The notes below the pieces were generated by a model, which was not told the origin of the DNA, did no database searches, and saw nothing but the letters and a program-made list of their open reading frames with translations. Made by a program: the position numbers and the translations under genes. A stretch of 64,000 nucleotides of DNA from Tahibacter soli (lineage in GTDB: Bacteria; Pseudomonadota; Gammaproteobacteria; Xanthomonadales; Rhodanobacteraceae). Within the stretch, counting starts at the first letter, position 1; every line of letters begins with the position of its first letter. The DNA lies in NCBI RefSeq assembly GCF_025717065.2, contig NZ_JAOVZO020000023.1, positions 248,001-312,000 of the forward strand, written 5' to 3'. This document shows, one piece after another, positions 1-64,000 of this stretch.

Positions 1-425
1 CATGCGATTTCGAACACGCGCGGAAAGCCCGCGAACGGTCCGCTCGCGAGTTTCGGCAGCCGGCGGTAGTAGCCCGGGGGAAGGTCCTGCGGGATGCTCT
101 TGACCTGCTCGTCGATCAAGTGGAAGTTGTCCAGTATCCACTGTGCATCCTGGCCGAGCGCGCCGCCCCGGCGCGACTGGCGCACCATCCAGCGATAGGC
201 GTGGCGCAGCGTGCCGATGTTGCTGCGCACGCGCGGATAGAAGTTCCAGCGCAACGGGGTCTGCGCGTCCTCGCCCTCGCGCGCTTTGCGCGCGAGGCTG
301 ACGCCGTGCGTGTGGAAGCGCTCGGCGTCGAACGTCGGCGAGCGGATCGGATCGAGCAGCGCCGCTTCGGGAGCGGCGATGAGTTTGCGTAGCCGGAGCG
401 TCAGTCGGTCGAAGAGTGCGGTCAT
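1..425 (-). CDS. Cyclic beta-1,2-glucan synthase-like protein, N-terminal fragment
   Basis: Only the first 141 codons are in the window; the gene continues past position 1. The encoded stretch contains a WILDNFHLIDEQVK block followed by IPQDLPPGYYRRLPKL and ends in a GFPRVFEIA segment. Such blocks occur near the N-terminus of NdvB-type cyclic beta-1,2-glucan synthases and related GT84/GH94 giant proteins, in which an inner-membrane glycosyltransferase is joined to a glycoside-phosphorylase-like region. The start is taken as the ATG at 425 (reverse strand); the reading frame stays open upstream, so this start is not certain. If the assignment is right, the full protein would exceed 2000 residues and act in synthesis or trimming of periplasmic glucans. 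The catalytic parts lie outside the window, so the family call rests on N-terminal similarity alone. Confidence 0.6.
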   Translation of the reverse strand, partial: MTALFDRLTLRLRKLIAAPEAALLDPIRSPTFDAERFHTHGVSLARKAREGEDAQTPLRWNFYPRVRSNIGTLRHAYRWMVRQSRRGGALGQDAQWILDNFHLIDEQVKSIPQDLPPGYYRRLPKLASGPFAGFPRVFEIA

Positions 426-638
426 GGCGTCGCATGCTGCGAAACGTCTGCCAAGCCGCGGCGCCCGCTGCCACAACGATTTAGGCCCGGCGGTGCCGTG
501 CAAATCGCATGCGCGGGCGCCATCGCACGGCAAGCTGCACGGTGACGCGTGCCTATGCCGGCGCGCAATCAAACAGTTAGCCGCCGAACGCGTTGGCACG
601 AATCTGGGAGCAACTACGAGCCCGATGAAGGAGACGCC

Positions 639-830
639 ATGTATCGCGACATCTTGAGTGGACTTGCGCGCTGTACCGAGGCGCGCACGAATCGCTGGCT
701 CGGCAAGCTCACGTCGAACGCGGCGCTCGTGGACGAGTCGCAGCGGCGTTACGCCGATGCGCTCAAGCAGTACCGCTTCGGCTGCGTGCGCTGGCGAGCG
801 ATGCGCTACGACCGCGCGCTGCATCGCTGA
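639..830 (+). CDS. Small hypothetical protein, 63 aa
   Basis: A short open frame with a good ribosome binding site (AAGGAGA, 5 nt before the ATG) begins MYRDILSGLARCTEARTNRW and ends at TGA 828-830. The product is basic and rich in Arg, Tyr and Ala, with no signal peptide, membrane segment or recognised motif. It stands alone between the divergent glucan synthase gene and the convergent kinase-like gene. The strong Shine-Dalgarno sequence is the main reason to call it a gene; function unknown. Confidence 0.5.
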   Translation: MYRDILSGLARCTEARTNRWLGKLTSNAALVDESQRRYADALKQYRFGCVRWRAMRYDRALHR

Positions 831-901
831 GCCGCACGGCGGCCCGGCGCGAGCCGGCCGCCCGCAACACAAGTCAGGGGGAAATGAACAGACGCGCCGA
901 G

Positions 902-1588
902 CTAGTCGGAACGCGCCGCAAGGCGCACGAGCACGCCGGGTGCGTCGCCGCCCAGTGCGACGACGTGCGCGTTGTGCCGCGCGAGGATGTCGTGCGCGGC
1001 GGCGTCCGCGAGGTGCGGCGCGGCGGGATGTTCCAGCCGCGCCACGAACGCGGCGAACGCTTCGACGGTTCCGGCTTCGGTGGCGTCGGCGACGGTCACG
1101 CGCAGCGCGGGCTGGCCGTCGCGCGGCTGCGCGTCGACGACGACGCGGCTGCCGCGGCCGGCGATCTGCGCCGCGTGCAGCACGATCTGCACGAGCAGCC
1201 GCGCGAGCGCGCGCGATTCGCCGCGCAGTGTCGCCGGTTCCGCCGGCACGCGCGCGTCGAGCGCGACCCCGGCGTCGGCGAGGCGTGCGGCCGTGCGCGC
1301 ACGGACCGTATCGAACAGATGCGCGATCGAGGTCGCGGTCTTGGCCCCGTGGCGGCTCGCGACGAGATCGGAGATGTCGTCGAGCATCTGCACGAGCGTT
1401 TCGGACTGCCGCTGCATCGCCGCGAGGAGTTCGGCCTGCTGCGCGGGTTCCAGCCGCCCGCTGCGCAGCATCGTGATGCCGATGGAAACCGGCGAATAGG
1501 CGCTGCGCAGATCGTGAGCCAGCCGATCGAGCCAGGCATGGCGCACGGGCGTGCCTTCGGTGGCGCCGGTGAGGGCGGCTTCGGACAT
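902..1588 (-). CDS. Degenerate histidine-kinase-like protein (possible phosphotransferase)
   Basis: 228 residues, soluble. Near residue 25 there is an H-box-like helix, LAHDLRSAYSPVSIGITML, with a phosphorylatable His followed by an acidic residue, as in HisKA dimerisation domains. It is followed by helices reminiscent of the second dimerisation helix. The C-terminal half has the position and length of a HATPase domain, but the expected N-box asparagine (region LLVQIVLHAAQIA) and the DxGxG motif (region VTVADATEAG) are not seen. It therefore resembles pseudo-kinases or ChpT-like histidine phosphotransferases more than an active kinase. It is transcribed divergently from the giant hybrid kinase across a 112-bp gap, so it could serve as a phosphotransfer or regulatory partner. 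AAGGGGAA precedes the ATG. That partner role is inference; the degeneration is seen directly. Confidence 0.65.
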   Translation of the reverse strand: MSEAALTGATEGTPVRHAWLDRLAHDLRSAYSPVSIGITMLRSGRLEPAQQAELLAAMQRQSETLVQMLDDISDLVASRHGAKTATSIAHLFDTVRARTAARLADAGVALDARVPAEPATLRGESRALARLLVQIVLHAAQIAGRGSRVVVDAQPRDGQPALRVTVADATEAGTVEAFAAFVARLEHPAAPHLADAAAHDILARHNAHVVALGGDAPGVLVRLAARSD

Positions 1589-1700
1589 CGTCGAGATTCC
1601 CCTTCGTGCATGACCCGATGCAGCCGCCGCCGTGAAGCGCGGTGTGGCGCTCCCGACATGCTGCTATGTTCACTACGCCAACCCCCAGAAGCATAACGCC

Positions 1701-7424
<5,724 letters not shown>

Positions 7425-9143
7425 ATGCCCGCCATGGAAACCAACGGCAAGGTCAATATCCTGCTCGTCGACGATCAGCCGGCGCGACTGCTCAGCTACG
7501 AGGCGGTGCTCGCCGAACTCGGCGAAACGCTCGTGTCGGCAAGGTCGGGCGAGGAGGCGCTCAAGCGCCTGATGGACGACGAGTTCGCGGTCATCCTGCT
7601 CGACGTGAGCATGCCCGGGATGGACGGCTTCGAAACCGCACAGATGATCCACCAGCATCCGCGCTTCGAGAATACGCCGATCATTTTCGTGACCGGCGTG
7701 CACGTCGACGAGCTCGACCGCCTGCACGGTTATCGCCTAGGTGCGATCGACTACGTGCAGGTGCCGGTCATACCCGACATCCTGCGCAGCAAGGTTTCGG
7801 TACTCGTGGAACTGTACCGGAAGCGGCGTTCGCTCGCCGGCGAGAACGCGACCCTGATGCAGGCGAATCTCGTGCTGCAGACCGAGCGCGCGCAGGAGTT
7901 CGAGGCGCTGTCGCGCACGCTGGCGCTGGCGAACCTGCAGCTGTCGGCGGCGAACGAGCAGCTCGAGGCGGAGGTCGCCGAACGGCGCCGCGCCGAGGCC
8001 CAGTTGCAGCAGCTGGCCGAAAAGCTGCGCGTGGCCGACCGGCGCAAGGACGAGTTCCTCGCCACGCTCGCGCACGAGCTGCGCAATCCGCTGGCACCGA
8101 TCCGCAACGCGCTCGGCGTGATGCGCGCCGGCATCCAGACCGGCGACGCGCGCGCGATCGACATCATCGACCGCCAGGTGCGCCAGCTCGTGCGCCTCGT
8201 CGACGACCTGCTGGACGTCTCGCGCATCACGCACGGACGCATCGAACTCAAGCGCCAGCGCATGCCGCTCGCGCCGCTCCTGGCCGCGACGGCCGAAACG
8301 TTCGCGCCGCAGCTCGAGGCGATGGGGCATCGGCTGACGCTGGCGCTGCCGCCGGACTCGGCGGTCGTCGACGGCGATCCGCAGCGGCTTACGCAGGTGT
8401 TCGGCAACCTGTTGAACAATGCGTGCAAGTATACCGATGCGGGCGGTTCGATCCGGATGACGGCGGGCGTCGACGGCGACGCGCTCGTCGTGGCGGTGAT
8501 CGACAACGGCGTCGGCATTCCGCCGTCGCGGCTCGACGACGTGTTCGACCTGTTCGTGCAGATCGACACGTCGCTCGAACGCGCGCAGGGCGGACTCGGC
8601 GTCGGGCTGACGCTGGTACGCCGGCTCGTCGAGATGCACGGCGGCAGCGTGGCGGCGAAGAGCGACGGACCGGGCCGCGGCGCGTGCTTCGAGGTGCGCC
8701 TGCCGCTGGCGAGCGCTCAGACGCCGGCACCGGCTGTCGCGGCCCCGGCCGCGGACGCGGCGATCGCGCCGCGCCGCGTACTCGTGGTCGACGACAACCG
8801 CGATGCGGCCGAAACACTGGCGCTGCTGCTCAAGCTCGGCGGCCACGAAGTGCGCGCGCTGTGCGATCCGCTGCTCGCGCTTGCGACGCTCGAGGCGTTC
8901 AGGCCGCAGATCGCGTTTCTCGACGTCGGCATGCCGAAACTCAACGGCCTGGATCTCGCCGGGAAGATCCGCGCGAGCGAAGCGGGGAGCGACGTGCTCC
9001 TCGTCGCGCTGACGGGCTGGGGCCAGGACGACGACCGCCGGCGCTCGCAGGAAGCGGGCTTCGACTATCACCTCGTCAAGCCGGCCGATCCGCTCGACAT
9101 CGAGACGATCTGCCGCGAGGGCGTGCGGCGAGCGGGGGCGTAG
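7425..9143 (+). CDS. Hybrid response regulator/histidine kinase (REC-HisKA-HATPase-REC)
   Basis: 572 residues. The ATG follows the TAG of the upstream giant kinase with no gap (TAGATG); a second ATG lies 9 nt on. Order: N-terminal receiver with Asp60 (VILLDVSMPGMDGFE), a coiled coil of about 70 residues, HisKA with His217 (LATLAHELRNPLAPI), HATPase with LLNNACKYTD and QGGLGVGLTLVRRLVEMHGG, an Ala/Pro linker and a C-terminal receiver with Asp500 (FLDVGMPKLNGLD). No membrane segment. The N-terminal receiver suggests that this kinase is itself switched by phosphate, plausibly from a receiver of the preceding giant kinase, forming a relay. That wiring is inferred from gene order. No DNA-binding output domain is encoded nearby. 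Confidence 0.92.
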   Translation: MPAMETNGKVNILLVDDQPARLLSYEAVLAELGETLVSARSGEEALKRLMDDEFAVILLDVSMPGMDGFETAQMIHQHPRFENTPIIFVTGVHVDELDRLHGYRLGAIDYVQVPVIPDILRSKVSVLVELYRKRRSLAGENATLMQANLVLQTERAQEFEALSRTLALANLQLSAANEQLEAEVAERRRAEAQLQQLAEKLRVADRRKDEFLATLAHELRNPLAPIRNALGVMRAGIQTGDARAIDIIDRQVRQLVRLVDDLLDVSRITHGRIELKRQRMPLAPLLAATAETFAPQLEAMGHRLTLALPPDSAVVDGDPQRLTQVFGNLLNNACKYTDAGGSIRMTAGVDGDALVVAVIDNGVGIPPSRLDDVFDLFVQIDTSLERAQGGLGVGLTLVRRLVEMHGGSVAAKSDGPGRGACFEVRLPLASAQTPAPAVAAPAADAAIAPRRVLVVDDNRDAAETLALLLKLGGHEVRALCDPLLALATLEAFRPQIAFLDVGMPKLNGLDLAGKIRASEAGSDVLLVALTGWGQDDDRRRSQEAGFDYHLVKPADPLDIETICREGVRRAGA

Positions 9144-9294
9144 CGCCGCCGCGGGCCGGTGCATTTCGCATCGCCGCCGTGCGGCGCGGTGCACTCTGCA
9201 TGAAGAAAGCCGCGTCGCGACGCGCTGCAGGCGCGCGCACCGGTGGCATGGCGCTTGCGACGGTACGCGGGCACGCATGCCACAGGAGAACCGC

Positions 9295-9807
9295 ATGAAC
9301 ACCCGCATTGCCCGCACGCTCGCGTTCGCCGCGCTCGCCGCCGCATCGTCGGCCTACGCCGGCGACCTCTCGCCGAAGGACACGCAGTTCGTCACGAAGG
9401 CCGCAGTCGCCGGTCTCTCGGAAGTCGAGCAGAGCAAGCTCGCGCTCGAACGCTCCGCGAACCCGAAGATCAAGAGCTACGCCGACAAGATGGTGACCGA
9501 CCACGGCGGCGCGAACCGCAAGCTCGAAAAGCTCGCGCAGGAAAACGGCTGGATGCTGCCGAGCGCGCCCGACGCCGATGCCAAGGCGAAGATCGACGCG
9601 CTCGCGCAGACGCAGGGCGACGCGTTCGACCGCCAGTACGCGCTGAACATGAAGGCGGACCACGATGCCGCGGTCGCGCTGTTCCGCGATGCGGCCAAGA
9701 ACGCGGATGCGTCCGCGCTGCGCGGCTTCGCGACCGATACGCTGCCGACGCTCGAACAGCATCGCAAGGAGTCCGGCGAATTGCCGCCGGCGGCGCGTCG
9801 CAATTAG
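9295..9807 (+). CDS. DUF4142 exported ferritin-like protein
   Basis: 170 residues with a clear signal peptide (MNTRIARTLAFAALAAASSAYA, cleaved after AYA) and a CAGGAG ribosome site. The mature part is all-helical: a DTQFVTKAAVAGLSEVEQSKLAL helix, KSYADKMVTDHGGANRKL and, near the end, DTLPTLEQHRKES. These match DUF4142, a four-helix, ferritin-like periplasmic family common in soil proteobacteria and often linked to general stress. The conserved His of MVTDHG and of LEQHR are present. An upstream in-frame ATG at 9277 would put residues before the signal peptide and was not chosen. Biochemical role unknown. Confidence 0.85.
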   Translation: MNTRIARTLAFAALAAASSAYAGDLSPKDTQFVTKAAVAGLSEVEQSKLALERSANPKIKSYADKMVTDHGGANRKLEKLAQENGWMLPSAPDADAKAKIDALAQTQGDAFDRQYALNMKADHDAAVALFRDAAKNADASALRGFATDTLPTLEQHRKESGELPPAARRN

Positions 9808-9827
9808 GAAAGCCAAGGAAGGGGGCG

Positions 9828-9862
9828 AGGCGACTGCGCAGGCGCTGCCGGCGTAGTCGCCT
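9828..9862. terminator. Bidirectional terminator-like hairpin between convergent genes
   Basis: AGGCGACT (9828-9835) and AGTCGCCT (9855-9862) pair perfectly around a 19-nt loop that is itself GC-rich. It fills the 58-bp gap between two convergent stop codons (9807 and 9866). There is no clear T-tract, so termination strength is uncertain. Confidence 0.5.
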
Positions 9863-9865
9863 TCG

Positions 9866-10411
9866 TCACGGCCTCGGTTTTGCGTTCGCCATCGCGTCCT
9901 CGCGCGCGAGCAGCGCGCGCATGAGTTCGATTTCCGCCTGCTGCGATTCGACGATCGACTCGCACAGCCGCTGCGCGTCGCGCGTGGCGAGCGACGCCCG
10001 CTCGCACATCAGTACCGCGCCGGCGTGGTGCGGAATCATCGATTTCAGGAACTGCCGGTCGCCGATGCCCGTCTGTTCGCGGATCGCGAACCAGAATCCG
10101 GCCGCCAGAACGATGCCGAGTACGGCGAGTGCGACGTTGAGCTTTTTGTTCGGATACATCGCGGCCATCAGTGCGAGTTCGATCACGAGCATCGGCGCCG
10201 CCATGAGACCGGCCATCCAGACCTGGTTGAGATTCGGCACCGCGTTCGCGTACCGGTCGACCATCGCGTACATCAGCACGAACATCGCGACGAACGAGAG
10301 CGCGACCATCGCCGCGAGCCGCGCGTAAGGATTCATGCCGGCGTGCCGGCTGCCGGTGTGGCGCGTCGCGGCGGCATGCGCGCCGTCGCCCGCGTGCGTT
10401 GTCGCAGTCAT
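9866..10411 (-). CDS. DUF305 membrane protein
   Basis: 181 residues from the ATG at 10411, preceded by AAAGGAG. After a His-rich N-terminus there are three predicted membrane helices (LAAMVALSFVAMFVLMYAM, a segment through LMAAPMLVIELALMAAMY, and LNVALAVLGIVLAAGFWFAI). A C-terminal domain follows with FLKSMIPHHAGAVLMCERA and QQAEIELMRALL. The HHAGA motif and helical hairpin are hallmarks of DUF305, a copper/heavy-metal-associated fold of unclear function. This 'short' membrane-anchored type often sits near metal-handling genes; none is seen here. Upstream in-frame codons could extend the N-terminus but have no ribosome site. Confidence 0.85.
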   Translation of the reverse strand: MTATTHAGDGAHAAATRHTGSRHAGMNPYARLAAMVALSFVAMFVLMYAMVDRYANAVPNLNQVWMAGLMAAPMLVIELALMAAMYPNKKLNVALAVLGIVLAAGFWFAIREQTGIGDRQFLKSMIPHHAGAVLMCERASLATRDAQRLCESIVESQQAEIELMRALLAREDAMANAKPRP

Positions 10412-10491
10412 CGTCGTGCTCCTTTGCGGTCTGTCGTCCGGGCCATTCCGCCGATCGCGCCGCGAAGGCGCGATCGGCTTTCGGCGACCGG

Positions 10492-10905
10492 TCAATGCGG
10501 CTGCGCCGTACCCTGCAGGAGTTCGCCGGTGGCCCGCGTGTCGCCCGCGCTGGAGATGTTCGCGAGCGAGACGAAGCCGACGAGATTCTTGGCGCGGTCG
10601 ACGACCGGCAGGCGCCGCACGCCCAGATCGGACATGTTGCGCGCGACGTCGTCGACCTCGTCGTCGTCGTAGCAGTACTTCACGCCGCTCGACATCACTT
10701 CGCGCAACGGCGTGTCGATCTGCCAGCCTTCGGCGACGGCGCGCACGACGATGTCGCGGTCGGTGACCATGCCGATCAGCTTGTCGTTCTCGCTGACCGG
10801 CACGCTGCCGATGTCTTCGCGCTGCATCATCAGCGCGGCGGCGCGCAAGGACGCGTTCGCGTCGAGAACGTGGACGTTGCGGCTCATTACGCTACGGATC
10901 TTCAT
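10492..10905 (-). CDS. CBS-domain-pair protein
   Basis: 137 residues beginning MKIRSVMSRNVHVLDANASL, with two CBS motifs in tandem: REDIGSVPVSENDKLIGMVTD (about 32-52) and LGVRRLPVVDRAKNLVGFVS (about 92-112). Stand-alone CBS pairs bind adenine nucleotides and tune partner proteins. Such proteins often appear in stress regulons next to genes like the DUF305 gene 80 bp downstream. The start was chosen because MKIRSVMS is the usual N-terminus of this family; the longer frame to 10977 adds an unrelated basic stretch. Confidence 0.88.
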   Translation of the reverse strand: MKIRSVMSRNVHVLDANASLRAAALMMQREDIGSVPVSENDKLIGMVTDRDIVVRAVAEGWQIDTPLREVMSSGVKYCYDDDEVDDVARNMSDLGVRRLPVVDRAKNLVGFVSLANISSAGDTRATGELLQGTAQPH

Positions 10906-11308
10906 GGCGCTTCTCGCTTGGCGTCGCCGCTGCGCGGCGGGGAGTGTCAGGCGGGTTTCGCGTGTCGCTTCCCGCATCGAATGCAGCTATCAGGATTCGT
11001 GCCATGCGTGCCGCGCCGAGCGCATGCGGCACGACGACCAGCGTGGCCGCGAACCGCGGGCAATGCGCACGAGGCGCGGGCCGCGATGCTCAATCTGCAC
11101 GAGGAGCCGACCGTGCCGGATCGCGCTCGCATGCGCACCGCAAGCCGTGCGTCGGGATTCCGCCGTTTTAGATGTTGGTATTTTGTTAACAAGTAAACGA
11201 AGGGTGAACCCGGCGCCGGCATCTGACGGCGAAGCCGATCGGCCTCGCCGCGCGGGCATGCATCGTGCTGCACCTCAAGCGCCGACCCGGCAATCCCTGA
11301 AGGAGACG
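10906..11308. other. Divergent intergenic region, 403 bp
   Basis: Separates the minus-strand CBS gene from the plus-strand EF-hand gene and must hold both promoters. The only clear feature is a local AT-rich patch around 11165-11200 with a perfect 10-bp palindrome, TTGTTAACAA, at 11183-11192. It could be an operator or part of a promoter. Nothing else is recognised, and no coding frame has a ribosome site. Confidence 0.4.
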
Positions 11309-11680
11309 ATGATGAAATCACTGCAAAGCCTGCTTGCGATCGCGCTGTTGTCGGCGGGCACCGCCGTTCTGGCACAGCAGGAAACGCCGCCGTCGGCGAA
11401 GAACCCCGCGACCAATCCGGTCGGCACTCCGACGCCGACCGATCCGCCGCGCGACGCGACCACGCCGCGCACGATGACCCCGCCGGCCGCGACGATGCCG
11501 ATGAAGTCGTTCGAACAGTACGACACGAACGGCGACGGCACGATCAGCGCGGCCGAGTTCAGTCCCGCGAACGCGAAGGGCATGACGATCGCGCAGATCG
11601 ACGCGAACGGCGACGGCAAGCTCTCGCGCGACGAGTGGAACGCGCACAAGAAGGCCAAGGAAGATACGCAGCGCAAGTGA
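11309..11680 (+). CDS. Exported EF-hand calcium-binding protein
   Basis: 123 residues; AAGGAGA lies just upstream of tandem ATGs at 11309 and 11312. A signal peptide (to about AVLAQ) is followed by a Pro/Thr-rich linker and two EF-hand loops, [13 protein letters not shown] and [13 protein letters not shown], each with Asp/Asn at positions 1, 3 and 5 and an acidic residue at 12. The two loops are about 27 residues apart, a normal EF-hand pair. It is likely periplasmic and binds Ca2+. It lies 16 bp upstream of the lipoprotein dehydrogenase gene, probably in the same operon. Specific function unknown. Confidence 0.88.
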
Positions 11681-11696
11681 CGGGCCGGAGCGACTC

Positions 11697-13010
11697 ATGA
11701 GATCGACATCGTCGCGCATCGTTGCCGCGGGCGTCGTGCTCGCCGCGCTCGCCGGTTGCGGCGATCGCGCGACGTTGTCGGCGCGGCAGGACGTCGGACC
11801 GAACCCGACGCTGCCGCCCCCGAATCCCACGCTGATTCCCACGCTGAAGATCGCGCCGGCCACCGGCTGGCCTGACGGCACGGCGCCGAGGCCCGCGGAC
11901 GATCTCGCGGTGCGCGCGTTCGCGACCGGGCTCGACCATCCGCGCTGGCTCGCCGTGTTGCGCAACGGCGACGTGCTCGTCGCCGAGACGAACGCGCCGC
12001 CGCGCCCGGACGACGGCGGCGGCATCAAGGGCTGGTTCAAGGCGCGCGCGATGAAGAAGGCCGGCGCGGCGACGCCGAGCGCGAATCGCATCACGCTGCT
12101 GCGCGACGCGAACGGCGACGGCGTCGCCGAAGTGCGCGAGGCGTTCATCGAAGGCGCGAACTCGCCGTTCGGCATGGCGCTCGTCGGCGACGCGCTCTAC
12201 GTCGCGGCGACCGACGCGCTGCTCAAGTTTCCGTATCGCGACGGCGACACGCGCATCGCGACGCGAGGCGAGAAGGTCGTCGATCTGCCGGGCGGCACGT
12301 TGAACCACCACTGGACCAAGAACGTCGCCGCGAGCCCCGACGGCAAGCGGCTGTACGTGACGGTCGGCTCGAACAGCAACGTCGCCGAGAACGGCATCGA
12401 GGCCGAACGCGAGCGCGCGGCGATCCTCGAAGTCGATCCGGCGGCGAAGACGTACCGCGTATTCGCGAGCGGCCTGCGCAATCCGAACGGCATCGCGTGG
12501 ACGCGCGACGGCGTGCTGTGGACCGTCGTCAACGAACGCGACGAAATCGGTTCGGATCTCGTGCCGGACTATCTCACGTCGGTGCGCGACGGCGCGTTCT
12601 ACGGCTGGCCGTACAGCTACTACGGACAGCACGTCGACGAGCGCGTGAAGCCGCCGCGGCCCGATCTCGTCGCGCGAGCGGTGGTTCCTGACTATGCGCT
12701 CGGCGCGCACGTCGCGGCGCTCGGCCTTGCCGCCGCGGACGGCGCGCGCCTGCCGGCACGCTACGCCGACGGCATGTTCGCCGGCCTGCACGGATCGTGG
12801 AACCGGCGTCCGCCGAGCGGGTACAAGGTGATCTTCGTACCATTCTCCAACAATAAACCGTCCGGCGAGCCGATCGACGTGCTGACCGGTTTTCTCGACG
12901 AGGCGGGCAACGCGCGCGGCCGGCCGGTCGGCGTCGCGATCGATCGCGCGGGCGCGCTGCTCGTCGCCGACGACGTCGGCAACGTCGTGTGGCGCGTGAC
13001 GGCGCGATAG
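11697..13010 (+). CDS. PQQ-type glucose/sorbosone dehydrogenase-like lipoprotein
   Basis: 437 residues. The N-terminus has a lipobox (VVLAALAGC), so it is probably an outer- or inner-membrane lipoprotein. The rest is a six-bladed beta-propeller of the soluble glucose dehydrogenase/L-sorbosone dehydrogenase family: [61 protein letters not shown]-like segment, [10 protein letters not shown] and a terminal [13 protein letters not shown]. The family oxidises sugars or aldehydes with pyrroloquinoline quinone, but many members have unproven substrates. It follows the EF-hand gene by 16 bp and converges with the amidase gene over only 10 bp. Substrate not predictable. Confidence 0.85.
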
Positions 13011-13020
13011 GCGCGAGTCG

Positions 13021-14051
13021 CTACGGATTGGGTTTCAGAAACGAGAACATGGCCGCTTTCCGGAACTTGTCGGATACGTCGCCGTGCAGGTCGTCGTTGC
13101 CGACGACCGTGATCCTGCGCACCTCGTCGCCGTCGAACGTCAGGCGGCGAAAGTCGATCCAGAACACCTGCGGGCTCACGACGCTGTCGAAGTAGATGAG
13201 GCCCTTGCCCGGATCGGTGACGGTGCGCCAGATCGTCGTCGATTCGTCGGCGCGATCGGGATCGTCGACGAACGGGCCGGCGACGTTGCGCATCGCGGCC
13301 ATGAGATACGCGACGGCTTCGCGCTGGGTCTCGGGCCTGGGCAGGTGCTGGCGATAGTACGCGCCGCGGATGAAGCGGTCGGACGCGGTGTACGAACCGG
13401 GCAGCGACTTGCCGCCCTTGAAGTCGTACTGCTTGAGGAGTTCGAGCTGCTTGTCGTACGTCGGCTCGTTCGTCATCACGGTGTAGCGGCGGTCGTGGTA
13501 GATCTTCATCTGCCCGTCGACGACCTCGAGGATCGCCGAGTCGCCCGTGGCGTCTTCCATCGCCAGATGCACCGTGATGCGGCCGCCGGAAGGCTCGTTC
13601 GCGTCGAGCAGCTGGTAGTCGACGGTTTTCCACGCGTCGACGGCCGATGCGACCGTCGGGAAATTGTCCAGATAGTATTGCGTCCACATCGAGACGCTCA
13701 GGCCGGGCCGCTTCGTGTCGCGCGGGCCGGGCTGCATCGAACCCAGGTACAGCATGTGGACGACGAGTCCCTTTTCGTTCATGCCGTCGGCGGTCGCCAT
13801 GTCGTAGGCGGTGATGGCCACGCTGCCGTATTTGCTGGTCCACGACAGCGGCTGCGTCGGCGCCAGCCCGTTGCGCGCCATGCCGCGCGGCAGCAGCCAC
13901 AGATTGGTTCCCATGTCGTCGGACCAGTCCATGTTGCGGCCCACGAGCGTGCCGTAGCCGTTGTCGTTCCACAGGATGCGCGAGCAGGACAGCGCCGGCG
14001 CGGCCGTGACGAGGCCTGCGACGATCAGAATCGCCGAAAGACGAAATGCAT
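13021..14051 (-). pseudogene. Linear amide C-N hydrolase (choloylglycine hydrolase family) with apparent frameshift in signal peptide
   Basis: The uninterrupted frame from stop 13021 reads upstream through a typical Ntn-hydrolase start: a hydrophobic stretch AILIVAGLVTAAPALS, then CSRILWNDNGYGTLVGRNMDW. The Cys after the predicted cleavage site is the expected N-terminal nucleophile. Family signatures follow: WTSKYGSVAITAYD, DGMNEKGLVVHMLYL and VTNEPTYDKQ. These are enzymes such as penicillin V acylases and bile-salt hydrolases. No ATG, GTG or TTG lies in that frame upstream of the hydrophobic stretch. The only good start, ATG at 14051 with AAGGGGA before it, is one frame off and reaches a stop after eight codons. 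One extra base between about 14025 and 14048 would explain this. It is either a recent inactivating indel, a slippage switch or a sequencing error. A GTG at 13944 gives an in-frame product lacking the nucleophile. Confidence 0.75.
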
Positions 14052-14178
14052 GATGTTCCCCTTGTCGCCGTCTGGAGAAGCGGGCGTTGTGCAGATTAGC
14101 CGTCGAACTGCGCAGTCGGCGTGAAGAGGACGTCGATGCGCCCGTTTGCCGTTCGTTTTTTTCAGCGCACGGATGGCT

Positions 14179-14769
14179 TCACGGCGTCTGCGGCGCCGGT
14201 CCGGGCGTTTCCGGCGCGAAGCGAAAGTCGTCCGAATTTTCGCCGAACCAGTCGTTGCGGGCGCTGTCCTGCCGCCCGTACTGCACCGACAGGCCCGAGG
14301 GGCCCGAGTCCTGGAAGTAGTCGAGCGCGAGTTCGTGTTCTCCCGCGTTCAACCGGATGCCGCAGGTCTGCACCGACAGCGCGCGCGGCCGCGGATCGGC
14401 GCAGACCGGGCGGTTGTCGATGCGCAGCGAGAAACCGTCGTCGCTGCCGACGAGAAACCGGTAGTCGCCGTCGCGGGCGACGGCGAATCGTTTGCGCAGA
14501 CTCAGGAAGACATGTTCGGGATAGCCGATGTCGCCGAGTTCCGGATGGCGCAGACGCCCGTCGTGCGACAGATCGAGGCGATCCACGAACACCGTTTTCG
14601 ATTCGACGATCCGGCGCGCCTGGTCGAGATGGGCGATGGGGCCGGCATTGCGCTCGATCACCAGACGCAGCACCGGCTCGACGTGCGCCGGCCACATCGC
14701 GCGCACGAGCGCGGCGGCGACGATCAGCAGCAGCGCGGTCGTGATCCGGTCGCGGCGGGCCTGGTCCAT
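14179..14769 (-). CDS. Membrane-anchored PA14-like protein
   Basis: 196 residues starting MDQARRDRITTALLLIVAAALVRAMW, a signal-anchor helix. The remainder resembles PA14/GLEYA-type beta-sandwich domains: RFAVARDGDYRFLVGSDDG (the 'G-x-Y-x-F-x-x-x-S-D-D-G' pattern), FSLRIDNRPV, LNAGEHELALDYFQDSG and GLSVQYG. PA14 domains bind carbohydrate. Its ATG overlaps the stop of the upstream mannosyltransferase gene by one base (TGATG), so translation is coupled. The pair may act together in surface glycosylation or recognition of a glycan; this is inference from coupling. Confidence 0.75.
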   Translation of the reverse strand: MDQARRDRITTALLLIVAAALVRAMWPAHVEPVLRLVIERNAGPIAHLDQARRIVESKTVFVDRLDLSHDGRLRHPELGDIGYPEHVFLSLRKRFAVARDGDYRFLVGSDDGFSLRIDNRPVCADPRPRALSVQTCGIRLNAGEHELALDYFQDSGPSGLSVQYGRQDSARNDWFGENSDDFRFAPETPGPAPQTP

Positions 14770-16286
14770 CAGCGCACCGGTTCCAGGCCCCAGACGTCGA
14801 GCCACTGGCGCTGTTCCATCTGCGACGCGGTCAGCGGCATGCCGTAGGTCAGCGGCGCGAAGTAGGCGAAACCCAGCGCGACGATCGCCAGGAGCAGCAG
14901 CAGGTTGATGCGCGGATGCCGGCGTCCCGCCGCGAGGCCCTCGCCGAACAGCAGGTTCCAGACGACGGCGAGGTTGGCGACGCCGAACAGCAGCGGCACG
15001 AAGTAGTGATAGAGGTACATCACGCGTTCGATCTGCAGGATCGCGACGAAGTAGGCGAGGTACAGGCTCGTGAACAGTGCCGACCAGTAGAAGTCGCGCG
15101 ACGCGGCGGCGCCGTGACCGAAGACCGTGCGTGCCAGCACCAGGCTGACCGACAGCACGATGCCGCCGAGCACGCCGAACCACACGACGGGATTGGGCAC
15201 GAGGTACGTGTATTCGACATAGGCGACGCCGTCGACGACGTCGCGGTTCCAGCGGTAGTTGATGGTCTTGCCCCCGAGCGGCCATCGCGTGGCGTGGCTG
15301 CCGTTCTCGCCGGGCTTGCACACGTCCAGGCGCGGCACGCCGTCGGCGTACTCGGCCATGTAGCGCAGGTGGTCGCGCAGCCCGGCGGCGAATCCGGACG
15401 CGGTCCAGGTGGTGCCGTCGCGCAGGTGTGCAAGATACGCCGGCGATGCCTTGTAGGTCTGGCCCGGAATCACGACGGTCGACGTCGCGATGAACACGTA
15501 GAAGCTGCCGAAAAACACCAGCAGCGCCGGCACGCAGAACGCGGCGACCGCCGCCGGCAGGCGCCGCGCCGCGGCGAGCGGGCGGGACGCGGGCCAATGT
15601 TCGGCGAGAAACAGCGCGACGGGCAGGAGCAGCAGCACGGCGCTGTTGACCTTCACGGCGATCGCGAGGCCCACCAGCGTGCCGAGCCCGGCATAGTGAT
15701 ACCAGCGCACCCGGCGGCCGGGACGCAGGCTCGCGGCGAGCACGCAGATCGCGCCGAGCGCGAACGCGAGCTGGATGCCTTCGAGCATGCCGGCGCGCGC
15801 GTGCACGACGAGCGCGTTGTCGAGCGCGGGAAACGCGGCGAAGACGAAGGCGAGCAGCCGATGCCCGGTGATCATCGCGAGCGACGCGTACAGCAGCATC
15901 ACGGCGGCGATCATCGACAGCACCGAGGCGAGCCGCACGCCCGCGAACGAATAGTCCGGCGGCAGTTGCGCCTGCTGCACGCGATCGGCGCGGAGGAGGG
16001 CGCCGGTGTCGCGCCCTTCGTTGCGGCCGAGCGCGGCTTCGCCCGCGGCGATCAGCATCTTTCCGAGCGGCGGATGCGATTCCATGAACATCACGCCGTC
16101 GATGATTTTCTGCGCCGACGCGACGTGGTAGTTCTCGTCCCAGAACAGCGACGTCGGCAGCCAGTAGCGCGTGCCGAGAGTCGCGACCGACAGCGCCAGC
16201 AGCAGCGCCGGCGCGATCCAGCCGTACCGGTTCGTTCGACTTGCCGATTCCCGCAGATTCGCGTCGCTGCCGCTCGTTGCCGTCAC
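14769..16286 (-). CDS. PMT/ArnT-type membrane glycosyltransferase
   Basis: 505 residues with about ten hydrophobic helices. Helix 1 is followed by FWDENYHVASAQKIIDGVMF and ESHPPLGKMLIAAGE: the DE pair and HPPLGK loop are the catalytic and conserved motifs of dolichyl-phosphate-mannose:protein mannosyltransferases and related GT39/GT83 enzymes. Later come ALDNALVVHARAGMLEG (PMT-like) and a C-terminal four-helix block with RVMYLYHYFVPLLFG. It would transfer a sugar from a polyprenyl-phosphate donor to a protein or glycolipid on the periplasmic side. The start is GTG at 16286; an in-frame TGA lies two codons upstream, so no longer form is possible. It is coupled to the PA14-like gene. Confidence 0.88.
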   Translation of the reverse strand: MTATSGSDANLRESASRTNRYGWIAPALLLALSVATLGTRYWLPTSLFWDENYHVASAQKIIDGVMFMESHPPLGKMLIAAGEAALGRNEGRDTGALLRADRVQQAQLPPDYSFAGVRLASVLSMIAAVMLLYASLAMITGHRLLAFVFAAFPALDNALVVHARAGMLEGIQLAFALGAICVLAASLRPGRRVRWYHYAGLGTLVGLAIAVKVNSAVLLLLPVALFLAEHWPASRPLAAARRLPAAVAAFCVPALLVFFGSFYVFIATSTVVIPGQTYKASPAYLAHLRDGTTWTASGFAAGLRDHLRYMAEYADGVPRLDVCKPGENGSHATRWPLGGKTINYRWNRDVVDGVAYVEYTYLVPNPVVWFGVLGGIVLSVSLVLARTVFGHGAAASRDFYWSALFTSLYLAYFVAILQIERVMYLYHYFVPLLFGVANLAVVWNLLFGEGLAAGRRHPRINLLLLLAIVALGFAYFAPLTYGMPLTASQMEQRQWLDVWGLEPVR

Positions 16287-16362
16287 GCTTCACCTGATCG
16301 ATGGGGACGCCTGTTTCCGGACTAGACAGGACGGTGGTCGGCGTCTTCGCTGCGCTGCAGAT

Positions 16363-16376
16363 TGACACCGGTGCCA
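16363..16376. promoter_or_regulatory. LacI-type operator-like site 1
   Basis: TGACACCGGTGCCA, one mismatch from a perfect palindrome. It matches the perfect 14-bp palindrome 260 bp downstream. It lies between the divergent mannosyltransferase and pectinase genes. CpG-centred palindromes of this form are typical LacI-family sites. Confidence 0.55.
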
Positions 16377-16622
16377 TTAGTCGTCAACGTCGCCGCCGCC
16401 GGGAATCCAGCGCGTCTGGGCCGGAGGTTTCGTGCGGTCTGGGAGGGCTGACATGATCCAATCGCTATCCACGGGAAACGGTGGCGGCCGGCGTACCGGT
16501 GCGCTCCGGCGGATCTTGCCACCCGGTTCGCGCGCGCCGACCGAGCGACCCGCGCCGCCGTTGTCGCCGCTGCCGCACCGGGGTGCGGCGCTCGCCACCG
16601 CGCGTCATTTTTTGTCCGCGTG

Positions 16623-16636
16623 TGACACCGGTGTCA
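16623..16636. promoter_or_regulatory. LacI-type operator-like site 2 (perfect palindrome)
   Basis: TGACACCGGTGTCA is a perfect 14-bp palindrome 140 bp before the pectinase start codon. With site 1 it could form a looped repressor complex controlling the pectinase. No LacI gene is adjacent, so the regulator would act from elsewhere. Confidence 0.6.
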
Positions 16637-16775
16637 TCACGCATACGGCGCGCCACCGATGGCGATCGCCGTGAGGCCGGATCGCCACGCGATCCTGGCC
16701 GGTAGTTCATCGATTCGATAGTCGGCCGGTCGCCTCGCGGCGATCGCGGCCCGTCACGCTCTTTCCGGGGGTCTC

Positions 16776-19700
16776 ATGACTGTTGTGAACTCGCTGCGAC
16801 GCGCCGCCCGAGCGGTCGCGATGTCGATCGCCCTGCTGGCCGCCGCGCCCTTTGCCGCATGCGCGCAGGCCAACGTCCCGTTCGCCGAAACCTTCGATTC
16901 GGCCACGACCGCCACGTTCCTGACCGCGGGCTACCGTGCGCTGCCGGGCGATCCGGCGAAGCCGATGTACGTCGCCGTCAGCGGCGGCAGCAACATCGTC
17001 GTGACGCCCGGCGGGCAACTGAGTCTGACCAACGGCCGCTTCACCGTCGGCAACACGGATACCAGCGTCTCGACGACCGCCGCCGTCGCGCCGCCCGGGA
17101 TCTTCGACCTGAGCCAGCAATACACCGTGTCGTTCTGCGTGGTGTCGAGCGCGGGCGCCGGCAATTTTCAGATCTACGTCAACAACAACACCACGGGCGC
17201 CGCCAATTCGCCGCTCGGCAACGCCTCGCGCATCGCCAACCTCGCGGTAACGGGGCTGACCGCGGGAACCGTCCAGTCCGTGACCTCGACCGTCGGCACG
17301 CCGACCGCGTTCCTGCAGCTGCGCGCCGAAAGCAGCGCGCAGATCGTCATCGACAACCTGCGCATCGACTACGGCGCGACCGGCAGCGCGACCTGTCCGC
17401 CGCCGGGCCAGGCGCAGCTCACGCTCGATCCGGCGGACACGACGTGGACCGCGCTCGCCGGCGGGGCCGGCCGCGTCGTCACCGTCACCGCCGTGACGGC
17501 CGGTGGCGGGCCGGACACGTTCAGCGTGGCGTCGAGCCATCCCGCCGTCGTCGGCGCGGTCGCGAACGGCAATGCGGTGACGTTGAGTCCGATCGCGCCG
17601 GGAACGGCCACGATCACGTTCACGAGCGGCTCGGACCCGGCCGTCCAGAAAACCGTCGCGGCCACCGTGCTGGCCGAATCGACGACCGTCTACGATCTGA
17701 CCGGCGTGGCATCGCCCGCGGCGCTGGCCGTCGGGATACACGCCGATACGCGCCTGCGCCTGCAGTTCGATTCGCCGCCGACCCTCGGTACCGCGGGCAC
17801 CGTGCGCATCCAGCGCGTCAGCGACGGCGCGATCGTCGACACGATCCCCTTGACCGGCGACGTGGATGCGCTCGGCTATCCGGGCCAGGACCGCGTACGC
17901 GTGGTCCGCCGCGAGGCCGTCGCGGTGGCGGGCAACGTCGTGACCATCGCGCCGCACAGCCATGCGCTCGCCTACGACACCGAGTACCGCGTGCTCGTCG
18001 ACAACGGCGCGATCGTCGGCGCCACGCTGCACGGCACGGCGTTCGACGGCATCGGTCCGAACGCCGACTGGCGCTTCACCACGCGCGGCGCGCCGGTCGC
18101 GTCCGCGCATCTCGTCGTCGACGACGACGGTCCGGCCGACTTCCGCACCGTGCAGGCGGCCATCGATTTCGCCGTGCAGCAGTTCCCGGGCGACGCGCCG
18201 GTCGCCATCCACATCGGCAACGGCAGCTATCGCGAGCTCTTGTACCTGCGCGGCAAGCACCGTCTGTCGCTGATCGGCGAGACGCGCAACGGCACGGTGC
18301 TGCACTACCGCAATTCCGAGGCCGTCAACGCCGGTACCGGCGCGAGCCGCGCGCCCGGACCCGGCGCGGCCAACGGCGGGCGCAGCGTCTTTCTGATCGA
18401 GAACGCCGACCTCCTGACGCTCGAAAACCTCACGCTGCGCAACACGACGCTGCGTTCCGCGGCGGCGAGCCAGGCCGAGACGCTCTACTTCAACGGCGAC
18501 GGCACGCAGCGCCTGATCGCGAAATACGCGCGCTTCCAGAGCGAGCAGGACACGCTGCAGTTGAAATCGTACGCGTGGATCTACCGCAGCCTCGTCGAGG
18601 GCAACGTCGACTTCATCTGGGGCGCCAACAAGGTCAGCCTGTTCGAGGAAAGCGAAATCCGTTCGGTCGGCGACACGAACAATCCGAGCCAGGGCGGCTA
18701 CGTCCTGCAGGCGCGCACGGTCGCGGCGAGCGACAAGGGCTTCGTCTTTCTCAACAGCGCGCTCACGCACGGCCCGGGGCCGGGGCCGCTCGCCGGCGAC
18801 GTTCCGCCGGGCACCGCGTATCTCGCCCGCAGCGGCGGCAGCGCGGCGTATTTCGACAACGTGGTCTTCATCAACACGCGCATGGACGGCCACATCGCTC
18901 CCGTGGGCTGGGCCTCGGCCGGCGTCAACGGGCAGCCGGCGCCCAATCCGGCGGTGCCGACCGCGACCGCCGGCTGGCGCGAATACGGCAGCACCGATCT
19001 GTCGGGCAATCCGATCGACCTTGCGAGCCGCATCGGCGGCTACACCTTGCAGCCGGCCGAAGTCGCGGCGGAATTCTCCACGCGTACACAAATATTCTCC
19101 GCGTACGGCGGCGGCGCCGGATGGGATCCGCTCGACGACGGCATTCCCGACGACCGGCTGTTCGCCGACGGCTTCGATCCGCCGGCCGCGCCCGACGATC
19201 ACCTGCCGTTCACCGAGAACTTCGCGAAAGCGACGGCGGGGGCGGGCAGCGGCGGCAGCATCAGCAGCTTCTGGTCGGCGGCTTACCGCGCGATTCCCGG
19301 CCAGCCGGACACGCCGATGTACACGATGACCGGCGGCGGCAGCGGTCTCTTGGTCACGCCGGAAAAGTCGCTGTCGCTGACCGGCGCGCGATTCACGATC
19401 GGCAATACCGTGCCGACGCAGACGAGCAGCGCGACCGCCGCGCCGCCGGGCGTCTTCGATCTCGCCCAGCCGTATACGATTTCCTTCTGCGTGCTGTCGC
19501 GGTCGGCCACCGGCTTCTTCTACGTCTACGTCGACAACAACACCACGACGTCGGCTAACTCGCCGCTCGGCGCGGCGTCGCGGCTCGGCGAGTTCCCGGT
19601 CGCGGACATGGTGCCGGGCACCGTGTACGCCGTGACCGGCAACGTCGGCACGGCCGCGTCGTTCCTGCAGCTGCGCACCAACAGCGGCACGACGCTGGTG

Positions 19701-22700
19701 CTCGACAACCTGCGCATCGACCGCGGCACGGCGGCCGGCGCCACCTGCGAGGGCGCGGGCGATCCGGGCAGTTCGTCCAGTTCCAGTTCGTCGAGCAGTT
19801 CTTCCAGCAGCAGCTCTTCGAGCAGTTCGTCGAGCAGTTCCAGTTCGTCGTCGTCCAGCAGCGGGCCGGGCACGCTCACCTGCGAGGTCGCCAACACGGT
19901 GCCGGGATTCGCGTCGCTCGGCCCGGGGACGACGGGCGGCGCCGGCGGCCGCGCCGTCACCGTCACCACGGGCGTGCAACTGGTCGACGCGCTGGCCGCC
20001 CAGGTCGGCAATCCGCAGCCGCTGACGATCTTCGTCGACGGCGTGATCGCGCCGGCCAACAGCGGCAGCGTCAGCAAGTTCGACGTCAAGGACATGGCCA
20101 ACGTGTCCATCATCGGCCGGCCGGGCTCGCTGTTCGACGGCATCGGCATCAAGATCTGGCGCGCGAACAACGTGATCGTGCGCAACGTGACGATGCGCTA
20201 CGTCAACATCGGCGACAAGGACCAGATCAGCATCGACGGCCCGTCGGCCAACATCTGGATCGACCACAACGAGTTCTACAACTCGCTGCTGGTCGACCAG
20301 GATTTCTACGACGAACTCGTCAGCGGCAAGGGCGACATCGACAACATCACGATTTCGTACAACTACCTGCACGACAGCTGGAAAACCTCGCTCTGGGGTT
20401 CGAGCGACACCGACAGTTTCAACCGCCGCATCAGCTTCATCGGCAATCGCTGGGACAACGTCATGTCGCGCCTGCCGCTGTTCCGCTTCGGCGAAGGCCA
20501 CGTGCTCAACAACTACTACCACAACGTCCAGCGCACGGCGGTCAACTCGCGCATGGGCGCGAAGATCCGCATCGACAGCTCGCACTTCGAGGATTCCACC
20601 AACGTGGTGATCTCGCAGGACAGCAGCCAGATCGGCTACTGGGATACGAACGGCGACAATGTGTTCCAGAACGTCACCTGGACCACGCTGCCCGAGCCCA
20701 ACTGCACCACCCATCCGTGCGCGTGGGGCAACACGCCGGGCACGGTGCAGAACGGCGGGCAGATCGCCTCGACCGTCAGCTACGTGCCGCCGTATTCGTA
20801 TACGACGATACCCGGCGCCGACGTGCGCGCGCACGTGCTCGCCAATACCGGTACCGGCAGGATCGATGCGTGCCTGCCGCAGCCCGGCGGCGGTTCGTCG
20901 AGTTCGAGCAGTTCGTCGAGTTCCAGCAGTTCGAGCAGTTCTTCCAGTTCGAGCAGCTCGTCGAGTTCGTCGAGTTCGAGCAGTTCGGCCGGCGCGACGA
21001 TTCCGTTCGCCGAGGACTTCGACGCGGCGACCACCGCGAGCTTCCGCACGGCGGCCTACCGGTCGCTGCCCGGCTTGCCCGCGGTCGAGATGTACTACGC
21101 GCTCGGCGGCGCCAGCGGCATCACGATCGCCGGCGGCAGTCTCGGTCTCGCCGGCGCGCGGTTCTCGATCGGCAGCACGCAGCCGGGCGTGCAGTCCACG
21201 ACCACGACGTCGCCGCCCGGCATCTTCGACCTGAGCCGGCAGTACACGGTGTCGTTCTGCGTGCGCGCGGCTTCCGGCAGCGGCAACCTGCAGGTGATGG
21301 TCGACAACACCACGACGAGCGCGGCAACGTCGCCGCTGGGCTCGGCGTCGCGCATCTACGGCAAGGCGGTCGGCAGCCTCGTCGCGGACAGCGTGGAATC
21401 GGTGACCTCGACGACGGGCACCGCGACGTCGTACTTCCATATCCGCACCGAGAGCAGTGCCAACGTCACGCTCGACAACCTGCGCGTGGACTACGGCGCG
21501 GTCGGCAGCGCGTCGTGCGCGGGCGGCTCGGGATCGTCGTCGAGTTCCAGCAGCTCGTCGAGTTCGTCCAGTTCGTCGAGTTCGTCCAGCTCCAGCAGTT
21601 CGAGTTCGTCGAGCGGCAATCCCGTCGATGCCGCGCTGCTGCCCGTCGGCAACGTGCTGCCGCCCGCGATGGGCGTGCGCACGTACTCGGCGCCGACGAC
21701 GAACCTGTCGTTCGTGGCGGTGCCGCCCGTGCCGGTACATGTGAACCATTACCAGAATCTGCCGTCCGACCCGACCGGCGGCGTGCTCGGCTTCGAGCGC
21801 GCGACCGCCCCGGCGGACGGATGGCATGCCTGGTCGGAATACGGCCCGGTGATCGTCACGGGCGGGTCGGCCGCGGCGCCGAACCGCGTCTATACCGTGT
21901 ACACGAAGGAGCAGTTGATCGCGGCGCTGCAGGAGGCCGGCAACGAGCCCAAGATCGTCCGCGTCGTCGGCGTGATCGACTTCCGCTTCACCAACGGCGT
22001 GTACGAGGAGTACACGAGTTTCGCCGACCAGCACCAGGGCGGCACGGTCGTGATTCCGTCCAACACCACGCTGGTCGGCATCAACGGCAGCGACGGAACG
22101 CCCGCGCGCTTCGCCGGAACGCAGATCGCGATCGGCCGCGAATTCTCGCCGTTGCACGCGAACTCGCCGGCGAACCCCGAACCGAAATCCAACTACGAGG
22201 CCTGGGTTGCCCACGGCGGCCTGCCCGAGGAGTATCCGGGCTGGACCCGCAACGTGATCGTGCGGAATCTCGCGATCGAGAATCCGTGGGACGTGAATCC
22301 GGGCTCGGCGGATTCCGAGTTCGACGGCATCGTGGTGTCGTGGGCGCAGCAGGTGTGGATCGACCACGTCACCGTGGGACCCGGGCAGTACGACGGCACG
22401 TACACCGCGACGCGGCGCGACGGCTCGCTCGACATCGTGCGCGCGTCGAACTACGTCACCGTGGCGAACAGCCGCTTCGAGACGAGCGACAAGACCAACC
22501 TGATCGGCAACGGCGACAGCGGCCGTGCCTGGAGCGATCAGGGCCGGCTCAAGGTGACCATGACGGGCAATCACTGGTACTTCAACCAGTCGCGCATGCC
22601 GCGCGTCCGCTACGGGCGGGTGCATTTGTACAATAATTTCTACGAGGGCAGCGTGGCGTCGGTGCCGAACCGGAAGTGGGGCAGCGGCATGGCCGTGGGC

Positions 22701-23012
22701 ACGCAGGGCGACATCCTGGCGCAGGGCAACTACTTCCACGTGCTGGGCGTGAAGATCAACGCGAGCAACGAGATCTGCGGCAAGCTGGTGCAGCACCACG
22801 GCGGCGGCGCCGGCTTCCGCGGCCAGGGTCTGTGGTTCCGCAGCGACGATGCGTCGGCGCTCGTGCCGCAGCTCGTCGACAGCTATCTCGCGGGGTGCGA
22901 CGGCCTGCCGCTCGGCAGCTGGCAGCCGCCGTACGGCTACGCCGTGAGCGCCGATCCGCCGGCCTTGGGCGCAACCGTTCCGGCGGCGGCCGGCGCCGGA
23001 AAGCTGCCCTGA
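16776..23012 (+). CDS. Multimodular secreted pectinase: pectinesterase (CE8) + two pectate lyases (PL1)
   Basis: 2078 residues. Signal peptide to about residue 30. Order: module A1 (about 31-208); Ig-like/Big domain (212-305); SbsA-like Ig domain (305-440); CE8 pectinesterase (about 443-778) with GSYREL, SEQDTLQ, GNVDFIWG and an Arg-containing YLARSGG; an internal LFADGFD tag (about 795-801); module A2 (about 808-992); poly-Ser linker; PL1 lyase (about 1032-1366) with IWIDHNEFY and SRLPLFRFGEGH; poly-Ser; module A3 (about 1407-1583); poly-Ser; second PL1 (about 1615-2078) with VWIDHVTVGPGQYDG, SDKTNLIGNGDS and SRMPRVRYGRVH. The catalytic arginine loops R-x-P-x-x-R are intact in both lyases. 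It should demethylate pectin and then cleave polygalacturonate, all on one chain. Modules A1-A3 are mutually similar and unrecognised, possibly carbohydrate-binding. Poly-Ser linkers are typical of plant-cell-wall degraders such as Cellvibrio and Saccharophagus. Confidence 0.93.
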   Translation: MTVVNSLRRAARAVAMSIALLAAAPFAACAQANVPFAETFDSATTATFLTAGYRALPGDPAKPMYVAVSGGSNIVVTPGGQLSLTNGRFTVGNTDTSVSTTAAVAPPGIFDLSQQYTVSFCVVSSAGAGNFQIYVNNNTTGAANSPLGNASRIANLAVTGLTAGTVQSVTSTVGTPTAFLQLRAESSAQIVIDNLRIDYGATGSATCPPPGQAQLTLDPADTTWTALAGGAGRVVTVTAVTAGGGPDTFSVASSHPAVVGAVANGNAVTLSPIAPGTATITFTSGSDPAVQKTVAATVLAESTTVYDLTGVASPAALAVGIHADTRLRLQFDSPPTLGTAGTVRIQRVSDGAIVDTIPLTGDVDALGYPGQDRVRVVRREAVAVAGNVVTIAPHSHALAYDTEYRVLVDNGAIVGATLHGTAFDGIGPNADWRFTTRGAPVASAHLVVDDDGPADFRTVQAAIDFAVQQFPGDAPVAIHIGNGSYRELLYLRGKHRLSLIGETRNGTVLHYRNSEAVNAGTGASRAPGPGAANGGRSVFLIENADLLTLENLTLRNTTLRSAAASQAETLYFNGDGTQRLIAKYARFQSEQDTLQLKSYAWIYRSLVEGNVDFIWGANKVSLFEESEIRSVGDTNNPSQGGYVLQARTVAASDKGFVFLNSALTHGPGPGPLAGDVPPGTAYLARSGGSAAYFDNVVFINTRMDGHIAPVGWASAGVNGQPAPNPAVPTATAGWREYGSTDLSGNPIDLASRIGGYTLQPAEVAAEFSTRTQIFSAYGGGAGWDPLDDGIPDDRLFADGFDPPAAPDDHLPFTENFAKATAGAGSGGSISSFWSAAYRAIPGQPDTPMYTMTGGGSGLLVTPEKSLSLTGARFTIGNTVPTQTSSATAAPPGVFDLAQPYTISFCVLSRSATGFFYVYVDNNTTTSANSPLGAASRLGEFPVADMVPGTVYAVTGNVGTAASFLQLRTNSGTTLVLDNLRIDRGTAAGATCEGAGDPGSSSSSSSSSSSSSSSSSSSSSSSSSSSSSSSGPGTLTCEVANTVPGFASLGPGTTGGAGGRAVTVTTGVQLVDALAAQVGNPQPLTIFVDGVIAPANSGSVSKFDVKDMANVSIIGRPGSLFDGIGIKIWRANNVIVRNVTMRYVNIGDKDQISIDGPSANIWIDHNEFYNSLLVDQDFYDELVSGKGDIDNITISYNYLHDSWKTSLWGSSDTDSFNRRISFIGNRWDNVMSRLPLFRFGEGHVLNNYYHNVQRTAVNSRMGAKIRIDSSHFEDSTNVVISQDSSQIGYWDTNGDNVFQNVTWTTLPEPNCTTHPCAWGNTPGTVQNGGQIASTVSYVPPYSYTTIPGADVRAHVLANTGTGRIDACLPQPGGGSSSSSSSSSSSSSSSSSSSSSSSSSSSSSSSAGATIPFAEDFDAATTASFRTAAYRSLPGLPAVEMYYALGGASGITIAGGSLGLAGARFSIGSTQPGVQSTTTTSPPGIFDLSRQYTVSFCVRAASGSGNLQVMVDNTTTSAATSPLGSASRIYGKAVGSLVADSVESVTSTTGTATSYFHIRTESSANVTLDNLRVDYGAVGSASCAGGSGSSSSSSSSSSSSSSSSSSSSSSSSSSSGNPVDAALLPVGNVLPPAMGVRTYSAPTTNLSFVAVPPVPVHVNHYQNLPSDPTGGVLGFERATAPADGWHAWSEYGPVIVTGGSAAAPNRVYTVYTKEQLIAALQEAGNEPKIVRVVGVIDFRFTNGVYEEYTSFADQHQGGTVVIPSNTTLVGINGSDGTPARFAGTQIAIGREFSPLHANSPANPEPKSNYEAWVAHGGLPEEYPGWTRNVIVRNLAIENPWDVNPGSADSEFDGIVVSWAQQVWIDHVTVGPGQYDGTYTATRRDGSLDIVRASNYVTVANSRFETSDKTNLIGNGDSGRAWSDQGRLKVTMTGNHWYFNQSRMPRVRYGRVHLYNNFYEGSVASVPNRKWGSGMAVGTQGDILAQGNYFHVLGVKINASNEICGKLVQHHGGGAGFRGQGLWFRSDDASALVPQLVDSYLAGCDGLPLGSWQPPYGYAVSADPPALGATVPAAAGAGKLP

Positions 23013-23029
23013 CGGACCGGTACGACGAC

Positions 23030-23057
23030 GGCGAAGCGCGTCGCTACGCGCTTCGCC
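23030..23057. terminator. Strong bidirectional hairpin between pectinase and hybrid kinase genes
   Basis: GGCGAAGCGCG (23030-23040) and CGCGCTTCGCC (23047-23057) form a perfect 11-bp stem with a 6-nt loop. The loop contains the stop codon of the minus-strand kinase, so the structure serves both converging transcripts. No T-tract. Confidence 0.65.
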
Positions 23058-25017
23058 GCGCCGCGCGCCATGCGTCGATGAGATCCTTCAGCTCGTCGAT
23101 ATTGACCGGCTTCGTGAGGTGCCGGTCGATGCCGGCCTCTTCGCTGCGGCGCCGGTCGTCGGCGCTGCCCAGGCCGCTGATCGCGACGATGAGCGTGTGC
23201 GCGAACCGCGGGTCTTCGCGCAGCGTGCGCGCGACGTCCCAGCCGGCGATGTCGGGCAGCGTGATGTCGAGCAGCACGATCTGCGGCTGGTGCCGATCGG
23301 CGAACGCGAGCGCGCTGCGGCCGTCGTAGGCGACGTCGATGTCGAACGCGTACAGGCCCAGCGCGAGGCGCAGCGAATCGGCCGCGTCGGCGTTGTCGTC
23401 GACGACCAGCACGCGCATCGTGTCGACGCGCTCGATCGCGCCGCCCGAGGCAGTCTCCCGCGCGTCCGGCGGCAGCGCCGGCAGGCGCACGGTGAAGCGG
23501 CTGCCGCGTCCGACCGCTTCGCTGACGGCGCGGATGCGACCGCCGTGCAGTTCGACGAGCTGTCGCGTCAACGCGAGGCCCAGCCCCATGCCGAGCCGGG
23601 CGGTCGCGCCGTGCGGGTCGATCTGCGTGAACGGCTCGAAGATGCGTTCGAGCATCGCAGGATCGATGCCGGTGCCGTCGTCGCGCACGCGCACGGCGAC
23701 GACGTGCCGGTGCGCGCCGCCGTCGAGCGTGCCGGTTTCGTGCGCGACTTCGAGCCAGATATGCCCGCCGCGGTGCGAGAACTTCGCCGCGTTGCCGAGC
23801 AGGTTCGACAGGATCTGCTCCAGCCGCATCGCATCGCCGTTTATCCACACCGGGCCGTCGGGCAGCCGCAGCACGAGCTCGACGCCCTGCGCCTCGCGGC
23901 CGGCATGCGTCGCCGCCACGGCGTGCCGTATCACGTCCAGGAGGTCGATGCGTTCCTGCCGGAGCCGCACGAGGCCGTGCGTGACGCGGCTGAAGTCGAC
24001 GAGGTCGTCGACGAGACGCGACATGTTCGCGGTCTGCCGCGCGAGGATCGCGCGCGCGACGCCATGGAGGTCGCCCGCGGGCTCGGGCATCGACAGGACG
24101 TGCACCGCGTTCGCGATCGCCGCCAGCGGCGTGCGCAGTTCGTGCGCGAGCACGGCGAGGAAGCGATTCTTGGTGTCGTCGGCTTCGCGCAGTACGGTCT
24201 CGGCCTGCTTGAGGTCGTCGATGTCGAACGAGCAGCCGGCGTAACCGAGGAGTTCGCCGATTTCGGTCGTGCGCGGCGTTGCCGCCGATTTCATCCAGCG
24301 ATACGCGCCGTCGCGCCGCAGCAGGCGAAACTGCGTTTCGAACGCCTCGCGCCGCGCGTAGCATTCGCGGTAGAGCGCCAGATACTGGTCGCGGTCTTCC
24401 GGGTGGATGAAGTGCATCCACTCCTCGCGCGACAGCGTCGCGTCGGTCACGCCGATCCATTCGCGGTACGCGCGGTTCGCGTGACGCACTTCATGCAGAT
24501 CCATCACCCAGATCAGGACCGGCGCGCTGTCGGCGAGCATGATGAAGCGCGCTTCGGTTTCCGCGAGCGCCTGCCGCGTGCGCTTGAGCGCGTCGACGTC
24601 GGTCAGCGTCAGCACGACGCTGCCGGTCGCGCCGTCGGTGCCGACGCAGGCCGTCGCGCGCAACACATGCCAGCGCTGCGCGCGATCCTGCACTTCGCAT
24701 TCGAACGGCTCGGCGGTGTCGACGACGACGCGCAGCGCGGCGCCGAGATCGGGTACGGCGAACGGCAGCGCGACGTCGCCGATCGACCGGCCGGCGTCGG
24801 CGGACCCGAGTTCCAGCTGCCGCTGGGCGGCTGCCGACACGCAGCGGATGCGCAGGTGGCGATCGAGAATCAGGATCGGATTGTCGACGACGCGCAGCAG
24901 GTCGTCGAGATCGCCGGTCGACGGCGCCGAAAGCGGTTCGGGCGAGTCGGCCGAGTCCGGTTCGACGCGCGACGCCGGCGGCGCGCCGGGACGATCGGAT
25001 TTCGATGGGCGCGTCAT
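23044..25017 (-). CDS. PAS-containing hybrid histidine kinase
   Basis: 657 residues, no membrane segment. Order: disordered N-terminus; PAS-like domain (about 35-130: NPILILDRHLRIRCVSAAAQRQL); second PAS/PAC (about 150-275: MLADSAPVLIWVMDLHEVRHAN, then RRDGAYRWMKSAAT); HisKA with LAVLAHELRTPLAAIANAVHVL; HATPase with ILSNLLGNAAKFSH and ARLGMGLGLALTRQLVELHGG; C-terminal receiver with VLLDITLPDIAGWDVARTL. A cytoplasmic sensor that autophosphorylates and passes phosphate to its own receiver. No cognate regulator adjoins it. It converges on the pectinase gene and is separated from the UvrA-like gene by an AT-rich gap with a TATAAT-like box. Confidence 0.92.
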   Translation of the reverse strand: MTRPSKSDRPGAPPASRVEPDSADSPEPLSAPSTGDLDDLLRVVDNPILILDRHLRIRCVSAAAQRQLELGSADAGRSIGDVALPFAVPDLGAALRVVVDTAEPFECEVQDRAQRWHVLRATACVGTDGATGSVVLTLTDVDALKRTRQALAETEARFIMLADSAPVLIWVMDLHEVRHANRAYREWIGVTDATLSREEWMHFIHPEDRDQYLALYRECYARREAFETQFRLLRRDGAYRWMKSAATPRTTEIGELLGYAGCSFDIDDLKQAETVLREADDTKNRFLAVLAHELRTPLAAIANAVHVLSMPEPAGDLHGVARAILARQTANMSRLVDDLVDFSRVTHGLVRLRQERIDLLDVIRHAVAATHAGREAQGVELVLRLPDGPVWINGDAMRLEQILSNLLGNAAKFSHRGGHIWLEVAHETGTLDGGAHRHVVAVRVRDDGTGIDPAMLERIFEPFTQIDPHGATARLGMGLGLALTRQLVELHGGRIRAVSEAVGRGSRFTVRLPALPPDARETASGGAIERVDTMRVLVVDDNADAADSLRLALGLYAFDIDVAYDGRSALAFADRHQPQIVLLDITLPDIAGWDVARTLREDPRFAHTLIVAISGLGSADDRRRSEEAGIDRHLTKPVNIDELKDLIDAWRAARRSA

Positions 25018-25117
25018 ACGGCGGTTCCGACGGCGAAAGCCGCATTGTAGCGTCGATATGCCGCCGCGAACGACAAAGCGTTCGCGGCATTATTGCTCTG
25101 TTCGCTCCGCATTCATG

Positions 25118-25165
25118 CAATAAAAAAACTTATTCAATTATATTTTATGGGAAAAAGTTCAATGA
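25118..25165 (-). promoter_or_regulatory. AT-rich probable promoter of the hybrid kinase gene
   Basis: A 45-bp AT-rich patch in an otherwise GC-rich setting. On the minus strand it reads TATAAT at 25142-25137 with a TTGAAC-like element upstream, but the spacer is only 14 bp, short for a standard sigma-70 promoter. It lies about 120 bp before the kinase start at 25017. Confidence 0.4.
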
Positions 25166-25181
25166 TTCCGGGGTTTCGCCT

Positions 25182-27566
<2,385 letters not shown>

Positions 27567-27589
27567 CGTTTCTCCATGCACGGTGCGAA

Positions 27590-27612
27590 GCGGTCGCGCG
27601 TCGCGCGACCGC
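27590..27612 (-). terminator. Perfect 10-bp hairpin upstream of the UvrA-like gene
   Basis: GCGGTCGCGC (27590-27599), loop GTC, GCGCGACCGC (27603-27612). It lies after the stop of the small membrane protein gene (27634) and 24 nt before the UvrA-like start, so it may terminate the former or regulate the latter. Confidence 0.55.
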
Positions 27613-27633
27613 CGTGGCGTTCGATCGGAAAGC

Positions 27634-27852
27634 CTACCCGTTCGCGCCTGCGCGTTGCCGGCGCGCGACATACGGCAGCGCGAACAGATACAGGCCGGTC
27701 AGCGTCAGGAGCGCGAGCGGCGCGAGCGGCACGTACGACATCCAGACGACGGGCTCCTTCTGCGCCAGCGCGATGAACGTGGCGATGACGCTCAGCGTGA
27801 AGAGCACGGACATCCAGCGGTGAAATTGCCGAATCCACTTGTTCCAGGGCAT
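27634..27852 (-). CDS. Small two-helix membrane protein, 72 aa
   Basis: AAAGGAG lies 6 nt before the ATG. The product has two predicted membrane helices, WMSVLFTLSVIATFIALA and WMSYVPLAPLALLTLTGLYLFAL, and a basic C-terminal tail (YVARRQRAG). The KWIRQFHRWMSVLFT start resembles the first helix of PepSY-type or DUF-type membrane proteins, but it is too short for a firm family call. It lies between the VOC gene and the UvrA-like gene, with hairpins on both sides. Function unknown. Confidence 0.8.
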   Translation of the reverse strand: MPWNKWIRQFHRWMSVLFTLSVIATFIALAQKEPVVWMSYVPLAPLALLTLTGLYLFALPYVARRQRAGANG

Positions 27853-27886
27853 TGCGGGCTCCTTTGACGAGGCGCGACATCAAGGA

Positions 27887-27904
27887 CCCGGCGCAGGCGC
27901 CGGG
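27887..27904 (-). terminator. Terminator-like hairpin after the VOC gene
   Basis: CCCGGCG-CAGG-CGCCGGG, a perfect 7-bp GC stem, 60 nt after the VOC stop (27964) and before the small membrane protein gene. No T-tract. Confidence 0.5.
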
Positions 27905-27963
27905 CAGGGACAGCGATGCGGTTGCAGGCAGCTTCGAGCCGGGAATGTCGACGGAAGATTCGT

Positions 27964-28374
27964 TCAGCGCACCTCGTTGATGCGGATGTGGTTGCCGGCG
28001 GGATCGCGAAACGCGCAGTCGCGCACGCCGTACGGCTGGTCGGTGGGCTCCTGCACGACTTCGGCGCCGCTGGCCTGGATCTTGTCGAACGCGTCGTCGA
28101 GGTTCTTCGCCGTGAGCACGACCATGGCGTAGGTGCCCTTGGCCATCATTTCGGCGATCGTGCGGCGCTCGTCGTCGGTCACGCCGGGATTGGCGCCGGG
28201 CGGATGCAGCACGATCGAGGTGTCGGGCTGGCCGGCGGGTCCGACGGTGATCCAGCGCATGCCCTGGTAACCGACGTCCTTGCGCACTTCGAAGCCGAGC
28301 ACGTCGCGATAGAACGCGAGCGAGGCTTCGGGGTCGGTGTGCGGAAGAAACGAATGGAGGATGCTGAGCTTCAT
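27964..28374 (-). CDS. VOC-family (glyoxalase/bleomycin-resistance fold) protein
   Basis: 136 residues covering one complete VOC domain of paired beta-alpha-beta-beta-beta modules: LHSFLPHTDPEASLAFYRDVLGFEVRKD at the N-terminus, GMRWITVGPAG in the middle, and the terminal GVRDCAFRDPAGNHIRINEV with the conserved D-P-x-G-N and a terminal metal-ligand-like Glu. The family includes metal-dependent isomerases, dioxygenases and drug-binding proteins; no substrate can be named. It lies 37 bp downstream of the AraC-type regulator on the same strand. AraC-VOC pairs recur in many proteobacteria, so co-regulation is likely. Confidence 0.88.
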   Translation of the reverse strand: MKLSILHSFLPHTDPEASLAFYRDVLGFEVRKDVGYQGMRWITVGPAGQPDTSIVLHPPGANPGVTDDERRTIAEMMAKGTYAMVVLTAKNLDDAFDKIQASGAEVVQEPTDQPYGVRDCAFRDPAGNHIRINEVR

Positions 28375-28411
28375 GGGGTTGCGTCCGTTTGCGTGGCGAA
28401 GTCCACGGAGA

Positions 28412-28885
<474 letters not shown>

Positions 28886-29389
28886 CGGGGGGCTCAAGCC
28901 TGCCGCCGGCTTCCCGCGCGTATTCGTACAACTAGCGCGAATCGGGGGCGGGCCCTGTCGCCGCGGAGAGAAAAAGCGCCAATAATTTTTAGTGTAATTG
29001 TCTACCTTGTTCCAGGGTGGTATAAACGTCGGGCGCTGCGGGGCGCCGTTCGGACGGTGGGGATCACCCCCCGTTCGCGCCGGATTCGACGCTCCGGATC
29101 CGACGACGGCGCGCACAGGGGCGACCGGCCGACGAGGCCGGTCATGGGGACCGGAGCGCAAGGCTCGACGCCGCAAGCCAAGGGGGAGTGCCGTCTCGCG
29201 TTCCGCGCGAACGCGCGGGCAGCCGCGCGCCGATCGCGAACGCCGGCATCGAACGCCGCCGTACCGGACCGCCGCCGGGTCCGAGGGATCGTGGAAGGCG
29301 TCAGCGCGCGGATGCCGCGCACGTAGTCCGATCGAATCAACGTCCCACGCCACGACGTATCGCACGTCGCCAGCCATCGAGGTGTCATC
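28886..29389. other. Divergent intergenic region, 504 bp
   Basis: Lies between the minus-strand AraC gene and the plus-strand CxxCH protein gene. It has an AT-rich patch at about 28978-29005 likely to carry the AraC promoter. The rest is GC-rich, with no ribosome-site-supported frame, repeat or RNA-like structure that I can identify. Confidence 0.4.
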
Positions 29390-30634
29390 ATGAGCAAGCG
29401 AATCGGATTGGCCGCTCTTCTTCTGTCGATCCTGTCGGGCACGCCGGTTCACGGCGCCGACCCGCCCAAAGAACCTGAGAAGGCCGCCGCGCCGGAAAAA
29501 GCCGCCGAGACCGTCAACGGCATTGCGCGCCCGGCGATCGGCAACCCCGTCAGCGAAGCGCAGTTCGTCTGGTATCTGTTCGTCGACGCCGTGCGGCCCG
29601 CCGGCGGTTCGCTGACGTTCGAGAACTGGACCGAGCAGTGCCAGCTGAATCCCAAGCTGCTGGGCTGTCCGTCGGCATCGGCCGCCGAAGGCAAGACGCG
29701 TACGCCGCACGGCAGCGCGCTCGCCGCGGCGCTGCGCGGCCGGCTCGGCAAGTCCGAGGCGACGCAGGGCGGCATCGAGTGCGGCGCGATGCAGACGAAA
29801 CCGCTCAACGGCTATCCGCCGCCGACGAACCTGAGTTCGAAACCGGTGTTCTGCGAAGAGGTGTTCGTCAACGCCGACGAAGCGACGTTCATCCGCGGCA
29901 ACGGCCTGACGACGCTGACCGGCCAGCAGGCGTACGGCGCGAAGAACGGCGGCGCGATCACGTTCCCGTGGACGTCGATCGAGATCAAGGCCGACTGGGT
30001 GCCGACGTCGTCGTTCGCCAATCCGACGTTCCAGTGTCCCGATCCGACGAACAAGCTGTACACCGAGACCATCAACGGCACGTGCTACGCGCTCGTCGGC
30101 ATGCACATCTCGTCGAAGGCGCTGCCGGACTGGGTCTGGGCGACGTTCGAACCGGCGAGCTCGATCACGAACCCGAACCGCTGCGATCCGAAGCTGTACA
30201 ACGCGTGCTTCGATCCGTGGGGCACGACGTCGAAAGTGCCGTACGGCAAGGGCACGACGGTGCCGCAGAGCCCGCAGCTGCAGCAGCTGATGGCGCAGGC
30301 GGGTTTGAACAAGGCATTCAACAACTACTACCTGACCGGCGTGCAGACGCAGTTCGTCAACGCGCAAGGCCAGGCGATTCCGCTCGGCAGCTCGTTCGTC
30401 GAGTTCAACGCGGGCGTCAACCCGGGCCAGGCCTCGTGCATCACCTGCCACAAGTACGCCTATCTCGGCGGCACGCTGCAGCAGCCGGAGCAGAACTTCG
30501 GCGGTCCGCCGGCGGGCTGGCCGGCGGTCGGCTACGCGTGCAACAAGAACCAGCAGGGCAACTGTACGCCGGTGATACCGAACTCGGTGTCGCAGGATTT
30601 CTCGTGGATTCTCGGGTTGATGCCGGTGAAGTAG
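29390..30634 (+). CDS. Exported protein with a single CxxCH haem-binding-like motif
   Basis: 414 residues with a signal peptide (MSKRIGLAALLLSILSGTPVHGA) and a Lys/Glu/Ala-rich linker. The mature protein has eight or more cysteines in loops (WTEQCQLNPKLLGCPS, FQCPDPTNKLY, NRCDPKLYNACFDPWG), which suggests disulfides. Near the C-terminus there is PGQASCITCHKYAY, a c-type haem attachment motif. No Met ligand loop typical of small cytochrome c is obvious, so haem binding is inferred from CxxCH alone. The gene appears to be single, ending at a convergent hairpin. I do not recognise a named family; an oxidoreductase role in the periplasm is possible. Confidence 0.8.
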   Translation: MSKRIGLAALLLSILSGTPVHGADPPKEPEKAAAPEKAAETVNGIARPAIGNPVSEAQFVWYLFVDAVRPAGGSLTFENWTEQCQLNPKLLGCPSASAAEGKTRTPHGSALAAALRGRLGKSEATQGGIECGAMQTKPLNGYPPPTNLSSKPVFCEEVFVNADEATFIRGNGLTTLTGQQAYGAKNGGAITFPWTSIEIKADWVPTSSFANPTFQCPDPTNKLYTETINGTCYALVGMHISSKALPDWVWATFEPASSITNPNRCDPKLYNACFDPWGTTSKVPYGKGTTVPQSPQLQQLMAQAGLNKAFNNYYLTGVQTQFVNAQGQAIPLGSSFVEFNAGVNPGQASCITCHKYAYLGGTLQQPEQNFGGPPAGWPAVGYACNKNQQGNCTPVIPNSVSQDFSWILGLMPVK

Positions 30635-30649
30635 GGTGAATCGCCGCGG

Positions 30650-30676
30650 CGACCGGCGCGATGCCCGTGCCGGTCG
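30650..30676. terminator. Hairpin between convergent genes
   Basis: CGACCGGC (30650-30657) pairs with GCCGGTCG (30669-30676) across an 11-nt loop in the 63-bp gap between convergent stops. Confidence 0.5.
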
Positions 30677-30697
30677 TTGCGAGTCGTACCGGCGCGG

Positions 30698-31504
30698 TTA
30701 CGCGGACGGCGCCAGCGTATCGCGCAGCCAGCTTTCCCAGCGCGGCTTGATCGAAGCGGCGGTCGCGTCGGCATGGTCGCCGTACAGGAACAGGCACACG
30801 CTGGCATTCGTGCGATCGGCCATGCCGTAGGTGCCGATCAGTGCGACGCCGGGCGAGGGCGCGTCCAGGCGCATGACGAGCAGGCGCTGCTTGCCGTCCT
30901 GGCGCACGTGTTCGACGACGCCGGCCAGACCCGGCGTGTCCGCCGGCGCGGCGCGGCGGTCACCGACGTTCGCACCCTCAAGGTGCAGCGCGTTCGTCAG
31001 GCGTTGCCACACGGCCGGCTGGTCCGCCGGCACGCCGGTCATCGCCATGAACGCGGCGGCCTTGCGGCCCGCGTAGTGCGTCAGGTACAGGCGCAGCACT
31101 TCGAAGAAGCCCGGCCAGCCGCCCTCGAAACCTTCGACCTGGTCGTCCCACGCGTCGGAGGACGTGAACAGCGAATGCACCATGCGCACGACGCAACGGC
31201 CGCCCGAGCGCGCGACGATCGTGATTTCGGTCGCGACCGGCGGCGCGCCGGCGCTCCATTCGCGTTCGATGTAGCCGAAGCGCTCGGGCGGCTGCCACGT
31301 CGTGACTTCGCCGACGGAGACGCCGTAGGGCCCGAGGTCGAAGCGCAGCGTGCCGCCGACGCGCTCTTCGATGTCGGCGGGCGTGAACCAGGCGGTGTAG
31401 CCGGGGCCGGTGGCCAAGGCGCGCCATACCTCCTCGGGTGTGCCGGGCACGACGAGGTCCATTTCGACCCAGCGTTTTCCGGATTCGTCGTGTTTGATCG
31501 GCAT
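30698..31504 (-). CDS. SRPBCC/AHSA1-domain protein
   Basis: 268 residues. The N-terminal 150 form an AHSA1-type START-like fold: WVEMDLVVPGTPEEVWRALATGPGYTAWFTPADIEERVGG, then GEVTTWQPPERFGYIERE and a C-terminal helix ending FFEVLRLYLTHYAGR. The C-terminal 110 residues are a second domain (VWQRLTNALHL through SWLRDTLAPSA), less conserved. The family binds small hydrophobic ligands or acts near stress responses, and is very often paired with an ArsR-type repressor gene; none adjoins it here. AGGAGAACC precedes the ATG, and an inverted repeat lies 46-67 bp upstream of the start. Confidence 0.85.
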   Translation of the reverse strand: MPIKHDESGKRWVEMDLVVPGTPEEVWRALATGPGYTAWFTPADIEERVGGTLRFDLGPYGVSVGEVTTWQPPERFGYIEREWSAGAPPVATEITIVARSGGRCVVRMVHSLFTSSDAWDDQVEGFEGGWPGFFEVLRLYLTHYAGRKAAAFMAMTGVPADQPAVWQRLTNALHLEGANVGDRRAAPADTPGLAGVVEHVRQDGKQRLLVMRLDAPSPGVALIGTYGMADRTNASVCLFLYGDHADATAASIKPRWESWLRDTLAPSA

Positions 31505-31549
31505 GCGGGTTCTCCTGCGAGGCGTCGTGATGTCCGGTGGCAGTCTCGT

Positions 31550-31571
31550 ATTGACAGATTATTTTGTCAAT
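31550..31571. promoter_or_regulatory. Inverted repeat ATTGACA-N8-TGTCAAT upstream of the AHSA1 gene
   Basis: Perfect 7-bp arms around the 8-bp AT-rich spacer GATTATTT. It lies just upstream of the AHSA1 ribosome site, in promoter position for the minus strand. It looks like an operator for a winged-helix repressor (ArsR or MarR type). Confidence 0.55.
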
Positions 31572-31770
31572 GCGGCCGACGAAACTGTCCTGGCGTTCGA
31601 GTTCAAAAAATTCTTCATTAAAATTAAATGGATAGGTTAAGTAGTTAAAGTCTTCTGTCGCTTGGCAGCGCATGGGCCGCGACGCGGCCCGGTGATAGGC
31701 CGGATGGCCGCGACGCGCTTGCGAGGACGAGATTCGCCGCAGGCGCAGGCGTGGACCTGCGAGCAAGCGC

Positions 31771-31960
31771 GCGAACGTGGACACTCAAGAAAAGCCCCGT
31801 GGACGCGAACGTGGACACCCAAAAGCCAACGTGGGACGCGAACGTGGACACCCAAAAGCCAGCGTGGGAGGCGAACGTGGACACCCAAAACCCAACGTGG
31901 ACACCCAAAAGCCAGAAAAGCCCCGCGCTCGGAACCCCCAGAAACCCGGACACCCGAAGT
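31771..31960. repeat. Short tandem repeat array, 33-bp unit with GTGGACACCCAAAAGCC core
   Basis: GTGGACAC recurs at 31777, 31811, 31844, 31877 and 31897, the first four at 33-34 bp steps, with a degenerate CGGACACCCGAAG at about 31947. The unit is GCGAACGTGGACACCCAAAA plus a variable GCC-containing spacer. The core GGACACCCAA is shared with the larger array at 44815-45285. It fills most of the gap before the unknown gene at 31978. Its 33-bp period keeps frames open on both strands, which creates false coding frames here. Confidence 0.85.
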
Positions 31961-31977
31961 ACACAGCCGAGTAATAC

Positions 31978-32967
31978 ATGCCGACCGCGACGCCAGCGCC
32001 GCAATGCCCGGATACCCTCCCGCCGCCGACGCTCGAGCAGCAGGACGCCACGCCACACGGCGCCGCCCATCTCGCCGAAACGGCGCTGTGGCGCTACGGC
32101 CTGCGTTATCTGCACGACCTCGCGGCGTATGACGAGGCGATCGTCGCCGTCTCGTTCAATGCCGCGCCGCCGCAGGACGGGCCGGCTGCGGACGACCTGC
32201 CGCCACGCATCGACGATCGCTATCGCGTGCGGCTCGTCCGGAGCGACGACGGCGAACGCATCGAAGCGTTGCGGTTGACGCGCGAGCAGCCGGCGTCGGG
32301 GCCGGCGGATCGCTGGCCGACCATCGACCGGCGCGCGCCCGACGGCGACATCGTCGATCTCGGCAACGGTTCGGGCGACGGTATCGAGCGCACATACGCG
32401 TTCGATCCGCCGGTGTCATTGGATTACTGGCTCAACATCGGCCTGACGTGGAACGGCCTCAACGTCGGCGGCGTTCAGTGCGCTCGTGCGTCGTTGACCG
32501 CCGTGCGCCGCGAGCGCGGTGACGACGGGGTCGACGTCGAACGTCGTTCGGCGACGGCCGAAGCGGCAGGCGTCATCGCGCCGCTGAACCGCTGGCCGCA
32601 GCGCATCGACATCACCGACCTCGGCGCAACCGTCGACGCCGCGCTCGATGCGGCTTTGACCGTCTTGTTCGGCGCGTATCGCGACGCGCTGCGCGCGACG
32701 ATCGGCGCGGCTTACGGCTATCGACTCGGCGCGCCGCCCGATGCGGGCGACGCACCGGCGGTATCGGTGCCGGTCGGCCTGTACCCGAACCTGCCGCCGA
32801 CCGCGACGACGGCCGTGCAGATCGGCGCGGCGCTCGCCGCATGGAAAGCCGCGACCGACCCACCGTCGACCGGCGCCGAGTGGGCGTTCTCGCTCGTGCT
32901 GCATTCGTCGTTCGACGCGCGCACGCCGCTGCTCGATCTCGCCGGACTGGTCTACCGGATCGGCTGA
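31978..32967 (+). CDS. Hypothetical protein, 329 aa
   Basis: No signal peptide, membrane helix or motif that I recognise. The start region is poor (no Shine-Dalgarno before the ATG, and a Pro/Thr-rich N-terminus), but codon bias and the acidic/arginine balance are those of a real gene from about residue 30 on. The sequence has WRYGLRYLHDLAAYDEAIVAVSFN near the start and several LTWNGLNVGGVQCARASLT-like beta-rich stretches. It begins directly after the repeat array and converges on a large exported protein gene. Function unknown. Confidence 0.6.
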   Translation: MPTATPAPQCPDTLPPPTLEQQDATPHGAAHLAETALWRYGLRYLHDLAAYDEAIVAVSFNAAPPQDGPAADDLPPRIDDRYRVRLVRSDDGERIEALRLTREQPASGPADRWPTIDRRAPDGDIVDLGNGSGDGIERTYAFDPPVSLDYWLNIGLTWNGLNVGGVQCARASLTAVRRERGDDGVDVERRSATAEAAGVIAPLNRWPQRIDITDLGATVDAALDAALTVLFGAYRDALRATIGAAYGYRLGAPPDAGDAPAVSVPVGLYPNLPPTATTAVQIGAALAAWKAATDPPSTGAEWAFSLVLHSSFDARTPLLDLAGLVYRIG

Positions 32968-33021
32968 GGTCGAACGGCCCGTCGCGCGCCGTGGCGCGAC
33001 GGGCGGTTCCATCGGCTCGCC

Positions 33022-35970
33022 TCAGCCCTCGAACCCGCTCGCGAAAATGCCGACCGGATCGGTGTCGCTCGCACTGTTGTTCGCGGGCTGCACTTCGGTC
33101 TGGCTCGCGGCCGGCGCGACGAACGCTTGCAGCGTCACCGGCGATTCGGGCTGGGACAGCACCGTCATCGTGAACGCGAACGTCACGGTCACGCCGACCG
33201 GCACGTTGACGAATTGCTCCATCGCGCCGGTGCCGGCGGCGACCGCGCATGGCGTCGCGTCGCTGCGGCTGCAGGTCCAGACGAACGCGATGACGTTGCC
33301 CGGTTGCGCGACCGACACCCGCGCCTGATTCGCCGTGTCGGGACCGAGATTGCGCACGTCGACCGCGTACGTCGTCTCGCTGCCGCCGACGATGAACGAG
33401 CGGCCGTTGCTGACGCCGATCGCGAGATCCACGCCGGACGCCACCGTGATCGTGAACGTCCGCGCGGCCGAGGTATCGTTGCCGCCGTCGCCCGTGCCGC
33501 CGTTGTCGCGCGCACGCACGCCGATCGTTGCCGTGCCGCCGCGGCCGGTGAGCGTGTAGGAAAGGTTGCCGCTCGCGTCGATGCCGACGGTGCTCACGAT
33601 GTCGTTCGGATCGCTGTCGACCGTGGTCGCGAACGCGTCGATCGACTGCCCGGCTTCGTCGGCCGGCCCCGTCGACACGCCGCCGGCGAATCCCGCGACC
33701 GACTGCGCACCGCTCGTCGCGGCGGCGTGCGTGAGGTTCGCGCCGAGCGTGAAGCTCGGCGGATCGTTCACCGGGCGCACCTGAATCTCGACGCTGCCGG
33801 TCGCGCTTTCGGCGCCGTCGCCGGCCGTGTACGCGAACGTCGCCGTGCCGTTGGCGTCGGCCGGCGGCGTGTAGTCGAACGAGCCGTCGGCGTGCAGCAC
33901 GACCGTGCCGCCGATGCCGCCCGCGGCGAACGTGCCCGGCACGACGGCGAGCGTGTCGCCGTCGGCGTCGTCGTCGTTCGCGAGCACGCCGGCCGCCGAG
34001 GCGACCGTCAGGCTGCCGTCTTCGGCGAGCGAATAGCTGTCGGCCGTCGTCGTCGCAACGCGGTTCACGCGATGCGCCACGCTCGCGCCGACGGCGAGAA
34101 AGTTCGCGTCGCCCGCGTAGCTCGCGGCGATCGTGCGAGCCCCGGCCGTCGTCAGCGTCAGCGCGCAGTGCGTCGCGGGCGGTGCGATCGTGCAGCTGTC
34201 CACGCCGTCGCCGACCGTGATGTCGCCGGTGGTCGTGCCCGCGCCGGGCGCCACGATGCCGAAGTCGACGCTCGCATCGAACGCCTCGCCGGGGCGCGAC
34301 AGGCCCGGCGTCGCCACGGTCAGTCGCGTCGTCGCTTTGTTCACGACGTGCGTCGTCGCGTTCGCGCTGCTCGCGAACAGCGCCGGCGCGTCGGACGAGA
34401 ACGTCGCGGTCACCGTCTTGCCGCCGGCCGTCGCGTTCGCGAGCGTGCAGGCGCCGTCGCCGTTCGCGAGCGCGATGCCGCAGCTGTGGCCGTCGCCGTC
34501 GCTCACGAGCACGCTGCCGGCCGGAAAGCCGACCTTGCCGCGCACCGACACGTTCACCGCGTACGGCTCGCCGGTCACGCTCGGGGCGATGCCGATCCTC
34601 GGCGACGTGGCCTGCACGCCGTCGACGATGAACAAGGTGGTGCGGCGATCGTTGCCCGTGCTGCCTTGCGAATAGCCTTCGGTGCCCGCGACCACGACGA
34701 CGCCGTCGTTGCGCACCGCGACCGCGCCGGCCTCGTCGGTGAGGGTGCCGGGCGGACCGTTGAAGAGCTGCGTCCACAGCTGGGTTCCGGCGTCGTCGTA
34801 CTTCACCACGCCGTAGTCGAATCCGTCGAAGCCGGTCGCGCGGCCGGCCGAGACGACGCCGCCGGTCGGATCGAGCGCGACCGCATAGGCGATGTTCGAT
34901 CCGGTGATGCCCGAGTAAGGCAGATAGTTGCGCAGCCACTGCTGCGTTCCGGCGGCGTCGAACTTGGCCGTCGTGAGGCCGTTGCCCGGATTCCAGGCTG
35001 CGCCTGCGAGGTAGACGTTGCCCTGGCCGTCGCGCACGAGGGCGCTGCCGTAGTTGTTGTGCGGCCCCGTCACGGTCGCCGTCCATTGCTGGACGCCGGT
35101 CGCGCGATCGTAGCCGACGGTGATCGCGTCGTAGTGGTCGCCGGTGTTCGAGATGCCCGTGACGACGACGCTGTCGCCGTTCACGACGACGGCGTTGGCC
35201 TGGTCGCCGTGCCTGCCGTTGCCGTAGCGCGACGCCCATTGCTGCACGCCGGATGCGTCGTATTTGACGGTGGCGTAGTCGTTGCGGCCGCCCGCACCCT
35301 TCGATCCGCCGGTGACGTAGACGTTGCCGTCGGGGTCGAGGGCAAGGGCCAGCACTTCGTCCTGCAGTCCGTCCGGGCCGTTGTAGCGCGCGGTCCACAG
35401 CTCGTTGCCGTCGGTGTCGTATTTCACCGTGCCGTAGTCGAACTGATCGATGCCCGCGCCGCCCGCCTGCGAGCGGCCGGTGACGTACACGTTGCCGGCG
35501 GCGTCGACCGCCATCGCGCGCGGCTGCTGGTACACGCCGCCCGGGAACGAATAGCGCCGCAGCCACTGCTGCGTGCCGGCGCTGTCGTACTTGATCGTGA
35601 CGAACTGGACGTAGTTGGTGCCGGTCACGTAGACGTTGCCGGCCGCGTCCACACCGACGCCGTAGGGGAATTGACCGGGATTTTCGGTTTCGGGCGGCTG
35701 CATCGCGTTCCAGGCCACCGAGCCGTCGGGCGCGTATTTGGTGGTGCGATAGCGCCAGTCCGTGCCGTTCCAGCGCGAGCCGACGACGTAGGTATTGCCG
35801 GCGGCATCGACCGCGAGCGTATGCCGGCCGCGGTCGGCGACGCCGTCGGCAAGGCGTTCCGGCGCACCGGGGTCGCCGCTGCGGGCGGTGACGACGATGG
35901 CGGGAGCGGCGAGCGCGGACGTGCCGAAGAGGACGGCTGCGATGCAGCCGGCGAGGGCGAGAATCTTCAT
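33022..35970 (-). CDS. Large exported SBBP beta-propeller/Ig-like protein with C-terminal GFE tag
   Basis: 982 residues. The ATG at 35970 begins a good signal peptide (MKILALAGCIAAVLFGTSALA); an upstream ATG at 36000 would add 10 residues. Residues about 45-440 are SBBP-type propeller repeats (VDAAGNVYVTG, KYDxxGTQQW pattern, about eight copies). After this come two Big_3-like Ig repeats (GKVGFPAGSVLVSDGDGHSC and similar), a cadherin/VCBS-like domain (ANDDDADGDTLAVVPGTF, DGSFDYTPPADANGTATFAY), another Ig-like domain and a DUF11-like domain (VDLAIGVSNGRSFIVGGSETTY). The C-terminus is DPVGIFASGFEG. Probably a surface or secreted adhesive protein. The last residues resemble those of two other nearby exported proteins. 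Confidence 0.88.
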   Translation of the reverse strand: MKILALAGCIAAVLFGTSALAAPAIVVTARSGDPGAPERLADGVADRGRHTLAVDAAGNTYVVGSRWNGTDWRYRTTKYAPDGSVAWNAMQPPETENPGQFPYGVGVDAAGNVYVTGTNYVQFVTIKYDSAGTQQWLRRYSFPGGVYQQPRAMAVDAAGNVYVTGRSQAGGAGIDQFDYGTVKYDTDGNELWTARYNGPDGLQDEVLALALDPDGNVYVTGGSKGAGGRNDYATVKYDASGVQQWASRYGNGRHGDQANAVVVNGDSVVVTGISNTGDHYDAITVGYDRATGVQQWTATVTGPHNNYGSALVRDGQGNVYLAGAAWNPGNGLTTAKFDAAGTQQWLRNYLPYSGITGSNIAYAVALDPTGGVVSAGRATGFDGFDYGVVKYDDAGTQLWTQLFNGPPGTLTDEAGAVAVRNDGVVVVAGTEGYSQGSTGNDRRTTLFIVDGVQATSPRIGIAPSVTGEPYAVNVSVRGKVGFPAGSVLVSDGDGHSCGIALANGDGACTLANATAGGKTVTATFSSDAPALFASSANATTHVVNKATTRLTVATPGLSRPGEAFDASVDFGIVAPGAGTTTGDITVGDGVDSCTIAPPATHCALTLTTAGARTIAASYAGDANFLAVGASVAHRVNRVATTTADSYSLAEDGSLTVASAAGVLANDDDADGDTLAVVPGTFAAGGIGGTVVLHADGSFDYTPPADANGTATFAYTAGDGAESATGSVEIQVRPVNDPPSFTLGANLTHAAATSGAQSVAGFAGGVSTGPADEAGQSIDAFATTVDSDPNDIVSTVGIDASGNLSYTLTGRGGTATIGVRARDNGGTGDGGNDTSAARTFTITVASGVDLAIGVSNGRSFIVGGSETTYAVDVRNLGPDTANQARVSVAQPGNVIAFVWTCSRSDATPCAVAAGTGAMEQFVNVPVGVTVTFAFTMTVLSQPESPVTLQAFVAPAASQTEVQPANNSASDTDPVGIFASGFEG

Positions 35971-36223
35971 AGGAGGCCTGTGCGAGTCAGGACGGCTCAA
36001 TCGCCCCGCGCGGTTGCCGGCGTCCTGTCGTTGCTAGCGCGGTTGCGGGGCGCCGGCTATCGCGGGCGGGCGGCCGGCGTGTTTTCATCGTTTCGAGCGA
36101 AATCTCGTATGGTACAAGTGTAAAATGAGGCATGCGCCGGTCGTTTGCGAGAGCCCGCCATGTTCGGTCCGCGAGCGGCGCCACGTTCAGTCGCCCAACG
36201 GGGTCCGTCACGAGAGAGTCGTC

Positions 36224-37711
36224 ATGTCGCGTCTTGTCGCCTGCGCCGCGCTGTCGTTGTTGCCCGCCGGTGCCGCGTTGGCCGAGTACGCGCTCGGGCC
36301 GACCGGCAATACGATCCTGAAGAATCCGATCGCCGGCGCGAGTCAGTTCGGCTACGGCACGACCACCGGCGACGTCGACGGCGACGGCACCGACGACCTG
36401 ATCGTTTCGCCGAACGGCGGCAACGCGCTGCGCATCCTGCGCGGCCAGGCCTGGGACGTCGGTACGACCGGCACTCCGATCAAGTTTTTCGGATCGACGT
36501 TCGAGCCCGGCGTCAGCTTTCGCGCGAACACGCCGATCACCGGCGACTTCGACGGCGACGGCCGCGACGAGATCGCGTTCGGCAATCCGTCGTACAGCGC
36601 GTCGTTTCCGTCCGGCGGTCGTGCCTATGTCGCGCGCCGCGACAACGCCGGCGTCTGGGACGTCGTCACGACGATCCAGCAGGGCAATAACGGCTACCCC
36701 GGCGTGCACGAGGCCGGCGACAGCTTCGGCAACGCGCTCGCCAGCGGCGATTTCGACAACGACGGCTACGACGATCTCGCGATCGGCGCGCTCGGCGAGG
36801 CCGTCGGCACGGTCGACGAGGCCGGCGCGGTGATGATCGAATACGGCACGGCCGCCGGCATCACGTCGGCGCGCGGCACGCTCGTCACGCGCAACAGCGA
36901 CGGACTCACGTTCGATCCGCTCGAAGGCGACCGCTTCGGCTACGCGCTCGCGAGCGGCGATTTCGACGCGGACGGCTACGACGATCTGGCGATCGGCGCG
37001 ACCGGCGCGCGCTGCCCCGACGGCACGACGAAGAGCGGCGCGGTCATCGTCATGTACGGCAGCGCGAGCGGCATCGTGACGACGCGCTCGCGCATCTTCC
37101 GGCCCGGCGTCGGCGCAATGCTCGGCACGTGCACGGGCGGAACGCTGTTCGGCATCGATCTGCAAGCCGCGCCGTTCGACAGCGGGCTGACGTCGGATCT
37201 GGCGATCGGCACCTACGCCGATGCGGTGCACGTCGTCTACGCGGGCGACACCGGCGGTCTTGCGACCGCCGGCAACCAGCGCTTCACCCCGGCCGACGTG
37301 CCGGGCGCGTCGACGGGCGGGCGCTTCGGCTCGAAGCTCGCGTCGGGCCGTCTGCGCCGCACCACGACCGGCCTCATCTTCGGCCGCACGAGCCTCGTCG
37401 TCGGCGCGCCGGGCGAAGCGGCGAACGGGCTCGACGAGTCCGGTTCGGTCGCGATCTTCCATGCGAACGCCGGCGGGTTGACCGCGAGCGGCGTCGAACG
37501 CTGGACGCGCAGCGCGCAGCGCAACATCGGCGCGCCGGCGATCGACGATCGCTACGGCAGCGCGCTGACCACCGGCGACTACAACGACGACGGCGCCCCG
37601 GACCTCGCGATCGGCGTGCCGTACTACGACGACGGCGCCACGGCGGACGACGGCGCGGTCGAAGTGCTGTACGGCAGCGAGTTCATTTTTCGCGACGGCT
37701 TCGAACCGTAG
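36224..37711 (+). CDS. Exported FG-GAP repeat protein with C-terminal GFE tag
   Basis: 495 residues from the ATG at 36224, with signal peptide MSRLVACAALSLLPAGAALA. Seven integrin-alpha-like FG-GAP blades are seen, each with a Ca2+-binding D-x-D-G-D-G-x-D-D loop: GDVDGDGTDDLIV, GDFDGDGRDEIAFG, GDFDNDGYDDLAIGALGE, GDFDADGYDDLAIG and GDYNDDGAPDLAIGVPYYDD are the clearest. The protein ends EFIFRDGFEP. Likely a surface-exposed or secreted calcium-stabilised propeller used in adhesion or ligand binding. It is divergent from the SBBP propeller gene and converges on the anti-sigma gene over only 20 bp. Confidence 0.88.
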   Translation: MSRLVACAALSLLPAGAALAEYALGPTGNTILKNPIAGASQFGYGTTTGDVDGDGTDDLIVSPNGGNALRILRGQAWDVGTTGTPIKFFGSTFEPGVSFRANTPITGDFDGDGRDEIAFGNPSYSASFPSGGRAYVARRDNAGVWDVVTTIQQGNNGYPGVHEAGDSFGNALASGDFDNDGYDDLAIGALGEAVGTVDEAGAVMIEYGTAAGITSARGTLVTRNSDGLTFDPLEGDRFGYALASGDFDADGYDDLAIGATGARCPDGTTKSGAVIVMYGSASGIVTTRSRIFRPGVGAMLGTCTGGTLFGIDLQAAPFDSGLTSDLAIGTYADAVHVVYAGDTGGLATAGNQRFTPADVPGASTGGRFGSKLASGRLRRTTTGLIFGRTSLVVGAPGEAANGLDESGSVAIFHANAGGLTASGVERWTRSAQRNIGAPAIDDRYGSALTTGDYNDDGAPDLAIGVPYYDDGATADDGAVEVLYGSEFIFRDGFEP

Positions 37712-37731
37712 CGCCGCCGCTGCCGGCGGCG
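37712..37731. terminator. Hairpin filling the gap between convergent stop codons
   Basis: CGCCGCCG-CTGC-CGGCGGCG, a perfect 8-bp stem, occupying exactly the 20 bp between the FG-GAP stop (37711) and the anti-sigma stop (37732). Confidence 0.55.
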
Positions 37732-38466
37732 TCAGATATCGAGGATTTCGCCCTTCGCGACGATCGGTCCCGCCGGCGCCGCATGCGGAACGCCTTGCCG
37801 GTCTTCGAGCGTGACCGCCAGCACCGCGCCCGCGGCGAGCCGCGCGCGCAGCGCCTCGGCAATGTCGACCGTATGCGCCTTGCGGTCGGACACGGCGCCG
37901 AGCGAAATAGGCGCGCCGCCGGAGGGAATGATCCACAATTCGCAAATGCGCTCGCCCGGGCTGACCGTACCCGGCACCGGCACCACGAACACCTTGCCCT
38001 GCGTCGCATCGACGGTGACGAGCCACGCGGCGCGGCCGTCGTCGTGCGCAAGCGTCGTGACCGGCCGCGCCGCCGCGGTTTCGGTCGGCGGTACGACGGC
38101 CGGGCGCAGCAGCACGACCGCGAGCGCGACGCCCGCCGCGACGGCCGTCGCGCAGCGCCATAGCAGCAGGCTGCCCCACAGCGGCGCTCGCGCGCGTTGC
38201 GGCGGCGCCTCCCAGCCCAGATCGCGGCGGATGCGCGGCCACAGCGCGGCGCTCGGCGCAACGGGTTCGACGCGCACGAGCCACGGCGCGAAACGCTGAT
38301 CCCAGCCGTCGACCAGGCGCGCGAACGCCGGATCGGTTTCGGCACGCGCGGCGGCGCGGCGGCGCTCGTCCGGTTCGAGGAGGCCGAGCATCAGCTCGGC
38401 TGCGAGCAGGTCGTCGCCGGGGGGCGAGCGATCGGAGGTGTCGATGTCGTCGGTCGGCGAGTTCAT
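37732..38466 (-). CDS. Anti-sigma factor (RskA-like)
   Basis: 244 residues. The cytoplasmic N-terminus has a short sigma-binding-like helix block (LLAAELMLGLLEPDERRRAAARAETDPAFARLVDGWDQRFAPW), then one membrane helix (ATAVAAGVALAVVLLRP), then a periplasmic domain with VFVVPVPGTVSPGERICELWIIPSGGAPISLG, characteristic of the anti-sigma-K (RskA) C-terminal domain. There is no clear HxxxCxxC zinc motif. Its ATG overlaps the stop of the sigma factor gene (ATGA), indicating translational coupling. It should hold the ECF sigma factor at the membrane until an unknown envelope signal acts. Confidence 0.9.
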   Translation of the reverse strand: MNSPTDDIDTSDRSPPGDDLLAAELMLGLLEPDERRRAAARAETDPAFARLVDGWDQRFAPWLVRVEPVAPSAALWPRIRRDLGWEAPPQRARAPLWGSLLLWRCATAVAAGVALAVVLLRPAVVPPTETAAARPVTTLAHDDGRAAWLVTVDATQGKVFVVPVPGTVSPGERICELWIIPSGGAPISLGAVSDRKAHTVDIAEALRARLAAGAVLAVTLEDRQGVPHAAPAGPIVAKGEILDI

Positions 38467-39038
38467 TGTTCGAGACACGCTCGCAGTTGCAGGAGGCTGC
38501 GCCGGATCCAGCTTTTGACGGTGCCGAGCGGCGATCCGCAGCGCGCGGCGAGTTCCGAGTACGTCGCGCCTTCGACGAACGCGGCGCGGATCAGGCGCTG
38601 CCGCTGCGGCTCGAGCTGGCTCATGCAGCCGTCGAGACGGGCGGCCGATTGCGCGTCGTCCGGCGACGGCGCCGCGCGGCCTTCGTCGGCGGCATGCTGC
38701 TCGATGACGTCGAGCGCGACCCACGTCGCCGACGATCCCGCGCCGCGCCGGCGATCGATCGCGCGATGCCGGGCGATCGAACCGAGCCAGGTGATCGCCG
38801 TCGCGCGAGAGCGGTCGAACTGCGCGGCCTTGTGCCAGATGGCGACGTAGGCCTCCTGCAGCGCGTCCTCGGCCTCGGCGCGGTCGCGCAGCACCGACAG
38901 GCAGATGCCGAAGAGCAGCGCGCTCGTTTCCCGGTACAACGCCTGGAACGCGTCGCGGTCGCCGGCGGCGACGCGGGACAGCAGCAGTTCCGGGCCGCGT
39001 GCGTCGACGACCGGCTGCGGAGCGTTCGTTTGCGTCAT
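38463..39038 (-). CDS. ECF-type RNA polymerase sigma factor
   Basis: 191 residues from the ATG at 39038 with AAAGGA upstream. Region 2 reads LYRETSALLFGICLSVLRDRAEAEDALQEAYVAIWHKAAQF and continues into AITWLGSIARHRAIDRRR; region 4 has LEPQRQRLIRAAFVEGATYSELAARCGSPLGTVKSWIRRSLLQL, a full helix-turn-helix. This pattern, with a translationally coupled RskA-like anti-sigma, fits the SigK-like ECF groups. Targets cannot be read from the sequence, but the operon sits among exported-protein genes. Confidence 0.93.
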   Translation of the reverse strand: MTQTNAPQPVVDARGPELLLSRVAAGDRDAFQALYRETSALLFGICLSVLRDRAEAEDALQEAYVAIWHKAAQFDRSRATAITWLGSIARHRAIDRRRGAGSSATWVALDVIEQHAADEGRAAPSPDDAQSAARLDGCMSQLEPQRQRLIRAAFVEGATYSELAARCGSPLGTVKSWIRRSLLQLRACLEQ

Positions 39039-39206
39039 GCGTCGTCCTTTCGCTGCGTGTACAAGGATAGTAGTCAACACGGCCCCCGTTCGGATAGCCG
39101 GATCGTTACGCACCTTACGTCGGCAGTATGCGCCGCGGATGCACGCGCGCACCCTCGAACGCAAAGAGCGCCTCGCGGCGCTCCGGCTACCCCATGTTCG
39201 GGGCGC

Positions 39207-41396
39207 CTACTCGAATCCGTCGCCGAACAGTCCGCGAGGGTCCGGCCCGTCGCTCGCGGTGTCGTTGGACGCGTCGGTGTCGCGCCACGCGACCGGCACG
39301 GTCACCGTCACGCTCTCGCTCAGCGGCGTTTCCGGCAGTGGCGGGGCATGCACGGTCAGCGTGATGCGGATGCTCGCGCCGGCCGGGATGTCGGCGAAGA
39401 GGTCGATCGCGCCGCTGCCGCTCGCGGGGCACTGCGCGCCACCGGTCGCGCTGCAGGTCCAGTGCGGCGATTCGACGTCGGCGCCGAGCGCGTCGGCGAC
39501 GTGCGCGCCGACGACGCCGTTCGCGCCGAGATTGCTCACGTCGATCGTATAGACGACGTCGCTGCCGCCTTGCACGTAGCCGGTGCCGTTGTCGACGCCG
39601 ACCGCGAGATCGACGGTCGGTCGCGGCGGCACCGCGACGCCGTTCGACGCCGCGCCGGTGCCGACCGCGTTGATCGCGCTGACGCTGCAGTCGTACGCCG
39701 TATCCTCGTCGAGGCCGGTCACGACGATCGGCGACTGCATGCCGGTCGCTTCGAGCGCGCCGGGACCGCATGCCGCGACGTAGCCGCTGACGGCGTCGCC
39801 GCCGTCGTCGGCCGGCGCGTCGAACGCGAGGCTCACGCCGCCGACGCCACGGGTCGCCGACACGAGCGTCGGCGCGCCCGGTACGGTCATCGGCGTGACC
39901 GATGCCGACGGCGCGGAAGCCGGACCGGTACCGATGACGCTGATCGCGCTCACCGTGCACGTCACCGGCGTGCCGTTCGACAGGCCCGTCACGAGGATCG
40001 TCGGCACCGAACCGTGCACGCTCGCGCTGCCGCACGTCGCGACATAGCCCGAAATCGCCGCGCCGCCGTCGCTCCCCGGCGGCGTAAAGCTCACTTCGAC
40101 GCTCGCGTTGCCGGCGACGACGCCGGTGATCGCCGGCGCGCCGGGCAGGTTGGCCGGTGTCACGGCGGCCGGCGCGGACGGCGCGCCGTTGCCGCGCGCG
40201 TTCGTCGCGTAGACGGTGCACGCGACGGTGACGCCGTTCGCGAGCATGTCGACGACGATCGGCGACGCGCCGCCGACGCGCGTCTGCGTGCCGCACGTCG
40301 CGGTGTACGCGCTGATCGGCTGGCCGCCGTCCGAAAACGGCGCGATGAACGACACGGTGGCCCTGTTGACGCCCGGTGCCGCGGAGACGCCGGTGGGGAT
40401 GCCGGGCGGCGTATACGGCGACACGTAGTTGCCGACCGAGCCGGAATAGACCGCCGTCGGTATCGTCGCGAGCACGACGTTGGCGAGGCCGTCGACGATG
40501 CTGATCGTTCCGGGCGTCACCGGGTCGCCCGCGTTCAGGACGTACACCGTGCGGCCGTCCGGATGCACGCTCACGCCGAACGGGCGGTGACCGACCGGCA
40601 GGTTGTTGAGCACGATCCCGCCGGTGGTGTCGACGATCGACAGCGTGTCCGATGCGCTGTTGGCGACGTACAGGCGCGCGCCGTCGCCGGCGAGCGCCAC
40701 GCCGACCGGCGAGTTGCCGACGTTCCAGCGCGTGATCACCGTGTTCGTCGCGGTGTCGATCACGCTGACGTTCGCACCGGAGAAGTTCGACACGAACGCG
40801 CGCGTGCCGTCGGCGCTGAACACCGCGGCCCAGGGACTGGTGCCGGCGTTCGCGATCGTCGCGACGATCGTGTCGGTCGCGGTGTCGATCACGGCGATCG
40901 CATTGCTGCCGCCGATCGTGACGTAGGCGCGCGTGCCCTGCGGGTTGACCGCGACGCCGCCGAGCGCGGTGCCGACGGGGATCGTCTTGACGACCGTGTT
41001 GGTCGTCAGGTCGATGACCGTGACGTCGGCGCTCGCGTAGTTCGCGACGTAGGCGCGCGTGCCGTCGGGCTTGATCGCGATGCCGTACGGATTCTGGCCG
41101 ACGCCGAGCGTCGCGACGACGGTGTGGCCCCCGGTCTCGACGATGCTGACGGTGTTGCTGCCGCTGTTGCCGACGAGCATGCGCGAGCCGTCGGCGCTGA
41201 TCGCGATCGGAAACGGGCGCGCGCCGACCGGCACGGTCGCCACGAGCTGCCGCGTGACCGTATCGAACACCGATACGTCGCCGGTGTAGTAGTTGCCCGT
41301 GTAGACGAACGGCGCCGCGGACGCCGGCGACGCGGCGATGCCGAGCACGGCGGCGCAGAACGCGCGCGGCAGGCGATGCAGTGGGGAGTGGCGCAT
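39207..41396 (-). CDS. Exported YVTN beta-propeller/fibronectin-like protein with C-terminal GFE tag
   Basis: 729 residues; signal peptide MRHSPLHRLPRAFCAAVLGI to about PASAA. Residues about 28-330 are YVTN-type propeller repeats (the 'G-x-x-P-x-G-x-A-x-x-x-x-G-x-R-x-Y-V-x-N' pattern, as in GTRAYVANYASADVTVIDLTTNTVV and its neighbours). Then come three fibronectin-type-III-like domains (PGAPAITGVVAGNASVEVSFTPP and similar) separated by Ala/Pro linkers, and a DUF11-like domain (VDLAVGVDNGTGYVQGGSDVVYTIDVSN). The C-terminus is RGLFGDGFE. A likely secreted or surface protein. Its DUF11-like domain and C-terminal tag match those of the SBBP protein at 33022-35970. Confidence 0.88.
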   Translation of the reverse strand: MRHSPLHRLPRAFCAAVLGIAASPASAAPFVYTGNYYTGDVSVFDTVTRQLVATVPVGARPFPIAISADGSRMLVGNSGSNTVSIVETGGHTVVATLGVGQNPYGIAIKPDGTRAYVANYASADVTVIDLTTNTVVKTIPVGTALGGVAVNPQGTRAYVTIGGSNAIAVIDTATDTIVATIANAGTSPWAAVFSADGTRAFVSNFSGANVSVIDTATNTVITRWNVGNSPVGVALAGDGARLYVANSASDTLSIVDTTGGIVLNNLPVGHRPFGVSVHPDGRTVYVLNAGDPVTPGTISIVDGLANVVLATIPTAVYSGSVGNYVSPYTPPGIPTGVSAAPGVNRATVSFIAPFSDGGQPISAYTATCGTQTRVGGASPIVVDMLANGVTVACTVYATNARGNGAPSAPAAVTPANLPGAPAITGVVAGNASVEVSFTPPGSDGGAAISGYVATCGSASVHGSVPTILVTGLSNGTPVTCTVSAISVIGTGPASAPSASVTPMTVPGAPTLVSATRGVGGVSLAFDAPADDGGDAVSGYVAACGPGALEATGMQSPIVVTGLDEDTAYDCSVSAINAVGTGAASNGVAVPPRPTVDLAVGVDNGTGYVQGGSDVVYTIDVSNLGANGVVGAHVADALGADVESPHWTCSATGGAQCPASGSGAIDLFADIPAGASIRITLTVHAPPLPETPLSESVTVTVPVAWRDTDASNDTASDGPDPRGLFGDGFE

Positions 41397-41800
41397 ACGT
41401 GGACCCTCGACGATGGATGGCGTCCGCGCGCATCCGGGGTCGGCCGGACGCCGCGCGCAGGGCGCCTGATTCGTCTATCGGTTTTTCGGCGGCGCGACTG
41501 TCAGTTCGCGGTCCGGTTTCGCGCGACATGGGCGCGACGCGGGAAACGAACCGGGTGACGACGGTCGAGCGCATCGGCGCAGGCCGGTGAACCCGACCGG
41601 CGCCGCCGCCCGATAGCTCTATGCGGCTGCCGGCGTCAACTGCAAGAGTTGACAGCTGTCTCGTCGCGGTCGCGACCGATAAAAGTCCACCATTACAATT
41701 TGCGCGATGCCTCGCGCGGCCCCGATTCCGCAACACGCGGAGCGGCAGTCGCGCCGTCGCACCGGGCATCGAACCGTCCGCCCCCGACGAGGATCCCACC
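41397..41800. other. Divergent intergenic region with inverted repeat, 404 bp
   Basis: Lies between the minus-strand YVTN protein gene and the plus-strand flavoprotein gene. It holds a perfect 7-bp inverted repeat GTCAACT-GCAAG-AGTTGAC at 41635-41653, immediately upstream of a TTGACA (41649-41654, overlapping) and an AT-rich TTACAATTT at about 41692-41700. This is a candidate operator/promoter of the flavoprotein gene. No gene is seen. Confidence 0.45.
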
Positions 41801-43780
41801 GTGACAGCCAAGACCTATTCCATCTTCGGTGCCGGCGCCGCCGGTCTGTACACCGCATGGCGCCTGCTCGACGGCGAGGCGAAGAATGCCGCCGGCCGCA
41901 GGAAGCTCCTCGGCAAGGGCGACACGCTGGAGCTGTACGACTGGGGCCAGTACGACTTTTCCAAGCGCCATCCCGGCACGCGCGCGGCCGGCGCGCGCGT
42001 GTGCACGTGGCACTACGAGAACGATCCGAAGAATTCGTATCTCGAACTCGGCGGCATGCGCTATTCCGAGTGGGACGGCACGCCCGAAGGGCAGGGGCAC
42101 CGGCTCGTCACGACGGTGATCGGAAAACTCGGGCTCGACAAGGACTCGGTACCGTTCAACGAATCCACCAATCCGCTTTTCTTCCTGCGCGCGAAGAACC
42201 TGTTCCTGAACGACATCTCGTCGTCGAATCCCGCGCCGTACGACGTCGACCACTACGGCGCCGCGGCGCAGCCCGACAACGGCTTCGCGGTCGTGGAAAA
42301 CCTCGCGGTCACCAGTACGAGCGGTCCTCAGACGCGACGGCAGTGGTGCCAGTTCTTCCAGGACGGACGCATCGCCGCCGATACCGGCGACACGTCGGTG
42401 TTCCAGAAAGGCGACCGCCTGAGCGACATCGGCTACTGGAACCTGATGTTCGACCAGCTCGGCGGCGAGGGCTTCAACTACACGGCCGACGGCAACGGCT
42501 ACACGTCGAACGTGATCAACTGGAACGCCGCGGTGGCGATGAACGCGAACAACGAGTTCACGCCGGGCAACGAATATCGCACGCTGACGCACGGCTATTC
42601 GAGCATGTTCAACGCATTGTTCGACGCGATCGAAAAGCTCGCGAAGACGAAGGGCGTGCGCCTCGTCTACCAGCCGAACACGCGACTGCATTCGATCCTG
42701 CAGATCGAAGGAAAAGTGCACTACACGCTCGCCACGCGCGCGCAGCCGAACAAGGCCAGCGACCGGCGCACGACCGACGCGGCGTGGATGGCGATGCCGC
42801 CCGCGGCGCTCGACCTCGTCGCGCAGGCCACGCGCTACGTCGAGCACGCGGGCCTCGACGTGCTCAATCATGAAAAAGTGCAGTTGTTCCTCGAATCGGC
42901 CGTGCTGCAGCCCTCGTACAAGGTCGGCATGTTCTTCGACGAGCCGTGGTGGCTCACGCAGGCGACGTACGCCCCGCAGATCACCGGCTACGAAATCACC
43001 GACGACGTGTTGAAGACGCTCGCGAAGGACAAATTCCCGCCCGCGTGGATCAAACGGATCAAGGACAGCAAGAAGGTCATGGAACAGCCGTTCGCCAGCG
43101 CGCCGTCGTTCGTGCAGGCAGTCGAGCAGTGCGTCGAGGAGCGGCTGAGCGTGGTGCGGGAGCGGCAGCTGCTCAAGGCCGCGGAGCGCAACACCATCGG
43201 CCCGAGCGTGACCGACCTGCCGATACGCCAGGTCGTGTACTTCGGTCACAACGCGCCCGACCCGAAGGCGAAGAAGGTCTACGGCATCCTCGCGAGCTAC
43301 GACGACGAGACGTTCACGAGCTTCTGGCACGAACTGGAGATCGGCGTCGACGGCGAGCGCCGCGTACCGGATTCGGCAAATCTGCAGACGCTGGTCGGCC
43401 CGCGCAAGGCGCCGCAGGTGATGGTGAAGATGCTGCGCAAGCAGCTGGCCGCGGTGCATTTCGGCCCGCAGTCGGACTACACCGCGGTGCCCGAACCGCT
43501 CGAAACGGCGTACATGGACTGGTCGCTGCCGCCGTTCAACGCGGGCTACCACGCATGGGCCGCGCACTACAACGTGTGCGAGGTGCAGCAGAAGATCCGC
43601 AAGCCGTCGCAGCTGATCGACGGCGCGGACGCGAACATCTTCATCGTCGGCGAAGCGTTCTCGAACGACCAGGCGTGGGTGGAAGGCGCGTACTGCACGG
43701 CCGAATCGGTGCTCGACGACTTCTTCGACATGAAACCGATCATCGACGACAAGGACTATCCGTTCATTTGCCCGTGTTAG
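41801..43780 (+). CDS. Flavin-dependent L-amino-acid/amine oxidase-like protein
   Basis: 659 residues from a GTG at 41801 preceded by GAGGA. The N-terminal KTYSIFGAGAAGLYTAWRLL is a Rossmann dinucleotide-binding motif (GxGxxG). A second FAD contact, ELGGMRYSE, follows. The C-terminal ANIFIVGEAFSNDQAWVEGAYCTAESVLDDFF is the hallmark FAD-binding end of flavin amine/L-amino-acid oxidases. The middle carries an insertion-rich substrate domain with WYCxx-like aromatic clusters. It would oxidise an amino acid or amine, making H2O2 and NH4+. No signal peptide is seen. The next gene downstream is an exported unknown, with two small hairpins between. Confidence 0.87.
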   Translation: MTAKTYSIFGAGAAGLYTAWRLLDGEAKNAAGRRKLLGKGDTLELYDWGQYDFSKRHPGTRAAGARVCTWHYENDPKNSYLELGGMRYSEWDGTPEGQGHRLVTTVIGKLGLDKDSVPFNESTNPLFFLRAKNLFLNDISSSNPAPYDVDHYGAAAQPDNGFAVVENLAVTSTSGPQTRRQWCQFFQDGRIAADTGDTSVFQKGDRLSDIGYWNLMFDQLGGEGFNYTADGNGYTSNVINWNAAVAMNANNEFTPGNEYRTLTHGYSSMFNALFDAIEKLAKTKGVRLVYQPNTRLHSILQIEGKVHYTLATRAQPNKASDRRTTDAAWMAMPPAALDLVAQATRYVEHAGLDVLNHEKVQLFLESAVLQPSYKVGMFFDEPWWLTQATYAPQITGYEITDDVLKTLAKDKFPPAWIKRIKDSKKVMEQPFASAPSFVQAVEQCVEERLSVVRERQLLKAAERNTIGPSVTDLPIRQVVYFGHNAPDPKAKKVYGILASYDDETFTSFWHELEIGVDGERRVPDSANLQTLVGPRKAPQVMVKMLRKQLAAVHFGPQSDYTAVPEPLETAYMDWSLPPFNAGYHAWAAHYNVCEVQQKIRKPSQLIDGADANIFIVGEAFSNDQAWVEGAYCTAESVLDDFFDMKPIIDDKDYPFICPC

Positions 43781-43808
43781 CCGGCCGCAAGAGCGCTTCG
43801 GTGCCGCA

Positions 43809-43845
43809 GTGACTTCCGTCACTTACTGGTGTTGTAGTTCACCAG
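43809..43845 (+). terminator. Two adjacent small hairpins after the flavoprotein gene
   Basis: GTGAC-TTCC-GTCAC at 43809-43822 and CTGGTG-TTGTAGTT-CACCAG at 43826-43845. They lie in the 97-bp gap before the next gene and could end the flavoprotein transcript. Confidence 0.4.
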
Positions 43846-43877
43846 CACACTAAAGCTCCCAACGAGAGGAGCGGCAC

Positions 43878-44762
43878 ATGAAGACGAAATGGTTGTCCCT
43901 GGCCCTGACGGCGGCGCTCGCGGCCGGTTCGGCGTCGGCCGTACCGGCACAGGGCGTGCCGTCGAACCCGAACGCGGCCAGCGCCGTCGGCGCGCCGGAC
44001 CCTGCCGCCGAAATCGGCCAGCTGGCGCGCTTGTTCCGTGCCGGCGACCTGGCCGGCCTCGCGCAGGCGCTGACGCCGCGCTCGAAGTGGGAGACGGCGC
44101 GCGCGGCGTTCGAGGTCAAGCGCCGCAAGCCGACGACGGAAAGCGAGCGCGCGCGTTTCGCCGAGAAGATCAACGAACTGACGTCGCCCGACGCCGTCGA
44201 CCGGATGATGGCGAAGATCGAGCCGGAGCTGGGCAAGGCCCGCCCGCAGCTGCCGGGCATGCTGCTGATGGCGTTCGGCGGAATACAGGTGGCGTTGAAG
44301 TCGCCCGACAGCAAACTGACCGACGCGCAGCGCAAGGCGATCGAAAGCGCGCTGCCGGGGTTCCAGCGCTGGGCGACGAGTACCGACTTCCTCAGCAGCG
44401 AATCGATGCGCAGCGCGCTGACGCGGCTCACGGAAGCGGCTCGCGGCACCGGCATCACCGATATCGACCAGCTCAAGTCGCTGCCGCTCGAAGGCGTGCT
44501 GGAACGCGCGAGCCCGATGCTCGCGGCGGCCAAGGACGCGGCGCGCACGTACGGCATCGACCTCGACGCGATCGCCGATTCGCTCAAGGTCGACGTGCTC
44601 GACCGGAACGGCGACAAGGCCCGCGTGCGTACGACGGTCACCGTGTTCGGCGCCCCGGTGTGGGCCGAATACGACCTCGTGCTGGTCGAGGGGCACTGGT
44701 ACGGCGAGCATGTCGTCGCGGAATTGCGCGGCATGCACGACCTGGACGACCTGGACGGCTGA
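43878..44762 (+). CDS. Exported hypothetical protein, 294 aa
   Basis: GAGAGGAG precedes the ATG. Signal peptide MKTKWLSLALTAALAAGSASA is followed by a helical mature protein with long amphipathic segments (IGQLARLFRAGDLAGLAQALTP, ERARFAEKINELTSPDAVDRMMAKIEPELGKA, ALPGFQRWATSTDFLSSESMRSALTRL) and a C-terminal beta-rich part (KARVRTTVTVFGAPVWAEYDLVLVEGHWYG). It ends in the acidic tail DLDDLDG. Not a family I can name; likely periplasmic. It is followed by a strong hairpin and then the second GGACACCCA array. Confidence 0.82.
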   Translation: MKTKWLSLALTAALAAGSASAVPAQGVPSNPNAASAVGAPDPAAEIGQLARLFRAGDLAGLAQALTPRSKWETARAAFEVKRRKPTTESERARFAEKINELTSPDAVDRMMAKIEPELGKARPQLPGMLLMAFGGIQVALKSPDSKLTDAQRKAIESALPGFQRWATSTDFLSSESMRSALTRLTEAARGTGITDIDQLKSLPLEGVLERASPMLAAAKDAARTYGIDLDAIADSLKVDVLDRNGDKARVRTTVTVFGAPVWAEYDLVLVEGHWYGEHVVAELRGMHDLDDLDG

Positions 44763-44785
44763 GGCGTCACGGCGCTGCGCCACTC

Positions 44786-44809
44786 GGCGCCGGTCGGTGG
44801 ACCGGCGCC
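44786..44809 (+). terminator. Perfect 10-bp GC hairpin after the exported hypothetical gene
   Basis: GGCGCCGGTC-GGTG-GACCGGCGCC, 24 nt past the stop at 44762 and just before the repeat array. No T-tract. Confidence 0.55.
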
Positions 44810-44814
44810 GAAGT

Positions 44815-45285
44815 GTCGATTCGGGACACCCACGAAACAAACCGCGATTCGGGACACCCAAAAAACGTAGCCCGATTGGGGACACCCAAAAACCGGGAGA
44901 TCCGATTCCGGGACATACACGAACCCAAGGCAATTCGGGACACCCACGATTCGGGCGCGCCCCCGAATCGCGCAGCGACACTGTGATTCTGGACACCCAA
45001 GATTCGACCAGGTGGCCGGGCCGATTCTGGACACCCAAGATTCGACCCGGCCGATTCTGGACACCCGATCGATTCTGGACACCCAAGATTTCGATGCGGC
45101 CGTTCAAGGACACCTGCGGCCGATTCTGGATACCCACGATTCCGGCCGATTCTGGACACCCAAGATTCGGCTGATTCAGGCCGATTCTGGACACCCAAGA
45201 TTCGCGGCCGATCGATTCTGGACACCCAAGATTTCGATTCGGCCGTTCAAAGACACCTGCAATTCAAGGACACCCGCGAGTCGGG
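44815..45285. repeat. Interspersed repeat array, about 16 units with GATTCTGGACACCCA core
   Basis: The consensus GATTCTGGACACCCAAGATTCG and its variants (GATTCGGGACACCCACGAA, GATTGGGGACACCCAAAAA, GTTCAAGGACACCTGC) recur about every 20-35 bp. Thirteen copies of GGACACC and three one-base variants can be counted. The left part carries GGGACACCCAMRA versions, the right part CTGGACACCCAAGATT versions. It occupies the convergent gap between the plus-strand gene ending at 44762 and the RiPP locus stop at 45354. There are no conserved direct repeats with unique spacers of even length, so it is not a CRISPR array. The shared GGACACCCAA core links it to the array at 31771-31960. Confidence 0.9.
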
Positions 45286-45353
45286 CAGCCGACGCCGTTC
45301 GCCCAAGTGCGGAAGTCGTCGCGCCGCCCTGACACGTACCGCCGCGCATCGCG

Positions 45354-46250
45354 CTATTCGACGACGCCTGCCTCGATCCGCACCCGTTCGTCCGGCCGGC
45401 TGTCGCCATCGGCCGGCAGCAGGCACAGGCGCGCGTTGCCGCCTTCGAACCACGGCCGCAGCGTCACGCCGCTGCGGTCGGCGCGCGCCAGCGCGGCGAG
45501 CTGCGGCGGCTTGCGCGTGGTCATGACCGCCGCGACGCCGCGCTCGAACAGCGCGCGCGGATGCAGCGCGACGCTCTGGCCCTGCACGATGACGGTCTGG
45601 CCGGGCCCGGTCGCCGCGATCAGCGCGTCGAGCGTGTCGTTGCACAGCGCCGAGCCGGTGATCGCCAGCGTGTCGCAGCGGTCGAACACGGCCCGCCAGT
45701 CGCCGCCGTCGGACAGCCGCACGGCGACGTCCGGCCGCGCCATCCGCATCGCCGCGGTCACGCTCTCCATTTCCCTGCGCCGTTCCGGCAAGGTCAGATC
45801 GAGCACGCACAGCGAGCGCAGCGCGGGCACGCCGAGCATCCGCCACATCAGCCCGCCGAATCCGACCACCGCCGCGTTTCGCGTACCGACAAGACAGTAC
45901 GCCGGCAGGTCGGGTTGGACGTGCAGGCCGTACGAGGCCGGTGCGGCGAGGGCCGGTTCCGACAGCGCGGCGAGCAGCGCCGTGCGCAGACAGGCGGTGT
46001 CCGGCTCGCCCGGCACCGTGCCGAACAGCGCGTCGCGCAGGAGCGGATCGCGCGACGTCCGCGACAGCCACGACGCCTCGCGCCGTTCGAGGCCGTCCAC
46101 GGCCACGGCATAGTTCAGCGCCCAGCCCGCCGCACCGGTATCGAGAACGACGCCCGCGTACCCGTGCGTCAGAACGATGTCGGCGACGCGCCGGCCGCGC
46201 GAGAGCCCGGCGCCGTCGAGGTACCGCAGCGTATCGGCGGCGATGCTCAT
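45354..46250 (-). CDS. DUF364-like Rossmann protein in RiPP locus
   Basis: 298 residues from the ATG at 46250, which overlaps the upstream stop (ATGA). The N-terminal third (GLSRGRRVADIVLTHGYAGVVLDTGAAGWALNYAVAV) and the C-terminal Rossmann-like part (SLCVLDLTLPERRREMESVTAAMRM, CDTLAITGSALCNDTLDALIAA, IVQGQSVALHPRALFERGVAAVMTTRK) match the layout of DUF4213/DUF364 proteins, proposed metal-chelation-related enzymes. The LAITGSALCNDTLD stretch is the best match. Last gene of a tightly overlapped operon with radical-SAM RiPP maturases; a role in cofactor or peptide modification is inferred from this. Confidence 0.65.
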   Translation of the reverse strand: MSIAADTLRYLDGAGLSRGRRVADIVLTHGYAGVVLDTGAAGWALNYAVAVDGLERREASWLSRTSRDPLLRDALFGTVPGEPDTACLRTALLAALSEPALAAPASYGLHVQPDLPAYCLVGTRNAAVVGFGGLMWRMLGVPALRSLCVLDLTLPERRREMESVTAAMRMARPDVAVRLSDGGDWRAVFDRCDTLAITGSALCNDTLDALIAATGPGQTVIVQGQSVALHPRALFERGVAAVMTTRKPPQLAALARADRSGVTLRPWFEGGNARLCLLPADGDSRPDERVRIEAGVVE

Positions 46251-47680
46251 CCGGCGCGGTACGCGGCGACGGAAATATCCGCCGCGGCCGGTACGGTCTC
46301 CGCGACGAGTCCGGCGGCGGCGAGCAGCTGCGCCAGCGATCCGTGGCGCCGCAGCGCACGGTCGCTGGCGTAGGCGATCACGCAGCGCGCGGCGGCGAAT
46401 ATCGAATCCAGCAGCGCAGCGCGTTCGGTTGCAGCAAGATCCACGACGTCTTCGGGTCGCAGCAACGCGACGTCGACCGGCACCGGGCAGCCCGCCAGAC
46501 CGTCGCGCAGCCGCGTCGGACCGCCGACGGCGAGGGCGTCCGCGCGATGCGGCAGGCGCCGTCGAGCGCGGACGACCTGATCCTGCCGCGTATCGAGGCC
46601 GAAGACCTGCAGACGCCGCGTTTCGGCTTCGGCCAGCTGCAGCAGGTAGCCGTCGCCGCACGCGAGATCGAGCAGCGAACCGCCCGCGGCGCGCAGCCGC
46701 CGCGACTGCTCCCACACGACTTCGGCCTGGCGCGTGCGCCACGCGTGGACGCTGTCGAAGCCGTAGTCCGCCGCGGCGGGATTGTCGAACTCGCCGTCGA
46801 GCGAGGTTTCGACGACGGCGGTTTCGACGTGTGCGACGCCGCCGCCGGACGCACGCGGCGTTGCTGAAGACGACGCGTAGTCGAGCCTCGGCTGCCGCGC
46901 GCCCGCGTCGGCGAGCAGGCGCAGCACGGGCGTGTGCAGTTCGGCGATGCCGTTGCGGCGCGAATAGCGCATCGGCCAGGCCAGCACCTCGGTCAGCCAG
47001 CCGATCGCGGCGTCGTGTCCGGCGGCGCGCCCGCGCGCCAGCCGCGCGGCGCCGAGCGCACGCGACGCGTCGCAGCGGTCGCTGCAGGCGATATGCGGCA
47101 CGGCCGCAAGGCCCAGCGACTGCAGCAGGCCGCCGGCTTCCCACGCACGGGAACCTGCGGATGTCCGCGCCGAACCGGCCGCGTGGATCGCGAGCGGCAG
47201 CCGTTCGCCGTCAGCCAGCGCCGTCGTCAGCGCGGTGCCGCAGCAGTCCGGATAGCCGGCCAGTCGCAGCGACGCGGCGAGGTCGCCGGACGCCAGCGCG
47301 TCGACGAGCGCGTCGATGCCGTCGCGCCGGGTCAACGCCAGACGGTAGTGCGGCACCGGCGTGTCGTCCGTCGCCGGCCCGGTTTCGACGCGTGCGCCAA
47401 GCGGTATCGCCGCGAGGTCCAGCGATCGCAGCCGTGCGGTCAGCGGCGCGATCTGCGCCGGCGCGCATTCGAGCGCGGTGGCCGCGATACGGCCCGCGGC
47501 GACGTCGTCGAGTTCGATGTCGAGCAGCGCGGCGCGGATCGCCGCCAGGCGCGGCGCCCAGAGCCTGCGCTGCGATTCGCCGGCCCAGGCCTGGCGCGGC
47601 GCGGAGAAATCCAGGCGCTGCGCGTCCGCCTCGACGGGCAGCGGCAGGCGCAGCAGGCGCGGCGCGTCGTCGAGGCTCAT
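46247..47680 (-). CDS. Two-domain protein: Cys-containing DUF483-like domain + SAM methyltransferase
   Basis: 477 residues; starts within the ATGA overlap of the radical-SAM gene upstream. The N-terminal half has RLAGYPDCCGTALT and, further on, AVPHIACSDRCDASRALGAARLARG, a pattern of paired cysteines (CC, then C-x3-C) that resembles DUF483 proteins; this resemblance is tentative. The C-terminal 200 residues are a class I methyltransferase: SLLDLACGDGYLLQLAEAET (motif I), FGLDTRQDQVVRARRRL (motif II) and DVALLRPEDVVDL. It may methylate the peptide product or the cofactor. Arrangement with radical-SAM enzymes suggests a tailoring role. Confidence 0.65.
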   Translation of the reverse strand: MSLDDAPRLLRLPLPVEADAQRLDFSAPRQAWAGESQRRLWAPRLAAIRAALLDIELDDVAAGRIAATALECAPAQIAPLTARLRSLDLAAIPLGARVETGPATDDTPVPHYRLALTRRDGIDALVDALASGDLAASLRLAGYPDCCGTALTTALADGERLPLAIHAAGSARTSAGSRAWEAGGLLQSLGLAAVPHIACSDRCDASRALGAARLARGRAAGHDAAIGWLTEVLAWPMRYSRRNGIAELHTPVLRLLADAGARQPRLDYASSSATPRASGGGVAHVETAVVETSLDGEFDNPAAADYGFDSVHAWRTRQAEVVWEQSRRLRAAGGSLLDLACGDGYLLQLAEAETRRLQVFGLDTRQDQVVRARRRLPHRADALAVGGPTRLRDGLAGCPVPVDVALLRPEDVVDLAATERAALLDSIFAAARCVIAYASDRALRRHGSLAQLLAAAGLVAETVPAAADISVAAYRAG

Positions 47681-48863
47681 GCAGCATGCCCGGCCGTTGC
47701 CGGCGCGACACCGACGCCGAGCCGCGCAGTCAGCGACTGCAGGCTTTCGTCCAGGCCTTCGCGCCACAGGGCGACGAGTTCGGCCTCGCATTCGGCGCGC
47801 CGCGGCGATTGCGACAGCGGCGCTTCGCCTTCGGCCAGCAACGTTCGCTCGATGTCCTCGAACAGGCCGAACCACGTCGCGCAGTGTTCGCTGCGCAGAC
47901 GCCAGTCGCCCTCGAGCGCCGTGCCCGGGCAATTGCCCTTGCACATCAGAAAGAAGCGGCATCCCCGACAACCGCCGTCGGCGTGCGGCGTTTCGTGCAA
48001 CGACAGCTGGCGCTCGTAGCCGCGCCGCTCCGTGGCGAGCCAGGCGATGCCGTCCTTGTGGGTGCGGCCGCAGTTGCTGCGGTCGCCGCCGCCCTCGACG
48101 CCGCGCACGCCGCGCGTCGCGTACGGGTCGCACGCCTGCCAGATGCACGAGCTGACCGCGTCGCGCGCCAGCAGCATCCGGCGCATCTCGTCGAACAGGT
48201 CGAAGCGCAGGCCCGGCAGGGTCGGTTCGAGCGCGCGCAGGCGCCGCAGCACGCGCAGGTTCTGCGCATCGGAAAGCCGCAGGCCGCGCGACGCGTTGTG
48301 CTGGTCGACTTCCAGGAGGTGCAGGCGCATGCGGCGCACGCCGAGCGCGTGCAGGTGCGCGATCCAGTCGCACAGCACGCCCAACCGCGCGCCGCGGGTG
48401 TTGCCGCCGTGCAGCGTGACGATGGCGCTCGGCGCCAGGCCCTCGCGGCACAGCCGCGCCAGCGCCGCCTCGGCGCGCGCACTGGCGCGCAGGGTGCGGC
48501 CGGCCGAACCGGCCCAGCGCATGTCGTTGAGCGAGCCGGGTCCGTCGAGCGAAATGCCGACCCGCACGTTGTAGCGGCGGAACAGGGCGATGTGGTGCGG
48601 CTCGATCAGCGCGCCGTTCGTCTGTATCGCGTTGACGCCGTGGCGCTCGAGGCCGTACGCGAACAGGCGCTCGAGGTCGGCGTCGCGTACGAGCAGCGCC
48701 TCGCCGCCGAACAGCACGAACGGCTCGCCGAGTTCGTCGAGCGTGGCCAGCATCTGCGGCAGCGAATAACGCGGCGGCGCGGTGGCCGCCGCGCGCGTGC
48801 CTTCCTGATAGCAGTAGCGGCACTGGATGTTGCAGCGATCGCCGAGCGGGCGCAGTTCGACGC

Positions 48864-48867
<4 letters not shown>
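47677..48867 (-). CDS. Radical SAM/SPASM peptide maturase
   Basis: 396 residues. The N-terminal CNIQCRYC is the CxxxCxxC [4Fe-4S] motif, preceded by MSVELRPLGDR. EPFVLFGGEALL is the GGE motif, and NVRVGISLDGPGSLND a typical core strand. The C-terminal SPASM-like region has SCIWQACDPYATRG, NCGRTHKDG and GGCRGCRFFLMCKGNCPG, giving at least seven Cys for auxiliary clusters. Such enzymes make thioether, C-C or C-O crosslinks in RiPPs (for example sactipeptide and ranthipeptide maturases). It overlaps both neighbours by 4 nt (ATGA), so stoichiometric expression with the B12 radical-SAM protein is likely. Confidence 0.9.
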
Positions 48868-50780
<1,913 letters not shown>

Positions 50781-50787
50781 GCGAGGC

Positions 50788-51849
50788 TCAACCGGCCAGG
50801 GCCGGCGATACGGCCGGCGCTTGGGCGTCCGCGGCGCCCGCCGCGGGATCGTCGCCCGGCGCGCGCCACAGGCCGAGCGCGCGCAGCACCTCGACATGCG
50901 CGTCGAGGTGGGCGCGCTTGTCCTGCACCGCCGACCGGGCCGCATCGAGCAGACCGGGCGTCGTGAACAGCCGCTCGCAGGCCGAGCAGATTCCGTCGAA
51001 ATCGCCTTCCGCGAGCGGCTGCGCGCTATCGGCGGTGGATTGCACGAGCACCTGCACCGGACCTTCGAGCGCGATCCAGGTCCACAGCGGATCGGCGTAC
51101 GCCGCCGCGAGGGCCGTATCGACGCGGTCGCCCCGCGCGAGGTCGCCGATGGCCATGGCGTCGTTGTGCGGCAGCACGCCGCAGCACGGCAGCAGCTTGC
51201 CGGTATGCGTGACCTGGATGTTCTGCAGCACCGAGTGGCAGGCGCCGCGATAGACGCGCGCGTCGCGGCGCCGCGCCGCTTCGTTCGCGGCGGCATCGTC
51301 GCCGTCGGCCGCGCGGCCGGTGCCGTTGACGACGACTTCGTAGACCTTCTCGCGCGGATCGTCCGGCGCGACGCGCAGCAACTCGCGCAGATAGGCCGCG
51401 TCGATGCGCGGCTGCGCGTCCACGGTGACGGCGACGTACAGGCGCAGCGAAAACGCGCGCGCCGCGGCCACCGCGTTCTCGACGTTGCGCAGCGGCACGA
51501 ACGCCGCGTGCGCATCGTCGTAGCTGACCACGAGCTCGGCGAGGCCGGCCTCGACGAGCGGTTTCAGGATCGCCTGCGCGCGTGCCGGAGAGCGCGCCCA
51601 GAACGCGCTCGTCGTCGCCGCGCCGTGCATGCCGTGGCCGCCGGCATGCAGCAGCGCCTTGCGCATGATGTCGGGGACGAGAAACGGATCGCCGCCGACG
51701 AAATGCACCTGGTTCAGGCCGTCCAGGCGCGCCGCGTCGTCGATCGCGCGGCAGGCGTCGGCGACGTCGAGGCAGCCGTGCCGGCCCATGTCGGAGCGAT
51801 AGCAGCAGTGCGCGCAGCGCAGCGGACATTGCAGGGTCAGGTTCAGCAC
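50788..51849 (-). CDS. Radical SAM/SPASM peptide maturase, start uncertain
   Basis: The frame from stop 50788 reads back through SACERLFTTPGLLD, GKLLPCCGVLPHNDAM and HFVGGDPFLVPDIMRK to LNLTLQCPLRCAHCCYRSDMG, a clear CxxxCxxC motif, and on to GNCVAPRSL. The nearest start is a GTG at 51849, eight residues before the motif, with no ribosome site. The only other start in frame is the ATG at 52074, which overlaps the peptide gene by 44 nt. A third possibility is an indel joining ATG 51914 (MHNESRPAKRAPR, one frame off) to this frame near the CCCCGGG at about 51880. The body is a complete SPASM-type maturase with Cys pairs in its C-terminal region. The GTG is used here for the conservative coordinates. 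Confidence 0.78.
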   Translation of the reverse strand: MLNLTLQCPLRCAHCCYRSDMGRHGCLDVADACRAIDDAARLDGLNQVHFVGGDPFLVPDIMRKALLHAGGHGMHGAATTSAFWARSPARAQAILKPLVEAGLAELVVSYDDAHAAFVPLRNVENAVAAARAFSLRLYVAVTVDAQPRIDAAYLRELLRVAPDDPREKVYEVVVNGTGRAADGDDAAANEAARRRDARVYRGACHSVLQNIQVTHTGKLLPCCGVLPHNDAMAIGDLARGDRVDTALAAAYADPLWTWIALEGPVQVLVQSTADSAQPLAEGDFDGICSACERLFTTPGLLDAARSAVQDKRAHLDAHVEVLRALGLWRAPGDDPAAGAADAQAPAVSPALAG

Positions 51850-51970
51850 CAGGCTGCGCGGCGCGACGCAGTTGCCCGGGGAGCGCGTTTCGCGGGTCGG
51901 CTCTCGTTGTGCATGTTCCGGCTCGCGGGAAGACGGAAGGTGGGGGCGGGCGGCGGCGCGCCGCCGTCCT

Positions 51971-51994
51971 GCGCGATCCGTCCGTGGATCGCGC
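51971..51994 (-). terminator. Hairpin between peptide gene and radical-SAM gene (attenuator-like)
   Basis: GCGCGATCC-GTCCGT-GGATCGCGC, a perfect 9-bp stem, 36 nt after the peptide stop (52031). Placed like the stem after the lanthipeptide precursor, it may favour high precursor and low enzyme expression. Confidence 0.5.
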
Positions 51995-52030
51995 CGGCGT
52001 CCGCCGGATGGCGACGCCGATTCGGGCGGC

Positions 52031-52267
52031 TCAGACGTCGATGTGCACGACCGAGGCCGGTGCCGGCGCGGCATCGCCGCGCGTCGACACGCGTTGCTGG
52101 ATGGCCTTGGCCGTGGCGTCGTCGACGCTGACGCCGAAGCGCGCGAGGAAGGTCTTGGCGTCGGCCTCGAGCGAGCCGAGGATGTCTTTTTCGCTCTTCA
52201 GCGCGACGGCGGCGGCGTGCAGCTTGCTGCTGTCGAGCGCGACGTTCGTGACAGTTGCGATACCCAT
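52031..52267 (-). CDS. RiPP precursor-like peptide, 78 aa, Cys-free
   Basis: From the ATG at 52267 with GGAG 7 nt upstream. A long N-terminal helix (MGIATVTNVALDSSKLHAAA, then EKDILGSLEADAKTFLARFGVSVDDATAKAIQQ) is followed by a short tail, STRGDAAPAPASVVHIDV. A leader-like helix followed by a small Ala/Pro-rich tail ending in an aromatic/His/Asp cluster is what is expected of a radical-SAM-modified precursor. It sits directly upstream of the three radical-SAM genes and behind the AT-rich island. There is no Cys, so lanthionine or sactionine chemistry on it is excluded. That it is the substrate of the radical-SAM enzymes is inferred from gene order. Confidence 0.72.
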   Translation of the reverse strand: MGIATVTNVALDSSKLHAAAVALKSEKDILGSLEADAKTFLARFGVSVDDATAKAIQQRVSTRGDAAPAPASVVHIDV

Positions 52268-52324
52268 GACGTGACTCCCAGGTAGGTTTGCGGGACGAGG
52301 CTCGGGCGCCTCGTTGCAATTACT

Positions 52325-52415
52325 GCACACGTATACTTAAAAGTAAACAAAAATATGCTTTTCAATATTTAAAATATAAAATTGATTAATATCAATAAGA
52401 TATTGAAGGATTCTG
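52325..52415 (-). promoter_or_regulatory. AT-rich island upstream of the peptide/radical-SAM operon
   Basis: About 80 bp of nearly pure A/T inside a GC-rich genome. It contains TTCAATAT (52361-52368) and its inverted copy ATATTGAA (52400-52407), and ATTGAT/ATCAAT arms at 52381-52386 and 52391-52396. Possible -35 (TTGAAA) and -10 (TATACT-like) elements on the minus strand are present but spacing is not ideal. Likely promoter and operator of the downstream operon. Confidence 0.55.
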
Positions 52416-52525
52416 GAATCGGCCGAAGCCGGCATTGCCGCTTGCGCGGTTTGCCGTCGGTTGTCCCGGACGACAGCTGGCCGGCGGGCCGGAAAGCGAG
52501 GGCTGGTTCGGTCGGCGCGACGGCG

Positions 52526-55357
52526 TCAAGCCGCCTGCGCGCGGCGCTCCTGGAGCAGCGGCGAGGGCAGCCGGCAGTCCGGATGCATGCGGTTGAAGCC
52601 GTGCACGGCGCCGGCGAGGCCGGTCATGAGGCCCGGCGTGAACGCCGCATGCGTCGTCGAGACGATCACGCCGCGATGTTCCTCGACCGCCGAGATCACG
52701 CGCGCGGTCGACGCGTCGCGATCGACGGCGCACCCTTCGGGGTCGAGCGCGGCGGCGCGCACGAGGAATTCCCACAGCGAGAAATCGCCGTGGCACAGCG
52801 TGTGGCTCGCGCCCCAGGTGTCGCGCGACGCCGCCGCCGCGCGGCGCAGCATCCGCAGATGGCCCGGATCGCGCGTTCGCGCGTACAGGTCGCCGGCCGC
52901 GAGGCCGATGCCGACGCTGCCGTTGCACCAGGTGTGGAACGTTTCGTCGCGCGTCCACTGGCGCCGGTCGAGCCAGTTGCCGAGCGCGGCGTCGTAGAGC
53001 GAATCCTGGAACGCGAACGCGGCATCCGACAGCGCGCGCCAGCGCGCGCGATCGGCGGCGTCGCCGGCATCGGACAGCGCCAGCCGCGCGAGCGCCCAGG
53101 CGGTGCCGGCGGCGCCGTGCGCGAATCCGCCGACCGGTTCGTCGCTGACCGTCGACGGCCAGCGCGCGCCCTGCGCGTCGACGATCGCGGTGGCTTCGAG
53201 ATAGCGCCCGGCGCGCGCCGCGAGCGCGAGCCAGCGCGCGTCGCCGGTCGCGCCGGCGAGTTCGACGAGCGGCACGATCACGCCGGCGGAACCGTCGAGG
53301 ATGTCGTAGCGCCGGTCGTCGTCGAAGCCCGTGCGTTCGAGCGCCTCGGCGCGTGCGGCGGCCTGCGCGACGAGTCCGGGCCGGTCGAGCAGGTCGTGCA
53401 GCGCGAGCCACGTCCAGATCTGTCCGCCGTGGCCGTTGAAGCCGCCGATCACGCGCGGCGGTTCGCCCGCGTCGAGCGCCTTGAGAATCCGGAGCGCGCC
53501 GTCGATCGCCGCGTCGAGTCCGGCGACGGCGTCGGCGCGGCCGCGTGCGGCTTCGGCGCGATAGCCGGCCAGCGCGACGACGACGCCGCCGAGGCCGAAA
53601 TAGATGTCGTGCTGCACCGGCTGCACGAGCCAGCCGGCGTGCGTCGTTTCCGGCGTGATCCACGTGACCGAACCGTCGCCGCCGCGCACGGCGAGGCGCA
53701 GCAGCTGCGCGACGGCGTCGGCCGCGAGCTTGCGGCGGCGCGCCTCGAGGCGCTCGGCATGCGGGTGGCGCGCGTAGTACAGCCGCAGGCGGTTGCGCTC
53801 GTCGGGCACGTCGAGGTTGCGATTGAGTTCGGTCGCGACGAGCGCGCTGCGGATCGTGAGTTCTTCGAGGTCGATGCGCATCGCGCGCCAGTCGGCGAAC
53901 GTCGCGGCGATGCGCCCCTGCGTCAGCGGCGCGACGAAGATCGGAATGTCGCCGTGGCGCAGATCGTCGATCTCCGCCGCGATCTCGCTCGCCGACGACG
54001 GCGCCACCGGCACGACCGCGGCGTTGCGCACGAACAGGTCGCGCGCGCGTTCGATGGCCGCGGCCTCGTCGTGCAGCGACGCCGGGTGCCACAGCATGCG
54101 GCCGATTTCGGCGTAGGCCTGCGTCGGCCGGCGGATATCGCGGATGCGGCAGCCCGCGAACGCGGCGAGCCGCTGTTCGAGTTCGCCGTTCGCGTCGAGG
54201 TCCTTCAGGCGCCGCGACGCGTCGATGAAGCCGTCGCTGATGCGATCCCAGTGCGCCGCGACGTTCGGTTGCGCGCTCGGATGGTTCTGCGCCGCGTTGC
54301 GGTCGACGTCGATGATCGCCACGCGCGCCCGCGTCGTGCCGGGATCGGCGATCACCGGCATGTGCACCTGCGGCTGCTGGCCCGGCAGCGCGCCGGCCGC
54401 GGATACGTCGACGCCGTGGAAACCGAGCGCCGGCGCGCGATACGGCACGATGCCGGTACGCAGCACCGAGCTTCTGATCAGCGCCTGCGCGGCGTCGTAC
54501 GCGTCGCCGTAGGTCGAAACCGGGCTCGGCGGGATCACCGAGAACAGGCTTTCGACGTCGATCACGACCGGCACCGGACCGGCCGCGATCAGGTTTTCGT
54601 GATGGATGTCGGTGCCGCCGAGCAGGCGCAGCACGGCGAGCCAGTGGCCGAGGCCGCGATAGAACCGGTCGAATTCGGCCTCGCCGTCGCAGTAGCGGTG
54701 CGCGACGAACGCGGCCCAGCCGTAGGCGCCGCGGTCGATCACGGCCGGCGCGCGAATGCGTTCGGCGTCGCCGGCGAACACGTGCGCGAGAAACGCGTCG
54801 AGCGCCGCGTCGATGCGCAGCGAACGCGGCTTGTACATCACGTCGCCGCCTTCGAACGTCACGCGCGCGACGGTCTGGCCGCCGTCGTGCAGGTCGCCCT
54901 GGCCGAGACCGAGCGCCGTCAGACGGCCGGCGGGGCGGTGCAGCAGCGCCGACAGCGCATCGCGATCGGCGACGAGGCGATCGAGCAATGCGTCGAGCGA
55001 TGCGCGTTGCCGGTCGAGCGCGCAGTGCAGGCGTTCGCGCAGCGGCGGATAGCGGCGGTCCAGGTGCGCGGCGAATTCCGGGGCCGCGGCGCGTGCGACG
55101 AACTGTGCGAACTGCGCCGCGTCGTCTCCGTCCGTCAGCTCGCCGGCACGTTTGGCGGCATGCAGTTCGAGCAGCAGCAAGCGGCTGATCTTGAGCCGCG
55201 CGTTGGCGTTCAGCGCCTCGTCGCCGGCGGCGCGGACGATCTGCGCTTCGGCGGCGTCGAGCGCGCAGGCGCCGAGGCGGGCGGCGAACGCGGCGCGCGC
55301 CTGCAGGGTGAAACCTTCGACGATGGGCGCGAAAGCGTCGTGCGTCGGTTCGGTCAT
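52526..55357 (-). CDS. lanM: Class II lanthipeptide synthetase (LanM)
   Basis: 943 residues. N-terminal DUF4135-type dehydratase/kinase part with YKPRSLRID at 175-183, GGTDIHHENLIA at 247-258 and VVIDVES at 264-270, all standard for Ser/Thr phosphorylation and elimination. C-terminal LanC-like cyclase from about 540, with GFNGHGGQIWTWLALHDL, DGSAGVIVPLVELA, GFAHGAAGTAWALARLAL, then TWCNGSVGIG (Cys811) and LCHGDFS (Cys855-His856), the three zinc ligands. All expected catalytic residues seem present, so it should dehydrate Ser/Thr and form (methyl)lanthionine rings. It lies 71 nt downstream of a Cys-rich precursor gene, separated by a strong hairpin. No LanT follows it. Confidence 0.95.
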   Translation of the reverse strand: MTEPTHDAFAPIVEGFTLQARAAFAARLGACALDAAEAQIVRAAGDEALNANARLKISRLLLLELHAAKRAGELTDGDDAAQFAQFVARAAAPEFAAHLDRRYPPLRERLHCALDRQRASLDALLDRLVADRDALSALLHRPAGRLTALGLGQGDLHDGGQTVARVTFEGGDVMYKPRSLRIDAALDAFLAHVFAGDAERIRAPAVIDRGAYGWAAFVAHRYCDGEAEFDRFYRGLGHWLAVLRLLGGTDIHHENLIAAGPVPVVIDVESLFSVIPPSPVSTYGDAYDAAQALIRSSVLRTGIVPYRAPALGFHGVDVSAAGALPGQQPQVHMPVIADPGTTRARVAIIDVDRNAAQNHPSAQPNVAAHWDRISDGFIDASRRLKDLDANGELEQRLAAFAGCRIRDIRRPTQAYAEIGRMLWHPASLHDEAAAIERARDLFVRNAAVVPVAPSSASEIAAEIDDLRHGDIPIFVAPLTQGRIAATFADWRAMRIDLEELTIRSALVATELNRNLDVPDERNRLRLYYARHPHAERLEARRRKLAADAVAQLLRLAVRGGDGSVTWITPETTHAGWLVQPVQHDIYFGLGGVVVALAGYRAEAARGRADAVAGLDAAIDGALRILKALDAGEPPRVIGGFNGHGGQIWTWLALHDLLDRPGLVAQAAARAEALERTGFDDDRRYDILDGSAGVIVPLVELAGATGDARWLALAARAGRYLEATAIVDAQGARWPSTVSDEPVGGFAHGAAGTAWALARLALSDAGDAADRARWRALSDAAFAFQDSLYDAALGNWLDRRQWTRDETFHTWCNGSVGIGLAAGDLYARTRDPGHLRMLRRAAAASRDTWGASHTLCHGDFSLWEFLVRAAALDPEGCAVDRDASTARVISAVEEHRGVIVSTTHAAFTPGLMTGLAGAVHGFNRMHPDCRLPSPLLQERRAQAA

Positions 55358-55388
55358 CGGCGCTCTGGATTCCGGCGAAGGGATTCAA

Positions 55389-55419
55389 CAGCGCGCAACA
55401 CAGGGTTCGTTGCGCGCTG
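55389..55419 (-). terminator. Perfect 11-bp hairpin between lanthipeptide precursor and lanM
   Basis: CAGCGCGCAAC (55389-55399), 9-nt loop, GTTGCGCGCTG (55409-55419), 10 nt after the precursor stop. Downstream on the minus strand comes TTGAATCC, with no strong U-tract, so it looks like a partial terminator or RNA-stabilising stem that raises precursor over LanM levels. Confidence 0.65.
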
Positions 55420-55428
55420 CGGTATCGC

Positions 55429-55620
55429 TCAGCAGCAGGCGCAGCTGCTCGGGCGGCACGAGCCGGTCGTCTGGCCGAGCGTCGTCACCATGTTGGCGGC
55501 GGCGCTGGCGCGGGTCAGGGCTTCTTCGGTGGCCACGGCGCCCTCGATGAACAGCGGGCCCGCCGGGCTGTCTTCCGAACCGCTGAGCCAGCCGGATACG
55601 ACTTCGTCGGTGTGTTGCAT
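55429..55620 (-). CDS. lanA: Class II lanthipeptide precursor, 63 aa, Cys-rich C-terminus
   Basis: AGGAGAG lies 8 nt before the ATG at 55620. Acidic leader (MQHTDEVVSGWLSGSEDSPA, then GPLFIEGAVATEEALTRASAAAN), then a core-like tail of about 19 residues, MVTTLGQTTGSCRPSSCACC, with four Thr, three Ser and four Cys, one of them C-terminal. Lanthionine formation by the adjacent LanM would give up to four rings. The tail has no clear double-Gly cleavage site; the AAA before NMVTT is a candidate. The gene is small but placed right before lanM with a strong ribosome site, which supports it. Not recognised as a known lantibiotic. Confidence 0.88.
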   Translation of the reverse strand: MQHTDEVVSGWLSGSEDSPAGPLFIEGAVATEEALTRASAAANMVTTLGQTTGSCRPSSCACC

Positions 55621-55865
55621 GGGCTTACTCTCCTGAGCTTCGTATGGGATGTCGACGGCTTGCGCCGTCGCCGAATACGCGTACGACGTATGCGCCGCTC
55701 CGCCCCGCGACCGACCGCGAGCGCATCGTCCGCTCGTGCGGAAACGTCGCGGCGATACGTTGTGCTCATAAGGTAATAACTGTCAACTGTAACTTCGCGC
55801 CAAACAAATAAACTGAACATTTACAATGTGTTCGTGTTTTGGCGTTTTGCAACAATCCATGAAGA
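55621..55865 (-). promoter_or_regulatory. Upstream region of the lanthipeptide operon
   Basis: AT-rich between about 55770 and 55855. On the minus strand it reads TTGACAGTTATTACC, a good -35 box, with several -10 candidates (TTATGA, TATCGC). It also carries ACATT-TAC-AATGT (about 55822-55834) and tandem AACTGT motifs, possible operators. No coding sequence is seen between the lanA start and the MFS stop at 55866. Confidence 0.45.
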
Positions 55866-57254
55866 TCAGCGGCCGATGTCGCGCAACCGCACGCCCTGCA
55901 TCAGTTTGCGTTCGATCTGTTCGAGCGTGACGCCCCGGGTTTCCGGCACGAACGCCCAGGTGAACGCGATGAACAGCGCATTGAGCGCCGCGTACAGCCA
56001 GAACGTCGCGGCGGCGCCGATGCTGTTGAGCAGCGTCAGGAACGTCGCGCCGACCACCATGTTCGCGATCCAGTTCGTGAACGTCGAACAGCCGACGCCG
56101 AAATCCCGGCCCTTGAGCGGCTGCACCTCGGAGCACAGCGTCCAGATCAGCGGGCCGGCGGACATCGCGAAGCCGACGATGAAGACGAGCAGCATCGATA
56201 CCGCGACCGCCTGCTCGCCGCGCGTCGTCGTGCCGAAGTACATCATCGTGCCGACGACGCCGAGGCCGACCGCCATCACGGCGAAACCCGTGTACAGGAT
56301 CGGCTTGCGGCCCCAGCGGTCGACCAGGCCGATCGCGATGAACGTCGCCAGCACGTTGGTCAGCCCGACGGCGGCCGTGAACCACATCTGCGACGCCGTG
56401 TCGTAGCCCATGCCCTGGAAGATGCGCGGCGCGTAGTACATCACGACGTTCATGCCGGTGAACTGCTGCACCAGCTGCAGCATCACGCCGAGCGCCACGG
56501 ACCGGCGAAAATCCGCATTTTCCAGAAAGAGACTCCAGCCGTGCTGCGGCGTGCGCAGCTGCTCCTCGATGTCGGCCGCTTCGCGCGCGACGACGGCCTC
56601 GTCGCCGCGCAACTGTCGCAGCACGGCGAGGGCCTCGTTCCTGCGTCCGCGCATCAGCAGCCAGCGCGGGCTGTCCGGCAGCACGAACAGGCCGAACAGG
56701 AACAGCACGCCGGGAATCGCGATGACGCCGAGCATCCAGCGCCAGCTGCCGGAATAGCTGAACGCCGTGTCGGACAGGAACGCGACGAAGATGCCGATCG
56801 TGATCATCAGCTGATACAGCGAGATCATCGCGCCGCGGCTGCCTTCCGACGCCACCTCGGCGAGGTACAGCGGCGCCGTGAACGCCGACAGGCCGATCGC
56901 GAGACCCAGCGCGAAGCGCGCGCCGATCAGGCTTTCCGGCGACCACGCCGCGCCGCACAGCAGCGAGCCCGCGACGAACAGCACGGCGCCGAGCAGCAGC
57001 GTGCGCTTGCGGCCGAGCGCGGCCGACATCCAGCCCGCGCCGGCGGCGCCGACCGCCGCGCCGAACATCATCGCGCTGACGATCCATTCGATCGTGCGGT
57101 CCGGCACGCCGAACTCGGCCTGGATGAACGTCGTCGCACCCGAAATCACGCCGATGTCGAGGCCGAACATCAGGCCGGCGAGCGCGGCGAGCACGCAGAC
57201 GAAAAACGCGGACGCGCGGGGCGCGGCGGACAGGTCGGCGGCGACGGCGTTCAT
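55866..57254 (-). CDS. MFS sugar porter (GalP/XylE/AraE type)
   Basis: 462 residues from the ATG at 57254 with AGGAG upstream; an in-frame ATG at 57281 overlaps the stop of the beta-glucosidase (ATGA), an alternative. Twelve helices, with the sugar-porter signatures GLMFGLDIGVISGA, AALGRKRTLLLGA, ARFALGLAIGLSAFTAPLYLAEVA, LVQQFTGMNVVMYYAP, VDRWGRKPILYTGF and FAWAFVPETRGVTLEQIE. The PESPR/PETKG-type motifs are PDSPRWLL and PETRGVTLE. A proton-coupled monosaccharide importer. It would take up glucose released by the beta-glucosidase encoded just upstream. Confidence 0.92.
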   Translation of the reverse strand: MNAVAADLSAAPRASAFFVCVLAALAGLMFGLDIGVISGATTFIQAEFGVPDRTIEWIVSAMMFGAAVGAAGAGWMSAALGRKRTLLLGAVLFVAGSLLCGAAWSPESLIGARFALGLAIGLSAFTAPLYLAEVASEGSRGAMISLYQLMITIGIFVAFLSDTAFSYSGSWRWMLGVIAIPGVLFLFGLFVLPDSPRWLLMRGRRNEALAVLRQLRGDEAVVAREAADIEEQLRTPQHGWSLFLENADFRRSVALGVMLQLVQQFTGMNVVMYYAPRIFQGMGYDTASQMWFTAAVGLTNVLATFIAIGLVDRWGRKPILYTGFAVMAVGLGVVGTMMYFGTTTRGEQAVAVSMLLVFIVGFAMSAGPLIWTLCSEVQPLKGRDFGVGCSTFTNWIANMVVGATFLTLLNSIGAAATFWLYAALNALFIAFTWAFVPETRGVTLEQIERKLMQGVRLRDIGR

Positions 57255-57277
57255 GGGTTTCTCCTCGATCTCGTTGT

Positions 57278-58750
57278 TCATACGACGCGATTGGCCGCGA
57301 CGACCTTCGCGTACCACTCGCCGGAGTCCTTCACGATGCGCTTGTCGCCGCGGTCGAAGTCGACGTACACGAGGCCGAAGCGCTGCGTATAGCCTTCGGC
57401 CCACTCGAAGTTGTCGAGCAGGCTCCAGCAGTGATACGCGCGTACCGGCACGCCGTCGCGGATCGCGCGCGACAGCGCGTTGAGATGCTGCCGCAGCCAG
57501 TCGATGCGCCGGGCGTCGCGCACGCGTCCCTGCGCGTCGGGGCCTTCGTTGTACGCCGCGCCGTTCTCGGCGATCTCGAGCGGCCGGCCGCCGGTGTGCG
57601 CGGCCATGTCCTTCAGGATCGCGTAGAAGCCTTGCGCGTCGATCGCCCAGCCGTTGTCGGCCTTCGCGCCGCCGCCCGCGGCCCAGTCGGCCTGCGTGTC
57701 GAGGCCCGGTACGCCGTTGCCTTCGGGCGCGTGGCGCACGATCCACGGCGAGTAGTAGTTGAGGCCGACGAAATCGAGATCAGCGCGCACGATGTCGGCG
57801 TCGCCGTCGCGCCAGCCGAGCAGCGACGCCTGCTGCGCGGACGGCAGCACGCCGTCGGGATACGCGCCCCGGAGCGCGGGGTATAGAAACCACAGATTGA
57901 GAAAACGATACCAGCGCTCGGCCGCGGCGCGGTCGGCGGCCGAATCGGTCGCCGGATTCATCGGCGCGACGTCGATCACGCCGCCGACCTTGAGCGACGC
58001 CTTGGACGCCTTCAGCGCGCGGTATGCGAGACCCTGCGCGAGATTGACCGTATGCGTCGCGCGCAGCATCGCGAGCGGGTCCTTGCGGCCCGGCGCGTGC
58101 GTGCCCTGCCAGTAGCCCACGTGCGTGAACGTCTTGGGCTCGTTGAAGATCGCGCATTGCCCGATGCGGTCGCCGAGCGCGTCGGCGACGAGCCGGACGT
58201 AGTCGGCGAACCGCTGTGCGGTGTCGCGGTTCGGCCAGCCGCCGGCGTCTTCGAGCGGTTGCGGCAGGTCCCAGTGGTACAGCGTCGGAAACGGACGGAT
58301 GCCCGCTTCGAGCGTGGCGTCGGTCAGGCGCTTGTAGTAGTCGAGGCCCTTCGCGTTCGCCGCGCCCTTGCCGCCCGGCTGCACGCGCGGCCAGGCGATC
58401 GAGTAGCGGTACGACTTCACGCCGAGGCGCTTGAGGAGCGCAATGTCTTCGCGATAGCGATGGTAGCTGTCGCACGCGACGTCGCCGTTCGCGTCGCGCT
58501 TGATCTTGCCCGGCGTGTGCGCGAAGCGGTCCCAGATCGATTCGCCGCGGCCGTCGATGTTCCATGCGCCTTCGACCTGGTACGCGGCCGTCGCCGCGCC
58601 CCAGAGGAATCCGGCCGGGAACGCGCCCTCGGCGAGGGGCGCGTCCGGCGCCTTCGCGGCGAGCGCGTCGGCGAGGCCGTCCGCGTGGCGTACCAGCATC
58701 GAGCCGCCGGCCAGCATGAGACTTGCGCGCAAGAAGTCGCGACGCTCCAT
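57278..58750 (-). CDS. GH1 beta-glucosidase, probably Tat-exported
   Basis: 490 residues. The N-terminus MERRDFLRASLMLAGGSML has the RRDFLR Tat motif and a hydrophobic helix, so the folded enzyme is probably periplasmic. GH1 features: FPAGFLWGAATAAYQVEGAW, YRYSIAWPR, TLYHWDLPQ, IFNEPKT with acid/base Glu204, GLNYYSP, and IAENGAAYNEGP with nucleophile Glu395, then YHCWSLLDNFEWAEGYTQRFGLVYV. Complete and of normal length. It would hydrolyse beta-glucosides imported by the TonB-dependent receptor; the glucose then goes to the MFS porters. Product range within GH1 is not predictable. Confidence 0.95.
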   Translation of the reverse strand: MERRDFLRASLMLAGGSMLVRHADGLADALAAKAPDAPLAEGAFPAGFLWGAATAAYQVEGAWNIDGRGESIWDRFAHTPGKIKRDANGDVACDSYHRYREDIALLKRLGVKSYRYSIAWPRVQPGGKGAANAKGLDYYKRLTDATLEAGIRPFPTLYHWDLPQPLEDAGGWPNRDTAQRFADYVRLVADALGDRIGQCAIFNEPKTFTHVGYWQGTHAPGRKDPLAMLRATHTVNLAQGLAYRALKASKASLKVGGVIDVAPMNPATDSAADRAAAERWYRFLNLWFLYPALRGAYPDGVLPSAQQASLLGWRDGDADIVRADLDFVGLNYYSPWIVRHAPEGNGVPGLDTQADWAAGGGAKADNGWAIDAQGFYAILKDMAAHTGGRPLEIAENGAAYNEGPDAQGRVRDARRIDWLRQHLNALSRAIRDGVPVRAYHCWSLLDNFEWAEGYTQRFGLVYVDFDRGDKRIVKDSGEWYAKVVAANRVV

Positions 58751-58777
58751 GGTTTCTTTCTCCAGTAGTGCCGACGC

Positions 58778-61171
58778 TTAGAAATCGACGCCGAAGTTCA
58801 CACCGAACGTGCGCGGCGCCTGGTATTGCGAGACGTAGAGGAACGCGCCGTTGCCGATCGCCGTACGGCCGGCGTTCGTGCGCACCTTCTCGTCGCTGAC
58901 GTTGTTGACGTACAGGCCGCACCACCAGCGCGCTTCGGCGGGCGAGTAGCGCAGCGAGAAATCGCCGCGGGCGTACGCGTCCTGCTTGTCGCCGTCGCCG
59001 AGGTTGAAGGGCGACAGCCAGCTTTCCGATTCGTAGTGCGCGCTGATGCGCGGCGTCAACGTGCCGCCGCCCGACAGGCGGAACAGGTGTTCGTAGACGA
59101 GCGTGAGCGACACGTCCGGCGCGTGCGCCAGATCGTTGCCGGAGACGTCGAGGCAGTTGCCGATGCCCGACTCGGGCGGGCAGGGCGGCAGGCCGCCGTA
59201 GTCGTTGCTGCCGGCGTAGCGCAGCGTGCCGAGCTTTTTCTGGAACAGCGTCGAAAACACGAGCGACACGCGGTCGGCATCGCCGAGGTTCGCGGTCAGC
59301 TCCGATTCGAAGCCGCTGACCTTCGTGCTGCCCTGCACGTTCGAGAAGCCGAGGCCGCGGCTGCCGTCGACGAACGTGATCGGCGCCGCGAGCTGGAAGT
59401 TCTTGAAGTCCTCGTAGTACAGCGCGTTGTTCCAGGTCAGGCGGCGGTCGAGAAAAGTGAACTTTGCGCCGACTTCGTAGTTCGTCAGCGTCTCGCCCTT
59501 GTACGGCACGCCGCCGTCCTGCAGGCCGCCGGATTTATAGCCGGTCGACACGCTCGCGTAGACGAACGCCTTCTCGCTCAGGTCGCCGTCGAAGCGCAGC
59601 AGCCACGTCGGCTTGTTCGCGCTGTAGCGGCCGTCGTTGATGCCCGCGGCGCCGAGGCCGAAGCCGTTCTCCGGTCCGGGCTGCACGCCCGGCGTGATCG
59701 GTATCTGCGGCACGTCCGGGTTGTACGCCCAGCCCCAGCCGCGGCCGCCGATGTTTTCCTTCCTGTCGCGCGTGTAGCGCGCGCCGGCCGTCAGTCGCCA
59801 CGCGTCGGAAAGATGCCACGTCGCCTGGCCGAAGCCGGCGTACGAGTCGACGGTCTGCTTGGGCTGGATGAACGAGCCCTGCCACGCGACGGTGCCTTGC
59901 GACGTGCCGTTGAACAGCGGGATGTCGAAGCGGATCTTGTTGTCTTCGCCGGCGTAGTACAGGCCCACGATCCAGTCGACGGCGTTCTCGCCGGTCGAGC
60001 GCAGGTTCAGTTCGTGGCTCTGGCTTTCGTAGTTCGAATAGTTCGTGCGGTCGTTCTGGTAGGTCGCGCCGGTCGCAAAGCTCGTCGGCACGAGCACGCC
60101 GCTGTCCTGGTCGTAGTCCGACCTGCCGTCGAATTTGCTCGCGCCGGCGATGTAGCTGAGCATGACGCCGTCGTTGACGACGTAGTCCATGCGGCTGCGC
60201 AATGCGTACGCGTTGCGGTCGAGGTACGGCGCGGTGTCGACCAGCGACGACCAGAATTCCTGGCCGGCGCGCGGCTGCTGCATCAGGTTCGCGTTCGGCG
60301 TGCCGCGGTCGCGGAAGTATTCGAACGAGAGGTTCCAGGTGAAGTTCTCGTTCGGCGTCCACAGCGAGCTGATGCGCGCGGCCGACTGGTCCTGCGCGTT
60401 ATATTTTTCGCCGCGCGTGACGAACAGGCCCACGTCGATCGGCTTGAACGTCGCAAGCGTGCCGCCGGAGGCGAGATAGGCCGCCTGCTGCGCCTCGAGC
60501 GACGGCAGCTGGCCGTCGGGCGACTGGAAGTCGACGTAGCCGTCGTGCTGTTCCTGCGCCAGCGCCACGCGGAACGCGAACGTCTCGCTGACCGGCACGT
60601 TGATCGCGGCGCGCGCGCCGATGTGCGCGTAGTTGCCGAATTCCAGCTTGGCATAACCGTACAAGTTGCCGAGTTCCGGTTTCGCGGTCTGGAAATTGAC
60701 CGCGCCGACCGTCGAATTGCGGCCCCACAGCGTGCCCTGCGGGCCGCGCAGCACTTCGGCCGACTCGAGGTCGAGCAGGAGGCCCGCGGCGGCCTCGGCG
60801 CGCGGCGTATAGACGCCGTCGACGAACAGCGCGACTTCGGGGTCGGCGTATTCGGTCTTCGCGCTGTCGTTGCCGATGCCGCGCATCGACAGCGTGATGA
60901 CGCCGTGGTCGCCCTGCGTCGTCGCCGAGAAGCCCGGCACCAGCGTCGTGATGTCGGCGACGGTCATGACGCGCTGCTTGTCGAGCGTATCGGCGCTGAT
61001 CGCGCTGATCGCGACCGGCGTCTTCTGCAGCGGCGTTTCGCGCTTCGTGGCGGTGACGTTGATCGTGTCGAGCGCCTGCGACGGTTCTGCATCGGCGTCC
61101 GCGGCCGACGCCGGGCCCGAGACGAGCACGGCGACGATCGCGCAGTAGAGCGCGGAATGACTGTACTTCAT
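58778..61171 (-). CDS. TonB-dependent outer-membrane receptor
   Basis: 797 residues; GGGAGGGG precedes the ATG. A signal peptide (MKYSHSALYCAIVAVLVSGPASA) is followed by a TonB-box-like region (LDTINVTATKRETPL) and a plug domain (TLDKQRVMTVADITTLVPGFSATT, LRGPQGTLWGRNSTVGAVNF). The beta-barrel ends in RTFGVNFGVDF, with a terminal Phe as required for outer-membrane insertion. Sequence style (vTATKRE, MRGIGND) is that of the iron-siderophore/FyuA-like sub-family used widely for oligosaccharide uptake in Xanthomonadales. It is divergent from a LacI gene with two operators between, hence a carbohydrate substrate, likely a beta-glucoside, is inferred. Confidence 0.93.
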   Translation of the reverse strand: MKYSHSALYCAIVAVLVSGPASAADADAEPSQALDTINVTATKRETPLQKTPVAISAISADTLDKQRVMTVADITTLVPGFSATTQGDHGVITLSMRGIGNDSAKTEYADPEVALFVDGVYTPRAEAAAGLLLDLESAEVLRGPQGTLWGRNSTVGAVNFQTAKPELGNLYGYAKLEFGNYAHIGARAAINVPVSETFAFRVALAQEQHDGYVDFQSPDGQLPSLEAQQAAYLASGGTLATFKPIDVGLFVTRGEKYNAQDQSAARISSLWTPNENFTWNLSFEYFRDRGTPNANLMQQPRAGQEFWSSLVDTAPYLDRNAYALRSRMDYVVNDGVMLSYIAGASKFDGRSDYDQDSGVLVPTSFATGATYQNDRTNYSNYESQSHELNLRSTGENAVDWIVGLYYAGEDNKIRFDIPLFNGTSQGTVAWQGSFIQPKQTVDSYAGFGQATWHLSDAWRLTAGARYTRDRKENIGGRGWGWAYNPDVPQIPITPGVQPGPENGFGLGAAGINDGRYSANKPTWLLRFDGDLSEKAFVYASVSTGYKSGGLQDGGVPYKGETLTNYEVGAKFTFLDRRLTWNNALYYEDFKNFQLAAPITFVDGSRGLGFSNVQGSTKVSGFESELTANLGDADRVSLVFSTLFQKKLGTLRYAGSNDYGGLPPCPPESGIGNCLDVSGNDLAHAPDVSLTLVYEHLFRLSGGGTLTPRISAHYESESWLSPFNLGDGDKQDAYARGDFSLRYSPAEARWWCGLYVNNVSDEKVRTNAGRTAIGNGAFLYVSQYQAPRTFGVNFGVDF

Positions 61172-61254
61172 GAGACCCCTCCCAGGATCGGTGTGGTCGC
61201 GCCGCGGCTTCTTCGCGAGCCGTCGTGCGCGTGGTGGAGGCAACAAATACTGCG

Positions 61255-61274
61255 AATTGGCAGCGCTGTCAATT
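61255..61274. promoter_or_regulatory. LacI-type operator A of the beta-glucoside locus
   Basis: AATTGGCAGCGCTGTCAATT, palindromic with one mismatched pair, centred on GCGC. Located between the divergent TonB-receptor and lacI-type genes. Confidence 0.8.
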
Positions 61275-61277
61275 GCG

Positions 61278-61297
61278 AAATGGCAGCGCTGTCATTT
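61278..61297. promoter_or_regulatory. LacI-type operator B of the beta-glucoside locus
   Basis: AAATGGCAGCGCTGTCATTT, same inner motif as operator A and one mismatched pair at the same position. Centres are 23 bp apart, about two helical turns, allowing cooperative binding by the adjacent LacI-family regulator. Confidence 0.8.
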
Positions 61298-61465
61298 TGT
61301 CGCTTCCGGCGGTCGCGAACCCGGGCGGCGAACGTTCGTGTAGCATCGTGCGCGGCCGAAACCGGAACGGCGCGCCGACGAACGGAGCGTCTAACGGATC
61401 GGGAGCGTGCCGCCCGAAAGGCCGGCGCGCGAGCGATGTGGAAAACGCGAAGAAAGCGAGGAAAG

Positions 61466-62494
61466 ATGCGAGCCAGAATCGAGGACGTCGCCGAGAAAGC
61501 GGGCGTCTCCATGAAAACCGTGTCGCGCGTGTTCAACCACGAACCGAACGTGCGCGAAAAGACGCGCCTGCGCGTCGAGAGGGCGGCGCAGGCGCTCAAC
61601 TACCGGCCGAACCCGTCGGCGCGCAGTCTCGCCGGCAACCGCTCGTACCTCGTCTCGCTCGTGTACGACGATCCGTTCGCGGGGTCGGCGTACATCATGG
61701 AGATCATCGTCGGCATGCTGCAGGCGTGCGAGAGCATGCGCTACAGCGCGATGCTGCGGCCGCTCGAATTCTCGAGCGCCGACCACGTCGCGTCGGTGGA
61801 GAACTCCATCGCGCAGTACCGGCCGGACGGCCTGATCCTCGTGCCGCCGTTCGCCGACGATGCGAAGCTGCTGCATCGCCTCGACGAACTCGGCGCGCGC
61901 TACGCGACGATCTCGGCCAAGTCGAAGGATGCGCGTGTCGGCACGAGCCTGGACGAGCGCAAGGCGGCGGGCGAGGTCGTCGATCACCTGGCCGCGCTCG
62001 GCCATCGCCGCATCGCGCACGTCGCCGGCCCCGCGCCGCACGGCGGACGCGTGTGGCGCCTTTCGGGCTATCGCGACGGCCTGCGGCGCGCCGGCATCGC
62101 GTACGACGATAGCCTCGTCGTCGACGGCGGCTTCTCGTTCGAAGCGGGCATCGCGGGCGCCAAGCAATTGCTCGACCTCGACGATCCGCCGACGGCGATC
62201 TTCGCGGCAAACGACGACAGCGCCTGCGGCGTCATGCACGAAGCGTTCGAACGCGGCCTGCGCATTCCGCAGGATCTCTCGGTCGTCGGCTTCGACGACA
62301 CGCCGACGTCGCGGCAGGTCTGGCCGAGCCTCACCACGGTGCGCCAGCCGTGCCGCGAGATGGGGCGGATCGCGGCCGAACAGCTGCTGGCGTCGATCCG
62401 CGACGCCGGCGCCGGCAGTCTCGTGCGCGTGCCGTACGAACTGATGGTGCGGCAGTCGACCGGACCCGCGCCGGCGCGGACGAAACGGCGCTGA
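61466..62494 (+). CDS. LacI-family transcriptional repressor
   Basis: 342 residues from the ATG at 61466, preceded by GAGGAAAG. The N-terminal RIEDVAEKAGVSMKTVSRVFNHEPNV is a complete LacI helix-turn-helix and hinge (ALNYRPNPSARSLAG). The core is a periplasmic-binding-protein fold: LVSLVYDDPF, RPDGLILVPPF, GHRRIAHVAGP, TAIFAANDDSACGVMHEAFERGLRIPQDLSVVGFDDTP and SLTTVRQP. It probably binds the two CAGCGCTG-centred operators upstream and represses both its own gene and the receptor-hydrolase-porter operon until a sugar ligand appears. Inference rests on divergent layout and operator match. Confidence 0.94.
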   Translation: MRARIEDVAEKAGVSMKTVSRVFNHEPNVREKTRLRVERAAQALNYRPNPSARSLAGNRSYLVSLVYDDPFAGSAYIMEIIVGMLQACESMRYSAMLRPLEFSSADHVASVENSIAQYRPDGLILVPPFADDAKLLHRLDELGARYATISAKSKDARVGTSLDERKAAGEVVDHLAALGHRRIAHVAGPAPHGGRVWRLSGYRDGLRRAGIAYDDSLVVDGGFSFEAGIAGAKQLLDLDDPPTAIFAANDDSACGVMHEAFERGLRIPQDLSVVGFDDTPTSRQVWPSLTTVRQPCREMGRIAAEQLLASIRDAGAGSLVRVPYELMVRQSTGPAPARTKRR

Positions 62495-62497
62495 ACG

Positions 62498-62520
62498 CGC
62501 GCCGGCGTCGTGCCGGCGCG
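62498..62520 (+). terminator. Hairpin between LacI and sugar transporter genes
   Basis: CGCGCCGGC-GTCGT-GCCGGCGCG, a perfect 9-bp stem 4 nt past the lacI stop. It may limit read-through into the transporter gene or simply stabilise the mRNA. Confidence 0.5.
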
Positions 62521-62546
62521 TCACTGATCCCGCGGCGAGCGCTTCG

Positions 62547-64000
62547 ATGACGACCAGACCGCGTTTGAGCTTTGTCCAGATCTGGAATATGTGTTTCGGC
62601 TTCATCGGCATCCAGTTCGGTTTCGCGCTGCAGAACTCGAACGCGAGCCGGATCTTCCAGACGCTCGGTGCCGGCATCGACGACATCCCGATGCTGTGGA
62701 TCGCCGCGCCGCTGACCGGGCTGCTCGTGCAACCGATCGTCGGCCACTATTCCGACCGCACGTGGGGCGCGCTCGGCCGGCGCCGGCCGTTCTTTCTCGC
62801 CGGCGCGATCTTCGCGGCGCTCGCGCTCGTCGCCATGCCGTACGCGCCGATGCTGTGGATCGCCGCGTGCCTCCTGTGGCTGCTCGATGCGTCGATCAAC
62901 GTCTCGCTCGGCCCGCTGCGCGCGCTCGCCGGCGACCTCCTGCCGTCGTCGCAGCGCGCGAGCGGCTACGCCATGCAGACGTTCTTCATCGGCGCCGGCG
63001 CGGTGATCGCGAGCGCGCTGCCGTGGGCGCTCGCGCAATGCGGCGTCGACAACGTCGCGTCGGAGGGACGGCTGCCCGACACGGTGAAGTTCGCGTTCGG
63101 CATCGGCGCGGTCGTGCTGTTCGGCGCGATTGGCTGGACGGTGTACGCGTCGCGCGAATACCCGCCGGACGCGCTCGCCGCGTTCGACGACGCGATCCCG
63201 CAGGCGCATGCGCCGCTCGAACCGTCGCGCGCGCGTCGGGCCGGTTCGGCATGGCTCGTCGCGGGTATTGCGGGACTGCTTCTCGTGTACGCGACCGGCG
63301 TCGACCGGCAGCTGTACGTGCTCGCGTGCGGCCTGCTGCTGTACGGCGCCACGCTGCTCGCCGCCGCGCACGGGCGGCGCGACGGCGTGCTCGCGCAGAT
63401 CGTCGCGGACGCGCAGGGGATGCCGCCGGTCATGCGCCGCCTCGCGACCGTGCAGCTGTTTTCGTGGTTCGCGCTGTTCGCAATGTGGATCTACACGACC
63501 GCGGCGGTCACGCAGACGCACTTCGGCGCGACCGACACGCATTCGACGATCTACAACGAAGGCGCGAACTGGGTCGGCGTGCTGTTCGCCGCGTACAACG
63601 GATTCGCGGCGCTCGCGGCGATCGGCTTTCCGTGGATGACGCGCCGGATCGGCCTGCGCAGCGCGCATGCCATCAATCTCGCGCTGGGCGGCGCGGGCCT
63701 CTTGTCGTTCCTCGTCGTGCGCGACCCGCACTGGCTGCTGCTGTCGATGGTCGGTGTCGGGTTCGCGTGGGCGTCGATTCTGTCGCTGCCTTACGCGCTG
63801 CTGTCCGACAGCGTGCCGGCGCGCAAGATGGGCGTCTACATGGGCGTGTTCAATCTGTTCGTCGTCATTCCGCAGCTCGTCGCCGCGAGCGTGCTGGGCT
63901 TCCTGCTCAAGACGTTCTTCGGCAACGCGCCGATCGACGCGCTGGCGATCGGCGGCGTCAGCCTCGCGATCGCCGCGCTGTTCACGCTGCGCCTGAGATC
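62547..64000 (+). CDS. GPH-family sugar transporter (maltose/sucrose type MFS), 3' end missing
   Basis: 484 codons before the window ends; the stop is not reached. Starts MTTRPRLSFVQIWNMCFGF, then GIQFGFALQNSNASRIFQTLGA, PLTGLLVQPIVGHYSDRTWGALGRRRPFFLAG (the GxxSDRxxxxxGRRRP motif of SUT/GPH-type transporters), ASINVSLGPLRALAGDLLP and a second half with TRRIGLRSAHAINLALGG and ILSLPYALLSDSVPARKMGVYMGVFN. Twelve helices. The family carries disaccharides and glucosides across the inner membrane. It is in the LacI transcription unit and complements the MFS monosaccharide porter on the other side. Confidence 0.92.
   Translation, partial: MTTRPRLSFVQIWNMCFGFIGIQFGFALQNSNASRIFQTLGAGIDDIPMLWIAAPLTGLLVQPIVGHYSDRTWGALGRRRPFFLAGAIFAALALVAMPYAPMLWIAACLLWLLDASINVSLGPLRALAGDLLPSSQRASGYAMQTFFIGAGAVIASALPWALAQCGVDNVASEGRLPDTVKFAFGIGAVVLFGAIGWTVYASREYPPDALAAFDDAIPQAHAPLEPSRARRAGSAWLVAGIAGLLLVYATGVDRQLYVLACGLLLYGATLLAAAHGRRDGVLAQIVADAQGMPPVMRRLATVQLFSWFALFAMWIYTTAAVTQTHFGATDTHSTIYNEGANWVGVLFAAYNGFAALAAIGFPWMTRRIGLRSAHAINLALGGAGLLSFLVVRDPHWLLLSMVGVGFAWASILSLPYALLSDSVPARKMGVYMGVFNLFVVIPQLVAASVLGFLLKTFFGNAPIDALAIGGVSLAIAALFTLRLR

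What the first reader, a model, noticed from the sequence alone, without database searches (positions are those of the whole stretch)
45354..55620. Combined lanthipeptide and three-radical-SAM RiPP locus
On one strand, within about 10 kb: a Cys-rich lanA-like precursor with full-length LanM, and a Cys-free precursor-like peptide with two SPASM radical-SAM enzymes, a B12 radical-SAM enzyme, a Cys-domain/methyltransferase fusion and a DUF364-like protein. The last five genes overlap by 4-nt ATGA junctions or lie within a few bases. Lanthionine chemistry plus B12-radical C-methylation plus SPASM crosslinking side by side is not a layout I recognise. It could be two fused clusters or one hybrid pathway in which both peptides or one peptide receive several modifications.
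Basis: partly seen in the sequence, partly recalled or inferred. Interest (0 to 1): 0.88.

Follow-up and report, generated by a model that had tools for sequence, protein, structure and literature searches.

The report
Unreported radical-enzyme peptide cassette beside lanthipeptide
A Tahibacter bacterium carries, next to an ordinary lanthipeptide gene pair, a separate gene cassette that seems to turn the short protein tail 'Val-His-Ile-Asp' into a heavily altered small peptide, and the same kind of cassette with the same kind of tail occurs in distantly related bacteria without the lanthipeptide.

Summary
The genes are there as described, but they are two neighbouring clusters, not one hybrid pathway. 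(1) A DUF6229 precursor plus LanM: a class II lanthipeptide pair of a published kind; a same-genus relative has it without the radical-SAM genes. (2) A cassette: Cys-free precursor, YydG-like radical-SAM, B12 radical-SAM C-methyltransferase, SPASM enzyme, Cys-domain/methyltransferase fusion, DUF364. All but DUF364 recur in 17 other genomes: two same-genus, 13 alphaproteobacterial, two of another family of the order with another gene order. All 19 precursors counted end in [IV]H[IVLF]D plus 1-3 residues; only His and Asp are invariant there. In 13 of 13 alphaproteobacterial cassettes an aKG-HExxH peptide beta-hydroxylase takes DUF364's place. I infer a His-X-Asp three-residue cyclophane, epimerised and C-methylated branched residues, and a swappable last step. 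No product has been seen; my literature searches listed no description; structure prediction could not be run. In the window the YydG-like gene's start is one frame off the rest, so this copy may be damaged or misassembled.

The parts
55429..55620 (-). LanA: class II lanthipeptide precursor, PF19740/DUF6229, ends ...TTGSCRPSSCACC; separate neighbour of the cassette
   Evidence: Pfam DUF6229 54.2 bits, cut-off 25; orthologue at 53% identity beside LanM in G004/L106
52526..55357 (-). LanM, class II lanthipeptide synthetase
   Evidence: TIGR03897, DUF4135, LANC_like above cut-offs
52297..52349 (-). Conserved upstream region of the cassette precursor: TGTTTACTT box and GAGGC(G)...(C)GCCTC inverted repeat
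   Evidence: alignment of three Tahibacter-group upstream regions; DNA similarity to L013 starts at window 52349
52031..52267 (-). Cassette precursor peptide, 78 aa, Cys-free
   Evidence: orthologues 78-79% identical in alignment A3; 19 related precursors
52037..52048 (-). V-H-I-D core motif at residues 74-77 of the precursor
   Evidence: [IV]H[IVLF]D in 19 of 19 precursors counted, 1-3 residues from the C-terminus
50788..51897 (-). YydG-like radical-SAM enzyme, probable peptide epimerase; shown from the part that aligns with relatives; start codon uncertain
   Evidence: PDB YydG 8ai6 profile E 3.6e-24 over profile positions 23-321 of 357; start one frame off
48864..50780 (-). B12-binding radical-SAM RiPP C-methyltransferase
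   Evidence: TIGR03975 566.6 bits
47677..48867 (-). Radical-SAM/SPASM enzyme, probable cyclophane synthase
   Evidence: sulfatase maturase, DynA, AmcB, YhhB, XyeB are the best five families, all below cut-off; PDB: anaerobic sulfatase maturase E 7.6e-12, then ChlB radical-SAM domain 9gm3 E 9.2e-7
46247..47680 (-). GYPxCC...CxxxC Cys-domain fused to a class I SAM methyltransferase
   Evidence: Methyltransf_12 in 15 of 15 members at E up to 1 (best 6.7e-6), DUF483 weakly in 5 of 15 (best 0.034); five Cys columns invariant in 17 sequences
45354..46250 (-). DUF364 protein, sixth gene of the Tahibacter form of the cassette
   Evidence: PF04016 52.8 bits; present in G003 and G007 at 73% and 62% identity

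Best explanation
Two independent RiPP clusters lie side by side. The LanA/LanM pair makes a class II lanthipeptide. The other is a radical-enzyme cassette acting on the precursor's C-terminal tail (...ASVVHIDV). Shown: the same enzymes recur together in several lineages, their precursors end in [IV]H[IVLF]D plus one to three residues, and the sixth gene is swapped between lineages. Inferred: the leader (D..FL..G motif) recruits the enzymes; the SPASM enzyme joins His to the beta-carbon of Asp two residues on (three-residue cyclophane); the YydG-like enzyme epimerises, and the B12 enzyme C-methylates, Val/Ile residues next to His; the Cys-domain/methyltransferase fusion adds a methyl group, perhaps at the Asp or the C-terminal carboxyl; a last enzyme finishes the product, by beta-hydroxylation of the cyclophane's Asp or His in alphaproteobacteria and by an unknown DUF364 reaction in Tahibacter. 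Export and leader removal are probably provided from elsewhere; none of the six cassette genes of the window is a protease or transporter.
For: Separate inheritance of the two modules. DUF6229 precursors are published as class II lanthipeptide precursors in Rhodanobacteraceae and Lysobacter (passages of PMC9576775 and PMC11451712). All four enzymes in 15 of the 77 loci kept, all with B12 enzyme identity of 46% or more, and in two more genomes with a different gene order. Pairwise identities of the four enzymes correlate at 0.94-0.98 across six lineages (no unrelated gene was run as a control, so species descent alone could give part of this). 19 of 19 precursors counted have the motif; the only invariant columns are D, L, G in the leader and H, D in the core. 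SPASM profile matches ChlB, YhhB, AmcB, DynA, XyeB. Precedents: HaaB and YhhB join C2 of His to the beta-carbon of Ala or Arg at i+2, YxdB joins Tyr to Asp (PMC11002830 passages); the HExxH domain fused to ChlB hydroxylates Asp and His and depends on a preinstalled cyclophane (PMC12636437 introduction and one results section). HExxH hydroxylase homologue at the sixth place in 13 of 13 alphaproteobacterial cassettes (family assigned for 3 of 3 scanned). YydG profile match over nearly the whole fold with eight Cys columns invariant in 18 of 18.
Against: No chemistry was tested. SPASM and YydG-like proteins fall far below NCBIfam's equivalog cut-offs, so their reactions could differ. The SPASM matches are not specific to cyclophane enzymes: the window protein's best NCBIfam and PDB hits are anaerobic sulfatase maturases, and PapB, mycofactocin, AhbC and viperin models also match all 16 members. 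The site of each modification is a guess. The alphaproteobacterial precursors were picked by me from the ORFs by resemblance, with the tails in view, so that choice was not blind; the two of L111 and L112 were found by tblastn. The precursor of L043, dropped before the count because that contig has only the YydG/B12 pair, lacks the motif. Ten of the 19 come from closely related Bradyrhizobium, so independent lineages number about six. The window's own YydG-like gene has a misplaced start, and one Bradyrhizobium copy (L044) lacks the middle Cys of CxxxCxxC. Neither HExxH nor DUF364 matched in the 18 and 10 kb read of the two genomes of the other family, so the sixth gene is accessory. Absence of LanM from G003 is weak (87% complete), and the flanks of several loci are short.
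Confidence: 0.6

Rival explanations
1. One hybrid pathway: LanM and the radical-SAM enzymes act on the same peptide or jointly on both peptides.
For: Same strand and within 10 kb; LanM stop and precursor start only 258 nt apart.
Against: The modules occur apart in related genomes and no LanM match lies in any of the 15 cassette loci of the 77 kept. The precursor has no Cys; LanA has no HxD motif. The precursor has its own conserved upstream region.
Confidence: 0.04
2. The cassette makes a metallophore: the crosslinked, hydroxylated or DUF364-treated His/Asp tail chelates a metal.
For: Core keeps one His and one Asp invariant; DUF364 was proposed from structure and gene context to serve heavy-metal chelation (PMC2954201 passages); beta-hydroxylation of Asp/His adds a ligand (inference).
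Against: No receptor or metal importer is among the genes shared by all cassettes; DUF364's chelation role is itself only a proposal; only one His and one Asp per core.
Confidence: 0.2
3. The SPASM enzyme does not crosslink but does another radical reaction on the HxD tail, such as oxidation, decarboxylation or epimerisation of Asp, and the epimerase/B12 pair is the main tailoring step.
For: Best NCBIfam and PDB hits of the SPASM enzyme are anaerobic sulfatase maturases and all family scores are far below cut-offs. The YydG/B12 pair exists without it on the 6.2 kb contig L043, with a Val/Ala-rich NHLP-like precursor and a gene that looks by eye like a subtilisin.
Against: Cyclophane-enzyme models DynA, AmcB, YhhB, XyeB and GrrM/OscB match all 16 members, though not they alone, and the His-x-Asp spacing is that of three-residue cyclophanes.
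Confidence: 0.25
4. The window copy is a decaying cassette: the YydG-like gene is broken at its start, so the strain makes only a partly modified peptide or none.
For: Start codon matching relatives is out of frame with the rest; the other two Tahibacter-group copies are intact.
Against: The rest of the ORF and all other genes are open and conserved; the genome is a draft in 23 contigs, so a sequencing or assembly error is possible.
Confidence: 0.3

Closest known systems
Class II lanthipeptides with DUF6229 precursors (rhodanocins; Lysobacter and Rhodanobacteraceae)
   Same: LanM plus DUF6229 precursor; reported from Rhodanobacteraceae and Lysobacter
   Different: The core's Ser/Thr/Cys pattern was not compared with theirs; the genome's only C39-peptidase match is on another contig
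Triceptides (XyeB/XncB, YhhB, HaaB, YxdB, ChlB)
   Same: Precursor tail without Cys, an aromatic-x-residue motif and an anSME/cyclophane-type SPASM enzyme; HExxH hydroxylase as in ChlBH
   Different: Motif is His-x-Asp at the very C-terminus; joined by an epimerase-like enzyme, a B12 C-methyltransferase and a Cys-domain methyltransferase; hydroxylase is a separate gene or replaced by DUF364
Epipeptides (YydF/YydG, EpeX/EpeE of Bacillus)
   Same: YydG-type radical-SAM enzyme directly after the precursor gene; Val/Ile available in the core (YydG's target residues recalled)
   Different: Below the YydG equivalog cut-off; precursor has no NCBIfam match; three to four further tailoring enzymes. Other yyd genes were not searched for.
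TIGR03975 RiPP clusters (B12 radical-SAM C-methyltransferases)
   Same: Full-length family member above the cut-off
   Different: 62 of the 77 B12-enzyme loci kept lack one or more of the YydG-like, SPASM and fusion partners in the DNA held

Membership tests
Class II lanthipeptide cluster (the LanA/LanM part) | LanM with dehydratase (DUF4135) and LanC cyclase domains | tested here: met
   TIGR03897 503.5 bits, DUF4135 307.3, LANC_like 109.7, all above cut-offs
Class II lanthipeptide cluster (the LanA/LanM part) | Adjacent precursor with Ser/Thr and Cys in the core | tested here: met
   DUF6229, ends TTLGQTTGSCRPSSCACC
Class II lanthipeptide cluster (the LanA/LanM part) | LanT-type exporter with C39 peptidase in the cluster | tested here: not met
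   Only C39 match in the genome is on another contig, C20; such genes can act from elsewhere, so I file it only as a LanA/LanM pair
Lanthipeptide/radical-SAM hybrid pathway | The two modules co-occur in relatives | tested here: not met
   Only the window among 8 genomes of the genus has both; 0 of 15 cassette loci hold a LanM match
Triceptide (three-residue cyclophane) family | SPASM radical-SAM enzyme of a named 3-cyclophane family | tested here: inconclusive
   All 16 members match DynA, AmcB, YhhB, XyeB models at E 1e-5 or better, but also several non-cyclophane models; the window protein is far below the equivalog cut-offs
Triceptide (three-residue cyclophane) family | Conserved aromatic-x-x motif in the core | tested here: met
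   His-x-Asp in 19 of 19 precursors counted
Triceptide (three-residue cyclophane) family | C(sp2)-Cbeta crosslink between residues i and i+2 | not testable with these tools
   needs mass spectrometry and NMR
Epipeptide (YydG) family | YydG equivalog enzyme | tested here: not met
   TIGR04078 68.4 bits against 300; homology to solved YydG over profile positions 23-321, E 3.6e-24, so 'YydG-like' only
Epipeptide (YydG) family | Catalytic hydrogen-donor Cys (its existence in YydG recalled) | tested here: inconclusive
   C225 (T. harae numbering) is invariant in 18 of 18 but sits two columns from the YydG Cys in the alignment
TIGR03975 B12 radical-SAM C-methyltransferase | Score above family cut-off | tested here: met
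   566.6 bits against 281.85
aKG-HExxH peptide beta-hydroxylase (alphaproteobacterial cassettes only) | TIGR04267 above cut-off | tested here: met
   66-90 bits against 40 in 3 of 3 scanned; homologues in 13 of 13 cassettes; no match in the Tahibacter-group loci L012, L014, L029, L030 or in L043
DUF364 (PF04016) | Score above gathering cut-off | tested here: met
   52.8 bits against 23, best stretch residues 187-254

The most novel reading that the evidence does not exclude
A so far undescribed RiPP class, spread over alpha- and gammaproteobacteria, whose C-terminal [IV]H[IVLF]D tail is crosslinked His-to-Asp, epimerised and C-methylated by three radical enzymes and then finished by an interchangeable sixth enzyme, either an aKG-HExxH hydroxylase or DUF364. 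This would make DUF364 a peptide-tailoring enzyme, its first defined reaction as far as I know, possibly giving a metal-binding product.
Probability: 0.3. Interest if true: 0.8.

Novelty: new variant of a known kind. Interest (0 to 1): 0.62.

Why it matters
If right, it is a compact RiPP class with three radical-SAM chemistries aimed at a four-residue motif at the C-terminus, with clean natural variants: with a hydroxylase, with DUF364, and with neither. That makes three open questions directly testable: whether a SPASM enzyme can crosslink His to Asp, what DUF364 does, and what the GYPxCC Cys-domain joined to a methyltransferase does.

Tried and rejected
Rejected: a joint lanthipeptide/radical-SAM pathway (see rivals). 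Rejected: sactipeptide or ranthipeptide chemistry for the cassette, because 17 of 19 precursors hold no Cys and the other two hold none in the last 16 residues.

Led nowhere or weak: the first genome-contig scan with the fusion protein alone found no relative. Among 61 relatives searched with the fusion protein, 4 matched: window, G003, G007 and one weak domain match, G011. A search of the plasmid collection with the SPASM enzyme gave only distant radical-SAM proteins, below 60% identity in 12 of 12 records. A class-level search around G108 (48 genomes) found nothing, but it was evidently not the alphaproteobacterial class that I had wanted, so it says nothing. In the phylum search with P0006, 8 of 398 genomes matched, but all except the window's were weak methyltransferase-domain matches with E above 1e-4. 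Searches at order level (4 of 398) and class level (2 of 369) were samples and scored only 3-4 candidates per genome, so misses are likely. The scan required the motif GCWWGQK or YLNL[DH]FA[ED], so it would miss relatives such as L111 and L112 that have GCWWGAK; only the best 80 of 256 relatives were kept, as 77 loci. The G820 match (L114) is a Cys-domain piece at the very edge of its contig: no other cassette gene matched in the 8 kb read, but what lay before the edge cannot be seen. No PDB chain matched the DUF364 profile at E 0.1 or the B12 profile at E 0.01.

Not run: structure prediction; all eleven tries were answered 'machine busy', so no fold search was possible.

Errors of mine: one search translated the wrong frame and was repeated. 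One search used a wrong slice for the window's YydG-like gene, so its YydG figures are void and were redone. One search gave L041 a YydG start that is not a start codon. The L039 precursor slice begins three bases before its ATG.
Full report
WHAT IS THERE. The finding's coordinates and gene list hold. On the minus strand, from high to low coordinates: LanA 55429-55620, LanM 52526-55357, a Cys-free 78-aa precursor 52031-52267, a YydG-like radical-SAM gene ending at 50788, a B12 radical-SAM gene 48864-50780, a SPASM radical-SAM gene 47677-48867, a Cys-domain/methyltransferase fusion 46247-47680 and a DUF364 gene 45354-46250. Family matches: TIGR03897 LanM, TIGR03975 B12 C-methyltransferase, PF04016 DUF364 and PF19740 DUF6229 are all above their curated cut-offs. 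The host genome has 6.65 Mb in 23 contigs and belongs to the genus of Tahibacter harae: genome G007, listed as 'same genus', has the 209,495-base contig that names as T. harae.

TWO CLUSTERS, NOT ONE. Among the 8 genomes of the genus held, the window's included, a full-length match to the cassette's B12 enzyme occurs in the window, G003 and G007 (a second, 26% partial match in the window's genome is left aside). LanM occurs in the window, in G004 at 61% identity, and as a distant 31% homologue in G002. Only the window has both. G004 carries a DUF6229 precursor (53% identical, ending TTASCRPSSCACC) directly before its LanM and no significant match to a cassette gene in the 19.9 kb read. Absence of LanM from G003 counts for less, since that genome is 87% complete; G007 is 99% complete. 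The LanA/LanM pair is of a published kind: DUF6229 peptides are class II lanthipeptide precursors, called rhodanocins in Rhodanobacteraceae, and 21 of 27 unique class II precursors in a set of Lysobacter genomes belong to DUF6229 (passages of PMC9576775 and PMC11451712). The cassette precursor has its own upstream region, conserved in three Tahibacter-group genomes: a TGTTTACTT box and a GAGGC(G)/(C)GCCTC inverted repeat.

THE CASSETTE RECURS. In G007 and G003 all six genes are syntenic (in G003 split over two contigs). A scan of GTDB genomes with the B12 enzyme profile gave 256 relatives, of which 77 loci were kept. In 15 of these 77 the YydG-like, SPASM and fusion genes lie beside it: the records of G003 and T. 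harae, ten Bradyrhizobium, two Sphingomonas and one Caulobacterales MAG. They are the 15 loci with B12 identity of 46% or more; the rest are at 41% or less. A profile search of 398 genomes of the order found two further genomes, in another family, with the order SPASM-fusion-precursor-YydG-B12. Counting the window, 18 genomes have the five-gene core. Pairwise identities of the four enzymes correlate at 0.99 over 17 genomes and 0.94-0.98 over six lineages, as expected if they are inherited together; I ran no unrelated gene as a control, so common descent of the species may account for part of it.

THE CORE MOTIF. Nineteen precursors from these 18 genomes (18 distinct sequences, 14 distinct nine-residue tails) were aligned. 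All 19 have [IV]H[IVLF]D, one to three residues from the C-terminus. The only invariant columns are D, L and G in the leader and H and D in the core (the 17-member alignment is). How they were chosen: in the alphaproteobacteria I took, from all ATG ORFs of 40 aa or more in the 900 bases before the YydG-like gene, the one (two in L032) that looked like a precursor, with the tails in view; those of L013, L014, L111 and L112 came by tblastn with the window's precursor. The precursor of L043, whose contig has only the YydG/B12 pair, was left out and lacks the motif. Eight of the 19 were scanned against NCBIfam and five against Pfam; none reached a cut-off. Ten of the 19 are from close Bradyrhizobium relatives, so the independent lineages are about six. 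The window genome has one such precursor.

THE SIXTH GENE IS SWAPPED. In 13 of 13 alphaproteobacterial cassettes the gene after the fusion is homologous to an aKG-HExxH peptide beta-hydroxylase; three of three scanned exceed the TIGR04267 cut-off. In the three Tahibacter-group genomes it is DUF364. In the two genomes of the other family neither query matched in the 18 and 10 kb read. Bradyrhizobium adds a second B12 radical-SAM gene and, convergent with it, a gene that looks by eye like an MFS exporter, in 10 of 10 loci.

HOW IT MOST LIKELY WORKS. Shown: conservation of gene set, motif and order variants. Inferred: chemistry. The SPASM enzyme's relatives with solved structures are led by anaerobic sulfatase maturase, followed by the ChlB radical-SAM domain. 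Its 16 members all match the DynA, AmcB, YhhB and XyeB models, but also sulfatase-maturase, PapB, mycofactocin, AhbC and viperin models, and the window protein is far below every equivalog cut-off listed. Known triceptide enzymes join residue i to residue i+2, including C2(His) to the beta-carbon of Ala or Arg and Tyr to Asp (review PMC11002830, passages). A HExxH enzyme fused to the ChlB radical-SAM domain hydroxylates Asp and His, and this depends on a preinstalled cyclophane (PMC12636437, introduction and one results section). An invariant His-x-Asp next to a cyclophane-like enzyme and, in alphaproteobacteria, a HExxH hydroxylase fits that logic closely. The YydG-like enzyme matches solved YydG over profile positions 23-321 of 357, and eight Cys columns are invariant in 18 of 18, with a ninth in 17, so epimerisation of Val/Ile is the natural guess. 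The B12 enzyme is a family member, so C-methylation of a branched residue is likely. On the 6.2 kb contig L043 (Palleronia) a YydG-like/B12 pair alone accompanies a Val/Ala-rich NHLP-like precursor and a gene that looks by eye like a subtilisin, and in the second gene order SPASM-fusion and YydG-B12 stand on opposite sides of the precursor. Both suggest two functional pairs. The fusion protein's N-terminal part has an invariant CC and CxxxC pattern and only a weak DUF483 resemblance in 5 of 15 members; its role is unknown.

LIMITS. No product, no expression data, no structure model. Equivalog cut-offs for YydG and the cyclophane families are not met. In the window the YydG-like gene's expected start codon is one frame off the rest; intact copies exist in the two relatives. 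In my ten paper searches (open-access library only) no listed title or start of abstract describes such a cassette; I saw listings, plus passages or sections of five papers (PMC9576775, PMC11451712, PMC12636437, PMC2954201, PMC11002830). Most subscription papers are not held, so novelty in print is not proven.

VERDICT. The lanthipeptide half is ordinary. The radical-SAM half is a conserved, apparently undescribed RiPP cassette built from known enzyme families: a new variant of a known kind, with a sharp and testable motif.

Noticed in passing
window 44818-45241: Ten dispersed copies of a 28-nt GATTCTGGACACCCAAGATTC-like repeat just downstream of the DUF364 gene.
   Followed up: partly
window 52297-52312: Inverted repeat in the 5' region of the cassette precursor whose stem is kept while the loop varies in three Tahibacter-group genomes; a possible regulatory hairpin, not folded.
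   Followed up: partly
window, start of the YydG-like gene, about 51900: The ATG matching the relatives' start of the YydG-like gene is out of frame with the rest of the gene; relatives are intact.
   Followed up: partly
G000 contig C20, about 707,209-714,132: A second LanC-like gene and the genome's only C39-peptidase match lie within 7 kb of each other, probably another lanthipeptide cluster.
   Followed up: no
L044 8931-10004: YydG-like protein of Bradyrhizobium barranii has Tyr in place of the middle Cys of CxxxCxxC.
   Followed up: no
L043 928-5730: Palleronia contig: YydG-like plus B12 radical-SAM pair with a Val/Ala-rich NHLP-like precursor and a subtilisin-like gene (by eye), a simpler relative of the cassette.
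   Followed up: partly
L114 162-3148: Cys-domain piece at a contig edge, near genes that look by eye like an HPr-kinase-like protein and a nucleotidyltransferase, a pairing I recall from lasso peptide clusters.
   Followed up: no
L034 15475-17148: Second B12 radical-SAM gene directly after the HExxH gene in all ten Bradyrhizobium loci; best NCBIfam match PhpK-like, below cut-off.
   Followed up: partly
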